A stretch of DNA of 64,000 nt, from contig NZ_AWXZ01000035.1 of the NCBI RefSeq assembly GCF_000496075.1, positions 124,001 through 188,000 on the forward strand. Direction: 5' to 3'. The first letter of the stretch is position 1. Each line of letters opens with the position of its first letter. The translations under genes were made by a program, and so were the position numbers. Under the pieces are notes generated by a model. It had not been told where the DNA came from. It did no database searches and saw only the letters and a program-made list of their open reading frames with translations. Below are positions 1 through 64,000 of this stretch, piece by piece. Source of the DNA: Lutibaculum baratangense AMV1 (GTDB taxonomy: Bacteria; Pseudomonadota; Alphaproteobacteria; Rhizobiales; Tepidamorphaceae).

Positions 1-275
1 TCGTCGAACCGATGGCGGTGCGCAGCTTCCAGGCGCTCGATCCCGACGGCGACGCTTCGCTGACGCGCGAGGAGTTCGGCGCGCGCCTCGACGGCATCGT
101 CGAGAAGATGGACCGTGACGGGGACGGCGCCCTGACGCTGCAGGACCGTCGGGGCGGACGCGAAGGCTGGCGCAGCCGGCGCGGCGACGGCCAGCGCACC
201 CAGGCGCCGGCGACCCAGGACACGCCCGCCGAGGTTTCGCCCCAGGCCGACGACGAGGACGCGGCCGCGCAATAA
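1..275 (+). CDS. EF-hand calcium-binding protein, C-terminal part
   Basis: The reading frame is open from the left edge, so this is the 3' end of a longer gene. Two EF-hand type loops are visible: DPDGDASLTREEF and, about 20 residues later, DRDGDGALTLQD. Both have acidic residues at positions 1, 3 and 5, and the first has Glu at position 12. The last 35 residues are an acidic, Gln/Ala/Pro-rich low-complexity tail. Family knowledge: tandem EF-hands of this kind occur in small periplasmic or secreted Ca-binding proteins of alphaproteobacteria. The signal peptide, if any, lies outside the window. The partner and exact role are unknown. Confidence 0.75.
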   Translation, partial: VEPMAVRSFQALDPDGDASLTREEFGARLDGIVEKMDRDGDGALTLQDRRGGREGWRSRRGDGQRTQAPATQDTPAEVSPQADDEDAAAQ

Positions 276-296
276 GGCGACCGCGAAAGGCGCTTC

Positions 297-350
297 CCGC
301 TCCCGCCTTCTGGCGCGGGAGCGGCTTCGGCCCGGCGGCCTCCGCCGGGC
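297..350 (+). terminator. two consecutive GC hairpins
   Basis: There are two perfect stems just after the EF-hand gene: 297-306 pairs with 315-324 (10 bp, 8-nt loop) and 330-338 pairs with 342-350 (9 bp, 3-nt loop). Neither has a run of T after it, so termination is inferred from position and stem strength. Confidence 0.5.
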
Positions 351-388
351 CTTCGACGTGTCGGGCCGGCGAAAGCAGGGAGACAGGC

Positions 389-529
389 ATGAGAACGTCG
401 ACGACCCTTGCCGTCGCGCTTGCCGCGGTCGTGCTCGTCGTGGCTCTGTCGGCCGCCGTCCAGCCGCGCGCCGAGGTGACCCTCGACAGCCGCATCCTCT
501 CCTGGTTCGACCTTCAAGACTGGTGGTAG
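389..529 (+). CDS. small exported or membrane-anchored peptide, 46 aa
   Basis: The ORF starts with ATG and is preceded by a GGGAGACAGG ribosome-binding site at good spacing. The peptide has a positively charged start (MRTSTT), a hydrophobic Ala/Val/Leu core at about residues 7-24, and a short tail ending SWFDLQDWW. This looks like a signal peptide or single transmembrane anchor with a tiny aromatic tail. I do not recognise a family. It stands between the EF-hand gene and the methyltransferase, same strand, 37 bp before the latter. It could be translated on its own or act as a leader; the sequence does not decide. Confidence 0.45.
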   Translation: MRTSTTLAVALAAVVLVVALSAAVQPRAEVTLDSRILSWFDLQDWW

Positions 530-566
530 AGTTGCGCGGCGCACTGTCCCGCTGCACCTTGCGGCG

Positions 567-1425
567 ATGAGCGAGATCACCTCCGCCGTCGCATCCCCCG
601 GCCGGTCCGTCTACGCCGTGGACGACGCGGCCGACCCGCGCCTCGAGCCCTACGCCGCCATCCGCGAACGCGATCTGCGGGGCCATGGCGACCGTTTCAT
701 CGCGGAAGGCGAGGTGGTGCTGCGGGTCCTCCTCTCGACCTCCCGGTTCCGGGCCGACTCGATCCTCGTGTCCGAGCGCCGCCTCCACGGTCTCGGGCCT
801 CTGCTGGCGACGGCTCCGGCGGACGTGCCGGTCCTCGTGGCGGGGCAGGCGGTGATGGACCGGCTCGTCGGTTTCCACATCCATCGCGGCGTGCTGGCGG
901 TGGGGCGCCGGCTGCCCGAGCCCTGCGCGGGCAGCCTTCTCGCCTCGCTGCCGAGGAAGCGTCTCGTCGTCGCGCTGGTGGGGGTTTCGAACCACGACAA
1001 TGTCGGCGGCATCTTCCGCAACGCCGCAGCCTTCGGCGCGGACGCCGTGCTCCTCGACCACGCAAGCTGCGACCCGCTCTAATCGCAAGGCGATCCGCGT
1101 TTCAGTGGGCGGGACGCTGAAGGTGCCGTTCGCCAGGCTTGCGGCCGGCGAGGATCTCGTGGGCCTCCTGGAGACGCACGGCTTCCTGCCGCTCGCGCTG
1201 TCGCCGCGCGGCAGGTTCGATCTCGAGGCGGTGCCGGAGCATCCCGGCGGCAGGGCCCTCATCTTCGGGGCGGAGGGCCCGGGCCTGCCGGACGAGGTGA
1301 TGTCGCGGGCGACGGGCGTGCGGATCGGCATGGCGGCCGACTTCGATTCGCTCAACGTCGCGACGAGCTCGGGGATCGCGCTCTACGCGCTCACGCGTCC
1401 TCGAGGAGCGACCGCTCGGCCGTGA
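567..1425 (+). pseudogene. SpoU/TrmH-family RNA methyltransferase, frameshifted
   Basis: A 2'-O-ribose methyltransferase of the SPOUT superfamily, which would use S-adenosylmethionine on tRNA or rRNA. The first frame (567-1082) carries an N-terminal substrate-binding region and SPOUT motif 1 (NHDNVGGIFRNAAAFGADAV). It stops at TAA 1080-1082 right after CDPL. The next frame continues at once with RKAIRVSVGGTLKVPF, then motif 2 (IFGAEGPGLP) and motif 3 (DSLNVATSSGIALYAL), ending at 1425. Removing one A at 1081-1082 would give CDPLYRKAIRVSVG, the usual family sequence. So this is either a real single-base insertion or a sequencing error; everything else in the gene is intact. The last 35 bp overlap the convergent small membrane gene. 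Confidence 0.85.
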
Positions 1426-1657
1426 GGGCGAGCCGGAACGCCAGATAGCTCGCCCAGACGACGAGGCCGGTGAGGGCGACGGACATCGCGACCACGACCG
1501 GCATCGGGAGACCCAACAGCCCGGCCAGGGCCCAGTCGAGCGCGGCGGCCATGAAGCCGATCTCCGAGGCGCAGAGCAGCGTGAAGAAGACGGTGTTCCA
1601 CCACACGAGCGGCGAGAACCGGCGGGCGGGGGTAGCGATCGGCGTGGAGAGAGACAT
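1391..1657 (-). CDS. small inner-membrane protein, 88 aa
   Basis: The protein has two clear hydrophobic segments (about residues 19-44 and 49-76) separated by a short turn containing Gly-Leu-Pro-Met-Pro, and a charged C-terminus (AERSLLEDA). It probably has both ends on the same side of the inner membrane. I do not recognise a named family. It runs against the 3' end of the methyltransferase gene (35-bp overlap). It stands apart from the sugar-acid operon next to it, whose last gene ends at 1774. Confidence 0.6.
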   Translation of the reverse strand: MSLSTPIATPARRFSPLVWWNTVFFTLLCASEIGFMAAALDWALAGLLGLPMPVVVAMSVALTGLVVWASYLAFRLALTAERSLLEDA

Positions 1658-1773
1658 TCTGCGAAGGAACCTGTGAGGCAGCGCATGGCGGCGCCCGTCG
1701 CACCGCGAGCAGCAGCAGCGGCAGCAGCAGCTTCATCCCCGATTGCGGCGGAACTGCGAATGCGCGATGCGCT

Positions 1774-3138
1774 TCAGCGGTCGAGGTTCTCTGTCCGGTC
1801 CTCGATCGGCGAAAGCCGCTCGATGATGAGCGTCGCCGTCGACGGGCTGCACGCGAAGGGCAGGTCGTAGACGGTCGCGAGCCGCGTCAGCGCCTTCACG
1901 TCGACGTCGTGCGGCAGGGCCGAGAGCGGATCGATGAAGAAGATCACCGCTTCGAGGGCGCCCTCCGCGATCAGCGCGCCGACCTGCTGGTCGCCGCCGA
2001 GCGGGCCGCTCTTCAGCCGCGTCACGTCGAGCTCCGGCACCGCCTCCATCACCCGCGCCCCCGTCGTGCCGGTCGCGAAGAGCGGTACCTCCTTCAGCTC
2101 GCGCCGGTGACGGCGGACCCACTCGACCATCTCGTCCTTCTTGGCGTCATGCGCGACGAGCGCGATCGCCTTCCGCGCGAGAGAAGCGGCCGCGGGGGCG
2201 GGCGAGGCGGGAGCGGCCCGTCCGCCGGCGATGATCCCCTCGACATCCTCCGCCGTCGGCAGCGGGGCGACCGCGCCGTAGCCCTCGACCGACAGCGAGG
2301 CGGCGACCACCGCGTAGCGGGCGGCGGCCACGGCATCGCCGGTCGCGAGCCACCGGGTCAGGAAGGCGCCGTCGAAGCAGTCGCCGGCACCCGTCGCGTC
2401 GACGAGCCGCGCGGGGCGCGGCGGCACCTGCTCCACGCCGTCATGCGTCGCCACCAGCGCTCCGTCCGGCCCGAGCGTCAGCGCGACGACCCGGCAGCCG
2501 AGGTCGAGGTAGAAGCGGGCGATGTCGCCCGGATCCTGAAGCCCCGTCAGCAGGCGTGCATCCTCGAGCCCCGGCAGCGCGACGTCGGCGAGCCGCATCG
2601 AGGCGTGGATGACCTCGCGCGCCCGTTCGAGCGGCCACAGTCGCAGCCGCAGATTGGGGTCGTAGGAGACGGCGACTCCGGCCTCCCTCGCCACTTCGAT
2701 CGCGGCGAGACCGGCCTCCGCCGCGCTGTCGCTGATCGCCTGGGTGATGCCGGAGAGATGCAGGCAGCGGGCGCCGCGGATCGCCTCGCGCGGCAGGTTG
2801 CCGGGCGACATGAGGCTCGCGGCGGAGCCGGCTCGCCGGTACTCGAAGCTGTGCCCGTCCTCGCCATGGCGGACGAAGTAGAGGCCGGTCGGCGCCTCCG
2901 TGTCGCGCGTCACGGCACCCGCATCAACGCCTTCGGCCGCCCAGAGGGCCATCAGTTGGTCGCCGAACCCGTCGGCGCCGAGCCGCGTCGCGATCCCGCT
3001 CCGCGCGCCGAGACGCCGCGCGGCGATCGCGACGTTCGACACGTCGCCGCCGAAGCCTTCGAGCCAGCGGCGCGGACCCGTCTCGTTGAACTCGACGAGC
3101 GGCTCGCCGAGGCAGAGAATGTCGAGCTGGCTCGTCAC
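1774..3138 (-). CDS. fused 2-keto-3-deoxysugar kinase and methylglyoxal synthase
   Basis: A 454-aa two-domain protein. Residues 1-302 are a PfkB-family sugar kinase close to 2-keto-3-deoxygluconate kinase (KdgK): start DILCLGEPLVEFN, glycine-rich GFGGDVSNVAIAARRLG, and the C-terminal DATGAGDCFDGAF motif with catalytic Asp253. After an Ala/Pro linker (303-320), residues 321-454 are a complete methylglyoxal synthase, which turns DHAP into methylglyoxal and phosphate. The E. coli MgsA residues His19, Asp71, Asp91, His98 and Asp101 match H330, D383, D403, H410 and D413. The GTG start overlaps the dgoA stop as GTGA, so the two genes are coupled, and a single uninterrupted frame covers both domains. 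It is the last gene of the galactonate-type operon, which already holds the unrelated kinase DgoK. Family assignment is firm; bifunctionality is inferred. Confidence 0.9.
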   Translation of the reverse strand: MTSQLDILCLGEPLVEFNETGPRRWLEGFGGDVSNVAIAARRLGARSGIATRLGADGFGDQLMALWAAEGVDAGAVTRDTEAPTGLYFVRHGEDGHSFEYRRAGSAASLMSPGNLPREAIRGARCLHLSGITQAISDSAAEAGLAAIEVAREAGVAVSYDPNLRLRLWPLERAREVIHASMRLADVALPGLEDARLLTGLQDPGDIARFYLDLGCRVVALTLGPDGALVATHDGVEQVPPRPARLVDATGAGDCFDGAFLTRWLATGDAVAAARYAVVAASLSVEGYGAVAPLPTAEDVEGIIAGGRAAPASPAPAAASLARKAIALVAHDAKKDEMVEWVRRHRRELKEVPLFATGTTGARVMEAVPELDVTRLKSGPLGGDQQVGALIAEGALEAVIFFIDPLSALPHDVDVKALTRLATVYDLPFACSPSTATLIIERLSPIEDRTENLDR

Positions 3139-3773
3139 GCGGCGCGCCCCCGCGCGGCCTTCGCCGCCTCGACCAGGCGCAGCGCGATCTCGCGCACCTC
3201 CGCCGCCGGACGGCCGGGCTTGTAGAGCGCCGAACCGATGCCCGCGCCGTCGGCGCCCGCCGCCATGAACTCGGCGAGGTTCTCCGCGCCGACGCCGCCC
3301 GTCACCATGACGACCGTGCCCTTCGGCAGGACGGCGCGCAGTGCGCCCACGACCTTCGGGGAGATCGCGTCGCCCGGGAAGAGCTTGAGTGCGCTCGCTC
3401 CCGCGTCGAGCGCGTCGAAGGCTTCGGTCGGCGTGAAGATGCCGGGCACCGAGATCAGCCCGGCCCGCTTGGTCGCCCGCACCACCTCGGCGTTGAAGTT
3501 GGGCGAGACGACGATCGTGCCGCCGGCATCCGCCACCCGCGCGACCTCCTCGGGCCGCAGCACGGTGCCGGCGCCGACGACGAAGTCGTCGCCGAAGCGC
3601 CTCGCGAGGATCTCGATCGAGCGGTACGGGTCGGGCGAGTTCAGCGGCACCTCGAGGATCGGGATGCCGGCTTCGGCGAGCGCCTCGCCGACGGGCTCGG
3701 CCTCCTCGGGCGTGATGCCGCGGAGGACCGCGAGAAGCGGCAGGCGGGCGAGGGCTTGGTCGAGCGTGATCAT
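3135..3773 (-). CDS. dgoA: 2-dehydro-3-deoxy-6-phosphogalactonate aldolase
   Basis: A 212-aa class I aldolase of the KDPG/KDPGal family, splitting the phosphorylated keto-deoxy acid into pyruvate and glyceraldehyde 3-phosphate. It shows LLAVLRGITPEEA, EVPLNSPDPYRSIE, VGAGTVL and the Schiff-base lysine region SALKLFPGD. The LRGITP and PLNSP wording fits the DgoA branch better than Eda, as does the adjacent dgoK. The ATG overlaps the dgoK stop by ATGA, and its own stop overlaps the start of the fusion gene by GTGA. Length is normal for the family. A KDPG (Eda-like) substrate cannot be fully excluded. Confidence 0.9.
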   Translation of the reverse strand: MITLDQALARLPLLAVLRGITPEEAEPVGEALAEAGIPILEVPLNSPDPYRSIEILARRFGDDFVVGAGTVLRPEEVARVADAGGTIVVSPNFNAEVVRATKRAGLISVPGIFTPTEAFDALDAGASALKLFPGDAISPKVVGALRAVLPKGTVVMVTGGVGAENLAEFMAAGADGAGIGSALYKPGRPAAEVREIALRLVEAAKAARGRAA

Positions 3774-4678
3774 GTCGTGTGTCCGGTGATGAGGCGCGCC
3801 GCAACCCCTATGGCATGAAGCCCCCTCGCGGCAATATCGGGTGGCGCGGCTTCGTGGGGCACGCCGAAGGCGTCTAGGGCGCGCGTGTAGCGCGAGGTCA
3901 GGGCGGGGGAGGCGACGACGGTGACGGGGGCATCGGTGCCCTCCGCCGCGACCTCCGCGCCGACCAGGAGGCCCGAGAGGTATTCGGGGGACCGGCCGGC
4001 CGGCATGTCGCCGAGGAGGACCGACGCGCGGATCGCGAAGAGGCGGTTCAGGAGCGCGCCCGGCCGGTCGAGAGCACGGGCCGCCTCGAGGCCGGCGTCG
4101 AACCCGGCCTGCGCCTCGGCCTCGTCGCCGGGTTCGGCGATCGTGTCCGCGAGGATCGTGTGGCGGGAGAGGGCCGCGAACACCTCGCCCGTCATCGCCG
4201 TCCGGAAGGAGACGATGCGGCCGCCCGCGATTCTCACCCATTTCGAGTGTGTGCCGGGCAGGAGCGCCGTGCCGTCGCGAAGGCCGAGGCCCATGACCTG
4301 CGTCTCCTCGCCGCGCATGACGTCCGCCGGATCGTGGCTCTTCAGGCCGGGCACGAGGAAGGCCGTCCGTCCGACCGCCTCGGACACGTCGAGCAGCGCC
4401 TCCGCGACCTCGGCCAGGCCGACGCCGCGACCGGCGACGTCGAGATAGGGTGCCTCGACCCAGCCCGACCGGCTGCCGACCATGCCCGACATGAGGACCG
4501 GCACGTCGCCGGGCCAGCCGGCGCTCGCGGCGGCGAAGGCGGCAGGGAGGCCGCCTTCGGGCAGCGCGCGGATGCCGTGGCCGCTCTCCCGTCGCTCCAG
4601 GATCGACCCGTCGCGGCCGACGAGATAGGCGCGGAGCGCGCTCGTGCCCCAGTCGAGGCCGATGAGGGCCGGCGCCAT
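3770..4678 (-). CDS. dgoK: 2-dehydro-3-deoxygalactonokinase
   Basis: A 302-aa kinase of the DgoK family that phosphorylates 2-keto-3-deoxygalactonate with ATP, feeding DgoA. Visible signatures are ALIGLDWGTSALRAYL at the start (phosphate-1 loop), the conserved PGTHSKWV block, and LSGLLVGAE near the C-terminus. The ATG at 4678 is chosen because a GGGGGG stretch stands just upstream. A GTG at 4690, directly after the dehydratase stop, would add four residues. It overlaps dgoA by 4 bp. The operon carries a second keto-deoxysugar kinase of a different fold (the PfkB fusion). Confidence 0.92.
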   Translation of the reverse strand: MAPALIGLDWGTSALRAYLVGRDGSILERRESGHGIRALPEGGLPAAFAAASAGWPGDVPVLMSGMVGSRSGWVEAPYLDVAGRGVGLAEVAEALLDVSEAVGRTAFLVPGLKSHDPADVMRGEETQVMGLGLRDGTALLPGTHSKWVRIAGGRIVSFRTAMTGEVFAALSRHTILADTIAEPGDEAEAQAGFDAGLEAARALDRPGALLNRLFAIRASVLLGDMPAGRSPEYLSGLLVGAEVAAEGTDAPVTVVASPALTSRYTRALDAFGVPHEAAPPDIAARGLHAIGVAARLITGHTT

Positions 4679-4690
4679 CGCGCCCCCCAC

Positions 4691-6478
4691 CTAGTGGTTG
4701 TCGCGCGGCAGGCCCTTCGCCGCGATCCGCTGGTACTTCACGGCGGACTTGAGCACCATCCCGGCCTCGAGCTGGTCGACGCAACCCCTCTGGATCTCCT
4801 GCCACGGGGTCTGCGAGGCCGGGTAGGGGTAGCCGCCGGCGGCTTCGAGGGCCGCCCGGCGGCTCTGCCACTCCCCTTCGGGCAGGAGCGCGTCGACCCG
4901 GTTCGCGCGCAGGTCGACACGCACCCGGTCGCCCGTCTGCAGGAGCGCGAGCGGCCCGCCCGCGGCGGCTTCCGGCGAGGCGTTCAGGATGGACGGCGAG
5001 CCCGACGTGCCGGACTGGCGTCCGTCGCCGATGCATGGAAGCTCGTGGATGCCGCGTTTCAGGAGGTAGTCCGGCGCGCGCATGTTCACGACCTCGGCGC
5101 CGCCGGGATAGCCGATCGGTCCCGTGCCGCGCATGAAGAGGATGCAGTGCTCGTCGATCGAGAGCGCGGGATCGTCGATGCGGTGGTGGTAGTCCTCCGG
5201 GCCGTCGAAGACGATCGCCCGACCCTCGAAGGCTTCGGGATCCTCCGGGTTCGACAGGTAGCGCCGGCGGAACTCGTCGGTGATCGTGGAGGTCTTCATG
5301 ATCGCGCTGTCGAAGAGGTTGCCCGCCATCACGCGGAAGCCCGCCGCCTCCTGGATCGGGTCCTCGAAGGTGCGGATGACGTCGGTGTCCTCGACCTTCG
5401 CGCCGCGGCAGTTCTCGCCGATCGTGCGGCCCGACACCGTCATCGCGTCCTCGTGGAGGAGGCCCCTCTCGATGAGCCGCGCGACGACGGCCGGCACGCC
5501 GCCGGCGCGGTGGTAGTCCTCGGCGAGATACTCGCCCGCCGGCTGCAGGTTGACGATGAGCGGGATCTCCTCGCCGATCCGCTGCCAGTCGCGGATGTCG
5601 AGCTCGACGCCGACATGGCGCGAGATCGCCGCGAGATGGACCGGCGCGTTCGTCGAGCCGCCGATCGCCGAGCACACGGCGATGGCGTTCTCGAAGGCCT
5701 CGCGCGTCAGGATGTCGGAGGGCTTCAGGTCCTCGCGGACGAGCTCGACGGCGCGCTTGCCGGTCTCGTAGGCAATCTGCGCCCGCTCCCGGTGCGGCGC
5801 GGGGATCGCCGCGCAGCCGGGTAGCGACATGCCGAGCGCCTCGGCGAGCGAGTTCATGGTCGTCGCCGTGCCCATCGTGTTGCAGAAGCCCGGCGAGGGT
5901 GCCGAGGCCGCCGCCATGGCCATGAATTCCGCGTAGTCGATCCTGCCCTCGGCGAGGAGCTCGCGCGCCTTCCAGATGACCGTGCCCGAGCCCGCGCGCT
6001 TGCCCTCGTACCAGCCGTTGATCATCGGGCCGCCGGTCAGGACGATCGCCGGCAGGTCGACGGTGGCGGCCGCCATCAGGCATGCCGGGGTCGTCTTGTC
6101 GCAGCCCGTCGTCAGCACGACGCCGTCGATCGGGTAGCCGTAGAGGATCTCGACGAGGCCGAGATAGGCGAGGTTGCGGTCGACCGCCGCCGTCGGCCGC
6201 TTGCCCGTCTCCTGGATCGGGTGGACGGGGAACTCGATCGCGATGCCGCCGGCGTCGCGGATACCCTCGCGCGTCCGCTTGGCGAGCTCGACGAGCGGCC
6301 GGTTGCAGGGCGAGAGATCCGACCCCGTCTGTGCGATGCCGATGATCGGCTTGCCGGACTGCAGCTCCTCGCGCGTCAGTCCGTAATTCAGGTAGCGCTC
6401 GAGGTAGAGCGCCGTCATCCCGGGGTTGTCGGGGTTGTCGAACCAGGCCTGCGAGCGAAGCTTCGTCGTCTTTGTCAT
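4691..6478 (-). CDS. IlvD/Edd-family sugar-acid dehydratase
   Basis: About 595 aa, an Fe-S and Mg-dependent dehydratase that removes water from an aldonic acid to give the 2-keto-3-deoxy acid. Cluster and metal-binding motifs of the IlvD/Edd family are visible: [28 protein letters not shown] and the C-terminal [18 protein letters not shown]. Length and wording match the L-arabinonate/D-xylonate/galactonate branch rather than true IlvD. Given dgoK and dgoA downstream, galactonate is the likely substrate; related aldonates are possible. ATG 6478 is used; an in-frame GTG at 6493 abuts the dctM stop and would add five residues. Confidence 0.87.
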
Positions 6479-6493
6479 GTCGATACTCGTCAC

Positions 6494-7810
6494 TCAGCCG
6501 CCCGCGAGGACGGGGAAGGCGATCAGGAGGGCCACTGCCAGGATCTGCAGGCAGATGAAGGGCAGGAGCGACTTGAAGATGTCGGAGAGGGTGATGTCCG
6601 GCGGCGCCACCGACTTCAGGTAGAAGGCGGCTGGCCCGAAGGGCGGGGACAGGAACGAAACCTGCATGTTCATGCAGAACAGGACGCCGAACCAGATCGG
6701 ATCGTAGCCGAGGCTCTTCACGATCGGGACGAAGATCGGCATCGTCAGGAGCGCGATGCCGACCCAGTCGAGGAACATGCCGAGCACGAACAGGATCAGC
6801 ATCATGAAGAGCAGGATGATCGTCGGGTTGTCGGAAATGCCCGTGATCAGGCTCGAGACGAAGTTGATCCCGCCCATCAGGTTGAACACGCCGACCAGCG
6901 CCGAGGCGCCGATGCCGATCCAGACGATCATGCCGACGGTCTGGAGGGTCTGAAGCGCCGCTCCTTTGAGCAGGGCGAAGGTGAACTCGCCGCGCACGAC
7001 GGTCGACAGCAGCACGCCCATCACGCCGACGGCGGAGGCCTCCGTCACCGAGGCGATGCCGCCATAGATCGAGCCGAGAACGCCCGCGACGACGAGGAGC
7101 GGCAGGATCAGTCCCTTGAGCAGCCTGATCTTCTCGGCGCGCGGAACGCCGGCGTTCTCGACGATCGGCGCCACGGCCGGGTTCAGATAGGCCCGGACCA
7201 GCACGTAGATGACGTAGAAGCTCGCGAGCATCAGCCCGGGGATGAAGGCCGCGGTGAAGAGCCCGCCGATCGAGACGTTCGCCGTCAGCCCGTAGATGAT
7301 GAGCACGATCGAGGGCGGCACCATCGTCCCGAGCGAGCCGCCGGCGCAGACGACGCCGATCGCGAGCTTCTTGTCGTAGCCTAGGCGCAGCATCTGCGGC
7401 AGCGCGATGAGGCCGAGCAGCACCACCTCGCCGCCGATGATGCCCGACATCGCGGCGAGGATGACCGCGACGACGATGGTCTGGATCGCGACGCCGCCGC
7501 GCAGCCGCCCGCCCATGAGCCGCATCGCGTCGAAGAGATCGCGGGCGATGCCGGAGCGGTCGAGGATCGCCGCCATCAGCACGAACATCGGGACGGAGAC
7601 GAAGACGAAGGACGAGACGAAGGTGTAGACGCGGCTCGTGATCAGCGGCACCGCCATCGGGCCGAACCAGCCGAGCGCGAAGACGAGCGCGACGAGCAGC
7701 GTGACGAAGGCGAGCGGGATGCCGGTCACGAGGAGCCCGAGCAGCATCGCGAACATCAGGAGCGTGCCGCCCTCGACGCCGAGCCCCTTCAGGGAGCCGA
7801 AGATCTCCAT
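6494..7810 (-). CDS. dctM: TRAP transporter large permease DctM
   Basis: A 438-aa integral membrane protein with about 12 hydrophobic segments, the transporting subunit of a tripartite ATP-independent (TRAP) importer driven by the ion gradient. Typical DctM wording is present: SVPMFVLMAAILDRSG near residue 75 and the conserved SGIIGGEVVLLGLIALPQ and GGSLGTMVPPSIVLIIYG loops. It lies 1 bp after dctQ and directly before the dehydratase, so the imported substrate is probably the sugar acid that the operon degrades. Confidence 0.95.
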   Translation of the reverse strand: MEIFGSLKGLGVEGGTLLMFAMLLGLLVTGIPLAFVTLLVALVFALGWFGPMAVPLITSRVYTFVSSFVFVSVPMFVLMAAILDRSGIARDLFDAMRLMGGRLRGGVAIQTIVVAVILAAMSGIIGGEVVLLGLIALPQMLRLGYDKKLAIGVVCAGGSLGTMVPPSIVLIIYGLTANVSIGGLFTAAFIPGLMLASFYVIYVLVRAYLNPAVAPIVENAGVPRAEKIRLLKGLILPLLVVAGVLGSIYGGIASVTEASAVGVMGVLLSTVVRGEFTFALLKGAALQTLQTVGMIVWIGIGASALVGVFNLMGGINFVSSLITGISDNPTIILLFMMLILFVLGMFLDWVGIALLTMPIFVPIVKSLGYDPIWFGVLFCMNMQVSFLSPPFGPAAFYLKSVAPPDITLSDIFKSLLPFICLQILAVALLIAFPVLAGG

Positions 7811-7811
7811 C

Positions 7812-8366
7812 CTAGCGGCGTCCCTTCGCGTAGTTCCAGGCGAGCACGACGAACTGGATCGCCATCACCGCCAGCACGACCATGAGGAAGACCTTCACGA
7901 GCCCGGGATAGACCGGGTCCCAGGCGCTGCCGGAGCGCTCGAGGCGGAACGAGCCGTCCGGCCGGAAGGCCGCGCGCTCGACCATCAGCCAGGCGGCCCA
8001 GGCGAACATCGCCGAAGCGGCGGCGCAGACGATCGAGATCGCGACGTCGAATGCGCGCCGCAGGCGGGGACCGAGCGCGTCGTAGATCAGCACGACCCGG
8101 ATGTGCCTGTCGCGGGCGGTGCAGTAGAGGCCGCCATAGATGAAGGCGATGCCGCAGAGGAAAACGGTCGTCTCGTGCGCCCAGATCGTCGGGGCGTTGA
8201 AGACGTAGCGCAGGATCACCTCCTGCATGAGGATGAGCATCGCGAGGACGATGCCCGCGGCGAACACGATCCCGCCGCGGTCGAGCCACCTGCCGAGGCG
8301 TCCGGCTTCTGGAACCGATTCGCCGTGCTCGCGCGGCGCCTCGGCCGCGGGAATGTTCTCGTCCAT
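7812..8366 (-). CDS. dctQ: TRAP transporter small permease DctQ
   Basis: A 184-aa membrane protein with four hydrophobic segments, the usual size and topology of DctQ, the scaffold subunit of TRAP importers. The conserved stretch VILRYVFNAPTIWAHETTVF lies in the first third. An acidic, proline-containing N-terminal tail of about 35 residues precedes the first membrane segment. The gene is separated from dctP by a strong hairpin (8392-8417) and almost abuts dctM. Confidence 0.92.
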   Translation of the reverse strand: MDENIPAAEAPREHGESVPEAGRLGRWLDRGGIVFAAGIVLAMLILMQEVILRYVFNAPTIWAHETTVFLCGIAFIYGGLYCTARDRHIRVVLIYDALGPRLRRAFDVAISIVCAAASAMFAWAAWLMVERAAFRPDGSFRLERSGSAWDPVYPGLVKVFLMVVLAVMAIQFVVLAWNYAKGRR

Positions 8367-8391
8367 CGGATACGGTGACCTTCCGCTGGCG

Positions 8392-8417
8392 CGGAGGGGC
8401 GGGTATCCGCCCCTCCG
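8392..8417. other. GC hairpin between dctP and dctQ
   Basis: A perfect 11-bp stem with a 4-nt loop (8392-8402 with 8407-8417), directly after the dctP stop. Its place suggests partial termination or protection of the dctP 3' end, so that the solute receptor is made in excess over the membrane subunits. Confidence 0.6.
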
Positions 8418-8424
8418 GCGGGCC

Positions 8425-9444
8425 TCACTGCATCAGGCCCTGTTCCTGGAGATAGCCGGTCAGGGTCTCGTAGACCTTCTGCGCGTTCTCCGAGCGCTGG
8501 GCCACCTTCTCCCACTCGCCGGTCGCGATCGTCCGGAACTTAGCCCGCTCCTCGTCGGACCAGTCGTGGATCGTGATGTTGCCCGAGGCCTTCGCCTCCT
8601 CGACCGCCTTCTGGTCGTTCTCGTCGAGCGCCGCCACCTGGCGCTGCGCGAACTCGCGGACCGATTCCTCCAGCACCTGCTTCAGGTCGTCCGGCAGTTC
8701 GTCCCACTTCTGCTTGTTCATCGAGATCTCGACGAGCGGCATCGAGTGGAAGCCGGGATAGACGGGGTGCGGCGCGACGTCGTGCAGCCCCTGCGCGTGG
8801 TTCGTCGAGAACACCGAGTAGTCGGCCGCCTCGATGACGCCCTTGTCGAGCGAGGTGAAGACCTCGGAGCCCGGCAGGTTGACCGGAGAGGCGCCGGCCG
8901 CGGCGAAGACCTGCTGCACGAGGCCCTCCGGGGCACGCAGCTTCACCCCCTTGAGGTCGTCCACCCCATCGAGCGGCACGGCCGAGACGAAGGCCTCGAG
9001 GCCCGGCGTCGTGGCGCCGATGAAGTGGAGGCCGTATGGCTCGACGAGCTCGTTCATGAGCTCCTTGCCGCCGCCATTCTCCATGAAGTCGAACATCTCC
9101 TGCGGGTTCGACCACGCCCCCACCGGGTTGGCGATCAGGCCGAAGGCCGGGTCCTTGCCCGCGAAATAGGACGTGTCGGTGATGTGGCCGTCGAGAATGC
9201 CCGCCGCGATCGCGTCCTGCGTCTCGTTGTGGGCGACGATCGATTCCACCGGCAGGAGCTCGACCTGGATCCGGCCGTCGGACTTCTCCGAGACGCTGTC
9301 GGCCCAGGTCTTCTGAAGTTCGAAGTTCGGGTTCCCCGACGGATCGCTCGACTGGAACCTGAACGTGTGCTCCTGCGCATTGGCAGCAGAGGTGGCGGCA
9401 AGCGCGACGGCGCCTGCCGCGAGGGTGGCCTTGAGCCAGTTCAT
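8425..9444 (-). CDS. dctP: TRAP transporter solute-binding protein DctP
   Basis: A 339-aa periplasmic receptor of the DctP family. The first 24 residues form a signal peptide (charged start, Ala-rich core, cleavage near SAANA-QE). The mature part shows DctP-type wording such as HTFRFQSSDPSGNP and GVKLRAPEG. ATG 9444 is chosen because GGAGGAAA stands 7 nt upstream; an earlier ATG at 9486 would precede the signal peptide with a poor site. First gene of the sugar-acid operon, under the twin LacI-type operators at 9517-9553. Substrate inferred to be an aldonic acid such as galactonate. Confidence 0.93.
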   Translation of the reverse strand: MNWLKATLAAGAVALAATSAANAQEHTFRFQSSDPSGNPNFELQKTWADSVSEKSDGRIQVELLPVESIVAHNETQDAIAAGILDGHITDTSYFAGKDPAFGLIANPVGAWSNPQEMFDFMENGGGKELMNELVEPYGLHFIGATTPGLEAFVSAVPLDGVDDLKGVKLRAPEGLVQQVFAAAGASPVNLPGSEVFTSLDKGVIEAADYSVFSTNHAQGLHDVAPHPVYPGFHSMPLVEISMNKQKWDELPDDLKQVLEESVREFAQRQVAALDENDQKAVEEAKASGNITIHDWSDEERAKFRTIATGEWEKVAQRSENAQKVYETLTGYLQEQGLMQ

Positions 9445-9516
9445 GATGGGTTTCCTCCCGGCCGGAACGCCTTCCAGCCAATCCATTTAGATCTGAATGC
9501 GCTAGCCCTTGGCGTC

Positions 9517-9530
9517 TGGTAGCGCTACCA
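9517..9530. promoter_or_regulatory. LacI-family operator O1 (perfect palindrome)
   Basis: TGGTAGCGCTACCA is a perfect 14-bp palindrome with the central CG step typical of LacI/GalR-family operators. It lies at or just after the expected start point of the dctP promoter. Its centre is 22 bp (two helical turns) from that of the second operator. Confidence 0.8.
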
Positions 9531-9532
9531 TC

Positions 9533-9561
9533 ACGCTATGGCAGCGCTACCATGGAGTCAA
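9533..9561 (-). promoter_or_regulatory. candidate promoter of the dctPQM sugar-acid operon
   Basis: On the minus strand, TTGACT (9561-9556) is followed after 17 nt by TAGCGT (9538-9533). The -35 box is good and the -10 box weak, which fits a tightly controlled promoter. Operator O2 fills the spacer. Confidence 0.55.
9538..9553. promoter_or_regulatory. LacI-family operator O2
   Basis: ATGGCAGCGCTACCAT is the same palindrome with one asymmetric position. It sits in the spacer of the minus-strand dctP promoter, so repressor binding would block RNA polymerase directly. Confidence 0.75.
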
Positions 9562-9598
9562 TCGGTGCTTCAGCGGGAGCCGGGAAGAGGGTAGGAAC

Positions 9599-9688
9599 AT
9601 GATGATCCTCAGGGACACGATGATCCTCAAAGACGTGCCGATCCTCAGGGGTATGATGATCCGCGGAGGCATGATGATCCGCAGAGAA
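9599..9688 (+). repeat. five tandem 18-bp repeats
   Basis: Units start at 9599, 9617, 9635, 9653 and 9671, each with the core GATCC(T/G)C. The first three end in CTCAGGGAC-like sequence and the last two in CGCGGAGGC-like sequence. The 18-bp period keeps the reading frame. It lies between the operators and the repressor gene. Confidence 0.85.
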
Positions 9689-9712
9689 TTGCCCGAGTTT
9701 CCTCGAGCATGA
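9599..9712 (+). CDS. small repeat-encoded leader ORF overlapping the lacI-type start
   Basis: A 37-aa reading frame starts at ATG 9599 after a GTAGGAA site and ends TGA at 9710-9712, overlapping the ATG of the repressor gene as ATGA. Its first 30 residues are five six-residue repeats (MMILRD, TMILKD, VPILRG, MMIRGG, MMIRRE), followed by LPEFPRA. The overlap predicts translational coupling: ribosomes finishing the small frame would start the repressor. I know no family for it. It may be a real peptide, a device that sets repressor dose, or a neutral minisatellite that happens to be open. Confidence 0.5.
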   Translation: MMILRDTMILKDVPILRGMMIRGGMMIRRELPEFPRA

Positions 9713-10731
9713 GCCAGCGCAGGGGCTCCGGACGCCCCACCATCGCCGACGTCGCCCGTGCCGCAGGCGTCGGGGCCATCACCGTATCCCGCGCCATCCG
9801 GCGGCCGGAGCAGGTCTCGCGCGAGCTGCGCGAGCGCATCGACCTCGCCATCCGGGAGCTGAACTACGTGCCGGACCCGCAGGCGCAGGTGCTCGCGTCG
9901 GGCCGCTCGAACGTGATCGGCGTGATCCTGCCGAGCCTGACGAACAACGTGTATGCCGACGTCATGCAGGGCATCTACGACCGTATCGAGGGATCGGGCT
10001 TCCAGATCCAGATCGCGAACACGCGCTACTCGGAGGACGAGGAGGACCGCCTCCTGCAGCTCTTCGCGGGCCAGCGGCCGGCCGCCATGCTGATCACCGG
10101 CATCGACCAGTCGGATGCGACCCGCGCCTATCTCGCGAAGGCCGATTTCCCGGTCGTGCAGATCATGGAGCACGCGCCGGACCCGATCGACATGCTGATC
10201 GGCTTCTCGCATGTCGAGGCGGCGAGGGTCGCGGTGCGCCATCTCATGGAGGAAGGCAGTCGCCGGATCGGCTTCCTCGGCGCGCGCATGGATCCCCGGA
10301 TGCTGCGCCGTCGCGAGGGCTACCGCGCGCAGCTGCGCGAGCACGGCCTCTACGATCCGGCGCGCGAGGCGATGACGTCGGCGCCGTCGAGCGTCTCGCA
10401 GGGGCGCGCGCTCTCGGGGCGCCTGTTCGACGCCGCGTCGGACACCGACGCCCTGTTCTGCGCCAATGACGACCTCGCCCTCGGCGCGCTCTTCGAGTGC
10501 ATGGCGCGGGGCCGCCGGGTTCCCGAAGACGTCGCGATCGTCGGCTTCAACGACCTCGAGATGATGGCGGCCGCGGTGCCGGCCATCACGAGCGTCCAGA
10601 CCCATCGCTACCGGATGGGCAAGATGGCGATCGACATGCTGATCGACCGGATCGAGGAACGCGAGGTGCCCGAAAGAGGCGTCGACCTGGGCTTCCAGCT
10701 CATCGTCCGCGAGAGCTCGCGCCGCGGCTGA
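9709..10731 (+). CDS. LacI/GalR-family transcriptional repressor
   Basis: A 340-aa regulator. Residues 10-60 form the LacI-type helix-turn-helix and hinge (PTIADVARAAGVGAITVSRA and the hinge around NYVPDPQAQVLASGRS). The rest is a periplasmic-binding-like sensor domain (start NVIGVILPSLTNNVYADV; later VGFNDLEMMAAAVPAITSV). It resembles the gluconate repressor GntR group. It is divergent from dctP and faces two LacI-type operators, so it most likely represses the sugar-acid operon and is relieved by the acid or a keto-deoxy intermediate. Its start codon overlaps the stop of the repeat-encoded small ORF. Confidence 0.92.
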   Translation: MSQRRGSGRPTIADVARAAGVGAITVSRAIRRPEQVSRELRERIDLAIRELNYVPDPQAQVLASGRSNVIGVILPSLTNNVYADVMQGIYDRIEGSGFQIQIANTRYSEDEEDRLLQLFAGQRPAAMLITGIDQSDATRAYLAKADFPVVQIMEHAPDPIDMLIGFSHVEAARVAVRHLMEEGSRRIGFLGARMDPRMLRRREGYRAQLREHGLYDPAREAMTSAPSSVSQGRALSGRLFDAASDTDALFCANDDLALGALFECMARGRRVPEDVAIVGFNDLEMMAAAVPAITSVQTHRYRMGKMAIDMLIDRIEEREVPERGVDLGFQLIVRESSRRG

Positions 10732-10757
10732 GGCCCCGGCCGCGGCGTCGCGCCGGT

Positions 10758-11762
10758 TCAGTCGGTGACGGCGTGGCAGGCGACCCGCGCGCGCCCGTGC
10801 GGCAGGAGCTCGGGCCGGTCGACGGGGCAGGGCTCGAAGCACAGCGGGCAGCGCGGGTGGAAGGAGCAGCCGGACGGCGGGCTGATCGGCGAGGGCAGTT
10901 CGCCCTTGAGCTGGATGCGTTCGCGCCGGCGGTTCGGGTCGGCCACCGGCGTCGCCGACAGGAGGGCTCTCGTATAGGGGTGGCGAGGGTTCTCGAAGAT
11001 CTCCTCGCGCGGTCCCTCCTCGACCGGGCGGCCGAGATACATGACCATCACCTGGTCGGCGACGTGCTTCACGACCGACAGGTCGTGCGAGATGAAGAGA
11101 TAGGCGAGGCCGAACTCCTCCTGCAGCTTCGCGAGGATGTTCAGGACCTGCGCCTGGATCGACACGTCGAGCGCGGAGACGGGCTCGTCGAGGACGAGAA
11201 TGCGCGGCCGCAGCATCAGGGCCCGGGCGATCGCGATGCGCTGGCGCTGGCCGCCCGAGAACATATGCGGGTAGCGCTCGTAGTGCTCCCGCCGCAGGCC
11301 GACGCGTTCGAGCATTTCCATCGCCTTGCGGCGGCGGGTCGCGGCGTCGTCGCTCGTGTTGATCTTCAGCGGCTCCTCGAGCATCGTCCCGACCTTCTGG
11401 CGCGGGTTGAGCGAGCCGTACGGGTCCTGGAAGACGATCTGCACCGCGCGCCGCAACTGCCGGCGCTCCGCCGCAGTGGCGGTGGCGACGTCGATCCCGT
11501 CGATCTTCAGCGAGCCCGCCGTCGGCTCCTCGATCATCGTCACGAGCCGGGCGAGGGTCGACTTGCCGCAGCCCGATTCACCGACGACGGCCAGCGTCTC
11601 GCCGGCGCGCAGGCTGAACGAGGCGCCGCGCAGCGCCTTCACCGTCGCCGCCTGAGCGAACAGGCCGCTGCGGCCGATCTCGTAGTGCCGCTCGAGATCC
11701 CTCGCCTCGAGCACGACCTCGCCCGCGGCCTGCTTCGGCTCCGCGATCAGGGCTTCGCTCAC
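10758..11762 (-). CDS. dppF: dipeptide/oligopeptide ABC transporter ATPase DppF
   Basis: A 334-aa ATPase of the peptide/nickel importer class. Walker A is GESGCGKST, the signature is [14 protein letters not shown], Walker B is [11 protein letters not shown], and a switch His is in FISHDLSVV. The C-terminal oligo_HPY region is present ([12 protein letters not shown]) with four cysteines in [14 protein letters not shown], as in cluster-binding DppD/F proteins. The GTG start overlaps the dppD stop (GTGA), so the two are translationally coupled. Last gene of the operon dppABCDF. Confidence 0.94.
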
Positions 11763-12769
11763 GATGCGGCCTCCATGTGTGCGGGGTGCCCCGTGGGCAC
11801 GCCGTGGCGCAGAGGATAGTGGCAGAGGGCGCGGCCCATCTCCGACGAGGCGTGCGGCGGCACGACCTTCCGGCAGTGGTCGGTCGCGAACCGGCAGCGC
11901 GGGTTGAACAGGCAGCCGGTCGGCCGGTCGCCCTGTCCCGGCACGACGCCGGGAATCGACGGCAACTCCTTCGACGTCGCCCGCTCGGGAAGAGCCGCGA
12001 GCAGCGCCGCCGTGTAGGGGTGATGCGGGTCTTCGAACAGCGCCTTCACGTCCTGCTGCTCGACCTGCTGCCCCGCATACTGCACGACCACGCGCTCGGC
12101 CGTCTCGGCAACGACGCCCATGTCGTGCGTGATGAGGACGAGGCCCATGCCGCTGTCGCGCTGCAGCCCGACGAGGAGATCGAGGATCTGCGCCTGGATC
12201 GTCACGTCGAGCGCGGTCGTCGGCTCGTCGGCGATGAGGAGCTTCGGCTTGCAGGCGAGCGCCATCGCGATCATGCAGCGCTGCGACATGCCGCCCGACA
12301 TCTGGTGCGGGAAGGCCGAGAGCCGGCGCTCGGGCTCCGGAATGCCGACCTGGCGCATCAGCTCGACGGCCCGCTCGTGCGCCGCCTTCCGGTCGAGCCC
12401 GAGATGGTAGCGCAGCGTCTCCTTGATCTGGAAGCCGACCGTGAAGCACGGGTTGAGGCTCGTCATCGGCTCCTGGAAGATCATCGCCATGTCGCGGCCG
12501 ACGATTCGCCGGCGCTCCCGGCGCGACATCGTCAGGAGGTCGTGGCCGTCGAAGGCCATGCGGTCTGCCGTGACGGTCGCGGTCCACGGCAGGAGGCCCA
12601 TCGTCGCGAGCATCGCGACGGACTTGCCCGAGCCCGATTCCCCGACGATCGACAGGATCTCGCCCTGGTCGACGACGAGGTCGACCCCATCGACGGCGCG
12701 GAAGGGGCCTTGCGCGGTCCTGAACTCGACCGTCAGGTTGCGGATGTCTAGGAGGGACATGGCCGGCAT
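11759..12769 (-). CDS. dppD: dipeptide/oligopeptide ABC transporter ATPase DppD
   Basis: A 336-aa ATPase partner of DppF. Walker A GESGSGKS, a DppD-type Q-loop ([12 protein letters not shown]), signature [14 protein letters not shown], Walker [13 protein letters not shown] and switch region [11 protein letters not shown] are all visible. The C-terminal oligo_HPY part contains [14 protein letters not shown]. Two ATG codons three residues apart (12769 and 12760, the latter giving MSLLDIRN) are possible starts; neither has a strong ribosome-binding site. A 119-bp gap without a clear feature separates it from dppC. Confidence 0.94.
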
Positions 12770-12888
12770 CGGTATTCGGGATTGGGGGAGATCGCGTGCA
12801 GATGGTGGCGCGGGGCTCCGCAGAGAAGACCGGCATCCCTCCGCGCGTCGCGGAACATCGTCCCGGTACGGGGGCGGGCGCGCATCTT

Positions 12889-13800
12889 TCAGCTCCGCTT
12901 CAGCTTCGGGTCGAGCGCGTCGCGCAGGCCGTCGCCCGTCAGGTTGATGGCGAGCACGGTGATCAGGATCATGAGGCCGGGGAAGGTCACGACCCACCAG
13001 GCGCGCAGGATGAACTCCCGGGCCTCCGCCAGCATCGTGCCCCATTCGGGCGTCGGCGGCTGCGCGCCCATGCCGAGGAATCCGAGCGCGGCGGCATCGA
13101 GAATCGCGGTCGAGAAGGACAGCGTCGCCTGCACGATGAGCGGCGCGAGGCAGTTCGGCAGGATCGTCACGAACATGAGCCTCAGCCGGCCCGCGCCGGC
13201 CACCCGGGCGGCGGTCACGTAGTCGCGGCCGCGCTCCGACATGACGGCCGCGCGTGTGAGCCTGACGAAATGCGGCTGCAGCACGAGCGCGATCGCGATC
13301 ATCGCGTTCATCAGTCCGGGCCCGAGGATCGCCACCAGCACGAGCGCGAGGAGCAGGCTCGGGAAGGCGAGGATCACGTCCATGACGCGCATGATGCCGG
13401 TGTCGAGCCAGCCGCCGAAATAGCCGGCGACGAGGCCGAGGATCACGCCCGTGACGAGGGCGAGGATGACGACCACCGTGCCGATGAAGAGCGAGAAGCG
13501 GGCCCCGTAGATGAGGCGCGAGAGGATGTCGCGGCCGACCGCGTCCGTGCCGAGCAGGAAGCGCGGGTCGGCGCCCTCCTGCCAGATCGGCGGCTTGAGG
13601 AGCGCGTCGCGGAACTGGCCGGTCGGCGAATAGGGGGCGAGGAGCGGCGCGGCGATGGCGGCGGCGACGAGCAGCAGGAAGATCGTCAGGCCGATCACCG
13701 CGCCGCGATTCTCGCTGAAATAGTGCCAGAACTCGCGCAGCACGGAGGGCGGCGTGTCGAGCCTGGCCTTGTCGCCGACCGGTTCGATGGCTTCGGACAT
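12889..13800 (-). CDS. dppC: peptide ABC transporter permease DppC
   Basis: A 303-aa membrane protein with an N-terminal OppC_N segment and the BPD_transp_1 domain. The loop [20 protein letters not shown] is the standard DppC/OppC signature, and the EAA-type loop appears around [20 protein letters not shown]. It pairs with DppB to form the inner-membrane channel. It begins 13 bp after the dppB stop codon. Confidence 0.94.
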
Positions 13801-13813
13801 GGGTATCCGGCTC

Positions 13814-14824
13814 CTAGCGGGCGTGACGTATGCGCGGGTTGACGAGGCCGTAGAGCACGTCGACCAGCAGGTTCACGAGCATGATGATGCCGGCGATGAT
13901 CAGGAGGCCGCCCTGGATGACGGGGTAGTCGCGGCGGAACACGCTGTCGACCATCCACTTCCCGATGCCCGGCCAGGAGAAGATCGTCTCCGTGAGGATC
14001 GCGCCGGCCAGCAGCACGCCGACCTGGAGGCCGATCGTCGTGATGACCGGGATGAGCGCGTTCCTGAGCGCGTGGAGACCGACGACGCGGCGGGAGGGCA
14101 GGCCCTTGGCGCGGGCGGTGCGCACGTAGTCCTCGCTCAGGACCTCGAGCATCGCCGAGCGCGTCTGCCTCGCGATCACCGCGAGCGGGATCGTGGCGAG
14201 CACGATCGAGGGCAGGACGAGGTGGCTCAGCGCCGAGCGGAAGGCGCCCGCCTGGCCCGACAGGAGGGAGTCGATCAGCATGAAGCCGGTGACCGGCGGG
14301 AAGAAGAACATGAGCGAGATGCGGCCCGACACGGGCGTCCAGCCGAGCACGCCGGAGAACAGGATGATGAGCAGCAGACCCCACCAGAAGATCGGCATCG
14401 AATAGCCGACGAGCGCGGTGCCCATGATCGCCTGGTCGAGGAACGAGCCGCGCTTGACCGCGGCGAGCACGCCCGCCGGCACGCCGATCGCCACGGCGAT
14501 GGTGATGGCGCAGAGCGACAGCTCGAGCGTCGCCGGGAAGAGCGTGAAGAACTCCTGCAGCACCGGGCGCTTGGTGACGATCGACTGGCCGAGATCGCCC
14601 TGCAAGACCCCCCAGAGATAGTCGAGATACTGCACGACGAGGGGGCGGTCGTAGCCGAACTGGTGCTGGAGCTCGAGGTAGCGCTCCGCCGACATGCCGC
14701 GCTCGCCGGCCATCAGCATGATGGGATCGCCCGGCAGGAGGCGGATGAAGGCGAACGAGACGATCGAGACCCCGATGAAGGTCGGGATCAGCAGGAGAAG
14801 CCGTCGGAGGAAGAAGCTGAGCAT
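13814..14824 (-). CDS. dppB: peptide ABC transporter permease DppB
   Basis: A 336-aa permease with the DppB-type start (FFLRRLLLLIPTFIGVSIVS), the GDPIMLMAGE loop, and the cytoplasmic coupling helix region DYVRTARAKGLPSRRVVGLH. About six transmembrane segments. It follows dppA, from which it is separated by a 12-bp GC stem. Confidence 0.94.
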   Translation of the reverse strand: MLSFFLRRLLLLIPTFIGVSIVSFAFIRLLPGDPIMLMAGERGMSAERYLELQHQFGYDRPLVVQYLDYLWGVLQGDLGQSIVTKRPVLQEFFTLFPATLELSLCAITIAVAIGVPAGVLAAVKRGSFLDQAIMGTALVGYSMPIFWWGLLLIILFSGVLGWTPVSGRISLMFFFPPVTGFMLIDSLLSGQAGAFRSALSHLVLPSIVLATIPLAVIARQTRSAMLEVLSEDYVRTARAKGLPSRRVVGLHALRNALIPVITTIGLQVGVLLAGAILTETIFSWPGIGKWMVDSVFRRDYPVIQGGLLIIAGIIMLVNLLVDVLYGLVNPRIRHAR

Positions 14825-14839
14825 GGCAATCGCTACACG

Positions 14840-14867
14840 CTGCCGGGGCGGGAAGCCGCCCCGGCAG
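14840..14867. other. GC hairpin between dppA and dppB
   Basis: A perfect 12-bp stem (14840-14851 with 14856-14867) and a 4-nt loop, directly after the dppA stop. Without a T-run it is more likely a 3'-end stabiliser or partial terminator that raises dppA over dppBCDF. Confidence 0.6.
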
Positions 14868-14878
14868 GATCTTCGGGC

Positions 14879-16474
14879 TTATTCGGCGATGTCGACGCCG
14901 TCGAAGCGGTGCGCGCCGAGCGGGCTCATCTCGTAGCCCTGGACCTCCTTGCGCATCGGCATGTGCACGACCGAGTGGGCGATCGTCGCCCACGGCGCCT
15001 GATCCTTGAAGATCACCTGCGCCTGCTCGTAGAGCTCGGTCCGCTTCTCCTGGTCGCTCTCGACCTTCGCTTCCTGGATCAGCTTCTCGAAGTCTTCGTT
15101 GCACCACTGGGCGCGGTTGGCGTTGCCGACGGCATCGCAGCCGAGCAGCACGGCGAGGAAGTTGTCGGGGTCGCCGTTGTCGCCGGTCCAGCCGAGCAGC
15201 ACCGCGCCGTCGCGGTCCTCGGCCTTGGAGCGCTCGAGATACTCCGCCCACTCGTAGGACACGATCTCGACCTCGACGCCGACCTCGGCGAAGTCCGACT
15301 GGATGAGCTCGGCCATGCGGCGGGCGTTCGGGTTGTAGGGACGCTGCACTGGCATCGCCCACACCTTCATCGACAGGTTCGAGACGCCCTCTTCCTCGAG
15401 CATCTGCCGCGCCGCCTCGGGATCGTAGGGATCGTCCTCGATCTCGTCGTTATAGGACCACATCGTCGGCGGGATCGGGTTCTTCGCCTTGGCGCCCGCG
15501 CCCTGGAAGACGGCCTCGATGATGGCGTCCTTGTTGATCGCCATGTTCAGCGCCTTGCGGACCTTCGGGTTGTCGAAGGGCTCCTGCGTCGTGTTGTAGG
15601 CGAGGTAGCCGACGTTCAGGCCCTCCTGCTCCTGGACGGTCAGGCGGTCGTCATTCTGCATCGCCTGCACGTCGGCCGGATTCGGGTAGGGCATGACGTG
15701 GCACTCGCCCGCCTGCAGCTTCTGGGCCCGTACCGACGCGTCGGTCGTGATCGCGAAGACGAGGTCGTCGATCGGCTGCTTGCCGTCCCAGTAGTCGGCA
15801 TGCGCCTGATAGCGGATGACGGCGTCGGGCTGGTAGGCCACGAACTTGAAGGGACCGGTGCCGACGGGCCGCTGGTTCAGCTGCTCCATCCGGCCTTCCG
15901 CCTCGAGCTGGTCGGCGTACTCCTTCGACATGATCGAGGCGAAGTCCATCGCGAGGTTCGCGATCATCGGCGCCTCGGGCCGGGTCAGCACGAACTTGAC
16001 CGTCATGTCGTCGACCTTCTCGATCGACTGGATGAGGTCGGGCATCGACATGGAGTTGAAGTACTCCCACGCGGCCCCGCTGACATACTGGTGCCACGGG
16101 TTCTGCTCGTCGAGCTGGCGCTCGAAGGAGAAGATCACGTCGTCGGCGTTGAAGTCGCGGGTCGGCGTGAAGAAGTCGGTCGTCTGGAACTTGACGCCCT
16201 CGCGCAGGTGGAAGGTGTATTCCGTGCCGTCCTCGGAGACGTCCCAGCTCTCCGCGAGGCCGGGCAGGGTCTCGGTCGAGCTCTTCTCGAACTCGACGAG
16301 GCGGTTGTAGACCGGCCGCGACGACGCGTCGAAGGTCGTGCCGGCCGTGTAGAGCGCCGGGTCGAAGCCCTCCGGGCTGCCCTCCGAGCAGTAGACGAGC
16401 GTCTTCGCCTGCGCCGCGCCGGCCAGGCAGCCGAGGATCGCGGTCGTCGTCAGCAGTGTCTTGAGCGGTTTCAT
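14879..16474 (-). CDS. dppA: periplasmic dipeptide-binding protein DppA
   Basis: A 531-aa family-5 solute-binding protein. Residues 1-23 form a signal peptide ([15 protein letters not shown] start, cleavage near AAQA-KT). The mature start [19 protein letters not shown] and the AWEYFNSM and NPDDF-like regions are typical of DppA proteins. Length is standard. ATG 16474 is supported by GGAGG about 10 nt upstream. First gene of the dpp operon. The 250 bp upstream hold its promoter, which I could not pin down with confidence. Confidence 0.93.
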
Positions 16475-16726
16475 GAAGATCGAACTCCTCCGCGTGACTC
16501 GCCCGCCGTCATGTGACGTTCGCGGCAGGCGCCTGACCTTCGGCCTATCATCACGCGTGGTGGGAGAAAAGCGGCAAATAGAGGCTTCCCCCGCGGCAGT
16601 GGTCGGGGATTCCGGGGCGCCCGTGACCTTCCCCGGCGCAAGGAGATCGCAGGGTGATAGTTGAAGATCCCCGGCGGACACTTGGCCCCCGAGAGTTCGG
16701 CGCCCCGGCGATGTTGCGGTGAGAGT

Positions 16727-16812
16727 TGGTGCCCCTGGCCGGACTCGAACCAGCACTTCCTTGCGGAAAGCAGATTTTGAGTCTGCCGCGTCTACCATTC
16801 CGCCACAGGGGC
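16727..16812 (-). tRNA. tRNA-Leu (anticodon CAA)
   Basis: Reading the minus strand gives a complete 86-nt tRNA: acceptor stem GCCCCTG paired with CAGGGGC, D-arm, anticodon loop with CAA (ACTCAAAATC), a long class II variable arm, the TTCGAGTCC T-loop, and encoded CCA. The long variable arm agrees with leucine. Confidence 0.97.
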
Positions 16813-16828
16813 TTCCCCAGCGGGCGGG

Positions 16829-16856
16829 ATCATAGCGGCGCGCGGCAGCGCGTCAA
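16829..16856 (-). promoter_or_regulatory. sigma70-type promoter of tRNA-Leu
   Basis: On the minus strand TTGACG (16856-16851), a 16-nt spacer and TATGAT (16834-16829) lie 17 nt before the tRNA. Both boxes are close to consensus. Confidence 0.75.
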
Positions 16857-16919
16857 TGTGGGCCGGCAGCGGCGATCTGAGCGATGGACTTGGCCGCGAG
16901 AAGCGGCTAACGCCATGCC

Positions 16920-17498
16920 ATGCTGCGCCGCCTCTACGACTGGACCATGTCGATCGCCGCCCATCGCGGCGCCCCCTGGGCGCTGGGCGTCGTGTCGTTC
17001 CTGGAAAGCTCGATCTTCCCGATCCCGCCCGATCTCCTGCTCATCCCGATGGTGCTGGCGGAGCGGGCGAAGGCCTGGGCCTACGCCACGCTGTGCACGG
17101 TCGCCTCGGTGATCGGCGGGCTCGCGGGCTGGGCGATCGGCGCGTTCCTGTTCCAGGCGCTGGCCGAGCCGATCCTCGGCTTCTACGGCTATGGCGAGAA
17201 GTTCGCGGAGTTCGCCCTGCGCTACAACGAGTGGGGCGCCTGGATCGTCTTCTTCGCGGGTGTCACGCCGTTCCCCTACAAGGTGATCACGATCGCCTCG
17301 GGCGCCACGGGATTGCCGCTTCCGGTCTTCATCGTGGCGAGCGTGCTCGCGCGGGGCCTGCGCTTCTTCGTGGTGGCGGCGCTCCTCTATTTCGTCGGCC
17401 CGCCGATCCGCGACTTCATCGAGAGGCGGCTCGGCTTCGTGTTCACGCTGTTCGTCGTCCTCCTGTTCGGTGGCTTCGCGCTCGTGAAGTTCCTTTGA
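16920..17498 (+). CDS. DedA/YqaA-type (SNARE-associated) membrane protein
   Basis: A 192-aa inner-membrane protein with the DedA/VTT pattern: FLESSIFPIPPDLLLIPMVL near the N-terminus, a GxxxG-rich central helix, and the re-entrant GVTPFPYKVITIASGATGLP region. The PFPYK variant and the length match the YqaA subgroup. DedA-superfamily proteins act as lipid flippases or in envelope homeostasis; the substrate here is unknown. dsbB follows 35 bp downstream, so the two may share a message. Confidence 0.85.
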   Translation: MLRRLYDWTMSIAAHRGAPWALGVVSFLESSIFPIPPDLLLIPMVLAERAKAWAYATLCTVASVIGGLAGWAIGAFLFQALAEPILGFYGYGEKFAEFALRYNEWGAWIVFFAGVTPFPYKVITIASGATGLPLPVFIVASVLARGLRFFVVAALLYFVGPPIRDFIERRLGFVFTLFVVLLFGGFALVKFL

Positions 17499-17533
17499 AC
17501 GGCACTCGTGCCTCCGCCCCGGAGCCTCTTGCC

Positions 17534-18016
17534 ATGACTCTCAGCCGCTGGGCGTTCCTCCTCGCCGCCGTCGCCGCCGCCACGATCCTCGGCGCCTGGG
17601 GCTTCGAGCTGATCGGGGGGCTGCCGCCGTGCCCCTTATGCCTGGAGCAGCGCGTGCCCTACTATGTCGGCGTGCCGCTGGCCGTGCTGGCGGGGCTCCT
17701 CGCCGCGCGGGCGCCGCTGCCGGCGCGCTTGCTCCTCGGCCTGTTCGGGCTCGCGATGTTCGTCACGGCCGGCATCGCGGCCTACCACGCGGGCATCGAG
17801 TGGGGCTGGTGGACGGGGCCGACCGACTGCTCCGGCGCCGTCGCCGACGTAAAGGACGCCTCGAGCCTCCTCGGCCAGCTCGGCAAGGCCCAGGTCATCC
17901 GCTGCGACGCCGCCGCATGGCGGCTCTTCGGCCTGTCGCTCGCGGGCTACAACGCGCTGATCTCCGCCGGCCTCGGGCTCGCGGCGCTTGGCGCCGCGTC
18001 GAAGGCGAGGGCGTGA
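17534..18016 (+). CDS. dsbB: disulfide bond formation protein DsbB
   Basis: A 160-aa four-helix membrane protein that reoxidises DsbA with quinone. The first periplasmic cysteine pair is CPLC in GGLPPCPLCLEQRVPYY, with the conserved Arg close to the quinone site. The second pair is the Cys of PTDCSG and the later Cys of QVIRCDAAAW. ATG 17534 gives a first helix directly at the start. No dsbA is in the window. Confidence 0.9.
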   Translation: MTLSRWAFLLAAVAAATILGAWGFELIGGLPPCPLCLEQRVPYYVGVPLAVLAGLLAARAPLPARLLLGLFGLAMFVTAGIAAYHAGIEWGWWTGPTDCSGAVADVKDASSLLGQLGKAQVIRCDAAAWRLFGLSLAGYNALISAGLGLAALGAASKARA

Positions 18017-18035
18017 GGCGCCCGACGCAGCCCGA

Positions 18036-18593
18036 TCAGGGCTCGAGCTCGGTGTCCCAGTAGAGATAGTCCATCCAGCTCTCGTGCAGGTAGTTCGGCG
18101 GGAAGGCCCGGCCGTTGCGCTGCAGGTCGTTCACCGACGGAGCGAAGGGGCGCTGGAAGGGATGCATGTCGGCATCCTTGGGCATCTTGTTGCCCTTCCT
18201 GAGATTGCACGGCGAGCAGGCCGCGACGACGTTGTCCCAGGTGGTCTGCCCGCCGCGGGAGCGGGGAATGACGTGGTCGAAGGTGAGGTCTTCGCGGGAG
18301 CCGCAGTACTGGCAGGAGAAGCGGTCGCGGAGAAAGACGTTGAAGCGGGTGAAGGCGGGGTGTCGGGAGGGTCTGACATATTCCTTGAGCGAGACGACGC
18401 TTGGCAGCCTCATCTCGAAGCTCGGACTTCGGACCGCGTTCTCGTATTCGGAGACGATGTTCACCCGGTCGAGAAAGACCGCCTTCACCGCGTCCTGCCA
18501 CGACCACAGGGACAGCGGGAAGTAACTCAGTGGACGAAAGTCCGCATTCAACACCAGGGCCGGGCAGGCCTGGGGTGAGACGTGAATCGTCAA
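18036..18593 (-). CDS. HNH endonuclease family protein
   Basis: A 185-aa protein with a central HNH nuclease: CQYCGSREDLTFDHVIPRSR, then GGQTTWDNVVAACSPCNLRK. This gives the metal-holding CxxC pairs, the DH catalytic dyad and the Asn of the motif. It starts with TTG, placed by a GAGGAGC ribosome-binding site. Family knowledge: single-copy genes of this type are very widespread in alphaproteobacteria outside mobile elements, and their physiological role is not settled. Transcribed from its own promoter (18651-18678). Confidence 0.88.
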   Translation of the reverse strand: MTIHVSPQACPALVLNADFRPLSYFPLSLWSWQDAVKAVFLDRVNIVSEYENAVRSPSFEMRLPSVVSLKEYVRPSRHPAFTRFNVFLRDRFSCQYCGSREDLTFDHVIPRSRGGQTTWDNVVAACSPCNLRKGNKMPKDADMHPFQRPFAPSVNDLQRNGRAFPPNYLHESWMDYLYWDTELEP

Positions 18594-18650
18594 GGACCGC
18601 TCCTCACCGGAATCACCGGCCGCCGCGGGACGGCGACTGGGACGAGGTAT

Positions 18651-18678
18651 AGTATAGCCGTTGTGTCAGGCATGTGAA
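18651..18678 (-). promoter_or_regulatory. promoter of the HNH gene
   Basis: On the minus strand TTCACA (18678-18673), 16 nt, TATACT (18656-18651): five of six consensus bases in each box, about 58 nt before the TTG start. Confidence 0.65.
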
Positions 18679-18698
18679 GCGCCACAACATGCTGACAC
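18663..18698 (-). terminator. hairpin after alkA
   Basis: GTGTCAG and CATGT (18663-18675) pair with ACATG and CTGACAC (18687-18698), a 12-bp stem with one bulged G, 20 bp after the alkA stop. It overlaps the -35 box of the HNH promoter, so the two genes may affect each other. Confidence 0.45.
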
Positions 18699-18717
18699 GA
18701 TGCCCTCGCGGAACGCG

Positions 18718-19362
18718 TCAGAGCGGCACGCCCGACCTGCCCTTGATCCGGCGGTAATGCGCCCAGAAGAGATGGGCGGCGGCGCCGCGGTGGGGGCGCC
18801 AGTCGGCCGCGATCTCCTGTGCGGACAAGGCATTCGGACGCTCGGGGAGTTCGAGCGCGTCCATCAGCGCGACCTGGAGCGCGAGGTCGCCCGCCGGCCA
18901 AATGTCGCCCCGGCCCTCGCAGAAGAGGAGGTAGAGCTCTGCCGTCCACGGCCCGATGCCGGGAAGCGCCACGAGGGCGGCCCTCGCCTCGTCGTCGGGC
19001 ATGCGAAAGAGCGCGTCGAGGTCGAGGCGCCCGTCCAGCACCGCGGCGGCCAGCGCCCGCACCGTGCGGACCTTCGCGCCGGAGAGGCCGGCCGAGCGGA
19101 GCGTCTCGTCGGAATGGGAGGCGAGCGTCTCGGCATCGAAGGGATGGGTGGCTGCCTTGAGGCGCCCCCAGATGGCGGCGGCGCTCGCGACCGAGACCTG
19201 CTGCCCCATGATGCAGTGGACGAGCCCCTCCAGGCCCGGCGTCCGCCGCCGCACAGGCGTCCCCGCTTCCCGCTCGACGAGGCTCGTGAGCCGCGCGTCG
19301 CGTCTCCCGAGGGCGGAAAGCGCCCGCGCGAGGTCTTCCTGAGTGTTCAGTCTCTCGCTCAT
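18718..19362 (-). CDS. alkA: DNA-3-methyladenine glycosylase II (AlkA-type)
   Basis: A 214-aa base-excision repair glycosylase of the HhH-GPD superfamily, removing alkylated purines. The helix-hairpin-helix appears as LVALPGIGPWTAELYLLFCE, and the catalytic Asp follows in GDIWPAGDLALQ. It lacks the N-terminal TBP-like domain of E. coli AlkA, as is common in the short AlkA proteins of proteobacteria. Start at ATG 19362 (MSERLNTQED); an ATG at 19377 is also possible. Divergent from gluQ, only 74 bp apart. Confidence 0.87.
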   Translation of the reverse strand: MSERLNTQEDLARALSALGRRDARLTSLVEREAGTPVRRRTPGLEGLVHCIMGQQVSVASAAAIWGRLKAATHPFDAETLASHSDETLRSAGLSGAKVRTVRALAAAVLDGRLDLDALFRMPDDEARAALVALPGIGPWTAELYLLFCEGRGDIWPAGDLALQVALMDALELPERPNALSAQEIAADWRPHRGAAAHLFWAHYRRIKGRSGVPL

Positions 19363-19436
19363 GATGGCCGCGACCATAGGCGCCGGACGACCGCCTGTGA
19401 TACCCGAAACCGCACAGACCGACCGGATCCGCGACA

Positions 19437-20330
19437 TTGAGCCAGCCCGTCCTCCGCTTCGCGCCGAGCCCGAACGGGTTCCTCCATCTGGGCCACGCCT
19501 TCTCGGCCCTCGTCACCCACGACACCGCGAGAGCGCTCGGTGGCCGGTTCCTGTTGCGAATCGAGGACATCGACGTCGTGCGCTGCCGGCCGGAGTTCGA
19601 GAGCGCGATCTACGAAGATCTCGCCTGGCTCGGCCTCTCCTGGGAGGCGCCCGTGCGCCGGCAGTCGCAGCATTTTCCGGCCTACGAGGCAGCGGCGGAA
19701 CGCCTGAAGGACGCGGGTCTCCTCTATCCCTGCTACGCGAGCCGGCGGGAGATCGCGGACGCGGTGGCGGCGCGGGAGGCGGAGAGCGGGCGGCCCTGGC
19801 CGCGGGATCCGGACGGGGCGCCGGTCTATCCCGGCGTCCATCGCGGCCCCGGCGGGGATGAGCGGGACCGGCTCGAGGCGGAGGGCCTTCGCCCGGCCTG
19901 GCGGCTCGACATGGGCCGGGCGGTCGCCGTGGCCGGCGAGGGGCTTTCCTGGCGCGAACTCGACGAGGACGGGTCCGTCTCGGAGGTGCGGGCGGATCCG
20001 CTCGCCTGGGGCGACGTCGTGATCCTCAGGAAGGACGTGCCGGCGAGCTATCACCTGGCGGTGACGCTGGACGACGCGCTGCAGGGCGTGACGCACGTGA
20101 CGCGCGGCCGCGACCTCTTCCAGGCGACCTCGGTCCACCGCCTGCTGCAGCGTCTCCTCGGGCTGCCGGAGCCGCTCTACCGCCACCACCGGCTGATCCT
20201 CGGCGACGACGGGCGCAAGCTCTCCAAGAGCCGGCAGGACACGGCGCTGCGCGCGCTCCGCGAGGCGGGCCGCTCGCCGGGAGAGATCCGGCAGATGATC
20301 GGCTTGGGAAGCTCGGGGATCAGTGGGTGA
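19437..20330 (+). CDS. gluQ: glutamyl-Q tRNA(Asp) synthetase
   Basis: A 297-aa paralogue of glutamyl-tRNA synthetase lacking the anticodon-binding domain. It joins glutamate to queuosine in the wobble position of tRNA-Asp. The class I HIGH motif appears as LRFAPSPNGFLHLGHAFSAL and the KMSKS motif as GRKLSKSRQDTALR. The frame opens with TTG at 19437; no ATG lies nearby in frame. Its 3' end overlaps the convergent AEC-carrier gene by 11 bp. Confidence 0.92.
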   Translation: MSQPVLRFAPSPNGFLHLGHAFSALVTHDTARALGGRFLLRIEDIDVVRCRPEFESAIYEDLAWLGLSWEAPVRRQSQHFPAYEAAAERLKDAGLLYPCYASRREIADAVAAREAESGRPWPRDPDGAPVYPGVHRGPGGDERDRLEAEGLRPAWRLDMGRAVAVAGEGLSWRELDEDGSVSEVRADPLAWGDVVILRKDVPASYHLAVTLDDALQGVTHVTRGRDLFQATSVHRLLQRLLGLPEPLYRHHRLILGDDGRKLSKSRQDTALRALREAGRSPGEIRQMIGLGSSGISG

Positions 20331-21285
20331 GGATCGCGAGCCAGACCGTCATCGAGACCACGGCCATGGCGGTCGACATGGTGATGACGTTCGCCGACAG
20401 CGCGAGGCCGGTGCCGAAGCGGCTCGCGATCAGCCAGGCGTTGACTCCGGTGGGGCAGGCGGCGGCCATCGTCGCGACGTTGATCCAGATCTGCGGCAGG
20501 TCGGTCAGGTTCGAGACGAGGAGATAGACGCAGGCCGGCAGCAGGACGAGCTTCAGGCCGGCGATGACGAGCGCGGGCCGGATGTTGCCGCTGATGCCGT
20601 AGCGCGCGAGGCTGATGCCGAGGGCGAAGAGCGCGCAGGGCACGGCGGGCGCCGTCAGCATGTCGATCAGCCGGCGCGGAATGCCGGTGATCGGCAGGCC
20701 GGTGAGCCACCAAGCCACGCCCGCGAGAATGCCGACGATCAGCGGGTTCCGGATCAGGTTGCCGCCGACCCGCAGGAGGGTCTGGCCGAGCGACACGCCG
20801 GCCTCCGAGGTGCCGTCGATCCGCTCCGCGCGCTGCACGAGGAGCGTGCTCACCGTCATCATGATCGGCAGGTGGACCGCGAGGAGGGTGGCGGCCGGGA
20901 CGGAGCCGGCCTCGCCGAAGGCCGAGATGGAGAAGGGCAGGCCGACGAGGGCGATGTTCGAGAATCCGCCGGACACGCCGGCGGTGACGCCCGAGCGCGC
21001 GTCGCGGCCGAAGATGCGGCGCACCGTGAAGTCGCTCGCGGTCCAGACCACCGCGACGCCCGCGAAGTAGCTGATCAGGAAAGGCCAGGGGGAGACGTCG
21101 CCGAGCTCGGCCGTCGCGAGCGTCTTGAACAAGAGGACCGGCAGCGCGACGATGAAGACGAAATCGGCCAGACCGTCGCCGACGGACATCTTGAGGAGCT
21201 TCGTCTTCACCGAGGCGAAGCCGATCCCGATGAGGCCGAAGACCGGAATGACGATGGCGGCGATGGCGACGATGGAGTCGAGCAT
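20320..21285 (-). CDS. auxin efflux carrier (AEC) family transporter
   Basis: A 321-aa membrane protein with ten hydrophobic segments in two five-helix repeats, the AEC pattern. Visible family wording includes VIPVFGLIGIGF at the start, GGFSNIALVGLPF in helix 4 and ACPTGVNAWLIASRFG in the second half. Bacterial members move malonate, malate or similar anions, but the substrate cannot be told here. Divergent from the receiver-protein gene across 245 bp that hold a long imperfect palindrome. Confidence 0.88.
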   Translation of the reverse strand: MLDSIVAIAAIVIPVFGLIGIGFASVKTKLLKMSVGDGLADFVFIVALPVLLFKTLATAELGDVSPWPFLISYFAGVAVVWTASDFTVRRIFGRDARSGVTAGVSGGFSNIALVGLPFSISAFGEAGSVPAATLLAVHLPIMMTVSTLLVQRAERIDGTSEAGVSLGQTLLRVGGNLIRNPLIVGILAGVAWWLTGLPITGIPRRLIDMLTAPAVPCALFALGISLARYGISGNIRPALVIAGLKLVLLPACVYLLVSNLTDLPQIWINVATMAAACPTGVNAWLIASRFGTGLALSANVITMSTAMAVVSMTVWLAILTH

Positions 21286-21388
21286 TGAGGCTGGGCCGGC
21301 GGCGGGAGAGGCGAGGTTAGACGCCGCAATCCATTCGCGCCACCCGCGGGGATGCATGGCCGGGCTGCGCGGACAGGCCGCGTTTAGG

Positions 21389-21426
21389 TTAATCGACATC
21401 AAGCATTCCGCTTGAGGGTTGATTAA
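21389..21426. promoter_or_regulatory. long imperfect palindrome in a divergent promoter region
   Basis: TTAATC (21389-21394) mirrors GATTAA (21421-21426), and inside it TCAAGC (21399-21404) mirrors GCTTGA (21410-21415) around a 5-nt centre. The stretch is AT-richer than its surroundings. Candidate operator; the binding protein is unknown. Confidence 0.45.
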
Positions 21427-21530
21427 GCCCCGGGGGGCTAGCGTCGTCGCAACAACAGGGAGGCGTGGCCCTTCGCCGGTGAGCCGAACGGCGAGCCGGC
21501 GGAGGGCTTCAGCCACAGAAGGACCAGTTG

Positions 21531-21953
21531 ATGACCGTATCCGCAGACCAAGATGGCGCGCGAGACTCGAGGTCGCCCGCACGGGTTCTGCTGGCCGTCC
21601 CGGACCCCGTGACGCGTCTGCTCGTCGGATCACTGATCGAGCGGACGGGGCTGCAGATGGTCGCCGTCGGTTGTGCCGAGGAGGCGCTGCTGCGCTTCTG
21701 CCGCGAGCACTTCGATTGCGTGATGATCGACGTGGCGATGGACGGCACGGCGGGGCTCGCGACGGCGCGGGCGATCCGTGACCGCTGCGCGCCCGTGCTG
21801 CCGATCATCGCGCTCGGCACGGGCGAACTGAACCGGGTCCTCCAGCACGCAGGCTTTTCCGCGGTCCTCGAGACCCCCCGCGACGGCACCCAGATCGCGA
21901 ACGCCCTCTACGCGGCGATGTCGCCCGCGCGGGCCGGCGCGACGCTTCACTGA
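21531..21953 (+). CDS. stand-alone receiver-domain protein, atypical
   Basis: A 140-aa protein that is one CheY-like receiver fold: VLLAVPDPVTRLLVGSLIERTG, the phospho-acceptor region FDCVMIDVAMDGTAG, and LPIIALGTGE. The acidic pair expected at the end of the first strand is reduced to a single Asp (PDP), and the conserved Lys before the last Pro is replaced (VLETP instead of xKP). Phosphotransfer may therefore be slow or absent. No output domain. AAGGACC lies before ATG 21531. Convergent with the first Crp/Fnr gene, 4 bp apart, next to a sensorless kinase that could be its partner. Confidence 0.75.
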   Translation: MTVSADQDGARDSRSPARVLLAVPDPVTRLLVGSLIERTGLQMVAVGCAEEALLRFCREHFDCVMIDVAMDGTAGLATARAIRDRCAPVLPIIALGTGELNRVLQHAGFSAVLETPRDGTQIANALYAAMSPARAGATLH

Positions 21954-21957
21954 TTGA

Positions 21958-22674
21958 TCACTCGGGGGCGAGGGGCAGGAGGCGGCCCAGATTGTCCTCG
22001 ATCACGCGGTAGCACTCGCAGCTCGCGCCCTCGAGCCCGCTCCGGTCGATCACCTCGATCAGGCCGCGGCGGTTGCGGATGAGGCCCTGCCGCTCGAGCG
22101 TGCGGGTGACGAGCGAGACGGTCGTGCGCTGGACGCCGAGCATCTCGCTCAGGAATTCCTGGGTGAGGCGCAGCTCCGGCGAACCGACGCGGTCCTGCGT
22201 CATCAGGATCCATCTGGCGCAGCGCGCCTCGACCGGGTGCAGGGCATTGCACGCGGCAAGCTGCATCGTCTCGCGCAGGAACACCTCCATGTAGCGCAGC
22301 AGGAGGTGCTGGAGATCGACGCTCTCCGCGGCGACGGCATGCAGCCGTTGCAGGGGCATCCTCGCGCCGCTGCCGGGGAGCTGCACGAGGTGGCGGCCCG
22401 GCGCGCGGCCGCTGCTCGTGGGCCACGCGAAGCCCGCGACCCCTTCGCGGCCCACGGTGGCCATCTCGGCGACGCCGCCGTCGCGCATCACCGAGACGAT
22501 CGAGATCACCGCGTCGTACGGGAAGTACGCCGTGTCGAGCAGGTCCTCGGGTTCGTAAAGAATGACGCCGGCGGTCATCTCCATGGGCTGAAGATGCGGC
22601 ACCAGGCGTTCGAGGTCTTCCGGCCGCATCGCCGCCAGGAGACGGTTGCGCAAGTGCTGTGACGTGTCGTTCAT
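21958..22674 (-). CDS. Crp/Fnr-family regulator, paralogue A
   Basis: A 238-aa regulator. Residues 20-140 form a cyclic-nucleotide-binding-like beta-roll (MEMTAGVILYEPEDLL, VSVMRDGGVAEMATVGREGV), and residues 150-220 a winged helix-turn-helix with recognition region LTQEFLSEMLGVQRTTVSLV. There are no Fnr-type N-terminal cysteines, and the cAMP-binding RxS signature is not obvious, so the signal is unknown. It shares the C-terminal pattern CECYRVIEDN with the next gene, showing they are tandem duplicates. Confidence 0.88.
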   Translation of the reverse strand: MNDTSQHLRNRLLAAMRPEDLERLVPHLQPMEMTAGVILYEPEDLLDTAYFPYDAVISIVSVMRDGGVAEMATVGREGVAGFAWPTSSGRAPGRHLVQLPGSGARMPLQRLHAVAAESVDLQHLLLRYMEVFLRETMQLAACNALHPVEARCARWILMTQDRVGSPELRLTQEFLSEMLGVQRTTVSLVTRTLERQGLIRNRRGLIEVIDRSGLEGASCECYRVIEDNLGRLLPLAPE

Positions 22675-22701
22675 CGGCCTCGCGCAGTCACGTGTTCTCT
22701 T

Positions 22702-23427
22702 CTATCCGTAGGTTCCGGGCAGCCGTTCCTCGAAATGCCGGCGGATGATCGAATAGCATTCGCAGGCGCTATCGAAAAGTCCGTCGGGCTCGAGGATCTC
22801 GATCGCCCCGCGGCGCGTGCCGATCAGCCCGGCCGCCTGAAGGTTCCGCACCGCCAGCGAGACAGTCGAGCGCTGGACGCCCAGCACTTCGCCGATGACG
22901 TCCTGCGTCACCGGGCATTCGGGCCGCGCGAGCCTGTCCCGCGTCGTCAGGATCCAGCGGCAGATCCGCGCCTCGACCGGATGGAGCGCGCTGCAGGCCA
23001 CGAGCTGCAGCGACTGCCGCAGGAAGACCTCCGTGTAGCACATCAGGTGGGCGCGGAGCGCGGGGCTGATCGCCATCGTCTCGTTCAGCCGCTCCACCTC
23101 GATGCGCCAGGCCGTGCCCGGAAGCTGGACGAGGTAGCGGCCGAGCGGCTGCACCGCCCTGAGCGCGAGGGCCGGGTCGATGAAGCCCTCGCGGCCGATG
23201 CCGTTCATCTCGACGCTGCGCCCGTCATGCATGACCGAGACGAGGGAGACGACGCAGTCATGGGGGAAATAGGCATGCGCCATGCCGTCGCCGTCGCCGA
23301 AGAGCTGGCGACCGCGCTCGAGCTCCACGACCTGGAGGTGAGGCTCTATCAGGGCGAATTCGGCGTTCGGCAGCGCTGAGAGGAGCGTGTTGGTGCTGGG
23401 CCCAAGGCTAGAGGACGGCTGCCGCAT
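22702..23427 (-). CDS. Crp/Fnr-family regulator, paralogue B
   Basis: A 241-aa paralogue of the preceding regulator, with the same layout: beta-roll (QVVELERGRQLFGDGDG, VSVMHDGRSVEMNGIGREGF), connector helix (YTEVFLRQSLQLVACSALHP) and winged helix VTQDVIGEVLGVQRSTVSLA. It ends with CECYSIIRRHFEERLPG. It lies 27 bp upstream of paralogue A and 32 bp downstream of the kinase, so all three are probably one transcript. Confidence 0.88.
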   Translation of the reverse strand: MRQPSSSLGPSTNTLLSALPNAEFALIEPHLQVVELERGRQLFGDGDGMAHAYFPHDCVVSLVSVMHDGRSVEMNGIGREGFIDPALALRAVQPLGRYLVQLPGTAWRIEVERLNETMAISPALRAHLMCYTEVFLRQSLQLVACSALHPVEARICRWILTTRDRLARPECPVTQDVIGEVLGVQRSTVSLAVRNLQAAGLIGTRRGAIEILEPDGLFDSACECYSIIRRHFEERLPGTYG

Positions 23428-23459
23428 CGTGACCTTTTTGTTGTTGGCGGGACATGCGA

Positions 23460-24128
23460 TCACCTTCGTTCGGCGGAGGGCAGGCGGACCGAGGCCACCG
23501 TCCCCTGGCCGGAGCTGAGTTCGAAGCGGCCGCCGAGCTGCCTCGACAGGATCTCCACGAGATGCAGGCCCATCGATCCCTGGCCGTCGGCAGCGTCCTC
23601 GGCGGCGCCGCGGCCGTTGTCGACGACGGCGAGCTCGACCTCCTGCCCGTCCCGGCGAAAGAGGATCCGCAGACGGCGCGAGCTCCCAGCCGGAAAGCCA
23701 TGCTCGATCGCGTTCGTGACGAGCTCGTGCGCGATCAGGGCCAGTGTGCACACCGTCTGGTCGGGCAGCGCGATCGGCTCGGCCTCGACCTCGACACGGA
23801 GCGCATCGTGGCCGTCGCTGGCGCCGAGGCGCCTCCAGTTCTGCGCGGCCTGGTCGAGAAAGCCTGCGAAGTCGCCTCCCGGCGCCGCCAGCTGCTCCTG
23901 CAGCGTGCCGATCGACTGGACGAGGTTCGCGAGCTCCATGAGCTCCCGCCGCGTCTCCTCGCCCGCCACACGCCGCGCCCGAAGCTGTATGTAGCTGTTG
24001 ATCAGCTGGAAGCTGTTCGACAGGCGGTGGCGGATCTCGCGCAGCGCCAGCTCGTGCGAGCGGTTCTCCACCAGACCTGTCCTCCCCACCCCAAATCCGG
24101 AAACGACCAGCGCGGCCTCGCGCTGCAC
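23460..24128 (-). CDS. sensorless HisKA_2-type histidine kinase
   Basis: A 222-aa soluble kinase core: HisKA_2 dimerisation/phosphoacceptor region (LREIRHRLSNSFQLINSYIQ, with the His in IRHRLSN), then a HATPase domain with N-box HELVTNAIEHGFP, G1 VVDNGRGA and G2 GSMGLHLVEILSRQLGG. There is no transmembrane segment and no PAS or GAF domain, so input must come from a partner or from ATP state. The frame starts with GTG 24128; the exact start is uncertain. It heads the row with the two Crp/Fnr genes. Confidence 0.83.
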   Translation of the reverse strand: MQREAALVVSGFGVGRTGLVENRSHELALREIRHRLSNSFQLINSYIQLRARRVAGEETRRELMELANLVQSIGTLQEQLAAPGGDFAGFLDQAAQNWRRLGASDGHDALRVEVEAEPIALPDQTVCTLALIAHELVTNAIEHGFPAGSSRRLRILFRRDGQEVELAVVDNGRGAAEDAADGQGSMGLHLVEILSRQLGGRFELSSGQGTVASVRLPSAERR

Positions 24129-24236
24129 CTATCGGTTGTCGATCTATTAGTGGGAGGAGCAGAAAAGGTCTGTTGGATACCCGACAGTCGCGAAAGCGGT
24201 TGTAGAAGGAGCGGAGACGTACTTGGCGCGCGGGCG

Positions 24237-25277
24237 TCAGCCGCTGTCGGAGGCGTCGCCCTGCGGCGGCCGACGGGCGTGCCCCTCCTCGAAGCGCCGC
24301 ATCGCGAGCTCCGCCCGCCGCTTCGCCCAGGCCTCGGCGAACGCCCTGTTGAGCGAGCCCGCGAAGAGCAGGATCACGGAGGCCACGTAGAAGAAGATCA
24401 TGGCCGCCACGATGCCGGCGAGCCCGGCATAGGTCCGCGTGTACCCGCCGAAGAAGCGCAGGTAGAGGGAGAAGCCCTTCGCCGCGAGGTACCAGAGGAC
24501 GAGCGTGGCGAGGATGCCCGGCCAGACCGAGGGGCGCGGGCCCTTCCAGTCCGGCAGATAGCGGTGCAGCGCCCACAGGAGCAGCGTCAGAACGGCCGCG
24601 GTCACGGCGAGGCGCATCCGCCCCACCGCGTCGCTGTAGGCGAGGTGGGTCGGCAGGATCGGCAGGGCGATGTTGTAGACGATCGGCACGACGACGGCGG
24701 CGAGCGCGACGAGCATCAGGGCGAAGGTCGTGACGAAGATGAACAGCAGCGATTCGAGCCGCGTCCGGACGACGGAGCGGTCTTCGAGGATCCCGTAGGC
24801 GCGGTTGAGGCCGCCACGCACCGTCTCGATGGCGCTCGAGACGGAGACGAGCATCACCGCGAGGCCGAAGGTGACGAGGCCGGTGGTCGCGTCGCGCAGC
24901 ACGTTGTCGATCTCGGGCTCGAGCGTCGAGGCGACCTCCTCGGGGAACACGTCGAACACGTGGACCGTCAGGAGCTGCGCCAGCGCCTCGCCGCCGAGGA
25001 AGCCGACGGTGGCGGTCATGAAGATGATGAAGGGGAAGATCGCCAGGATGATCGAGAAGGCGAGGGCGCTCGCCATGTAGAGCCCGTCGTCGTAGATGAA
25101 GCGCTCGCCCGCCTTGTAGACGGCCTTGCTGAACCACCACGCGCCCTTCGCCGCGCGGGTGCGCAGCGCCTTGCGCAGGCGTGGCGCCGTCGTGCGGTCG
25201 CGCGTCTTCGTGGCTTGGCGCCTCAGCCGCTTGTCCGCCTCGCCATCGTCTCCGTCCGAAGGGCTCGTGGCGTTCAT
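24237..25277 (-). CDS. YihY/UPF0761-family inner-membrane protein
   Basis: A 346-aa protein with about six transmembrane helices and the YihY (formerly misnamed RNase BN) pattern: ALAFSIILAIFPFIIFMTAT, VLRDATTGLVTFGLAVML, SAIETVRGGLNRAYGI and LYLRFFGGYTRTYAGLAGIV. It has a long basic N-terminal tail (about residues 1-60, many Arg/Lys) and a charged C-terminal tail. Function of the family is not established. Divergent from the host-attachment-like gene. Confidence 0.88.
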   Translation of the reverse strand: MNATSPSDGDDGEADKRLRRQATKTRDRTTAPRLRKALRTRAAKGAWWFSKAVYKAGERFIYDDGLYMASALAFSIILAIFPFIIFMTATVGFLGGEALAQLLTVHVFDVFPEEVASTLEPEIDNVLRDATTGLVTFGLAVMLVSVSSAIETVRGGLNRAYGILEDRSVVRTRLESLLFIFVTTFALMLVALAAVVVPIVYNIALPILPTHLAYSDAVGRMRLAVTAAVLTLLLWALHRYLPDWKGPRPSVWPGILATLVLWYLAAKGFSLYLRFFGGYTRTYAGLAGIVAAMIFFYVASVILLFAGSLNRAFAEAWAKRRAELAMRRFEEGHARRPPQGDASDSG

Positions 25278-25418
25278 GCCTGTCTCGAGCTGGGTCGCGG
25301 GAATCGATACTGCAACGCTCCACTTACGATGCCCGTTGCACCACAGTCACCTGTCGCGGAAAGATCCCGCTCGCGAGGTCCGGCAGGCGCACGCCGCCCG
25401 CGACGCCTCCGGGGCCCC

Positions 25419-25444
25419 CGAACCTGGGGCCGGCCGGGCGCGTT
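25419..25444 (+). promoter_or_regulatory. near-consensus EcfG (general stress) promoter
   Basis: CGAAC (25419-25423), 17 nt, CGTT (25441-25444). One base differs from the EcfG consensus GGAAC-N16/17-CGTT. It ends 42 nt before the host-attachment gene. Confidence 0.35.
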
Positions 25445-25486
25445 CACGGCAAGGTCCGAGACGGTCACAACAGAAGGAGAGGCCCG

Positions 25487-25936
25487 ATGACGGCCACCAA
25501 GATCCCGGCTGACGCACTGGTCTTCGTCGGCGACGGCAGGAAGGCGATCTTCCTCAGGAACAAGGGCACCGCGGATGCGCCCAACCTCGAGGTCGAGAAC
25601 GTTCTCGAGCACGAGAACCCCTCCACCCGCGAGCAGAGCACCGACCGGCCGGGCCGCCTCTACGACGCGGGGCCGGGCCACAAGAGCGGGGTCGGCTACA
25701 CCGACTGGCACCAGATCGAGGAGGACCGCTTCGCCGGTGAGATCGCGCAGGCGCTTTACAAGGCCGCCCACAAGGGACGGTTCGACAAGCTCGTGGTCGT
25801 CGCACCGCCCAGGACGCTCGGCGTGCTGCGCAAGGAGTACCACAAGGAGGTCGCCGACCGGATCGTCGAGGAGGTCAACAAGGATCTCACCGGCCATCCC
25901 GTCGACAAGATCGAGGACGTTCTCCTGAACCACTGA
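25487..25936 (+). CDS. host attachment family protein
   Basis: A 149-aa soluble protein matching the family annotated as required for attachment to host cells. It starts IPADALVFVGDGRKAIFLRN and ends with the PRTLGVLRKEYHKEVADRIV block before NKDLTGHPVDKIEDVL. The fold is thought to belong to the bacterial archaeo-eukaryotic release factor (baeRF) superfamily, so an RNA- or ribosome-linked role is as likely as adhesion. ATG 25487 follows AGAAGGAGAGG. A perfect hairpin (25977-26007) closes the unit. A weak EcfG-like promoter would fit stress induction. Confidence 0.82.
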   Translation: MTATKIPADALVFVGDGRKAIFLRNKGTADAPNLEVENVLEHENPSTREQSTDRPGRLYDAGPGHKSGVGYTDWHQIEEDRFAGEIAQALYKAAHKGRFDKLVVVAPPRTLGVLRKEYHKEVADRIVEEVNKDLTGHPVDKIEDVLLNH

Positions 25937-25976
25937 GGCGCGGCCGCCGTAGGGCCCCGAGAGGTCCGCATTCCGT

Positions 25977-26007
25977 GGAAACGGCGTCGCGTTGCGGCGC
26001 CGTTTCC
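25977..26007 (+). terminator. hairpin after the host-attachment gene
   Basis: GGAAACGGCG (25977-25986) pairs perfectly with CGCCGTTTCC (25998-26007), loop 11 nt, followed by TCT. Located 40 bp after the stop. Confidence 0.6.
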
Positions 26008-26052
26008 TCTAGAAGTCGGGGCCGACATCTGGAAAGAGGGGTCCGAGGCCGA

Positions 26053-26565
26053 ATGTCCCTGGTGCGCGATCGCGAACTGATGAAGCCGCAGCCCGTCAAG
26101 AGCGCCGCCGTGCTGGCGGGGCTGCTCCTGGCGTGCCTCGCAGCCGGCGCGCTCGGCTCCTGGGCGACGATCCCGAATGTCGGGACGTGGTACGAGGGGC
26201 TGGCGAAGCCGGGCTTCACGCCGCCGAACTGGGTGTTCACGCCGGTCTGGACGGCACTCTACATCGCCATGGCGGTCGCGGCCTGGCTCGTCTGGCGCGC
26301 CGATCCGGGGGCGCCCGAGGTGCGCGCGGCACTCACCGCCTTCTTCGTCCAGCTCGTCCTCAACGCGGCCTGGTCGTGGGCCTTCTTCGGGCTGCACAGC
26401 CCGCTCCTCGGCCTGATCGTCATCCTGGCGCTCATCGCGGCCATCGTCTGGACGATGCGGCTGTTCTGGCTCCTCTCGCCGCTCGCGACGGCGCTGATGG
26501 TGCCCTACCTCGCCTGGGTGCTCTATGCTTGCGCGCTGAACGGCGCGATCCTCGCGCTGAACTGA
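26053..26565 (+). CDS. tspO: TspO/MBR-family tryptophan-rich sensory protein
   Basis: A 170-aa five-helix membrane protein. TspO features are clear: WYEGLAKPGFTPPNWVFTPV, WTALYIAMAVAAWLVWR, LNAAWSWAFFGLHSPLLGLI and PYLAWVLYACALNGAI. TspO binds porphyrins, and in purple bacteria it links oxygen and tetrapyrrole signals to gene expression. ATG 26053 follows CGAGGCCGA. It is followed closely by a twin-TM protein and the B12 adenosyltransferase, so a tetrapyrrole connection is plausible. Confidence 0.93.
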   Translation: MSLVRDRELMKPQPVKSAAVLAGLLLACLAAGALGSWATIPNVGTWYEGLAKPGFTPPNWVFTPVWTALYIAMAVAAWLVWRADPGAPEVRAALTAFFVQLVLNAAWSWAFFGLHSPLLGLIVILALIAAIVWTMRLFWLLSPLATALMVPYLAWVLYACALNGAILALN

Positions 26566-26582
26566 AGCCGAAGGCTCCGCCC

Positions 26583-26780
26583 ATGGCCGAAATCCTCACA
26601 TTCTACGGCGTCCAGCTGGCGCTGGTCGCGGTCGCCGTCGTCCTTATCCTCGGCCTCGTGAACATGATGCGCGGCGGCAGCCCGAACCGGTCGCAGACGC
26701 TGATGCGGTGGCGCGTGATCCTGCAGTTCGGGGCGGTCGTGCTGATCGTCCTCTTCGTGCTCGTCGCGCGCGGCGGCTGA
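26583..26780 (+). CDS. twin transmembrane protein (HIG1-like)
   Basis: A 65-aa protein with two transmembrane helices joined by the loop NMMRGGSPNRSQTLMRWRV. The RSQxLMRWRV wording is typical of the small twin-TM, HIG1-domain-like proteins of alphaproteobacteria, relatives of the eukaryotic respiratory supercomplex factors. It stands 17 bp after tspO and 17 bp before the adenosyltransferase, in one probable transcript. Its bacterial role is unknown. Confidence 0.8.
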   Translation: MAEILTFYGVQLALVAVAVVLILGLVNMMRGGSPNRSQTLMRWRVILQFGAVVLIVLFVLVARGG

Positions 26781-26797
26781 CAGGAGCAGGAGAACCC

Positions 26798-27385
26798 GTG
26801 GTCAGGCTGAACAAGATCTACACCCGCACCGGCGACGACGGCTCGACCGGCCTCGCGACCGGCCCGCGCCGGGCGAAGTTCGACCTGCGGGTGGCCTCCT
26901 ACGGCACGGTGGACGAGGCGAACGCGACGATCGGCATGGCGCGGCTGCACATCTCGGCCGAGCCGGCTCTCGCCGAGCTCGACGCGATGCTGATGCGCGT
27001 GCAGAACGATCTCTTCGATCTCGGGGCCGACCTCTGCACGCCCGAGACGGGGGAGGCGTCGGGCTTCGAGCCGCTCCGCGTCGTGGAGTCGCAGGTCGCG
27101 CGCCTCGAGGCCGAGATCGACCGGCTGAACGCGGAGCTTCAGCCGCTCATGTCCTTCGTGCTGCCGGGTGGGACGCCGGCCTCTGCCCACCTGCACCTCG
27201 CCCGGACCGTGGTGCGCCGGGCCGAGCGCGAGATGGTCGAGCTGTCGCGGCGCGAGGGCGAGATCGTCAGCGAGATGGCGCTGCGCTACGTGAACCGGCT
27301 TTCCGACCTGCTCTTCGTGGCCGCCCGCTACGCGAACGGCAAGGGAAGCGGCGACGTGCTCTGGGTGGCCGGGCAGAACCGGTAG
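26798..27385 (+). CDS. cob(I)yrinic acid a,c-diamide adenosyltransferase (PduO type)
   Basis: A 195-aa enzyme that makes adenosylcobalamin from cob(I)alamin and ATP. The ATP-binding start KIYTRTGDDGSTGLATG, the RVASYGTVDEANATIG segment and the C-terminal RYVNRLSDLLFVAARYAN with catalytic Arg and Asn are present. The GTG start follows AGGAGCAGGAGA. In many Hyphomicrobiales this gene is next to etfBA and the 3-hydroxybutyryl-CoA dehydrogenase; here hicAB and a rhomboid gene stand between them. Confidence 0.92.
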   Translation: MVRLNKIYTRTGDDGSTGLATGPRRAKFDLRVASYGTVDEANATIGMARLHISAEPALAELDAMLMRVQNDLFDLGADLCTPETGEASGFEPLRVVESQVARLEAEIDRLNAELQPLMSFVLPGGTPASAHLHLARTVVRRAEREMVELSRREGEIVSEMALRYVNRLSDLLFVAARYANGKGSGDVLWVAGQNR

Positions 27386-27457
27386 GAGGGGGTGTCACCT
27401 CTTGATCGGCGCCATCGTGCAGGCAGGCGCAGCCGCGTCCCCTCTTGAAATGATACT

Positions 27458-27474
27458 ATGAAGTGATACTTCAT
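27458..27474. promoter_or_regulatory. candidate HicB operator over the hicA start
   Basis: ATGAAGT-GAT-ACTTCAT is a perfect inverted repeat (7-bp arms, 3-nt centre) whose right arm includes the first two bases of the hicA start codon at 27473. TGATACT also occurs twice (27451, 27464). A HicB dimer bound here would block hicAB transcription. Confidence 0.55.
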
Positions 27475-27733
27475 GAAGCTCGGCACGAAGCATCGGGAGA
27501 CGCTGAAGTCGGTCTTCGCCGATCCGGTCTCCGGCGCCATCGCTTGGCGGGACATCGAAGCGCTGTTCGAGGCGCTCGGTGCAGACCTCAGCGAAGGGCA
27601 AGGTTCGCGTGTGCGAGTGGCACTCAACGGTGTCCGGGCGGTGTTTCACAGGCCGCACCCGCGCAAGGAGACCGACAAGGGAGCTGTGAAGTCGGTCCGG
27701 CGGTTCCTGGTGGAGGCGGGCGTAACGCGATGA
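27473..27733 (+). CDS. hicA: HicA-type toxin
   Basis: An 86-aa member of the HicA (YcfA) mRNA interferase family, a double-stranded-RNA-binding fold that cuts mRNA. The C-terminal part GVRAVFHRPHPRKETDKGAVKSV, split by the core HPRKE, matches the longer HicA variant. Where classical HicA proteins have a catalytic His in GSHH, this one reads GQGSRVRV, a known variant wording whose catalysis is less studied. Start ATG 27473 lies inside the palindromic operator. The stop overlaps the hicB start as ATGA, giving toxin-first order. Confidence 0.87.
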   Translation: MKLGTKHRETLKSVFADPVSGAIAWRDIEALFEALGADLSEGQGSRVRVALNGVRAVFHRPHPRKETDKGAVKSVRRFLVEAGVTR

Positions 27734-28062
27734 GCATGATGCACTACAACGGCTACGAGGCGGTGGTCGAGTTCGACGAGGAGGCTGAGATCTTCCACGG
27801 GGAGGTTATCAACCTGCGCGACGTGATCACCTTCCAGGGACGTTCGGTGGGTGAGCTGAAGGAGGCTCTGGCGGAGTCCGTGGAGGACTATCTGACATTT
27901 TGTAAGGAGCGGGGCGAGGAGCCGGAGAAGCCCTTCTCGGGCCAATTCGTCGTGCGAGCCGAGCCCCGGCTTCATCGGGCCCTGTCAACTGCGGCCAGAC
28001 GGGCCGGCATGAGCCTCAACAAGTTCGTAACGACCGTGCTCGAGCGTTCTTTGGCGAATTAG
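27730..28062 (+). CDS. hicB: HicB-type antitoxin
   Basis: A 110-aa antitoxin. Residues 1-65 form the degenerate RNase-H-like HicB domain (YEAVVEFDEEAEIFHGEVIN, SVEDYLTFCKERGEEP), which covers the toxin. Residues 75-110 form a ribbon-helix-helix DNA-binding tail (LHRALSTAARRAGMSLNKFV). It probably autoregulates from the palindrome at 27458. Coupled to hicA by a 4-bp overlap. Its base composition is less GC-rich than that of its neighbours in places, in keeping with acquisition. Confidence 0.9.
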   Translation: MSMMHYNGYEAVVEFDEEAEIFHGEVINLRDVITFQGRSVGELKEALAESVEDYLTFCKERGEEPEKPFSGQFVVRAEPRLHRALSTAARRAGMSLNKFVTTVLERSLAN

Positions 28063-28163
28063 GGCCTCTCGCCGCAGTGGAGCTGCCCCGGAGGGCCCGC
28101 TATTCCTCGATCCGGCCCTGCTGTAAACAGGCAGCGTGTTCCGTTCGGAGGCGGCCAAGGCCC

Positions 28164-28877
28164 ATGTTCATTCCGATCAGCGACGACAATCCGCTGCGCC
28201 ACCTGCCGTTCCAGTACGTGACGGTGTCGCTGATCGCGGTGATGACGGCGATCCACGCCTTCGTGGCGCTGGGCGCGCCCGGCTCGGTGGAGGTGGCTGC
28301 CGTGTCGTTCGGAGTGATCCCGGCCGTCTTCAACGACTATCAGATGCTGCCGGCCGAGTACGTCGTCGTGCCGGAGAACCTGACGCTCCTGACATACCAG
28401 TTCTTTCACGGAGACTGGTTGCATCTCCTCGGCAACATGCTCTTCCTCTGGGTGTTCGGCGACAATGTCGAGGACGCGATGGGGCACCTGCGCTTCCTCG
28501 CGTTCTACCTCCTCTGCGGCATCGGGGCGGGCCTCGCCCACGCCGTGCTCTTCCCGGACTCGGTGGCGCCGCTGATCGGCGCGAGCGGCGCGGCGGCGGG
28601 AGTTATCGCCGCCTACCTCATGCTGCATCCGCGGGTGAAGGTCTGGATCCTCGTCCTCTGGCGCGTGCCGCTGCGGCTCAGCGCCATGTACGTGCTGGGC
28701 TTCTGGGTGGCGTGGCAGCTCGTCATGGCGGCCGGCGCGGTGGACGAGGGTGTCGCCTGGTGGGCGCATGTCGGCGGGATGCTGACGGGAGCGGCGCTCG
28801 TTCCCTTCTTTCGCAGGCGCGGCGTGCCCCTGTTCGACCGCGGTCTCGTCGCCACCCAGCCGCCCGATGTGCGGTGA
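28164..28877 (+). CDS. rhomboid-family intramembrane serine protease
   Basis: A 237-aa protein with about six transmembrane segments. Rhomboid motifs are complete: HLLGNMLFLWVFGDNVEDAM (L4 region), the catalytic serine in LIGASGAAAGVIAAYLM, and the catalytic histidine in HVGGMLTGAAL. It cuts membrane proteins within the bilayer; the substrate is unknown. It has a charged N-terminus (MFIPISDDNPLRHLP) typical of the alphaproteobacterial group. Upstream lie hicAB, downstream etfBA with its own promoter. Confidence 0.92.
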   Translation: MFIPISDDNPLRHLPFQYVTVSLIAVMTAIHAFVALGAPGSVEVAAVSFGVIPAVFNDYQMLPAEYVVVPENLTLLTYQFFHGDWLHLLGNMLFLWVFGDNVEDAMGHLRFLAFYLLCGIGAGLAHAVLFPDSVAPLIGASGAAAGVIAAYLMLHPRVKVWILVLWRVPLRLSAMYVLGFWVAWQLVMAAGAVDEGVAWWAHVGGMLTGAALVPFFRRRGVPLFDRGLVATQPPDVR

Positions 28878-28889
28878 CGCCGGTCGGCG

Positions 28890-28918
28890 TTGACTTGCCC
28901 AGACCCGGTCATTACCGT
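28890..28918 (+). promoter_or_regulatory. candidate etfBA promoter
   Basis: TTGACT (28890-28895), 17 nt, TACCGT (28913-28918), about 130 nt before etfB. The -35 box is strong and the -10 box moderate. Confidence 0.45.
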
Positions 28919-29048
28919 CCGCCGCACCTCAGCCGACTTCGAAAGCAACGGGCTTTCCGGAGCCGGCGCCAACCTGCCGGCCGGTCGGAAGCGTTCCCGC
29001 TCCATCCGGGACCGGATGCGTTTCCGTCATCGAGGAGTGTCGCCGCTC

Positions 29049-29801
29049 ATGAAGGTGCTCGTGGCCGTCAAGCGGGTCGTCGACTACAACGTCAAGATCC
29101 GCGTGAAAGCCGATGGCTCAGGCGTTGAACTGGCCAACGTCAAGATGTCGATGAACCCGTTCGACGAGATCGCCGTGGAAGAGGCGATTCGCCTGAAGGA
29201 GAAGGGGGTCGCGACCGAGATCGTCGCCGTGTCCGCCGGGCCGCAGCAGTGCCAGGAGACGATCCGCACCGCGCTCGCCATGGGCGCGGATCGCGGGATC
29301 CTCGTGAAGACCGACCAGCCGGGTCTCGAGCCCCTCGCGGTGGCGAAGATCCTGAAGGGCGTCGTCGAGGCCGAGAGCCCGGACCTCGTCATTCTCGGCA
29401 AGCAGGCGATCGACGACGACTGCAACCAGACCGGCCAGATGCTCGCGGCGCTGCTCGGCTGGCCCCAGGGCACCTTCGCCTCGAGGCTCGAGCCGGCGGA
29501 CGGCAGTCTCATGGTCACCCGCGAGGTCGACGGCGGCCTGCAGAAGGTCAAGCTCGCGATGCCGGCGATCGTGACGACCGACCTGCGCCTCAACGAGCCG
29601 CGCTATGCGTCGCTGCCGAACATCATGAAGGCGAAGAAGAAGCCGATCGACGAGAAGACGCCCGACGATTTCGGCGTCGACGTGACGCCGAGGCTGAAGG
29701 TGACGAAGGTCGCGGAGCCAGCGGGCCGCCAGGCCGGCGTCAGGGTCGGCAGCGTCGCGGAACTCGTCGAGAAGCTGAAGAACGAAGCGGGAGTCCTCTA
29801 G
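29049..29801 (+). CDS. etfB: electron transfer flavoprotein beta subunit
   Basis: A 250-aa subunit that binds AMP and passes electrons from acyl-CoA and other dehydrogenases to ETF-ubiquinone oxidoreductase. Visible features: [20 protein letters not shown] start, [16 protein letters not shown], and the EtfB signature region [20 protein letters not shown]. The C-terminus is the usual short helix. Adjacent to etfA, whose ATG follows the etfB stop directly. Confidence 0.96.
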
Positions 29802-30752
29802 ATGGCCGTCCTCCTGATCGCAGAGCACGACAACACCACGATCAACGACGGCAGCCTGAAGGCCGCGAGCGCCGCTAAGGCGCTGGGTGGCGATCTCGAC
29901 GTGCTGATCGCCGGCAAGGGATGCGGCGCCGCCGCGGAGGCGGCGGCGAAGATCGACGGAGCGCGCAAGGTGCTGCTCGTCGAGGCGGACGCGCTCGAGC
30001 ATCACCTCGCCGAGCCGATGGCGGCGCTGATCGTCTCGCTCGCCGGCGACTACGACGCGATCGTCGCGCCGGCTTCGACCGACGGCAAGAACATGATGCC
30101 GCGCGTGGCGGCGCTCCTCGACGTGATGCAGGTCTCCGACGTCATCGGCATCGAGGGCAGCGACACCTTCGTGCGGACGATCTACGCCGGCAACGCGATC
30201 CAGACCGTGACGTCGGAGGACCCCAAGAAGGTCGTGACCGTCCGCACGACCGCCTTCCCGCCGGCGGAGCTCTCGGGCTCGGCGGCGGTGGAGAGCGTCT
30301 CCGCGCCCGAGCTTCCGTCGATCTCGAGCTTCGAGGGCGAGGAGCTGACGCGCTCGGCGCGGCCGGAGCTGACCTCCGCGAAGATCGTCGTGTCCGGCGG
30401 TCGCGGCATGCAGTCGGGCGAGAACTTCGAGAAGTACATCGCGCCGATCGCCGACCGGCTCGGCGCGGCGATCGGGGCGAGCCGCGCGGCCGTCGACGCG
30501 GGCTACATGCCGAACGACTACCAGGTGGGACAGACCGGCAAGGTCGTCGCGCCGGAGCTCTACCTGGCGATCGGAATTTCAGGTGCCATTCAGCATCTGG
30601 CCGGTATGAAGGACTCCAAGGTGATCGCAGCGATCAACAAGGACGAGGAAGCTCCGATCTTCCAGGTCGCCGACTACGCGCTCGTCGCGGACCTCTTCGA
30701 GGCGCTGCCCGCGCTCGACGAGGAGCTGAAGAAGGCCGGCTTCGGAGATTGA
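29802..30752 (+). CDS. etfA: electron transfer flavoprotein alpha subunit
   Basis: A 316-aa subunit holding FAD. The C-terminal FAD-binding domain has RPELTSAKIVVSGGRGMQ, then GASRAAVDAGYMPNDYQVGQ with TGKVVAPELYLAIGISGAIQ, and the NKDEEAPIFQVADY block. Length and order are standard. Starts immediately after etfB (no gap). With the downstream hbd it points to fatty-acid or polyhydroxybutyrate-related oxidation. Confidence 0.96.
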   Translation: MAVLLIAEHDNTTINDGSLKAASAAKALGGDLDVLIAGKGCGAAAEAAAKIDGARKVLLVEADALEHHLAEPMAALIVSLAGDYDAIVAPASTDGKNMMPRVAALLDVMQVSDVIGIEGSDTFVRTIYAGNAIQTVTSEDPKKVVTVRTTAFPPAELSGSAAVESVSAPELPSISSFEGEELTRSARPELTSAKIVVSGGRGMQSGENFEKYIAPIADRLGAAIGASRAAVDAGYMPNDYQVGQTGKVVAPELYLAIGISGAIQHLAGMKDSKVIAAINKDEEAPIFQVADYALVADLFEALPALDEELKKAGFGD

Positions 30753-30830
30753 TGTTCCGTGCGAAACGGCTTCACGCCGCAGCCTTGTCATGATAGCCGA
30801 GATCGTACGGAAGCCACGGAGTATGACGGC

Positions 30831-31724
30831 GTGAGCGCAGAGGGCGGAGACCGGATCCGGCGCGTGGGCGTCATCGGCGCGGGACAGATGGGCAGCGGCA
30901 TCGCCCATGTCTGCGCCCTGGCCGGCTACGAGGTGAAGCTCAACGACGTGAGCGTGGAGCGCTGCGAGGCGGGGCTCGCCACGATCAACGGCAACCTCGC
31001 CCGCCAGGTCTCCTCGGGCAAGATCGGCGAGGAGGCGCGCCAGAGCGCGCTGCGGCTGATCTCCGCCGCCGCCAGCCTCGAGGAGATGTCCGACGTCGAT
31101 CTCGTGATCGAGTCGGCCATCGAGAACGAGGAGGTGAAGCGGAAGATCCTACGGGAGCTCTGTCCTCACCTGTCGCCCGACGCCATCGTCGCGACGAACA
31201 CCTCGTCGATCTCCATCACGCGCCTCGCCTCGGTGTCCGACCGGCCGGAGCGCTTCATCGGCATCCACTTCATGAACCCGGTGCCGGTGATGGAGCTCGT
31301 CGAGCTCGTCCGAGGCATCGCGACGGAGGACGTGACCTTCGAGACGGCGCGGGCCTTCGTCACCTCGCTCGGCAAGACGATCGCGGTGTCGGAGGACTTC
31401 CCGGCCTTCATGGTCAACCGCATCCTCCTGCCGATGATCAACGAGGCGATCTACACGCTCTACGAGGGCGTCGGCACGGTGGAGGCGATCGACACCGCCA
31501 TGCGGCTCGGTGCCCGCCACCCGATGGGGCCGCTCGAGCTCGCGGATTTCATCGGCCTCGACACCTGCCTGTCCATCATGCAGATGCTGTACGAGGGGCT
31601 TGCGGATTCGAAATACCGGCCGTGCCCGCTTCTCGTGAAGTATGTCGAGGCGGGCTGGCTCGGCCGCAAGGCGCAGCGGGGCTTCTACGACTATCGCGGC
31701 GAGAAGCCGGTTCCGACCCGCTGA
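30831..31724 (+). CDS. hbd: 3-hydroxybutyryl-CoA dehydrogenase
   Basis: A 297-aa NAD(P)-dependent enzyme that oxidises 3-hydroxybutyryl-CoA to acetoacetyl-CoA or works in reverse. The Rossmann start is VGVIGAGQMGSGIAHVCALA. The dehydrogenase signature with catalytic His is in RFIGIHFMNPVPVMELVELV, and the C-terminal domain has FPAFMVNRILLPMINEAIY. GTG 30831 is used because it places the NAD-binding site about 10 residues in. The 78-bp gap after etfA allows cotranscription. Confidence 0.93.
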   Translation: MSAEGGDRIRRVGVIGAGQMGSGIAHVCALAGYEVKLNDVSVERCEAGLATINGNLARQVSSGKIGEEARQSALRLISAAASLEEMSDVDLVIESAIENEEVKRKILRELCPHLSPDAIVATNTSSISITRLASVSDRPERFIGIHFMNPVPVMELVELVRGIATEDVTFETARAFVTSLGKTIAVSEDFPAFMVNRILLPMINEAIYTLYEGVGTVEAIDTAMRLGARHPMGPLELADFIGLDTCLSIMQMLYEGLADSKYRPCPLLVKYVEAGWLGRKAQRGFYDYRGEKPVPTR

Positions 31725-31745
31725 TCCCGCGCGCGCCGCGAGCGC

Positions 31746-31760
31746 TTAACACCTCCTTAA
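31746..31760 (+). promoter_or_regulatory. CtrA-like box
   Basis: TTAA, seven bases, TTAA (31746-31749 and 31757-31760) fits the CtrA cell-cycle consensus TTAA-N7-TTAA and lies about 60 bp before the next gene. In such GC-rich DNA two spaced TTAA words are unlikely to be common. Confidence 0.45.
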
Positions 31761-31821
31761 GCCTGCCGAACCTACGCTCGCGAGCTGCCCGCACCATGGG
31801 CACGGACAGGGGGAGCGCGGC

Positions 31822-32109
31822 ATGGCGGTCGGCGGAGCGATGTGGAAGAAGGCCCAGGCCGCCAAGGTGCAGCGCTACGGCTACGGCCAGCAGATGCGGA
31901 AGAACTTCGTCAAGCAGCGCGAGGCCACCGTGGCCGCGCTCGGCAACAAGCTCTTCGCGACGAAGGTCAACTCCGGCGCCCTCCAGGTCCAGCTCAGCTT
32001 CCAGATGGCGGCCGAGCGGATGCAGGAGCAGTACAAGGCGAAGGCCGAGGAGATCAACAAGCGCCTCACCGAGACCGGCCTCGGCAACGAGATCGACCTC
32101 CTGGCCTGA
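31822..32109 (+). CDS. hypothetical helical protein, 95 aa
   Basis: A Lys/Gln/Ala-rich protein starting MAVGGAMWKKAQAAKVQRYG with a likely amphipathic helical second half (FQMAAERMQEQYKAKAEEIN). No signal peptide or membrane segment and no known domain. The Gly-Tyr-Gly-Gln stretch at residues 20-23 follows a basic patch. AGGGGGAGCGCGGC stands just before the ATG. It has its own promoter region with a CtrA-like box, so cell-cycle control is possible. Convergent with tlpA, 9 bp apart. Confidence 0.6.
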   Translation: MAVGGAMWKKAQAAKVQRYGYGQQMRKNFVKQREATVAALGNKLFATKVNSGALQVQLSFQMAAERMQEQYKAKAEEINKRLTETGLGNEIDLLA

Positions 32110-32118
32110 GGCCCCGCG

Positions 32119-32799
32119 TCAGCCGCCCTGATCCGGGCGCCCAAGCGCTGCCCGCACGAGGTCCAGCGCGTCTCCGGAAGCCCAGTCGGCCGGGCCCGGA
32201 AGGTGGCCGATCTCGCAGCCTTCCGCGTCGACCAGCAGCGTCGTCGGCAGCCCGAAGGCGCGGCCGCGGCTCTTCAGCGTGCTGAAGATCTCGTTCCCGG
32301 GGTCGCGGTAGAGGGCGAGGTGCTCGATGCCGGTCTCGGCGAGGAATTTGCGCGGCTTCTCCGCGTCGCCGCGGTCGAGGTTCACGGCGACGACCTCGAA
32401 ATCCTGCCCCCCCAGCTCCGCCTGCAGCGTGTCGAGCGCCGGCATCTCCTCGCGGCAGGGCACGCACCACGTCGCCCAGAGGTTCAGGAGCACGACCTTG
32501 CCCTTCCATTCCGACAGGGCGCGCTCGGAACCGTCTTCGTCGGAGAAGCGCATCTCGGGCAACGGGTCGGGCGCGTCGGGCACGATCACGGCCGCCACCT
32601 CGCCGCGTGCCCTCTCGCCGAGCGCAGCCAGCGTCGCCGGATCGGCGGCGCAGGCCGCAGCCTCGCCGTTGCCAGTGGCGAAGCCGATCCCGTATACCGC
32701 AGCAGCACCCAGCACGACGGCGAGCGCGCCTCCGGCGAGCATCGTCGTGCGCCGGCGCGGCGCCGCCTTCGTCTCGGTGGGGGTGCCGTCCGAACTCAT
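32119..32799 (-). CDS. tlpA: TlpA/CycY-type thiol:disulfide oxidoreductase
   Basis: A 226-aa membrane-anchored thioredoxin-like protein facing the periplasm. Basic start and hydrophobic anchor at about residues 20-42, then a thioredoxin fold with active site [19 protein letters not shown] and the cis-Pro region [13 protein letters not shown]. TlpA-type proteins keep cytochrome c or CuA-site cysteines reduced during maturation. Divergent from argH; this tlpA-argH arrangement is conserved in Hyphomicrobiales. Confidence 0.9.
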
Positions 32800-32838
32800 C
32801 GCGCGAAACCTCTTACCTTCCCGTCGTCAAGGACCGTC

Positions 32839-34218
32839 ATGAGCAACAAGATGTGGGGCGGGCGCTTCCAGAGCGCACCCGATCAGGTGATGGAGGCGAT
32901 CAACGCCTCGATCGACTTCGACAAGCGGCTCTATGCCCAGGACATCACCGCCTCGCAGGCGCATGCGCGCATGCTGGCGGCGACCGGCATCCTGCCGCCC
33001 GACGACGTCGACCGGATCGTGGAAGGTCTACAGGCGATCCGGGGCGAGATCGAGGCCGGGACGTTCACGTTTTCGACGGCGCTCGAGGACATCCACATGA
33101 ACGTGGAATCGCGCCTGACGGAGATGATCGGCCCCGCCGCGGGCCGGCTCCACACGGCGCGCTCGCGCAACGACCAGGTGGCGACGGACTTCCGTCTCTA
33201 CGTCCGCGACACGCTCGACCGGATGGACGAGGCCCTGAAGGGGCTGCAGTTGGCGCTTCTCGACAAGGCGGAGGCCCATGCCGACGCCGTGATGCCGGGC
33301 TTCACGCATCTCCAGTCGGCGCAGCCCGTCACGTTCGGGCACCATCTGATGGCCTATGTCGAGATGATCGGCCGCGACCGGGGCCGCGTGCAGGACGCGC
33401 GGAAGCGGATGAACGAGAGCCCGCTCGGTGCCGCCGCGCTCGCCGGGACCTCGTTCCCGATCGACCGGCGGATGACGGCGGAGGCGCTCGGCTTCGACGG
33501 GCCGATGGCCAATTCGCTCGACGCGGTGTCCGACCGCGACTTCGTGCTGGAGACGCTGTCCGCCTTCTCGATCCTCGCCGTCCATCTCTCGCGCTTCGCC
33601 GAGGAGATCGTCATCTGGTCGTCGGCGCAGTTCCGCTTCGTGAAGCTCTCGGACGCCTGGACGACCGGCTCCTCGATCATGCCGCAGAAGAGGAACCCGG
33701 ACGCCGCCGAGCTGATCCGCGCGAAGACCGGCCGCATCATGGGCGCGCTCACGAGCCTGACGATCGTGCTGAAGGGCCTGCCGCTCGCCTATTCGAAGGA
33801 CATGCAGGAGGACAAGGAGCCGGCCTTCGACGCGATCGACGCCGCCGAGCTCGCCGTCGCCGCGATGACCGGCATGGTGAAGGACATGGAGCCCGTCCGC
33901 GAGCGGCTGGCCGCAGCGGCCGGCGCCGGCTTCTCCACCGCGACGGACCTCGCCGACTGGCTGGTGCGCGAATTGAAGATGCCGTTCCGCGAGGCGCACC
34001 ACGTGACGGGCCGCATCGTCGGCCTCGCCGACGGCAAGGGCTGCGAGCTGGCGGAGCTGTCGCTTCAGGAGATGCAGGGCATCGAGCCGCGCATCACCGA
34101 GGCCGTCTTCGGCGTGCTGAGCGTCGAGAACTCCGTGAAGAGCCGCACGAGCGAGGGCGGCACCTCGCCGGAGAACGTGCGCGCGGCAGTGAGGGCATGG
34201 CGCGAGCGGCTGGGGTAG
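32839..34218 (+). CDS. argH: argininosuccinate lyase
   Basis: A 459-aa enzyme that splits argininosuccinate into arginine and fumarate, the last step of arginine synthesis. The fumarase/aspartase superfamily signature is [20 protein letters not shown]. The start KMWGGRF and the regions [18 protein letters not shown] and [19 protein letters not shown] are ArgH-specific. ATG 32839 gives the usual [10 protein letters not shown] start. Length standard. Confidence 0.97.
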
Positions 34219-34237
34219 GAAGACCCCCTGTCAGGCC

Positions 34238-34789
34238 TCAGCCGGCCTTCGCGAAGGCGACGAAGCCCGCGAGGAACTCCGCCAGCTTCTGGCGGGTCGC
34301 CTCGTCGGTGATCTCGCCGTCCTCGGTGAGGGTGTTCGCGCGCGAGACCAGGAGCCGGCCGCCGAACCAGGGCCTCGTGCGGAGCGTGCGCAGCACCGGC
34401 AGCCAGGCCTCCTGCGACAGGATCGTGCCGAAGCCGCCGGGCGAGGCGCCGATCAGCGCGACCGGCTTGCCGCCGAAATGCTGCGCGATCTCGCTCGAGG
34501 GCCGGCTCATCCAGTCGATCGCGTTCTTGAAGACGCCGGGGATCGAGTTGTTGTACTCGGGCGTCACGAGGATGAGGCCGTCGGCGGCCCGCAGCCGGCG
34601 CTTCAGCTCCTCCACGGCGGGCGGAACACCGTCCGCCGCCTCGTCGTCGGCATTGTAGAGCGGGACGCCCTCGACGCCCGCCGCGTCAAGCGTCGAGCCC
34701 TCCGGCATGAGCTGCTCCGCCGCCCGCAGGAGCGCGGTGTTCAGCGAGCCCTTCCGCAGGCTGCCGGAAATGCCGAGTATCGTGGTCAT
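34238..34789 (-). CDS. NADPH-dependent FMN reductase
   Basis: A 183-aa flavodoxin-like reductase of the NADPH-dependent FMN reductase family (ChrR/ArsH relatives). The FMN phosphate site is ILGISGSLRKGSLNTALL, and the second conserved block is LILVTPEYNNSIPGVFKNAI with DWMSRP after it. It may reduce quinones, azo compounds or chromate, or simply FMN. A palindrome (34809-34823) sits just upstream of its start and may bind a repressor. Convergent with argH, 19 bp apart. Confidence 0.9.
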   Translation of the reverse strand: MTTILGISGSLRKGSLNTALLRAAEQLMPEGSTLDAAGVEGVPLYNADDEAADGVPPAVEELKRRLRAADGLILVTPEYNNSIPGVFKNAIDWMSRPSSEIAQHFGGKPVALIGASPGGFGTILSQEAWLPVLRTLRTRPWFGGRLLVSRANTLTEDGEITDEATRQKLAEFLAGFVAFAKAG

Positions 34790-34808
34790 GGGGCTTCCTT
34801 CCTGTCGG

Positions 34809-34823
34809 GCGTCAGACTGACGC
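34809..34823. promoter_or_regulatory. palindrome upstream of the FMN reductase
   Basis: GCGTCAG-A-CTGACGC, perfect 7-bp arms around one base, 20 bp before the reductase ATG. Candidate operator for a redox or drug-sensing repressor; none is next to it. Confidence 0.4.
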
Positions 34824-35005
34824 GCTTCCGATCATGCAGCCTGGCCAGGCTTCGGAACAAGGCGCTCGTCCCTCTCCGACGCTTCGTTCGCATGGCACCA
34901 GCCATGCCCTCTCGTCCGGCGAGCCTTGCGTCGTCCGCGGGATGTTCCCGGTCGCCCGATGCGGCACGATGCCGGTCAGGGAACGGTTGGGGAGGAGAGA
35001 AAGCG

Positions 35006-35752
35006 ATGCCCAGGATCATGCTCGTCACCGGGGGAAGCCGCGGCATCGGGGCGGCGACCGCGCGGCTGGCGGCCGAGGCGGGCTACGACGTGGCGATCAA
35101 CTACGCCACGCGGGTGGACGCGGCCGAGGAGGTGGCGGACGCCGTGCGGGCCGCGGGCAGCCGCGCGATCATCGTGAAGGCCGACATGGCGGAGGAGGCG
35201 GAGATCCTCTCGCTCTTTCAGAAGGTCGACCGCGAGCTCGGCCGGCTCGACGTGCTCGTCAACAACGCGGGCATCGTCGCGCCGGCGATGCCGGTCGTGG
35301 ATATGGGGCTCGAACGTCTCGAGCGGATGATGCGCGTGAACGTCGTGGGCGCGTTCGTCTGCGCCCGCGAGGCCGTCAGGCGCATGTCCACGGAGCGCGG
35401 GGGACGGGGCGGGGCGATCGTCAACGTCTCGTCGATCGCCGCCCGCCTCGGCGGCGCGAAGCAGTATGTCGACTATGCCGCCTCGAAGGGCGCGATCGAC
35501 ACGCTCACGACGGGCCTGTCGCAGGAGGTGGCGGCCGAGGGCATCCGCGTGAACGCGGTGCGCCCCGGGCTGATCGAGACCGACATCCATGCCTCCGGCG
35601 GGCAGCCGGACAGGGTCGAGCGCCTGAAGGGCTTCGTGCCGATGCAGCGCGGCGGCAAGGCGGAGGAGGTGGCGGAGACGATCCTCTGGCTGGCGTCGGA
35701 CCGCGCGTCCTACGTGACGGGCGCGTTCGTCGACGTCGGCGGCGGCCGCTAG
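35006..35752 (+). CDS. SDR-family oxidoreductase
   Basis: A 248-aa short-chain dehydrogenase. Cofactor site VTGGSRGIGAATARLAAEAG, the NNAG motif (VLVNNAGIVAPA), catalytic Ser in IVNVSSIAARLGG and YxxxK in YVDYAASKGAIDTL are intact, and the C-terminus is GAFVDVGGGR. The arginine-containing glycine motif suggests NADPH preference. GGAGGAGAG precedes ATG 35006. Substrate unknown; context gives no pathway. Confidence 0.92.
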   Translation: MPRIMLVTGGSRGIGAATARLAAEAGYDVAINYATRVDAAEEVADAVRAAGSRAIIVKADMAEEAEILSLFQKVDRELGRLDVLVNNAGIVAPAMPVVDMGLERLERMMRVNVVGAFVCAREAVRRMSTERGGRGGAIVNVSSIAARLGGAKQYVDYAASKGAIDTLTTGLSQEVAAEGIRVNAVRPGLIETDIHASGGQPDRVERLKGFVPMQRGGKAEEVAETILWLASDRASYVTGAFVDVGGGR

Positions 35753-35779
35753 GAGCAAGCGGCGCCCCGGGCGCCCCGC

Positions 35780-35804
35780 GGAACGGCGCCTCGGGGCTAG
35801 CGTT
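35780..35804 (+). promoter_or_regulatory. EcfG-type general stress promoter
   Basis: GGAAC (35780-35784), 16 nt, CGTT (35801-35804): exact match to the alphaproteobacterial EcfG consensus, ending 31 nt before the next start codon. Confidence 0.65.
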
Positions 35805-35835
35805 GTCATCAACCTGTCGCGAACGGAAGGCGCCG

Positions 35836-36387
35836 ATGGCGAAGAAGGGCAAGAGCAAGCGCAAGCGCAAGCTTCCCAAGAAGATATTGGGCGTGAAGGT
35901 GCCGAAGCCGCTTCGGCGCGGCCCGTTCGCCGACTTCCTCCTCTCGCCCGCCGGACAGGAGATCATCGCAGGCTTGCTCTTCCGGGCCGCCGCCTCCTTC
36001 GCCAGGGATCCGAAGCGGGCGAGCGCCGCGGCCCGCGAGGCGGCGCTCCATCCCGCAGCCACGATCCGCGGGCTCGGCTCCTCGGACTGGCTGAGGGATC
36101 TCGTGGCGGCCGGCGCGGCGAGCCTCAACCATGCGCTCGGCGAAGCGGTACAGCACTTCCTCGACACTCTCCGCGAAGGCCGGGAGACCGACGGGACGAC
36201 CCGTGACCGTTCTTCCGAGCGCAGCGGGGAGGAGGCCCGGCAACAGGAGTCTTCCCGGGCGGAGGAAGGCGCCGAGCGGCCGGGCGACGCGCGTCGGGAC
36301 GATGGCGGCGAGGAGGATCCGGGCGAAGCTCCCCGAAGCGAGGAAGACGACGAGCGCCGCGGCGACGACGGACAGGCGGATCGCTGA
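35836..36387 (+). CDS. charge-segregated hypothetical protein, probable stress gene
   Basis: A 183-aa protein in three zones. The basic start MAKKGKSKRKRKLPKKILGV is followed by KVPKPLRRG. An Ala/Leu-rich helical middle covers about residues 30-115 (LLSPAGQEIIAGLLFRAAAS, WLRDLVAAGAASLNHAL). The tail from about residue 120 is very hydrophilic and disordered, rich in Asp, Glu, Arg and Gly. No known domain. The split charge pattern recalls DNA- or membrane-associated stress proteins. The exact EcfG promoter match upstream supports induction by general stress. Confidence 0.65.
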   Translation: MAKKGKSKRKRKLPKKILGVKVPKPLRRGPFADFLLSPAGQEIIAGLLFRAAASFARDPKRASAAAREAALHPAATIRGLGSSDWLRDLVAAGAASLNHALGEAVQHFLDTLREGRETDGTTRDRSSERSGEEARQQESSRAEEGAERPGDARRDDGGEEDPGEAPRSEEDDERRGDDGQADR

Positions 36388-36430
36388 CCTGTGCGTCGTC
36401 TCCGGGCGGGCTCGATCGGGTGGTGTGGTG

Positions 36431-36907
36431 ATGGGTATCGAGATCGAGCGGAAGTTCCTCGTTTCGAGCGAGGGTTGGCGCGGCATGGTGACGGAGAGTC
36501 GCACCCTGCGCGACGGCCTGATCGGCCGCTTCGGTGAAGGGAAGGTCAGGGTGCGCGTCTGCGGCGAGGAGGCGACCCTGACGGTGAAGGGGCCGCGGGA
36601 CGGCCTTCGACGTGCCGAATACGAGTACCGCATTCCCGTCTCCGACGCGGAGGAGCTTCTGAGCCTCTCCATCGTGCCGGTCCTCGAGAAGACGCGGCAC
36701 GTGGTCCGGTATTCGGGGACGACCTGGCAGGTCGACGTCTATGCCGGCCTGCTCGGCGGGCTCGTGCTGGCCGAGGTCGAGCTCGAGCGCGAGGACCAGG
36801 AAATCGAGCTTCCCGACTGGGTTGGCCGGGAGGTCACGGGCGAGCCCGAATACCGGAAGGCGAACCTCCTCGCCCGCTGGCCGGGAGCGATGACGCCGGC
36901 GAGGTGA
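36431..36907 (+). CDS. CYTH-domain protein (triphosphate tunnel metalloenzyme)
   Basis: A 158-aa stand-alone CYTH protein. The ExExK signature is EIERKFL at residues 4-10, and further tunnel residues appear in KVRVRVCGEEATLTVKGP, RRAEYEYRIPV and LVLAEVELEREDQE. Bacterial members hydrolyse tripolyphosphate or other triphosphates; class IV adenylate cyclases share the fold, but inorganic triphosphatase is the likelier role. No CHAD domain is attached. Its stop is 4 bp from the convergent folK stop. Confidence 0.88.
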   Translation: MGIEIERKFLVSSEGWRGMVTESRTLRDGLIGRFGEGKVRVRVCGEEATLTVKGPRDGLRRAEYEYRIPVSDAEELLSLSIVPVLEKTRHVVRYSGTTWQVDVYAGLLGGLVLAEVELEREDQEIELPDWVGREVTGEPEYRKANLLARWPGAMTPAR

Positions 36908-36911
36908 CCGC

Positions 36912-37409
36912 TCAGCCCGCGGCCGGCCGCCATGGCGGCGCGACGATCTCGAGGGCTTCGTCCTTCCGGTCGGCCTCCGCCGCCACGGACCGGCCCGACA
37001 GCACGAGCTCCGGCCTGATCTCGGCGAGCGGCTTCAGCACGAAGGCGCGGTTGAAGAGCTCGCGGTGCGGGATCGCGAGCTCGGGCTCCGCGACCTCCCG
37101 GTCGCCGTAATAGAGGATGTCGACGTCGATCAGCCGCGGGCCCCAGCGGAAGGTTTTCTCGCGGCCCAGAGCCTCCTCCACCTGCTTGGCGCGGGCGAGG
37201 AGGGCATCCGGGAGGAGCGCGGTCCTCCCCACGGCGCAGGCGTTCACGAACCAGTCCTGGTCCTCGTAGCCCCAGGGCGGGGTGCGGTAGAACGACGAGG
37301 CCGCGAGAAATCCGATGGCGCCCGCGCCGAAGAGCACGCCGAGCGCCCGGGAGATGTTGCCCTGCTTGTCGCCGACATTGCTGCCGAGCCCGAAGCCGAC
37401 CTCGATCAT
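36912..37409 (-). CDS. folK: 6-hydroxymethyl-7,8-dihydropterin pyrophosphokinase
   Basis: A 165-aa folate enzyme that moves pyrophosphate from ATP to the pterin. The family start VGFGLGSNVGDKQGNISRAL, the FYRTPPWGYEDQDWFVNACA block and the signature RWGPRLIDVDILYYGD with IPHRELFNRAFVLKPL are all present. Its ATG overlaps the folB stop by ATGA. Last gene of folP-folB-folK. Confidence 0.95.
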   Translation of the reverse strand: MIEVGFGLGSNVGDKQGNISRALGVLFGAGAIGFLAASSFYRTPPWGYEDQDWFVNACAVGRTALLPDALLARAKQVEEALGREKTFRWGPRLIDVDILYYGDREVAEPELAIPHRELFNRAFVLKPLAEIRPELVLSGRSVAAEADRKDEALEIVAPPWRPAAG

Positions 37410-37792
37410 GGGCCCGGCACGTCCCGGCGGTCGCGGCAGATGACGCAGCCCGCATGGCTCAGGACGCCGGGGATCGGCACCGAGGGCTTGCGGATCTCGA
37501 CCCGGGCCGCCGTGACGCCCTCGAACCTGGCGAGCACGGCCCGGGCGATCTGGTCGCCGAGCGCCTCCATCAGCTTGAAGCGCCTGGCCGTCGCCGTCTC
37601 GACGACGGTCTCGTAGAGCGCGGCATAGTCGGCCGTGCCCGTCGGCTCGTCGGCGGTGGCGAAGGGCCTCGTGTCGAGCCGGGCTTCGAGGTCGATCTCG
37701 AAGCGCTGGCCGAGGCTCTCCTCCTCGCGATAGACGCCGTGGCGCGCGAAGACGACGATGCCGCGCAGGAGAAGTGTGTCTGTGTCACGCAT
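37406..37792 (-). CDS. folB: dihydroneopterin aldolase
   Basis: A 128-aa enzyme converting dihydroneopterin to hydroxymethyl-dihydropterin and glycolaldehyde. It opens TLLLRGIVVFARHGVYREEE, with the conserved ARHGVxxEE motif, and has ADYAALYETVVETATARRFK and LMEALGDQIARAVL. It overlaps folP upstream by 8 bp and folK downstream by 4 bp, so the trio is translated as a coupled unit. Confidence 0.95.
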   Translation of the reverse strand: MRDTDTLLLRGIVVFARHGVYREEESLGQRFEIDLEARLDTRPFATADEPTGTADYAALYETVVETATARRFKLMEALGDQIARAVLARFEGVTAARVEIRKPSVPIPGVLSHAGCVICRDRRDVPGP

Positions 37793-38594
37793 TCCGGATG
37801 GCCTCCACGATCTTGACGGCGTCGACGTGCTCCTTGACGTCGTGGACGCGGATGATGTCCACGCCGTCGATCAATCCCCACACATTCATCGCGATCGTGC
37901 CGGCCAGCCGGTCGTCGACAGCCCGGCCCGTCACGTGGCCGATCGACGACTTGCGCGACACGCCGAGCAGGATCGGGAAGCCGAAGTCCCGCAGCGCGTC
38001 GAGGCGCTTCACGAGGAGGAGGCTCTGGGCCGGCGTCTTGCCGAAGCCGATGCCGGGGTCGAGCCAGATGCGGTCGTCCGCTATGCCGGCCTTCCGGGCA
38101 AGCCCCAGCGAGTGCTCGAAATAGCGCCGGAGGTCGTCGAGCACGTCGAGGGCCGGGTCGAAGCCGTCGCGGTTGTGCATCATGACGAGGTCGACCTCGT
38201 GATGCGCGACGACGGCCGCCATGTCGGGATCGTGGCGCAGCGCCCACACGTCGTTGACGATCCGCGCGCCGGCCTCGATCGCCATCTCCGCGACGCGTGC
38301 CTTCATCGTGTCGATCGAGACCGGCACGTCGAGCTGCGCGACGACCGCCTCGAGCACCGGCCTGACGCGGGCGATCTCGGTCTCCGCGTCCGTCTTCGGC
38401 GTGCCCGGGCGGGTCGATTCCCCGCCGATGTCGATGATGTCGGCGCCCTCCTCGACCATCTGCCGCGCCTGGGCGAGCGCCCGGTCGAAATCGTCGAAAC
38501 GGCCGCCGTCGGAGAAGGAGTTCGGGGTCACGTTGAGGATGCCCATCACCCGCGCTGCGCCCCTGCCTGTCCGCGGGTGGTCTTCGTCGGTCAT
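37785..38594 (-). CDS. folP: dihydropteroate synthase
   Basis: A 269-aa TIM-barrel enzyme joining p-aminobenzoate to the pterin; the sulfonamide target. Signature 1 is MGILNVTPNSFSDGGRF and signature 2 IDIGGESTRPGTPKTDAE, followed by the pterin-site DPGIGFGKTPAQS and the LLGVSRKSSIG loop. ATG 38594 is chosen because GAGGGAAAG lies directly upstream. First gene of the folate operon, divergent from ilvC. Confidence 0.95.
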   Translation of the reverse strand: MTDEDHPRTGRGAARVMGILNVTPNSFSDGGRFDDFDRALAQARQMVEEGADIIDIGGESTRPGTPKTDAETEIARVRPVLEAVVAQLDVPVSIDTMKARVAEMAIEAGARIVNDVWALRHDPDMAAVVAHHEVDLVMMHNRDGFDPALDVLDDLRRYFEHSLGLARKAGIADDRIWLDPGIGFGKTPAQSLLLVKRLDALRDFGFPILLGVSRKSSIGHVTGRAVDDRLAGTIAMNVWGLIDGVDIIRVHDVKEHVDAVKIVEAIRNA

Positions 38595-38619
38595 TTTCTT
38601 TCCCTCATTCCGGCCCGGA

Positions 38620-38631
38620 CGCAACGTTGCG
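38620..38631. promoter_or_regulatory. 12-bp palindrome in the folP-ilvC divergent region
   Basis: CGCAACGTTGCG is a perfect palindrome about 25 bp before folP and 105 bp before ilvC. Candidate operator acting on one or both genes; the binding protein is unknown. Confidence 0.4.
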
Positions 38632-38660
38632 CCTTTTCAAGCCCGCCCGTTGAGCGGTAA

Positions 38661-39755
<1,095 letters not shown>

Positions 39756-39774
39756 GCAAACATCTTCCAGTATC

Positions 39775-39810
39775 GGGCGCATGCCGTACAAAACCGTCGA
39801 GCATGCGTCC
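39775..39810 (+). terminator. stem after ilvC
   Basis: GGGCGCATGC (39775-39784) pairs with GCATGCGTCC (39801-39810), 10 bp with one G-T wobble and a 16-nt loop, 20 bp after ilvC. No T-run. Confidence 0.4.
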
Positions 39811-39951
39811 GATGGCCGGGAAACGGGGTTGATTTCAGGCCGGGAAGGGTGTTTTTCGAAGAGGTCTAGTGGGGGCTGGACGTGGCGGCCGCATCCGCAG
39901 TCGCTGATGACTTCGGGGAGGGCCGGCGACTGCTGCGGGGGCGGTATCATC

Positions 39952-40467
39952 ATGATCGATCACTTGACGCCGCGGATCGAGGCCAGGGAGCGGGCAGCCC
40001 GCATCGGGCGGAGGGCCATCCGCCCGGCGGTGGCGGGCGAGGCCGGAAGCCTCTCCGACATCGCGCTGCGCTCCAAGGCGTTCTGGGGCTACGGCAGGGA
40101 CTTCATGAGCGCCTGCCGGCCCGAGCTCCGGATCTCCGAGGACGACATCGCCCATGACGACGTCTGGGTGGTGCAGACGCCGGAGGGCGGGCTCGGCGGC
40201 TTCGCCCATTGTGTCTGCGCCGACGGCGTCTTCGAGGTGCTCGCGCTGTTCATCGCCCCGGAGCATATCGGCAAGGGGTACGGCACCGATCTCTGGCAGA
40301 TCGTCGAAAGACGGGCCCGCGCGCTCGGCTGTGCCGGGATCGGCCTCGATTCCGACCCATACGCCGTCGGCTTCTATCGCCGGATGGGCATGGTGGAGCA
40401 CGGCGAGGCGCCTTCGGGCTCCGTCCCGGGCCGGTGGCTGCCGCGGATGGTGAAGCGGCTGAGCTGA
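39952..40467 (+). CDS. GNAT-family N-acetyltransferase
   Basis: A 171-aa acetyltransferase. The acetyl-CoA site is the motif LALFIAPEHIGKGYGTDLWQ, followed by GIGLDSDPYAVGFYRRMGM, where beta-strand 5 and the FYxxxGF-type helix lie. The N-terminal 30 residues are Arg-rich. ATG 39952 follows GCGGGGGCGG. The substrate is not predictable. It stands between ilvC and the Tim44-like gene without close linkage to either. Confidence 0.82.
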   Translation: MIDHLTPRIEARERAARIGRRAIRPAVAGEAGSLSDIALRSKAFWGYGRDFMSACRPELRISEDDIAHDDVWVVQTPEGGLGGFAHCVCADGVFEVLALFIAPEHIGKGYGTDLWQIVERRARALGCAGIGLDSDPYAVGFYRRMGMVEHGEAPSGSVPGRWLPRMVKRLS

Positions 40468-40578
40468 ATCCCGCTGCCCTCGACGATCCGCCGGCTTCAG
40501 CCGTTGGACCCGGAAAAAGCCGCACCATATCAAGGGGGCGGCGCGCGGGTTGCGCCGATCGAGGTTGAAGGACGCCAC

Positions 40579-41604
40579 ATGAATTTCGCCAAGCGCTCGC
40601 GCGCGCTCATCGCCCTCCTGTCTCTCACTGCGGCCTTCGCCATGGTGACGATCGATTTCGCGGACGCCAGGCGCGGCGGAAGCTTCGGCAGCCGCGGCTT
40701 CCGGACGTTTCAGCCGCCGGCGGCGACGCGGACGGCGCCGCGCGAAACCGCACCCGTCGAGCGCTCGATGACGCCGCGCACCGAGACCGGCCAGCCCGGG
40801 GCGGCGCAGCGCCAGCCTGGCACGACGGCGCAGGCGCAGCGGCAGGGCATGTTCCGCAACGGCTTCGGCGGCATGTTCGGCGGGCTGCTCGGCGGTCTGA
40901 TGCTCGGCGGCCTCATCGGCATGCTGATGGGCAACGGCCTCGGCGGGCTCGCCGGGTTCTTCGGCCTCATCCTGCAACTCGGCCTCCTCGCGCTCGGCGT
41001 GATGCTGGTCATGCGCCTGTTCCGGCGCCAGCGCTCCTACGAGCCCCAGCCGCTCGGCGCGAGCGCGTCGGCCTACAGCGCCGGCGGTGGCCGCGGTCAG
41101 GATGCCCCGCCTCGGGGCGTGGCGGGCGGCATGTTCGGTGGCGGCGGCACGGCCCAGGCGGCGCCGGCCCCCGCCGAAACTCCCGGCAGCGGCATCGACG
41201 AGATCGGCATCGGCCAGCAGGATCTCGACGCGTTCGAGCGCCTGCTCGGCGAGATCCAGGACGCCTTCGCGCGCGAGGACTACGCAGCCCTCCGCACGCG
41301 CTGCACGCCCGAAATCGTCTCCTATCTCTCCGAGGAACTGAGCCAGAACGCCGTGAACGGCCTCCGGAACGACGTGTCCGACGTGAAGCTCCTCCAGGGC
41401 GACCTCGCCGAATCCTGGCGCGAGGGCAACGAGGAGTACGCGACGGTCGCCCTCCACTACGAGAGCCGCGACGTCATGCGCGAGCGCGAGAGCGGCAGGA
41501 TCGTCTCCGGCGACGCGGAGGCGCCGACCGCCACGACGGAGATCTGGACCTTCGTCCGGCCCGCCGGCGGCGCATGGAAGCTTTCGGCCATCCAGGATGC
41601 GTGA
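40579..41604 (+). CDS. Tim44-like domain membrane protein
   Basis: A 341-aa protein with a signal or anchor sequence (residues 8-30), a disordered Pro/Thr/Arg/Gln region (30-95), a Gly/Met/Leu-rich hydrophobic stretch (about 95-150, GGMFGGLLGGLMLGGLIGML), and from about residue 205 the Tim44-like domain (LDAFERLLGEIQDAFAREDY, SWREGNEEYATVALHYESRD, TEIWTFVRPAGGAWKLSAIQ). Bacterial Tim44-like proteins sit in the inner membrane; their role is not well defined. ATG 40579 is preceded by GAAGGACG. Confidence 0.85.
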   Translation: MNFAKRSRALIALLSLTAAFAMVTIDFADARRGGSFGSRGFRTFQPPAATRTAPRETAPVERSMTPRTETGQPGAAQRQPGTTAQAQRQGMFRNGFGGMFGGLLGGLMLGGLIGMLMGNGLGGLAGFFGLILQLGLLALGVMLVMRLFRRQRSYEPQPLGASASAYSAGGGRGQDAPPRGVAGGMFGGGGTAQAAPAPAETPGSGIDEIGIGQQDLDAFERLLGEIQDAFAREDYAALRTRCTPEIVSYLSEELSQNAVNGLRNDVSDVKLLQGDLAESWREGNEEYATVALHYESRDVMRERESGRIVSGDAEAPTATTEIWTFVRPAGGAWKLSAIQDA

Positions 41605-41682
41605 GACCGGCGCGTCGGAGCCTCCTTCCGGGGGCGCCGGCGCGTGCGGGTCGGTGAGTGCCCAGCAACCGGCCTGCACTCT

Positions 41683-41705
41683 AAGTTGACTCTGGGTGTC
41701 AACTT
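41683..41705. promoter_or_regulatory. inverted repeat upstream of the siderophore receptor
   Basis: AAGTTGAC-(7 nt)-GTCAACTT, perfect 8-bp arms, 42 bp before the receptor start. It contains a TTGACT that could serve as -35. Candidate binding site for an iron-responsive or AraC-type regulator; it does not match a classical Fur box. Confidence 0.5.
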
Positions 41706-41747
41706 TGCGAACTGAAACCCCGATCGGATCTGCAATCGGGGGCTCGA

Positions 41748-43856
41748 ATGGGACTGAAGCTGGGATGTCGGCGCGCCGGAACCGTGGCGCTGGGGGGATT
41801 TCTCGCGCTTGGCGCGCCGGCGGGCGCGATTGCGCAGGAAGACGGCGACACGATCGTTCTGGATGCGATTCTCGTCGAGGCCGAAAGCAACGACATCCTG
41901 AAGCAGGACGGCTACGTCGCCCAGCAGGACCGCATGGGCACGAAGGTCGACACGTCGATCACAGAGATCCCGCAGGCGATCACCGTCGTCACCCAGAGCC
42001 AGATCGAGGACCAGGAGCCGCGCACCCTCAACGAGGCGCTGACCTACACGGCCTCTGCGAACCCGAACAATTTCGGTTACGACTCGCGCTTCGACGCGTT
42101 CACGCTGCGCGGCTTCAACGTCTATTACAACGGCATATTCCGGGACGGGCTGCGCCAGTACAACTCGCCGACGGCGCTCTTCAAGACCGAGCCCTACGGG
42201 CTCGAGGGCATCACGATCCTCAAAGGGCCGGCATCCTCGCTCTACGGCGTCAGCGGCCCCGGCGGCATCGTCAATCTCGTCACCAAGCGTCCGAAGGACG
42301 TTCCCTTCCGCGAGATCGAGGTGGTCGGCGGCTCGCATGACCGCTACCAGGTCGGCTTCGACCTCTCCGGGCCAGCGAACGACAGCGGCACGGTGCTCTA
42401 CCGCCTGACCGGCATCGGCCGCGACGCCGAGACCGAGCTGCCGGGCTTTTCCGACGACAAATACTACCTCGCTCCGGCCCTGACCTTGCAGCCGACCGCC
42501 GACACGAGACTGACGCTGCTCGGCGAGATCTCGCGCTCGCTGACGGGCGGCACGGCGGCGTTCTACAACCCTGCCTATGGCGTCGTGTCCGATCTCTACG
42601 AGGGCGACCCGCAGTACAACGACTTCAGGCAGGACCAGGGGCGCATCGGCTACGAATTCGAGCACCGCTTCAGCGAGCTTCTGACGGTGCGGCAGAACCT
42701 GCGCTACTCGAAGGTCGACGCCGACCTCGAATATAGCGGCCACTATCCGGTCGGCGGCGACCTCGCCCGCTACTGGGGCCACTACCAGGAAGACGCCGAG
42801 ACCCTCGTCGTCGACAACATGGCGCAGTTCACCTTCGACACGGGCGCGGTGGCGCACACGGCGCTCCTCGGCGTCGATTACACGTGGGCGAGGTACGATG
42901 CGGCAAGCGCCCTGGGCTACACCTCCGTGGCCGACATCCGCAACGCGCCGCTTGCCTATGACGGGGGGCAGGAGACCGATCAGCTCGGCGTCTACGCGCA
43001 CGACCAGCTGGAGTGGAACGGCCTCTCGCTGTTTCTGAGCGGTCGCTACGACTGGGTGGACACCACCTCGATCGCCACGGATTTCAGCGAAACCGAGCAG
43101 AAGGACGAGGAGTTCTCCGGGCGGGTCGGGCTCTCCTACCGCACCCCGTGGGGCCTCATCCCCTATGCGAACTACTCGACCTCCTTCGCTCCGAATATCG
43201 GCCTCGTCTACGACGACGTGACGAGCGGTGTCGGCCGAGCCGCCCGCCCGACCGTCGCCGAACAGGTCGAGATCGGGGTCAAGTACGAGATCCCCGACAC
43301 GAACGCGCTCCTCACGGCGTCCTATTTCAAGATCGAGCAGACCGACGGCGTGGTGTTCGACACCTCCACCGGCGTGAACCGGCAGCGGCAGCTCGACCTG
43401 ACCTCGGAGGGCATCGAGCTCGAGGCGCAGGCCTCCTTCGACAATGGCTGGAGCATGATCGCCTCCTACACCCATCTGACGATGACGATCGACAAGGGCG
43501 CCACCGGGACGGAGGGCAACGAGCTTTCGGGCGTCCCCAACGACATCCTCTCGGTCTGGGGACACTACGAGTTCCAGGAGAACACGGCCCTCGCCGGTCT
43601 GGGCGTCGGAGCCGGGGTCCGCTATGTCGGCGAAAGCTACGGCGACGACATCAACTCGATCGAGAACGAGGATCGCATCTTCGTCGATGCCGCCCTGTCC
43701 TACGATTTCGGCGCGCGCTCGCCCGAATTCGCCGGCCTGAAGCTGCAGGTCAACGCCAAGAACCTGTTCGACGAGGAGAAGCCCGTCTGCACCTCCGGCT
43801 ATTGCTACAAGGACGAGGGCCGCTCCGTCCTGGCCAGCCTGCGCTACCGGTTCTGA
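41748..43856 (+). CDS. TonB-dependent siderophore receptor
   Basis: A 702-aa outer-membrane receptor of the FhuA/FpvA-like siderophore class. Signal peptide residues 1-29 (cleavage near GAIA-QE). The plug domain has TEIPQAITVVTQSQIEDQEP, RTLNEALTYTASANP, TLRGFNVYYNGIFRDGLRQY and the EGITILKGPASSLYG block. A 22-strand barrel follows, ending with the required C-terminal Phe (SLRYRF). Iron-siderophore import is powered by TonB, which is not in the window. Its TGA overlaps the ATG of the RhtX-like permease. Confidence 0.95.
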   Translation: MGLKLGCRRAGTVALGGFLALGAPAGAIAQEDGDTIVLDAILVEAESNDILKQDGYVAQQDRMGTKVDTSITEIPQAITVVTQSQIEDQEPRTLNEALTYTASANPNNFGYDSRFDAFTLRGFNVYYNGIFRDGLRQYNSPTALFKTEPYGLEGITILKGPASSLYGVSGPGGIVNLVTKRPKDVPFREIEVVGGSHDRYQVGFDLSGPANDSGTVLYRLTGIGRDAETELPGFSDDKYYLAPALTLQPTADTRLTLLGEISRSLTGGTAAFYNPAYGVVSDLYEGDPQYNDFRQDQGRIGYEFEHRFSELLTVRQNLRYSKVDADLEYSGHYPVGGDLARYWGHYQEDAETLVVDNMAQFTFDTGAVAHTALLGVDYTWARYDAASALGYTSVADIRNAPLAYDGGQETDQLGVYAHDQLEWNGLSLFLSGRYDWVDTTSIATDFSETEQKDEEFSGRVGLSYRTPWGLIPYANYSTSFAPNIGLVYDDVTSGVGRAARPTVAEQVEIGVKYEIPDTNALLTASYFKIEQTDGVVFDTSTGVNRQRQLDLTSEGIELEAQASFDNGWSMIASYTHLTMTIDKGATGTEGNELSGVPNDILSVWGHYEFQENTALAGLGVGAGVRYVGESYGDDINSIENEDRIFVDAALSYDFGARSPEFAGLKLQVNAKNLFDEEKPVCTSGYCYKDEGRSVLASLRYRF

Positions 43857-45115
43857 TGGCCGCGGGCGCCAAAACCGCACGGCCGAGCTGGCATCGTTCG
43901 TCGATCGGCACCGTCGGTGCCATCGGCGGGCTCTATGTCGCGCAGAGCGTTCTGGGCGGGCTGACATGGGTGGGGCTGCCCGCGGTTCTGCGCGAGCAGG
44001 GCACCGATCTGAGTACGATCGGCCTCGTCTCCCTCATCGCCCTGCCATGGGCCCTGAAATTCCTGTGGGCGCCGGCCGTCGAACGCTACCGGCTACCGCA
44101 TCACGGGGGCGACCGGTCCGCCCTCGTGGTCCTCGCGGGGATCGCCGTCGTCGTCGTCTCGCTGGGGATCCTGGGCGCGCTGCCGGCGGCCGGCCTGCCG
44201 TGGATCTTCGCCCTCCTGAGCATCGCCGCACTGGCGACCGCGACCGTCGACATCGCCTGCGACGGCTATGCGGTCCAGAACCTGTCGAAGGCGTCGCAGG
44301 GCTGGGGCAACACGGCGCAGGTGGGCGGCGCCTATCTCGGCTCCGCGATCGGCGCTGGCCTGTTCCTGGTCCTGGTCGACCGCGGAGGGTGGGCTCTCGG
44401 CACCTGGACGGTCGCCGCATTGGTCGCACTGCTCTCGCTGCCCTTTCTGCTGCACGCCCGAACGGCACGCTTCACGGGGGAACGGACGCACCTGCCGTCG
44501 CTCAAGGCGGCGCTGAAAAGGCCCGAGATCCGTCGCGGCCTGCTGGTCGCCGGCGTCTATATCCTGGCGCAGAAGACGTCCTTCAACATGGTCGCGCCGT
44601 ATCTGATTGATCGCGGCGTGTCGCTCGCCACCGTCGGTCTCCTCAGCGGCACCGCGTCGATCGTCCTCGGCATCGCGGGCTCCTTCGCCGGCGGCTGGTG
44701 CGTGCGCCGCTTCGGTGTCCGGCCGGTCCTGGCGCTGGCCCTGCTGCCGCAAGCCCTGGCGCTCGGCTTCCTCTCGCTGTCGGCCTTCACCGAGGCGATA
44801 CCTGTCTGGATGATCGCGGGCACGGCGCTGATGGCCACGTCCGGCGTGATGGCGTTCGGCTTCGTCGCTCTCTACACGCAGTTCATGCGCTGGTCGGACC
44901 CGCGTCAGGCGGGGGTCGACTTCACGCTGTTCCAGTGCATGGACGGCCTCGTGTCGCTCGGCGGCGGCGCGGCGGCCGGGTTTCTTGCCCAGCACCTCGG
45001 CTACGACAACTTCTTCGCGGCAGCCGCCATGCTCGCCTTGCTGGCCGTGCCGGCAGTCGCGGTTGCCACGCAAGGCGGAACGGGAGCCGCTCCGGGCGCG
45101 CCGCGGCCGGCTTAG
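43856..45115 (+). CDS. RhtX/FptX-type siderophore permease (MFS)
   Basis: A 419-aa major-facilitator protein with about 12 transmembrane segments. It resembles single-subunit inner-membrane siderophore importers RhtX/FptX: ALPWALKFLWAPAVERYRLP, ATVDIACDGYAVQNLS, and GFVALYTQFMRWSDPRQAGV with DFTLFQCMDGLVSLGGG. The start codon overlaps the receptor stop (TGATG), so the outer- and inner-membrane importers are translated together. This gives ABC-independent siderophore uptake. The ligand, rhizobactin, pyochelin or another siderophore, is not predictable. Confidence 0.88.
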   Translation: MAAGAKTARPSWHRSSIGTVGAIGGLYVAQSVLGGLTWVGLPAVLREQGTDLSTIGLVSLIALPWALKFLWAPAVERYRLPHHGGDRSALVVLAGIAVVVVSLGILGALPAAGLPWIFALLSIAALATATVDIACDGYAVQNLSKASQGWGNTAQVGGAYLGSAIGAGLFLVLVDRGGWALGTWTVAALVALLSLPFLLHARTARFTGERTHLPSLKAALKRPEIRRGLLVAGVYILAQKTSFNMVAPYLIDRGVSLATVGLLSGTASIVLGIAGSFAGGWCVRRFGVRPVLALALLPQALALGFLSLSAFTEAIPVWMIAGTALMATSGVMAFGFVALYTQFMRWSDPRQAGVDFTLFQCMDGLVSLGGGAAAGFLAQHLGYDNFFAAAAMLALLAVPAVAVATQGGTGAAPGAPRPA

Positions 45116-45268
45116 CTCCTTCAAAAAAATCGCGATGCCAAGCGACGTCTCCGCGCCCAGATTATCGAATGCGGAGCCGTCGTCTCCTCGAACCGGTGTT
45201 TCCACCCGCTCGGAAATGGCTCTAGGGTGCCACCGATCTCGTCCACCCGATTCCCCGAGGCCCCTCTC

Positions 45269-46072
45269 ATGGCGAAAGCCGCGATCGTTCTCCCGTTCCG
45301 TCAGGGTTCGACACGTTATCCCGGAAAGCCGCTGGCGCTGCTGCGGGGCGCCACCGGGGAAGCGAAGACCCTCGTCGCGCGCACCGTCGAGGCGGCGCGC
45401 AATGTGGAGATCGCGGCCGACATCTTCGTCACCTGCGACAGCGAAGAGATCGCCGCCGCCGGCCGGGCGGTCGGCGCCGAGGTGATCCTGACGGATCCCG
45501 AATGCCGGAACGGCACCGAGCGCGTGGCGCAGGCCGTCGAGCGGGCGGGCATCGACGCCGACGTGATCGTGAACCTGCAGGGCGACGCGCCGCTGACGCC
45601 GCCCTGGTTCGTCTCCGCCCTCGTCGAGACGATGCGCGCCGAGCCGGAGGAGGTGGTGGCGACGCCGGTGCTGCGCTGCGACCTCGAGGCGCTGAGGAAC
45701 TTCCTCAACGACCGCCGCAACGGCCGTGTCGGCGGGACGACAGTCGTCCGCGACCTGACGGGCCACGCGCTCTATTTCTCCAAGGAGGTCATCCCCTTCA
45801 TCGGCCGGGAGCCGACGCAGGACGACCTGCCGGAGGTCTGGCACCATGTCGGCGTCTACGCCTACCGCCCCGACGCCCTGAAGGACTACGCGCGGATGGC
45901 GCCGTCGCCGCTCGAGGCGGTCGAGGGGCTCGAGCAATTGCGCTTCCTCGAGCACGGGCTGAAGGTGCGCGCCGTAGAGGTGGAGGCGCGCGGCCACTCG
46001 TTCTGGGAGCTCAATAACCCCGAGGACGTGCCGCTGATCGAGGGCTACCTGAAGCGCATGGGCATCGCCTGA
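45269..46072 (+). CDS. 3-deoxy-manno-octulosonate cytidylyltransferase family protein
   Basis: A 267-aa nucleotidyltransferase of the KdsB type, which activates KDO with CTP for lipopolysaccharide. The start AIVLPFRQGSTRYPGKPLAL is the family glycine-rich/GKP motif, in a form slightly different from E. coli KdsB (PARYASTRLPGKPL). VNLQGDAPLTPPWFV corresponds to the substrate/metal loop, and HHVGVYAYRPDAL and FLEHGLKVRAVEV are typical. A KpsF-type arabinose-5-phosphate isomerase gene at 57902 would supply the same pathway. Activation of another sugar acid cannot be excluded. Confidence 0.8.
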   Translation: MAKAAIVLPFRQGSTRYPGKPLALLRGATGEAKTLVARTVEAARNVEIAADIFVTCDSEEIAAAGRAVGAEVILTDPECRNGTERVAQAVERAGIDADVIVNLQGDAPLTPPWFVSALVETMRAEPEEVVATPVLRCDLEALRNFLNDRRNGRVGGTTVVRDLTGHALYFSKEVIPFIGREPTQDDLPEVWHHVGVYAYRPDALKDYARMAPSPLEAVEGLEQLRFLEHGLKVRAVEVEARGHSFWELNNPEDVPLIEGYLKRMGIA

Positions 46073-46243
46073 GGCGCATGGGCGACAGCGGCTTGCTTCC
46101 CGGACCTGTGCGCCGCTCCCGCCCGCCTCGTCCCTTGCGAGCGACGAAGTAGACGTTCATCGGGTCCCGGCGGAGCCCCTGATGCCCCTCCGGCGCTTTC
46201 GTGATATGGAGCGCGCCAACGTGCCGCATCCGGGGAGAGGGCC

Positions 46244-47137
46244 TTGTCGCGCCGATACTACGTTCTCGACGTCTTCACCGACGAAGCCCTGAGCGGCAAC
46301 CCGCTCGCCGTCGTCCTCGATGCCGAAGGTCTCGACACGGAGCGGATGCAGGCGATCGCGAAGGAGTTCAACCTCTCCGAGACGGTCTTCGTGCTCCCGG
46401 CCGAGGGGCCCGCGCACACCGCGAAGCTCAGGATCTTCACGCCGGGCAGGGAGATTCCCTTCGCCGGCCACCCGACAGTCGGCACCGGCATCCTCATGGC
46501 GCGGCAGAGCTGGGGCGAGAGCGGCGAGATCGAGGGCATCGTAACCCTCGAAGAGGAGATCGGGCTCATCCGCCTCGGCGTCGTGCTGCGCGACGGCCAC
46601 GCCTTCGCAGAGTTCGATGTGCCCGCCAAGCCTGCGGCTCTCGAGCCGGCGCCGGACAGGGAGCTCGCCGCCGCCGCGCTCGGGCTCTTCCCCTCGGAGA
46701 TCGGCTTCGAGAACCACAAGCCGTCGCGCTTCGAGGCCGGCAACGCCTTCGCCTTCGTGCCGGTGCGCAACTTCGAGGTGCTGCGGCGGATCAAGATCGA
46801 GCGGCGGACCTTCGACAAGGCGTTCCCCGACGGCGCCGCCTATGTCTACTGCCGGGAGACGATGTCGACCGGGAACGACTTCCACGCCCGCATGTTCGCC
46901 CCCGCGATGGGCGTCGCCGAGGACCCGGCGACGGGATCGGCCGCCGCCGCCTTCGCGGGGGTGATCATGAAGTTCGACCAGCCGACCGGCGGCCATCACC
47001 GCTACCGGATCGAGCAGGGGCACATCATGGGGCGGCCGAGCCTCGTCGAGCTCGAGATCGAGGTCGATGGCGGCCTCGACACCGTGAGGATCGGCGGCGC
47101 GGCGGTGATCGTGGCGGAGGGCTCGCTGCTCCTCTAG
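46244..47137 (+). CDS. PhzF-family isomerase/epimerase
   Basis: A 297-aa protein of the PhzF (diaminopimelate-epimerase-like) family. It starts YVLDVFTDEALSGNPLAVVL, has the general acid/base Glu in FNLSETVFVLP, then IPFAGHPTVGTGILMA and the C-terminal AEDPATGSAAAAFAG. The start is TTG 46244, supported by GGGGAGAGGG. Members isomerise phenazine precursors or unknown metabolites; no phenazine genes are near, so a housekeeping role is likelier. Confidence 0.9.
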   Translation: MSRRYYVLDVFTDEALSGNPLAVVLDAEGLDTERMQAIAKEFNLSETVFVLPAEGPAHTAKLRIFTPGREIPFAGHPTVGTGILMARQSWGESGEIEGIVTLEEEIGLIRLGVVLRDGHAFAEFDVPAKPAALEPAPDRELAAAALGLFPSEIGFENHKPSRFEAGNAFAFVPVRNFEVLRRIKIERRTFDKAFPDGAAYVYCRETMSTGNDFHARMFAPAMGVAEDPATGSAAAAFAGVIMKFDQPTGGHHRYRIEQGHIMGRPSLVELEIEVDGGLDTVRIGGAAVIVAEGSLLL

Positions 47138-47146
47138 GCACGCCTG

Positions 47147-48253
47147 TCAGGCGGCCACGGGACCCGCGGCCACTACGACCCGGTCGCGACCGCCGTGCTT
47201 GGCCTCGTAGAGCGCCTCGTCCGCGGCCCGCAGCATGTCGTCGACCTCCGGCAGCGGCGTGGAGAAGCACGCCACGCCTCCGCTGGCGGTCATCGAGAAC
47301 GCCGCGCTGCCATATTCGACCCGGGCGCCGCGCAGCGCCTCCATCACCCCGTCGGCGAGACGGCAGGCCTCGGGCAGGTCGTGGTCCGGCAGCAGGATCG
47401 CGAACTCCTCGCCGCCGATCCGGGCGACCGTCTGCCGCTCTGCCGCGTGGCGCCCGAGAATGCCCCCGAAGACACGCAGCGCCTCGTCGCCTGCGGCATG
47501 GCCGTAGCGGTCGTTGATCTTCTTGAAGTCGTCGAGGTCGAGGAAGATCATCGCGACCGACCGCTCCGCGCCCCCCGGCCCCGAGCGGGCCCGGATCAGC
47601 TCCTGCTCGAAGTCCCGCCGGTTCGATAGGCCGGTCAGCGAATCCCGCAGCGCCGCCTGCTCGAGCCGGCGCTCCGCGTCGATCAGGCGGCGCTCGCGCT
47701 CGACGAGCGTGCCGAGGACGACGGCGCCCGCGACGGAGACGAGGAGGAGCAGCGGGTAGACCGTGGCGATCATCTGCGCGGCCACGTGCGGCCCGATGAT
47801 CCAGGCGACGAGGAACTGCTGCGAGATCACGAACCCGCCGATCGCCATCTGGTGGAAGCGCGGCCGGCCGGCGGCAACGCTGAACCGCATCCAGGCCCAG
47901 CCGAGCAGGGCCGCGAGGAAGATCCCGATCGTGCCGGGAAATGCGCCGGGGCCGCCGATCTGGAAGTAGCGGAACAGGGCGGCGACCACGGCGGCGACGA
48001 GCCCGGCGAGCGGCCCGCCATAGGCCGCCCCGAGGCCGACGATGACGGAGCGGCCGTCGATGACCACCTGATCCATCACGATGACCGGGGTCAACATCGC
48101 GACGACGGCGACGAAGCCGAACATGAGGCCGGCGGCGAGGGAGCGGCTCCAGCCGGGCAGCCGCGAGCGCTCGAGCGTCCCGAATGTCAGCGCGAGCAGG
48201 GCCATCAGCCCGGCCGAGCCGGCCAGCGAGGCCAGGATCTGGAGCGGGCTCAT
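47147..48253 (-). CDS. membrane-bound diguanylate cyclase (5TM plus GGDEF)
   Basis: A 368-aa protein. Residues 1-185 form five to six transmembrane helices of the 5TMR_LYT-like sensor type (LGAAYGGPLAGLVAAVVAAL, GAFPGTIGIFLAALLGWAWM). A short coiled linker (ERRLIDAERRLEQAALRDSL) leads to a full GGDEF domain with active site ARIGGEEFAILLP, the substrate-binding NRRDFEQEL start and DLDDFKKINDRYGH. It should make cyclic di-GMP. ATG 48253 is chosen for its strong GGGGAGGGGG site; an ATG at 48316 would add 21 residues. Directly downstream, on the same strand, of the solute-binding/TRIC fusion gene. Confidence 0.88.
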   Translation of the reverse strand: MSPLQILASLAGSAGLMALLALTFGTLERSRLPGWSRSLAAGLMFGFVAVVAMLTPVIVMDQVVIDGRSVIVGLGAAYGGPLAGLVAAVVAALFRYFQIGGPGAFPGTIGIFLAALLGWAWMRFSVAAGRPRFHQMAIGGFVISQQFLVAWIIGPHVAAQMIATVYPLLLLVSVAGAVVLGTLVERERRLIDAERRLEQAALRDSLTGLSNRRDFEQELIRARSGPGGAERSVAMIFLDLDDFKKINDRYGHAAGDEALRVFGGILGRHAAERQTVARIGGEEFAILLPDHDLPEACRLADGVMEALRGARVEYGSAAFSMTASGGVACFSTPLPEVDDMLRAADEALYEAKHGGRDRVVVAAGPVAA

Positions 48254-48413
48254 GTCCCCCTCCCCGACGACGTCGTCTGCATTGCCCCCACCCGAGCTGA
48301 CCCTAGCGTCAGTCATGCGCCAGGATGCCTTTGGATGGGGTTAATCCGATCGCACACGAATGGTTGCCGGGTTGGCCGAACGGCGTAGCGAGCCCGCCCC
48401 CGCGTCCGCTTCT

Positions 48414-50138
48414 TCAGGCCTCCACCGCCCTCCGCTGGCCGAAGCGGTGCGAGCGCAGGCCCAGCACGATCACCGCGCCGCGAGCGCAGAACACGAGGAC
48501 GAGCGTCGTCACGACCGCGGCGGTCGCTATTCCCGGCTGCTGCTCGAAGGCGTCGGCGACCTGCAGGGCGAGGAGCAGGAAGATCCCGCCCATGATCGCG
48601 ACCTCCTCGTAGGGCTCGCCCTGGAAGGTGCGCGGCTCCCGGCCCATGATGACGTCTGACAGCATGCCGCCGCCCGCGCAGGTCAGCGCGCAGCAGATCG
48701 GGATCCAGATCCACGTGAGCCCCGCCATCAGCGCGACCTTCGCGCCGACGATGCAGAAGGCGGCGAAGCCCAGCGTGTCGAGGAACTTCATCGTCCGGTC
48801 GAACCGGCGTGTCGAGATCATCCGCTCCGGGATGACCGCCGCTGAGGCGACGCCCGCGAGGAAGGTCGCGAGCACGATGTACATGTGGACGGGGTCCTGG
48901 ATGATGAAGGGCGGGTAGCGATCGCCGCCGACGAGAAGGTCGCGGATGGTGCCGCCGCCGCCGGCTGGCAGGAGAGTGAGGACGAAGGCGCCCCACAGGT
49001 CGTAGTTGCGCTGCTGCGCCCGCATGAAGCCCGCGAAGCCGAACACGACGGCTCCGATGACGGTGAGGGCGTAGAACCAGCCGGAGTTCAGCGTCTCGGC
49101 GAGGTAGTGGCGGGTCGCCCGCGACAGCGTCAGGAGGCTCTCGCCCTCGAGCCCCGATTCGTAGCGCAGCCGGTGTGTCCACGCGTTCACCGCCGCCTGG
49201 CGCACGACGAAGGCCTCGTCCGGCCTGCCGGCGATGATGTCGACCGAGGTCTCGAAGTCGCCGATATCCATGAGAGCGGTCTCGCCGGGCCCGCCGATCA
49301 TCCTGAGGATGGTCTCGAGCATCCGCCGCTGGTGGACGGGATCGAGGCCCGGCGCCTCGGCCATGGTGATGAACATCGCCTCGTCGACGTTCCGGCCGGC
49401 GTAGGCCCAGCCCTCGGCGGTCGCCTTCAGGAAGCGGGCGAGCCTGTCGCGCCGCTCGGGGTCGGCGAGGGCCTCCTCGAGGACGTAGAGCCCGTCTTCG
49501 AGGATGCCGAGGCCGTGATCGGCGAGGCGCACGACCATGAGCTCGCTCGGCGACAGGCCGGCGGCGAGGATCGACCAGTATTCGTTGTAGGCCATCGCGG
49601 TGACGCAGTCGGCCTCGCCGGAGACGAGGTCGGCACCGTTCTCGCTCTGGACGCCGATCGAGACGTCGCCCATCGACAGGCCGAGGCTCTCGAGCCACGC
49701 CTGCACGCTCAGCTCGTCGCCGATATACCAGACGCCGAGGCGCTTTCCGGCCACGTCGCGCGGCTCGGCGATACCGGCGTCGCGGCGGCAGACGATGGAG
49801 GTGCCTCCCGTCCTGAGGATCTGTCCGATATTGACGACGTTCCAGCCGCGCCGCCGCGCGTCTATGGCAGCCGGCAGCCAGGACAGCGCCACGTCCGCCC
49901 GTCCGCTGGCCACGGATTGCAGCGCGTTGAAGCCGAGCATCCCCTCGATCGTCTCGACGTCGAGGCCTTCACGCTCGTAGAAGCCCTTCGCCTGGGCGAC
50001 GTAGATGCCCGCGAACTGCGCCTGGTGGTGCCAGAGGAGCTGCACGCGCACCGTCTCCGCGTGTCCGGGCGCCAGCCCGAAGAAGACGAGGAGCCCGAGC
50101 GCCAGGCCGAGAAGCTTCAGGGCATATCGGTGCGGCAT
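48414..50138 (-). CDS. NMT1-type solute-binding domain fused to a TRIC/UPF0126 channel domain
   Basis: A 574-aa chimera in one frame. Residues 1-27 are a signal peptide or anchor. Residues 28 to about 345 form an NMT1/THI5-like periplasmic binding protein: VRVQLLWHHQAQFAGIYVAQ, GFYEREGLDVETIEG, LQSVASGRADVALSWLPA. Residues 353-562 carry about seven transmembrane helices of the TRIC/UPF0126 family, with the two internal repeats each marked by a glycine motif: AGGGGTIRDLLVGG (392-405) and CAGGGMLSDVIMGR (487-500). TRIC proteins are cation channels; the E. coli relative YicG moves glycine. No ABC permease or ATPase lies nearby, so the receptor probably acts on its own channel domain. A diguanylate cyclase gene follows. 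Domain calls are firm; gating is inference. Confidence 0.87.
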   Translation of the reverse strand: MPHRYALKLLGLALGLLVFFGLAPGHAETVRVQLLWHHQAQFAGIYVAQAKGFYEREGLDVETIEGMLGFNALQSVASGRADVALSWLPAAIDARRRGWNVVNIGQILRTGGTSIVCRRDAGIAEPRDVAGKRLGVWYIGDELSVQAWLESLGLSMGDVSIGVQSENGADLVSGEADCVTAMAYNEYWSILAAGLSPSELMVVRLADHGLGILEDGLYVLEEALADPERRDRLARFLKATAEGWAYAGRNVDEAMFITMAEAPGLDPVHQRRMLETILRMIGGPGETALMDIGDFETSVDIIAGRPDEAFVVRQAAVNAWTHRLRYESGLEGESLLTLSRATRHYLAETLNSGWFYALTVIGAVVFGFAGFMRAQQRNYDLWGAFVLTLLPAGGGGTIRDLLVGGDRYPPFIIQDPVHMYIVLATFLAGVASAAVIPERMISTRRFDRTMKFLDTLGFAAFCIVGAKVALMAGLTWIWIPICCALTCAGGGMLSDVIMGREPRTFQGEPYEEVAIMGGIFLLLALQVADAFEQQPGIATAAVVTTLVLVFCARGAVIVLGLRSHRFGQRRAVEA

Positions 50139-50330
50139 CGGGCGGTTCCGTCGGGCTGCTCCATCGGGACGGACCCGCCGGACGCAGGCCCAGGATCGGG
50201 CCTCCCGATCGTTCGGCTTGCGCGGAGGGCGTCGTTTCGCTAGAAAAACTCGACTGGAAAGGCTTAATCTTCCCTCAATGGTTGCGGCGGCAATGATCGG
50301 CTGCACGAGGGGATGGGGGATCGGATACCC

Positions 50331-50441
50331 ATGCGGGCCGGAAGCATCGAGCAGGAACACGCAGCCGCCCCGGCGGCCGTTTCCGCTTGCCCGGCCTTCG
50401 TCCTTCTACTCGACGGCATCCTCCTCCTTACCGGCCCCTGA
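50331..50441 (+). CDS. leuA leader peptide
   Basis: A 36-aa ORF (MRAGSIEQEH...) whose end reads FVLLLDGILLLTGP and stop. Six leucine codons (CTT CTA CTC and CTC CTC CTT) fall within ten codons, 113 to 142 nt before leuA. The stop lies inside an 8-bp stem. This is the layout of ribosome-mediated leucine attenuation. An in-frame ATG at 50313 could give a 42-aa version. The ribosome-binding site is a GGGGG run. Confidence 0.8.
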   Translation: MRAGSIEQEHAAAPAAVSACPAFVLLLDGILLLTGP

Positions 50442-50480
50442 GCGCCGGCTGCCCGTGTTCGCCGGGCGGGCTCTCAGGGG
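50435..50480 (+). promoter_or_regulatory. attenuator-like hairpin of leuA
   Basis: CCCCTGAG (50435-50442), which contains the leader stop codon, pairs with CTCAGGGG (50473-50480). An inner stem GCCCG (50451-50455) with CGGGC (50463-50467) nests inside. A ribosome stalled on the Leu codons would change the folding. No clear T-run follows, so termination might be Rho-assisted, or control might be on translation. Confidence 0.6.
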
Positions 50481-50553
50481 GTGATCGCTTCGACAGCTGA
50501 AACGATGACGGCCGGGCGGGGATGGGCCCGAGCCCCGACAAGGAAGAGATCCG

Positions 50554-52125
50554 ATGACTGAACACGCAAGCACGGCCGGCGGCGACCGCGTCGTGATCTT
50601 CGACACCACGCTGCGCGACGGCGAGCAGTGTCCCGGCGCCTCCATGACCTTCGACGAGAAGCTGCAGGTCGCCGAGCTGCTCGACGACATGGGCGTCGAC
50701 ATCATCGAGGCGGGTTTCCCGATCGCGAGCCAGGGCGACTTCGAGAGCGTCCAGGAGATCGCCCGGCGCGCGAAGAACGCGACGATCGCCGGCCTCTCCC
50801 GCGCGAGCTTCAAGGACATCGACCGCTGCGGCGAGGCCGTGAAGGTAGCGGGCAAGCCCCGCATCCACACCTTCATCTCGACCTCGCCCATCCACATGAA
50901 GCACAAGCTGCAGATGGAGCCGGAGACGGTGCTGCAGCACGTGATCGACTCGGTCGGCCGCGCGCGCAACTGGGTCGATGACGTCGAGTGGAGCGCCGAG
51001 GACGGCACGCGCACCGACCTCGATTTCCTGTGCCGCTGCGTCGAGGCCGCCATCAAGGCCGGCGCGACGACGATCAACATCCCCGACACCGTCGGCTACA
51101 CGACGCCGGCCGAGTACCGCGAGCTCTTCCGGCAGGTTCGCGAGCGCGTGCCGAACGCCGACAAGGCGGTGTTCTCCGTCCACTGCCACAACGATCTCGG
51201 CATGGCGGTCGCGAACTCGCTGGCCGGTGTCGAGGGCGGCGCGCGGCAGATCGAGTGCACGATCAACGGCATCGGCGAGCGCGCGGGCAACGCGGCGCTC
51301 GAAGAGATCGTGATGGCGATCAAGACGCGCGGCGACGTCCTGCCCTACGAGGTGGGCGTGGAAACGACCATGCTGATGCGGGCCTCGAAGATCGTCTCGG
51401 CCGTCACGTCCTTCCCCGTCCAGTACAACAAGGCGATCGTCGGCCGGAACGCCTTCGCCCACGAGTCCGGCATCCACCAGGACGGGATGCTGAAGAACAA
51501 CCAGACCTACGAGATCATGACGCCCGAGTCGGTGGGCGTGAAGTCGACCTCGCTCGTCATGGGCAAGCACTCCGGGCGTCACGCCTTCAAGGAGAAGCTG
51601 AAGGAGCTGGGTTACAGCCTCGGCGACAACGCGCTGCAGGACGCCTTCCGCCGCTTCAAGGACCTCGCCGACCGCAAGAAGATCGTCTACGACGAGGACA
51701 TCGAGGCGCTGATCGACGACGAGATCCTGGCGGCCCACGACCGCATCAAGGTCGTGGCGCTGACGGTGATCGCGGGGACCGGCGGGCCGCAGAAGGCGAC
51801 GATGACGCTCGACATCGACGGCCAGAGGCACACGCGGGAGGCGACCGGCAACGGCCCGGTCGACGCGACCTTCAACGCGATCAAGGAGCTGGTGCCGCAC
51901 GAGGCGAAGCTCGAGCTCTACCAGGTCCATGCCGTGACGCAGGGCACGGATGCGCAGGCCGAGGTGTCGGTCCGGCTCGGAGGCGGTGGGCGCAGCTTCA
52001 CAGGGCGCGGCGCCGATCCCGACACGCTCGTCTCGTCCGCCCGCGCCTATGTCCACGCCCTCAACAAGCTGATGTCGATGCAGGATCGCCTGCACTCGCA
52101 GCATTCGAAGGCGGAAACGGCCTGA
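50554..52125 (+). CDS. leuA: 2-isopropylmalate synthase
   Basis: A 523-aa enzyme, first step of leucine synthesis, joining acetyl-CoA and 2-oxoisovalerate. The HMGL-like barrel starts VIFDTTLRDGEQCPGASMTF and has the metal site VHCHNDLGMAVANSLAGVEG and the GAxQxECTINGIGERAGN-type signature. The C-terminal regulatory LeuA_dimer domain (about residues 390-510) is complete, so feedback inhibition by leucine is likely in addition to leader-peptide control. AAGGAAGAG precedes the ATG. Confidence 0.96.
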   Translation: MTEHASTAGGDRVVIFDTTLRDGEQCPGASMTFDEKLQVAELLDDMGVDIIEAGFPIASQGDFESVQEIARRAKNATIAGLSRASFKDIDRCGEAVKVAGKPRIHTFISTSPIHMKHKLQMEPETVLQHVIDSVGRARNWVDDVEWSAEDGTRTDLDFLCRCVEAAIKAGATTINIPDTVGYTTPAEYRELFRQVRERVPNADKAVFSVHCHNDLGMAVANSLAGVEGGARQIECTINGIGERAGNAALEEIVMAIKTRGDVLPYEVGVETTMLMRASKIVSAVTSFPVQYNKAIVGRNAFAHESGIHQDGMLKNNQTYEIMTPESVGVKSTSLVMGKHSGRHAFKEKLKELGYSLGDNALQDAFRRFKDLADRKKIVYDEDIEALIDDEILAAHDRIKVVALTVIAGTGGPQKATMTLDIDGQRHTREATGNGPVDATFNAIKELVPHEAKLELYQVHAVTQGTDAQAEVSVRLGGGGRSFTGRGADPDTLVSSARAYVHALNKLMSMQDRLHSQHSKAETA

Positions 52126-52222
52126 GCCCGGCGGCCACATCGGGGGGAGGGCGGTCCTCGCCCTCCCTTCGCATCCTGCGGCGGCTGGTCGTCGGGCCGG
52201 CCGCGCGGCGAGAGACTGCGCG

Positions 52223-52969
52223 GTGAGCGATCCCCTCGTGCTGCTGGCGATCGCGGGCACCTGCCTCCTCGCCGGCCTCGTGAAGGGCGTCATCGGCCTC
52301 GGCATGCCGACCGTCATCCTGGCGCTTCTGACGACGACGCTCGGCCTCACCCAGGCGATGGCGCTCATGCTCCTGCCGACCGCCATCACGAACCTGTGGC
52401 AGGCGATGTCGGGCGGGCACGGGCTCGCCATCCTCCGCCGCATCTGGCCGTTCCTGCTCCTGGCGATGGGGACGGTGTGGATCGGCGCGCTCGCGCTGAC
52501 GCGCCTCGATCTCGACCTCCTCTCCGGCCTTCTGGGCGTCCTGATCGCCGTCTACTCCGTCGTGAACCTGTTCGGCGTGCGCTTCTCCGTGCCGCCGAGG
52601 CATGAGCGGTGGACGGGCCTCGTCTGCGGGGCCGCCAACGGCGTGCTCACCGGGATGACCGGCGCCTATGCCGTTCCGGGCGTGATGTACCTGCAGGCGA
52701 TCGGCATGCCGCGCGACATGTTCGTGCAGGCGATGGGCATGCTGTTCGGCGGCTCGACCCTGGCCCTCGCCGTCGCGCTCGGCGGCGGCGGCTTCCTCGA
52801 CGCAGAGCTCGGCTGGCTCTCCCTCGTGGCGCTTCTCCCGGCGCTTCTCGGCATGGCCGTCGGCATGCGGGTCAGGTCGTATCTCTCGGAGGCCGTGTTC
52901 CGCCGGGTCTTCTTCGTCTCCCTGCTCCTGCTCGGCGCCTACATCGTGGCCACGGCCGCAAGCCGCTAG
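52223..52969 (+). CDS. TauE/SafE-family sulfite exporter-like protein
   Basis: A 248-aa membrane protein with eight hydrophobic segments in two repeats, typical of TauE/SafE (anion exporters for sulfite, sulfoacetate and related). Visible repeat motifs: LLAGLVKGVIGLGMPTVILA and GAANGVLTGMTGAYAVPGVM. The start is GTG 52223. The substrate cannot be read from the context: leuA upstream, TAXI-TRAP genes on the other strand downstream. Confidence 0.88.
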   Translation: MSDPLVLLAIAGTCLLAGLVKGVIGLGMPTVILALLTTTLGLTQAMALMLLPTAITNLWQAMSGGHGLAILRRIWPFLLLAMGTVWIGALALTRLDLDLLSGLLGVLIAVYSVVNLFGVRFSVPPRHERWTGLVCGAANGVLTGMTGAYAVPGVMYLQAIGMPRDMFVQAMGMLFGGSTLALAVALGGGGFLDAELGWLSLVALLPALLGMAVGMRVRSYLSEAVFRRVFFVSLLLLGAYIVATAASR

Positions 52970-53104
52970 AAGGGCGGCGACGTTCGGGCATCCCGCCGCT
53001 TCCTCCGCGTCCCGGCGCGGCGCAGCGCGACCCCTCCGGCAGAGACGGCCGACGACAGGCCGACCTCGGCCATCCAGCCGGCGATCGTCTCGGTCCGGCC
53101 GCCC

Positions 53105-55390
53105 TCAATCCGCGCCCTTCACGGGCATCAGCGCGTCCGGCCGCGGGCGGAAGACGCGCTGGATGAAGTACATCGCCGCGGCGAGCAGGATGCCCGAGAG
53201 GTCGGTGGCGAGGCCGCCCTCGATCATCAGGAGCGCGGCCGCGAGCAGGCCGGCCCGGATGAACCAGGCCGCGGCGAGGCCGAGGAACCAGCCCTGCACC
53301 GCGCAGGAGAGCAGGAAGACCCCGACCACCGCCGTCAGCGTCGCGCGGATGATCGCGATCCACTCGGCGTCCATAAGGAGCGCGCCGTTGTAGAAGAACA
53401 TGAACGGCACGATGAAGGCGGCGAGGCCCATCTTGAACGACGTGACGGAGGTCTCCATCGCCTTGGCGCCGGATATGCCGGCCGCCGCGTAGCTCGCCAG
53501 CGCCACGGGCGGCGTGATCGCCGAGACGACGGCGAAATAGAAGACGAAGAAATGCGCCGTCAGGACCGGCACGCCGAGATTGACGAGGCCCGGCGCCACC
53601 ACGGCGGCGGCGACCGCGTAGGCGGCCGTCGTCGGCATGCCCATCCCGAGCAGGATCGAGATGCACATGGCGAAGAACATGGCGAGGAGCTGCGAGGCGG
53701 CGGCGATCCCGAGAAGGAGGTTCGAGAAGCGCGAGCCGACACCCGTCAGCGAGATCACGCCGACGATGATGCCAGCGCAGGCGCAGACCGCGATGATCTG
53801 GATCGACATGACGCCGGCGAGCTCGAACGCCTTGACGATGGCGCGCGGGCCCATCCGGAAGGGCGTGAGCCAGCTCACGACCGCCGCCGAGATCGTCGCC
53901 AGCGTGCCCGCGCGGATCACCGAATAGCCCATGAAGAGGGCCGCGATCAGGATGATGATCGGGATGAAGAGGTAGACTTGGCGGATGAGTCTCGAGAATT
54001 TCGGGATCTCGTCCTCGCGCATGCCGCGCATGCCGCGCTTGGCCGCCTCGAGGTCGACCATGAAGTAGACCGAGACGAAATAGAGGATCGCCGGGATGAT
54101 CGCGGCGATCGCGATCTCCTGGTAGGGAATGCCCGTCACCTCGGCCATGATGAACGCGCCGGCGCCCATGATCGGCGGCATGATCTGGCCGCCCGTCGAG
54201 GCGGCCGCCTCGACCGCGCCGGCGCTCCTGGCGGGATAGCCGAGACGCTTCATCAGCGGGATGGTGAGAGACCCGGTCGCGACGACGTTGCCGGCCGAGG
54301 TGCCGTTGATCATGCCCATCAGGCCTGAGGCGAAGATCGCGACCTTGGCGGGCCCGCCGCGTGCGCGGCCGGCGGCGGCGAAGGCGAAGTTCACGAAATA
54401 GTCGCCCACCTTCGAGGCCTGCAGGAAGGCCGCGAAGATAATGAAGAGGATGATGTAGGTGGAAGAAACCGCAGTGGTCGGCCCCAGGATGCCGGCATCT
54501 GTGTAGATCTGGCTGAAGAACCGCGCCCAGTTGATCGGCGGCGAGTTCAGGAAGCCCGGCAGATACTGGCCGGTGAAGACGTAGATCAGGAACAAGGCCG
54601 CGATCACCACGAGAGCGAGCCCCGCGACGCGCCGCGTGAGCTCCATGATGAGCAGCGTGCCGGCGATCGCGGCGAGCGAGATGCCGATGGGCGCGAAGGG
54701 CGTGCCCGTCGAATTGCGCATCAGCGTGCCGTAGATGGTGATCAGGTAGGCCGCGACCGCGAAGCCGCAGACGGCGAGCACGAGGTCGGGAACGGAGAAC
54801 CAGGTTCGCGGCCCGCGCTCCATCCAGCCGAGCACGATGCCGCCCACGGTGGCGGCGATCAGCGGCACGCCGTAGAGCCAGATCTCGTTGAAGCGGATCG
54901 CGGGGTCCATCCCGCTCCACATCGCGCCGCCCCGGATCTGCGATCCGAACCAGAGCGCCACGCCGAACGACCAGAGGGCGACGAGGAAGAGCGCCGCGCC
55001 CACGAGGTTGACCGGCTTCGTGGTGCGGCGTTCGTCGTCGTCGAACCGGCTGGCCGAGTAGAGGAGGAAGCCGAGAAGGAGGGCGCCGGCGATGTGGACG
55101 ATGCGGAAGTTCCACGTCTCCATCGGCAGGCGCGGCAGGAACGGCAGGTTGATCGCGCCGCCGGTCATGTTGCGGATCGACAGGCCGTTCAGCGCCGCTA
55201 TGTGGAAGAAGGCGTAGACGGCGGCGATGGCGGCGACCACGGCGAAGGCCCGGCCTTCGAACATTCGCCTGTTGGCTTCGACCGGCTCGTCATCGACCCC
55301 CTGGGCCACGACGACATCCACCTCGTCCTCGACGCGCGCGCCGGACGGCTTCTGCGGCTCCACCGCCATAGCTTTCCCCATGATCCCCAT
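53105..55390 (-). CDS. TRAP transporter fused permease, TAXI type
   Basis: A 761-aa protein joining small (DctQ-like, residues 35-230) and large (DctM-like, 230-700) TRAP subunits, as usual for TAXI systems. Characteristic stretches are GLMGMINGTSAGNVVATGSL and GGQIMPPIMGAGAFIMAEVT, with more than 15 membrane segments. A C-terminal tail of further helices (DUF3394-like) ends in RPRPDALMPVKGAD. ATG 55390 follows AAGGCGGC. Separated from its receptor gene by a 10-bp GC stem. Confidence 0.92.
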   Translation of the reverse strand: MGIMGKAMAVEPQKPSGARVEDEVDVVVAQGVDDEPVEANRRMFEGRAFAVVAAIAAVYAFFHIAALNGLSIRNMTGGAINLPFLPRLPMETWNFRIVHIAGALLLGFLLYSASRFDDDERRTTKPVNLVGAALFLVALWSFGVALWFGSQIRGGAMWSGMDPAIRFNEIWLYGVPLIAATVGGIVLGWMERGPRTWFSVPDLVLAVCGFAVAAYLITIYGTLMRNSTGTPFAPIGISLAAIAGTLLIMELTRRVAGLALVVIAALFLIYVFTGQYLPGFLNSPPINWARFFSQIYTDAGILGPTTAVSSTYIILFIIFAAFLQASKVGDYFVNFAFAAAGRARGGPAKVAIFASGLMGMINGTSAGNVVATGSLTIPLMKRLGYPARSAGAVEAAASTGGQIMPPIMGAGAFIMAEVTGIPYQEIAIAAIIPAILYFVSVYFMVDLEAAKRGMRGMREDEIPKFSRLIRQVYLFIPIIILIAALFMGYSVIRAGTLATISAAVVSWLTPFRMGPRAIVKAFELAGVMSIQIIAVCACAGIIVGVISLTGVGSRFSNLLLGIAAASQLLAMFFAMCISILLGMGMPTTAAYAVAAAVVAPGLVNLGVPVLTAHFFVFYFAVVSAITPPVALASYAAAGISGAKAMETSVTSFKMGLAAFIVPFMFFYNGALLMDAEWIAIIRATLTAVVGVFLLSCAVQGWFLGLAAAWFIRAGLLAAALLMIEGGLATDLSGILLAAAMYFIQRVFRPRPDALMPVKGAD

Positions 55391-55423
55391 GCCGCCTTGT
55401 GGCGGTCAGCCGTTCGGCCTTGA

Positions 55424-55455
55424 GCCCCTCCGCTGCCGGATGGCCGCGGAGGGGC
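55424..55455. other. GC hairpin between TAXI receptor and permease genes
   Basis: GCCCCTCCGC (55424-55433) pairs perfectly with GCGGAGGGGC (55446-55455), loop 12 nt. It mirrors the hairpins after dctP and dppA and may raise receptor over permease. Confidence 0.55.
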
Positions 55456-55522
55456 GGGTTCGCGCTGGCGGCTGGACCGCCGTCTTGTTGGGCGGCCGGG
55501 CCGCCGTCCTATCGCGGGAGGC

Positions 55523-56515
55523 TCAGCCGCCGTGGATCATGTCGTCGGGGATCGAGGCGCCGCCATTCTCGTTGAACCAGCGCGCCGCGCCCGGGTGCCA
55601 CTTCAGGACGTTGTTCTTGTCCCAGTGCTCCGGCAGCGTCTCGACCGCCGAGCTGTGAATGTTCACCATGCGGGCATTGTCTTCCATGGCGATGCGCGTC
55701 GCCTCGTAGACGAAGCTCTCCGGCAGGTCGCAGTTGGCGATCGCGAAGTTCCACATCGCGACCGACGTCATGTCCTCCTGAAGCGTCCGGTAGGTGTCGG
55801 CCGAGACGGTGTACTCGGCGACGGGGAAGTTCTCGGTGACGGTGGCGAGCTCCTCGTCCGTGAAGCCGACGATCGAGATGTCGGTCTGCACCTCGAGCTG
55901 GCTCACGGTCGGGATCGGCACGCCGGCGGCGAAGCCGATCGCGTCGATCAGCCCGTCCTGCATCTGGCCGCCGAGATCGTCCCAGCCGCCGTTACGCCGC
56001 TCGAAGCTGACGCCGAGCTCCTCGAGCATGGCCGGGAAATAGGTGTCGGCGGAGGAGCCGGCCGGCCCGAAGCCGATGACCGTGCCGTCGGGGATCTCCG
56101 AGAGCGAGGTGATGCCCTCGGAGGCCAGAGCCGCGAGATGGAACGGCGTCTGGTACATCGGGAACATCGCGCAGACATTGTTCATCTCGAGCCCCGGCGC
56201 GATCGGGTTCGTCCCCTGGAGAGATTCCTGTGCCGGGCCGAGCGTCGTCAGCCCGAAGGCGAGATCGCCGGTGTGCACAAGCGCCATGTTCTGCATCGGC
56301 CCGCCCGTGACCTCGCCCGCGCCCGTGATGCCGAGCTCCTCGGCGACGAGGTTCGCCCAGCCCGAGCCGTAGACGAAGAAGGTGCCGCCCTGGCTCGCCG
56401 TGCCGACCGTGAAGCTCGACGGCCAGCCGGTGCGGTCGACCTCCTGGGCGGACAGCGCGCCCGCCGAAAGGGCCAGTGCCGCCGCGCCGGCGGTGGCGGT
56501 TACGAAAACTCGCAT
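55523..56515 (-). CDS. TAXI-family TRAP solute receptor
   Basis: A 330-aa periplasmic protein. Signal peptide residues 1-23 (cleavage near LSAQ-EV). TAXI-type binding fold: FTVGTASQGGTFFVYGSGWA at the start, GGPMQNMALVHTGDLAFGLT, and FGPAGSSADTYFPAMLEELG. Known TAXI systems take up glutamate, 2-oxoglutarate or similar acids; the substrate here is unknown. First gene of the pair with the fused permease. Confidence 0.93.
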   Translation of the reverse strand: MRVFVTATAGAAALALSAGALSAQEVDRTGWPSSFTVGTASQGGTFFVYGSGWANLVAEELGITGAGEVTGGPMQNMALVHTGDLAFGLTTLGPAQESLQGTNPIAPGLEMNNVCAMFPMYQTPFHLAALASEGITSLSEIPDGTVIGFGPAGSSADTYFPAMLEELGVSFERRNGGWDDLGGQMQDGLIDAIGFAAGVPIPTVSQLEVQTDISIVGFTDEELATVTENFPVAEYTVSADTYRTLQEDMTSVAMWNFAIANCDLPESFVYEATRIAMEDNARMVNIHSSAVETLPEHWDKNNVLKWHPGAARWFNENGGASIPDDMIHGG

Positions 56516-56654
56516 GCAGATCCTCCCATGTCGTTTGTCTTCCCGGCGAAAAGACCAGTGGCCTCCCCGGTTGTGGGGTCACTTTTGGTCATTTCGTCTG
56601 CTGGCGCAAGCCTTAAGCCCCGAAAGGCGAGATCGTTGGGGATGCCGCGTATGG

Positions 56655-57878
56655 TCAAACGAGCATCTCGTCGATCAGGGCGAGCCAGCGCGGCCGGCAC
56701 AGCCTGTCGCGGTCGAACCGCTCCTCGACGGTGCGGCGCGCGGCCTGCCGCAGCGCGGCATAGCGGGCGGGCTCGCGGCAGGCGGAGATCAGCGTGTCGG
56801 CGAGCGCTTCGACGTCGAAGAAGTCGAGGAGCAGGCCGTTCTCGCCGTGCGCTATCGCCTCGCGGACCGGCCCCGTGTCCGAACCCACGATCAGGCACTC
56901 CGTCGCCATGGCCTCGAGCAGCGACCAGGACATGACGAAGGGGTAGGTGTAGTAGACGTGCGCCGCGGAGATCGACATCGCGGCGTGCAGGTCGGCGGGC
57001 GAGACGCGGCCCGTGAAATGCACCCGGCGCATGTCGAGGCGGCCCTCGACCTCGGGCAGCAGGGCCGACTTCCAGGTGTGGCCGTCGGGCGGCGGCTTGC
57101 CGTAGCCCCCGCGCTCGTCGGCGCCGATCATCAGGATCTCTGCCTCCGGCACCGTCTCGAGCAGGCGCGGCAGGGCGCGCAGCATGATGTGAAAGCCCCG
57201 GAGCGGCTCGAAGCGACGGTTGACGAAGGTGACGACCGGTGTCGTCGCGTCGAGCCGTCGCCCGTCCGGCAGCGGGAAGCTCGCCTTCTGGTCGCGCCGG
57301 ACCGCGGCGAGGTCGACGCCTTCGTGGATGACCGTCGTCGACGGCCAGAGCGCGGGCGGCAGGGTGCTCTTCTGGAACTCCGTCGGGGCCACGATCCGGT
57401 CGGCGCCGAGATAGGCGAGGCCCAGCGTGGCGTTCTTCGCGTTGACGAGGACGGACTTGTCGAAGTCCATCTCGTCGAATTCGGCGTCGAAATTCACGTC
57501 GCCGCCCCGGCTCCGGTAGAAATACTCCGCGTAGAGCAGCACCTTCGCCTCGGGAAACACCTCCTTCAGGAAGAGCGTTTCGCCCCAGCCGGGATGGCCG
57601 ACGACGAGCTTCGGCCGGAAGCCCTTGCCGGCCAGGACGCGGGCGCACTCGACGGCGGCGCGCCCCCGGATGATGTCGGCTTCGGCGCGGGTCGCGGCCG
57701 GAAAGATCCCCTGCGTCGTGCCGCGGCTGGACCGCCAGCGCAGGAGGCCGATCCCCGGCAGCTCGCGACCGGTCTGCGAAGCGATGGCGACGCAGCGGTG
57801 TCCCCGGTCTCGCATCGCCTGGGCGACGAAGCCGAACTGGCCGGGGAAGTTGTTGTGGACGAAGAGGATGTCGGCCAT
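56655..57878 (-). CDS. GT4-type glycosyltransferase
   Basis: A 407-aa GT-B fold enzyme. The N-terminal half starts ILFVHNNFPGQFGFVAQAMR and contains VVGHPGWGETLFLKEVFPEA. The C-terminal half has the glycosyl_transf_1 pattern: FVNRRFEPLRGFHIMLRALP, RVHFTGRVSPADLHAAM and the nucleotide-sugar motif GSDTGPVREAIAHGENGLLL. Close to the group whose N-terminal part is annotated Glyco_trans_4_3. Probably builds exopolysaccharide or LPS; the KpsF-type isomerase gene follows 24 bp upstream on the same strand. Confidence 0.88.
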   Translation of the reverse strand: MADILFVHNNFPGQFGFVAQAMRDRGHRCVAIASQTGRELPGIGLLRWRSSRGTTQGIFPAATRAEADIIRGRAAVECARVLAGKGFRPKLVVGHPGWGETLFLKEVFPEAKVLLYAEYFYRSRGGDVNFDAEFDEMDFDKSVLVNAKNATLGLAYLGADRIVAPTEFQKSTLPPALWPSTTVIHEGVDLAAVRRDQKASFPLPDGRRLDATTPVVTFVNRRFEPLRGFHIMLRALPRLLETVPEAEILMIGADERGGYGKPPPDGHTWKSALLPEVEGRLDMRRVHFTGRVSPADLHAAMSISAAHVYYTYPFVMSWSLLEAMATECLIVGSDTGPVREAIAHGENGLLLDFFDVEALADTLISACREPARYAALRQAARRTVEERFDRDRLCRPRWLALIDEMLV

Positions 57879-57901
57879 GGGCTCTCCGTCCTCCGCCGAT
57901 C

Positions 57902-58876
57902 TCAGGCGATGCCGCCGCGGAGGAGGTCGAGGAAGCGCACGACGCCGATCGGCCTGCCGTTCTCGACGACGAAGATGACGGTGATCCTGTGGGTCTCGAG
58001 GAGCTGCAGCGCGCTCGAGGCGATGTCGTCCGGACGCGCGGTGATCGGGTTCCTCGTCATCACCTCCTCGACCTTCTGAGAGAGAAGGTGCGGGCTCATG
58101 TGGCGGCGCAGGTCGCCGTCGGTGATGATCCCCTTCAGCTCGCCCGTCTCCGGGTCGACGATGCCGAGTGTCCCGAAGCCGTGCTCGGTCATCTTGATCA
58201 GCGCGTCGGACATCGGCGTGCCGAGAGGCTGGAGCGGCAGCTCCGGGCCCGCATGCATGAACTGGTGGATGTAGCGCAGCCTCGCGCCGAGCTTGCCGCC
58301 CGGGTGGAAGATGCGGAAGTCGTCGGGGCGGAACCCCTTCTCCGCGAGCAGCGTCACCGCGAGCGCGTCACCCAAAGCGAGCTGCAGGACGGTCGACGTC
58401 GTCGGCGCCAGATTGTGCGGGCACGCCTCCCGGATCTGCGGCAGGACGAGGGCGACGCGCGCGGCGCGCGCCAGGGTCGAGTTCTCGCCCGCCGTGATCG
58501 CGACGAGCGGCACGCCGAACCGCTGCGTGTACTCGATCATGTTGGCGAATTCGCTGGTCTCGCCCGACCACGACAGGGCGAGCAGCGCGTCCTCCGCGCC
58601 GATCATGCCGAGGTCGCCGTGGCTCGCCTCCGTCGGGTGGACGAAGTGCGCCGGCGTGCCGGTCGACGAGAACGTGGCCGCGAGCTTGCGGCCGATATGG
58701 CCGCTCTTGCCGACGCCCGAGATGATCAGCCGGCCCTTGAGGTCCTGCAGCAGGCGGATCGCCCTCACGAAGGCCGCGGCCAGCGGGCCCTCGTGGAGCG
58801 ATGTCTTCAGGGCGTCGATGCCCTCGATCGTGATGTCGAGGGCGGCGTGGGCGTTCTTCAGGATCGGTTCGGACAT
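57902..58876 (-). CDS. kdsD: KpsF/GutQ-type arabinose-5-phosphate isomerase
   Basis: A 324-aa sugar-phosphate isomerase making arabinose 5-phosphate for KDO. The SIS domain (residues 35-170) has IISGVGKSGHIGRKLAATFS, PTEASHGDLGMI and ALSWSGETSEFANMI. The HPGGKLG stretch leads to two CBS domains (about 205-320), usual for KpsF/KdsD. It fits with the KdsB-type gene 12 kb away. Same strand and just before the glycosyltransferase gene, so a surface polysaccharide unit is likely. Confidence 0.92.
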   Translation of the reverse strand: MSEPILKNAHAALDITIEGIDALKTSLHEGPLAAAFVRAIRLLQDLKGRLIISGVGKSGHIGRKLAATFSSTGTPAHFVHPTEASHGDLGMIGAEDALLALSWSGETSEFANMIEYTQRFGVPLVAITAGENSTLARAARVALVLPQIREACPHNLAPTTSTVLQLALGDALAVTLLAEKGFRPDDFRIFHPGGKLGARLRYIHQFMHAGPELPLQPLGTPMSDALIKMTEHGFGTLGIVDPETGELKGIITDGDLRRHMSPHLLSQKVEEVMTRNPITARPDDIASSALQLLETHRITVIFVVENGRPIGVVRFLDLLRGGIA

Positions 58877-58995
58877 CGTCTCGTCGAGAGGTGCGGGGGA
58901 AGCCGCATCGGCCGTTCGTGCCGCAGGTGGCTCACGACCCACGGCACGGGCTGCCGCGCCTTCCGGCTCGAGCGGCCTGCTTCCTGTCACGGAGC

Positions 58996-60462
<1,467 letters not shown>

Positions 60463-60655
60463 CCGACGTCCCTTTCGTGTGTCGTCGCTTCGGCTTGGCA
60501 CGCTCGCCCCGTCGAGGCAAGGGAGGCGCGCGATCGGCGCTCGCGAGCCCATCGCGCACCTGCTGGAAAAAACCGTCCGGCCCGGGTGGACATCCTGCTC
60601 GCGCTTGACTATATCGCTGCAACCGGTCGCGACGAGGTCGCAGCCGAGTGGTGGC

Positions 60656-60731
<76 letters not shown>

Positions 60732-60808
60732 TATTTCCCTGAACATGATCTGACGAAGCGGCGGCGAGGCCGGCAGGCCTGGACGGGCGTCCAGACGGCG
60801 TCGAAAGG

Positions 60809-60856
60809 CCTTCTGCCGTTCGAGCGCGGACGCGTCCATCTCCCCCTTCTGCCGTT
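60809..60856 (+). repeat. 12-bp direct repeat downstream of tRNA-Lys
   Basis: CCTTCTGCCGTT occurs at 60809-60820 and 60845-60856 in the 233-bp gap between tRNA-Lys and the next small gene. There are no integrase and no copy of the tRNA end, so an attachment site is unlikely. Confidence 0.4.
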
Positions 60857-60964
60857 ATTCGCCGAGAACGCGCGGAAATTCACTCTTTCTCGACCTTCTT
60901 TCGTCATTCTGACGTAGCGTTGCCACAGGGTTCATCCGTCCTGCGGCGCTCACGAGGTGACAAG

Positions 60965-61153
60965 ATGAGTCCGGAAGATGTCGACCTGGTGCTGGGGCGC
61001 CTCGGGGAGGCGCAGACGGTGCTTGCCGCGTGGCTGCGGCCGGACGACGCGATCGCCGACCAGGATGCGCTTCGGCGACTGCTCTCCATCCTCGACGACC
61101 GGCACCTCGTGCGCACCATGGGCAGGCTGAGGCAAGGCGCAGAGGTCGACTGA
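60965..61153 (+). CDS. small acidic hypothetical protein, 62 aa
   Basis: A short helical protein (MSPEDVDLVLGRLGEAQTVL, ending GRLRQGAEVD) without membrane segment. Leu/Asp/Arg-rich, with a DDRHLVRTMGRL patch. GAGGTGA stands 5 nt before ATG 60965, a convincing ribosome-binding site. No family recognised. It stands alone between tRNA-Lys and the FAD oxidase gene. Confidence 0.5.
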   Translation: MSPEDVDLVLGRLGEAQTVLAAWLRPDDAIADQDALRRLLSILDDRHLVRTMGRLRQGAEVD

Positions 61154-61270
61154 CGGCATGCGCCGGGTCTTCGTCGCATGGCGCGAGGCCGACCGCTTGA
61201 GTCCGCGAACTGACGTTGCGCCTTGCGCGAGCGCGGCCGGTGGGCGAGCGTTCGTCCGCTCGCATAGACG

Positions 61271-62395
61271 GTGGCGGAGGACAGGGTGGAGCGTCTCGAC
61301 ACGGTGGTGATCGGCGGCGGCGTGGTGGGGCTCGCGGTTGCGGCGGGGCTCGCGCGGCGCGGCCGGGAGGTCGTGCTGCTCGAGGCGACGCGAGAACTCG
61401 GCTCCGGGACGAGCTCGAGGAACTCCGAGGTCATCCATGCCGGCATCTACTATCCGACGGGCAGCCTGAAGGCGCGTCTCTGCGTGGAGGGCGCCCGCCG
61501 GCTCTACGACTGGTGCGATACGCACGGGGTTCCGACCCGCCGCGTCGGCAAGCTGATCGTGGCGACGGACGAGGCGGAGGCGCGAGCGCTAGCGGCCCTG
61601 CGGGCGAAGGCGGCCGAGAACGGCGTCGACCTGCGCCCCCTGAGCGCGGCCGAGGCCCGCACGCTCGAACCCGAGATCACCTGCGTCGCCGCGCTCCACT
61701 CCCCGAACACCGGCATCGTCGACAGCCACGCGCTGATGCTCTCCTTCCAGGGCGAGCTCGAGGATCGTGGCGGCAGCGTCGCCTTCGGCGCCGAAGTCCT
61801 GGGCGGCGGCGCGGCCGAGGGCGATATGGTGCGCGTGCATGTGGGGGGAGCGGACGAACTCACCCTGGCCGCCCGCACCGTCGTCAACTGCTCGGGCCTT
61901 TGGGCCCAGCGCGTGTCGGCCGCTTTCGGCGCCAGGAACATCCCCGAGCTGCATCTCGCCAAGGGCAACTATTTCGGCCTCTCGGGGAAGCCGCCCTTCC
62001 GCGGGCTCGTCTATCCCATGCCCGTCGATGGCGGGCTCGGCGTCCACTACACCGTCGACATGGCCGGACAGGGCCGCTTCGGACCGGACGTGGAGTGGCT
62101 CGACCACGACGACCCCGCGCGCATCGACTACGCGGTCGACCCCAGCCGCGGCGATGGATTCTACGCGGCGATCCGGCGCTACTGGCCCGGTCTTCCGGAC
62201 GCGAGCCTCGTGCCCGCCTATAGCGGCGTCCGGCCGAAGGTCGGGGCGCGGGGCGGGCCGGCAGGGGATTTCCTGCTGCACGGGCCCCGGGAGACGGGGC
62301 TGCCCGGCTATATCTCGCTCTACGGCATCGAATCGCCCGGCCTCACCTCGAGCCTCGCCATCGCGGCGCGGGTCGGCGACCTCACGGGCGCCTGA
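61271..62395 (+). CDS. FAD-dependent oxidase, LhgO (L-2-hydroxyglutarate dehydrogenase) type
   Basis: A 374-aa DAO-superfamily flavoprotein. ADP-binding start TVVIGGGVVGLAVAAGLARR, then the LhgO-type SSRNSEVIHAGIYYPTGSLK segment, which is specific for the L-2-hydroxyglutarate/2-hydroxyacid branch. The later LAKGNYFGLSGKPPFRGLVY and the C-terminal GIESPGLTSSLAIAARVG complete the fold. It probably oxidises an L-2-hydroxy acid and passes electrons to quinone or oxygen. GTG start at 61271. No partner genes adjacent. Confidence 0.87.
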   Translation: MAEDRVERLDTVVIGGGVVGLAVAAGLARRGREVVLLEATRELGSGTSSRNSEVIHAGIYYPTGSLKARLCVEGARRLYDWCDTHGVPTRRVGKLIVATDEAEARALAALRAKAAENGVDLRPLSAAEARTLEPEITCVAALHSPNTGIVDSHALMLSFQGELEDRGGSVAFGAEVLGGGAAEGDMVRVHVGGADELTLAARTVVNCSGLWAQRVSAAFGARNIPELHLAKGNYFGLSGKPPFRGLVYPMPVDGGLGVHYTVDMAGQGRFGPDVEWLDHDDPARIDYAVDPSRGDGFYAAIRRYWPGLPDASLVPAYSGVRPKVGARGGPAGDFLLHGPRETGLPGYISLYGIESPGLTSSLAIAARVGDLTGA

Positions 62396-62610
62396 CCGGC
62401 ACGAAGCCGTACCCAGCGTCAATTTCGCTGAACCGCGCCACCTGGATGATCCTTTTTCGTGGCCGCTCCGTAGACATCCCGATTTGCGCCCTCATCGCAT
62501 GTCGGTGATGCTCAGAGGATTGACCGTGCACTGGACTTCCGTCGCGTCGCACACGATCAATCCCTAAGAGGGCGGGCCCGCTCACAAGAAAAAGCCTGCA
62601 TGTGAACAGC

Positions 62611-63636
62611 ATGATTTCCGATGAAAGCAGCTCGAAGTCCAGGATGGGATGCGAGTACTTCGACATCCTCGAGGAGCGGGGGCATGTCGGGGTCTGGACG
62701 TGGAACCTCGTCGACGACGAGCTCGACTGGTCTGACGGCCTCTACCGGCTGTTCGGACTCGTGCCGGGACACGGGCGCCCGACGCGCGAGTTCTTCCATT
62801 CGATGATCCATCCGGAGGACCGCCCGCTGCAATTGAAGCGGGCGCAGGCCATGCGCGACGGGTTGGCGCTGAGCTTCGATTTCCGGCTGATCCGGCCGAA
62901 CGGCTCCGTGCGCTGGATGACCACGAAGACGGAGTCGCTGTCGGATCGCGACGGGCGGCCGGTGCGCGTCGTCGGCATCGTGCTCGACATCACGGCGCGC
63001 AAGCGCCTCGAGGGCGAGCTCGGGGCGTCGACCGAGCGGTTCAAGGCCCTGGCCGCCGCCGCGGGCGGTCTCGTGTTCGCGGCGCATACGGATGGAAGCG
63101 CCGAACTGCTTTCCGACCCGCAGGGTCTGTTCGAAGGCGCGTTGATGGACGGCCTCGAGAGTTGGATCGACCTTCTCGCGCCGGAGGACCGGCCTCCGGC
63201 CCGTCACGCGTGGGAGCGTGCGGTGGCGCATGGCGAGCCGCTGGAGATCGACTGCCGGCTGGCGTCCGGGGAGGTGGACGGACACAGCTTCCGGGTTCAC
63301 ATGACACCGGTCGCCTCGTCGGACGGCCAGACGCGGGAGTGGCTGGGCTTGTGCCGGGATTTCGGACTCGCCGGCCTCGGGAGCGTCGCGGGCGAAGAGG
63401 CGCATCAGCCGACCGGCGCCCAGCTCCGCGCCGCCCGGGGCATCCTCAACTGGTCGGTGCGCGAGCTGGCAGAAGCCGCCGACATCTCCGTCTCGACGAT
63501 CCGCCGGCTCGAGGAGATGGACGGGGCGCCGCCGAGCTTCGAGCCGAAGCTGGCCGAGGTGCAGAAGGCGCTGGAGGCGGCCGGTGTCGAGTTCATCTTT
63601 CCGCAGCTCGGCCAGCCGGCCGTGCGCCCGCGCTGA
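62611..63636 (+). CDS. PAS-PAS-HTH one-component regulator
   Basis: A 341-aa soluble protein. The first PAS/PAC region (about residues 15-130) is clear: HVGVWTWNLVDDELDWSDGL, FHSMIHPEDRPLQL, NGSVRWMTTKTESL and VVGIVLDITARKRLEGEL. The second PAS-like region (about 135-250) is divergent. The C-terminal 60 residues form a helix-turn-helix of the XRE type (LRAARGILNWSVRELAEAAD, ISVSTIRRLEEMDG). No kinase, receiver or GGDEF domain. It therefore looks like a direct sensor-to-DNA switch. ATG 62611; a GTG at 62602 is also possible. Confidence 0.82.
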   Translation: MISDESSSKSRMGCEYFDILEERGHVGVWTWNLVDDELDWSDGLYRLFGLVPGHGRPTREFFHSMIHPEDRPLQLKRAQAMRDGLALSFDFRLIRPNGSVRWMTTKTESLSDRDGRPVRVVGIVLDITARKRLEGELGASTERFKALAAAAGGLVFAAHTDGSAELLSDPQGLFEGALMDGLESWIDLLAPEDRPPARHAWERAVAHGEPLEIDCRLASGEVDGHSFRVHMTPVASSDGQTREWLGLCRDFGLAGLGSVAGEEAHQPTGAQLRAARGILNWSVRELAEAADISVSTIRRLEEMDGAPPSFEPKLAEVQKALEAAGVEFIFPQLGQPAVRPR

Positions 63637-64000
63637 CCTCTCCGATCCTGCCGCGGTGCCACGGCAGCGGACGAATCTCCAGTCGGACGCGTGATTCCGT
63701 AGAGAGTCTCGACAGTCGACGCGCATATGCTGCAGAATCGACGCGTTTATACTGAGAACTCGGCTTAAATCTCTAGAAACAAAACAGTTCTACGCTCCTC
63801 TCCGGTGGTGGTCCCGATCTCGGGCCGCCGTCACGAAGTTCGTGGGGACGGCGGAGCCTATGCTCCGGCGGACCCTAGATAACGCGCCTCCGGGCGCATC
63901 CGTCCCGTGCGGTGCCCCCGGTGCCGCCGACAGCCCCTGCAGCGGGGCCGCCATTGGGTGGAAGGCGGGGACGGAACAACAATCAGAGAGGGGACAGCAA
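63637..64000 (+). other. gene-free, structured leader region of a gene beyond the window
   Basis: I see no gene in these 364 bp. They hold a tandem 22-bp repeat (63716-63759), a CACGAA-G-TTCGTG palindrome (63832-63844), a CGGAGC/GCTCCG hairpin (63852-63867) and a GC-rich stretch able to fold further. The window ends with AGAGAGGGGACAGCAA, a good ribosome-binding site, so a start codon is expected at about 64001. A riboswitch is possible but no known class was recognised. Confidence 0.5.
63716..63759 (+). repeat. tandem 22-bp direct repeat in a promoter region
   Basis: TCGACGCG recurs at 63716 and 63738. The following bases also agree in part (nnTATnCTG), giving two units exactly 22 bp apart, two helical turns. 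This spacing is usual for dimeric activator sites such as response-regulator boxes. Confidence 0.5.

Follow-up and report, generated by a model that had tools for sequence, protein, structure and literature searches.

The window analysed here, a stretch of 64,000 nucleotides of Lutibaculum baratangense AMV1 DNA taken as a whole, contains on its reverse strand a single open frame (48414-50138, ATG start at 50138) for a protein of 574 aa, in which a solute-binding protein (SBP) is followed by a TRIC channel domain. A gene for a 5TM-5TMR_LYT/GGDEF protein lies on the same strand, 97 bp downstream. The features of the locus are as follows, with residue numbers referring to the fusion protein.

48414..50138, reverse strand: SBP-TRIC fusion gene (open frame, 574 codons plus stop; homologues)
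50058..50138, reverse strand: signal peptide, residues 1-27 (recognized by eye from a basic start, a hydrophobic core and the cleavage region GHA-E; model helix 3-20)
49164..50057, reverse strand: NMT1/THI5-type solute-binding domain, residues 28-325 (PF09084, E 2.7e-37; Z 31.6 to 3ix1)
49083..49163, reverse strand: connector, residues 326-352 (T342-F355 ungapped in 7/7 NMT1-type fusions)
48417..49082, reverse strand: TRIC channel domain, seven helices, residues 353-574 (PF03458 in two stretches; Z 26.7 to 5wue)
48951..48959, reverse strand: first GGG kink motif, residues 394-396, TM2 (alignment)
48705..48713, reverse strand: W476-x-W478, TM4-TM5 loop and start of TM5 (extracellular by inferred topology)
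48666..48674, reverse strand: second GGG kink motif, residues 489-491, TM5 (alignment)
47147..48316, reverse strand: downstream gene, 5TM-5TMR_LYT plus GGDEF, diguanylate cyclase (Pfam; neighbour comparison)

The fusion gene and its surroundings

Pfam analysis of the fusion protein identified NMT1 (PF09084) at residues 40-254, covering profile positions 2-216 of 216, and Gly_transporter (PF03458, the TRIC/UPF0126 family) in two stretches with an E value of 6e-24. An AlphaFold2 monomer model was obtained with a mean pLDDT of 93.5 and a pTM of 0.88. Residues 26-325 of this model matched the Bacillus FAMP-binding protein 3ix1 (292 residues aligned, 3.0 A) and, as second-best match, the thiamin-bound protein 4nmy (Z 30.5), while residues 353-574 matched the TRIC channel 5wue (203 residues aligned, 2.4 A). 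The SBP is thus a whole two-lobed domain (Pfam and the 3ix1 match) led by a signal peptide recognized by eye, and the second half has the marks of the TRIC family, namely two Gly_transporter repeats, seven helices, the TRIC fold and GGG kinks in TM2 and TM5. These results bear out the initial annotation, which had described a signal peptide, a whole SBP and a whole TRIC domain with both glycine-rich repeats in one frame. An alternative upstream in-frame GTG would give a protein of 648 aa; the ATG at 50138 looks, by eye, to give a normal signal peptide.

Two findings had been named in advance as speaking against a genuine fusion, separate translation of the two halves and an assembly error. Third-position G+C was 0.93 to 0.96 across the SBP, the connector and the TRIC part alike. 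No ATG, GTG or TTG codon occurs in frame within codons 318-364, the first TRIC helix beginning at 353, and separate translation of the TRIC half from an internal start is therefore unlikely; some possibility is kept by GTG codons 312 and 317, which lie in frame within the end of the SBP. Assembly error was rejected since the same design is present in seven genomes, those of the window, L009, L010, L005, L030, L074 and L075, the six homologues sharing the domain order and including named alpha- and betaproteobacterial records.

The GGDEF gene is possibly co-transcribed with the fusion. The surroundings of the window gene were compared with those of 22 other loci, one of them the locus of a stand-alone member (L066), using frames of at least 90 aa and blastp at 1e-8, with several loci ending at contig ends. 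Among these 23 loci the GGDEF gene was not seen beside any other fusion, and no neighbour family was common to more than three loci, frames overlapping the fusion excepted. The only widely shared family was the fusion itself; all remaining sets were fusion-overlapping frames or genes present in two or three loci. As the window's GGDEF gene was not widely shared, we regard it as a local neighbour. Visual inspection of the listed frames between 44 and 55 kb revealed none of the ABC permease and ATPase genes that would be expected near an NMT1/THI5 protein, in agreement with the earlier statement that ABC partners were absent nearby, and the 23-locus comparison gave no neighbour common to more than three loci that could be such a partner. 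Searching the whole window with Rfam at gathering thresholds revealed two tRNAs only, and no thiamine or FMN riboswitch upstream of the fusion; a PHROGs search at 0.001 gave no match that would point to phage origin. The fusion is an additional TRIC in this genome, which also encodes an ordinary one (L003, 215-aa frame). A long frame at 53105-55390 on the reverse strand resembles, by eye, a fused TRAP-type transporter membrane protein.

Homologues and two receptor types on one TRIC clade

The six homologues with the domain order of the window fusion are 36-53% identical to it. Near full-length matches came from a Bradyrhizobiaceae MAG (L009, 53%), Polynucleobacter (L010, 37%) and a member of the window's own family (L005, 36%); further NMT1-type fusions come from another family of the window's class (L030) and from genomes of the Polynucleobacter family (L074 and L075). 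In the latter family 3/200 genomes carry the fusion, that of L010 included. Five of the eight genomes of the window's family matched at E <= 1e-20, two with the fusion (the window's and G006) and three with a free SBP. A search of the phylum at 1e-40 gave 4/398 matching genomes, none beyond those already found, and in the class of Polynucleobacter 1/369 genomes matched, namely the Polynucleobacter genome itself; as the searches used profiles or queries from fused members and large genomes were scored for some candidates only, such counts can miss free clade members and distant fusions. Matches occurred in 329 plasmid records; a single place spanning 80% of the query was seen in none of them.

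When the connector and TRIC domain of the window protein were used as query, 6/397 genomes of the order matched at E <= 1e-25. These were the NMT1 fusions of the window and L005, three fusions with an SBP_bac_3 domain (L025, L027, L028), and L026 (1516-3003, reverse strand), an SBP-TRIC whose divergent SBP-like region has no Pfam name. SBP_bac_3 is the amino-acid-receptor type of SBP, related to the ligand-binding domain of ionotropic glutamate receptors. With a TRIC profile (A2) made from eight TRIC domains, 22 places in 17/385 genomes were found across the class (E <= 1e-42), and inspection assigned 20 of these to SBP fusions (2 NMT1, 18 SBP_bac_3) and two to stand-alone proteins (L043, L045). 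Since fused members had served to make this profile, the counts are a poor guide to the frequency of free clade members.

Pfam analysis of 28 frames gave Gly_transporter in 28, SBP_bac_3 in 21, NMT1 in 5 and Lig_chan-Glu_bd, the form of the domain found in glutamate receptors, in 2, the last below the cut-off (best L027, 28.8 bits vs 30). By elimination, L026 and L043 are the frames with no named SBP. L043, a frame of 708 aa, was considered as an SBP fusion and rejected, its N-terminal part not being an SBP, and was placed in the stand-alone group. Two copies are adjacent in G506, G554 and G609 and further apart in G677 and G745. The side-by-side SBP_bac_3-TRIC pairs are represented by L062 and L063 (G609, G506) and by L061 (G554); the G506 pair is of note for the small size of its genome, a single contig of 1.4 Mb.

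NCBIfam profiles run on seven SBP-TRIC proteins gave only partial matches to either half, all below cut-offs, and no curated name for the fusion. The statement of the initial annotation that no protein of this design had been described holds in part: none of the literature matches listed has an SBP-TRIC protein as its subject, but the 2011 TRIC family review by Silverio and Saier reportedly mentions domains fused to the N- or C-terminus of prokaryotic members.

The tree built from 43 TRIC domains split the SBP-TRICs as a clade from 11 ordinary TRICs at 100/99. Within it the SBP_bac_3 type grouped at 99/97, and the seven NMT1-type rows at 82/95, which is not full support. Three members with no SBP in the chain (L092, L045, L043) are nested in the SBP_bac_3 group. 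Among SBP-less clade members, L104 (5667-6533), L105 (6587-7336) and L043 grouped together in the tree, and a BLAST search with the fusions, covering 13 kb around L104 and L105, gave no sign of a free SBP gene near either. The SBP tree, from which L012 was omitted as near-identical to L013, united all seven fused rows at only 66/47. Both trees gave the same two pairings, the window protein with L009 and L005 with L010, L074 and L075, indicating that the SBP and TRIC halves travel together. Alignment A8 omits L043; the structure alignment A7 has 42 rows and omits, among others, L020, L021, L022, L040, L045, L047, L049, L050, L073, L078, L079, L081, L082, L085 and L092. Our reading of these trees is that one TRIC lineage may have acquired a receptor and then exchanged it, or may have acquired two.

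Receptor, connector and pore residues

Thirty-eight SBP residues are invariant over the seven fused and eight free SBPs compared, and the receptor pockets look functional from their sequences. The three free SBP relatives examined, which are among the nearest free SBPs, are all encoded on plasmids and each adjoins ABC permease and ATPase genes. In Klebsiella and Sinorhizobium a dihydropyrimidinase gene lies within 6 kb, Klebsiella also having preA, and the Azospirillum SBP has phenylacetate genes nearby. Like these proteins and ThiY (3ix1), the fusion has a whole NMT1/THI5 SBP domain; it differs from them by the TRIC domain in its chain and by having no ABC genes seen beside it by eye. From the 3ix1 and 4nmy matches and the surroundings of the free relatives, we predict a pyrimidine-like ligand for the window protein, either a thiamine precursor, thiamine or a pyrimidine base.

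The Arg of the motif GATxTxxR and an Asp of the second lobe, which we take to contact the carboxylate and the amine of the ligand in amino-acid SBPs, were each found in 21/22 rows of the SBP_bac_3 group. A model of L027 (pLDDT 86.5, pTM 0.78) had amino-acid SBPs as its best structural matches. The predicted ligand of this sister type is an alpha-amino acid. The SBP region of L026 lacks the amino-acid-type Arg and Asp; it is perhaps a receptor whose ligand has been lost or changed. Inspection by eye also revealed a frame with NMT1, a second SBP and a PAS region (L017, 5938 onward) and one with NMT1, a TM segment and GGDEF (L018, 5929-7533).

Between receptor and pore, T342-F355 showed no gap in any of the seven NMT1-type rows. 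The preceding stretch, 322-341, is 20 residues long in six rows and 43 in L030. For the SBP_bac_3 group, the last 12 residues before the TM1 tryptophan were likewise ungapped in 22/22 rows. A connector of fixed length suggests that the two domains may be mechanically coupled.

According to the SaTRIC report (PMC5477506), this channel conducts K+, GGG motifs kink its TM2 and TM5, F20 and F106 cover constrictions, D99, R139, D140 and Y155 form a cytoplasmic lock, and the helix between TM2 and TM3 is placed outside. Because that helix is outside, the N-terminus of TRIC should also be outside, and so should the SBP. The equivalents in the window protein are G394-396 and G489-491 for the kinks, F366 and F461 for the phenylalanines, and D454, S494, D495 and Y510 for the lock. 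Over the 29 SBP-fused rows the central kink glycines are invariant (G395 and G490, 29/29 each) while the outer ones vary (G394 in 25, G396 in 28, G489 in 27, G491 in 23), and the lock residues D454 (29/29), D495 (28/29) and Y510 (28/29) are kept. The R139 position, Ser in the window protein, is Arg in 4/7 NMT1-type and 22/22 SBP_bac_3-group rows. The pore phenylalanine F461 is replaced by Leu in 4/7 NMT1-type rows; the column of the first, F366, was left out of the conservation counts. The N144 equivalent is G499 in the window protein, and Asn occurs here in only 3/11 ordinary rows. In the extracellular lock, the acidic residue contributed by TM1 corresponds to T359; this position is non-acidic in 6/7 NMT1-type rows, but D or E in 18/22 SBP_bac_3-group rows and 6/11 ordinary TRICs.

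The prokaryotic TRICs SaTRIC, CpTRIC, SsTRIC and RsTRIC (PF03458) resemble the fusion in fold (Z 22.5 to 26.7), in their seven helices and two GGG kinks and in the Asp-Asp-Tyr part of the lock, but they are stand-alone proteins, prokaryotic homologues being described in PMC5477506 as about 210 residues long, whereas the fusion has a 350-residue receptor part before TM1. W478 and E512 set the SBP-TRICs apart as a separate clade, being found in 32/32 clade rows and in 0/11 ordinary TRICs. By the inferred topology W478 would lie at the extracellular mouth, on the side of the SBP, and E512, two residues past the lock tyrosine Y510, on the cytoplasmic side. W478 may serve in docking or in gating.

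A proposed receptor-gated channel and its alternatives

The best explanation of the window protein, which we hold at somewhat less than even confidence, is a receptor-gated TRIC channel. Sequence and model agree on a signal-peptide-led SBP of the pyrimidine/thiamine-precursor fold family that is joined by a short fixed segment to the extracellular end of TM1 in a complete TRIC domain. The protein would form an inner-membrane trimer with one pore per subunit. Binding of a small ligand would close the two SBP lobes, and this movement would travel by way of the pre-TM1 helix (residues 340-350) into TM1 and the three-helix bundle on the extracellular side, altering how often the pore, a cation pore of the K+ type in which the cytoplasmic lock residues D454, D495 and Y510 are kept, is open. 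A sensed ligand might in this way be converted straight to ion flow or membrane potential, with no ABC or kinase partner.

Coupling is argued from the anatomy of the protein, and gating is preferred over delivery because receptor chemistry has been exchanged on one pore lineage; such exchange would fit a modular gate better than a single pore by which each ligand is delivered. The same design in seven NMT1-type proteins and its SBP_bac_3 version in 21/28 frames favour gating. Against it, L043, L045 and L092 belong to the clade with no SBP in the chain, from which it appears that the channel part can persist alone. Several residue changes also count against it: the varying outer kink glycines, S494 in place of the lock Arg and G499 in place of N144 in the window protein, and, among NMT1-type rows, Leu for F461 in 4/7 and the non-acidic TM1 position in 6/7. 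The receptor-channel chimera proposed initially is upheld in its anatomy, conservation, topology and fixed connector, while gating itself stays at the level of a model. Slightly more tentatively than for the window protein, we propose that the SBP-TRICs are independently evolved bacterial ligand-gated cation channels that combine one pore lineage and one connector geometry with pyrimidine-type and amino-acid-type (glutamate-receptor-like) receptors.

The comparison with ionotropic glutamate receptors made in the initial annotation gains from the SBP_bac_3 domain of the sister proteins, but the architectures differ. Like the fusion, those receptors, including bacterial GluR0, combine in one chain a cation pore with an outside domain resembling a binding protein. 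In them a pore of the K+-channel type is inserted into the second lobe, whereas in the fusion the TRIC pore, which is unrelated, comes after the SBP. SBP-fused sensor kinases and cyclases, BvgS being a kinase of this kind and L017 and L018 further examples, also carry the SBP as a sensory ectodomain on TM helices, but their output is a signalling enzyme and that of the fusion a pore. Prokaryotic Cys-loop channels with an N-terminal periplasmic binding domain, as described in PMC549065, are a precedent for bacterial receptor-channel fusions, although they differ in having a PBP-I fold and a pentameric pore with its own ligand-binding domain.

The main rival, ranked next after the gated channel and in our view less likely than it, is a receptor-fed facilitator. 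Here a solute in short supply would be bound by the SBP and then carried, itself or in the form of an analogue, over the inner membrane by the TRIC domain, much like in a one-piece SBP-dependent secondary transporter. The Pfam name of PF03458, "Glycine transporter", counts for it and against gating, and amino acids, to which the conserved Arg and Asp of the SBP_bac_3 rows point, would suit that name. The three free SBP relatives adjoining ABC importer genes are a further point in its favour, and Silverio and Saier are said to have read prokaryotic TRICs as carriers in 2011. However, measurements on the prokaryotic SaTRIC showed a K+ channel (PMC5477506). Facilitation would require a TRIC lineage with mostly kept kink and lock residues to change its substrate alongside each change of SBP, and a hand-over of solute has no obvious need for a connector of fixed length.

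We consider improbable a nutrient-controlled efflux or leak valve, with TRIC releasing a metabolite or an ion and the SBP opening or closing it as an outside feedback sensor of the same compound. Such a valve would be consistent with a connector of fixed length and with receptors having been exchanged, and the 2011 TRIC review reportedly contains an efflux proposal for prokaryotic TRICs, but no metabolic gene is widely shared in the neighbourhoods of the 23 loci. More doubtful again is a sensor with no flux, in which TRIC would be a membrane anchor and the signal would go to another protein, for instance the product of the downstream GGDEF gene. The closeness and common strand of that gene would suit such a role, as would the use of related SBPs as sensor domains in L017 and L018; yet no neighbour, the GGDEF gene included, is widely common among the 23 loci, and an anchor would not need the kink and lock residues that are mostly kept. 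Hardly any weight falls on an artefact, whether an assembly error, a half already excluded by the homologues, or two products out of one long frame in a G+C-rich genome: chance long frames are frequent in this DNA, one such frame also being present at L043, and a TRIC product could in principle start at GTG codons 312 or 317, but the same-order fusion recurs in seven genomes with a fixed connector, codon bias is continuous throughout and codons 318-364 are startless.

Animal TRICs are counter-ion channels, and both their gating and the roles of bacterial TRICs are poorly known, so that a natural receptor-TRIC chimera offers a direct handle on TRIC gating, the two receptor types permitting domain-swap tests. 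If the ligand is carried instead, some TRICs would be transporters. If the receptor-gated channel proposed here is correct, the SBP-TRICs would be a further receptor-operated channel drawn from the same binding-protein stock as the glutamate receptors.
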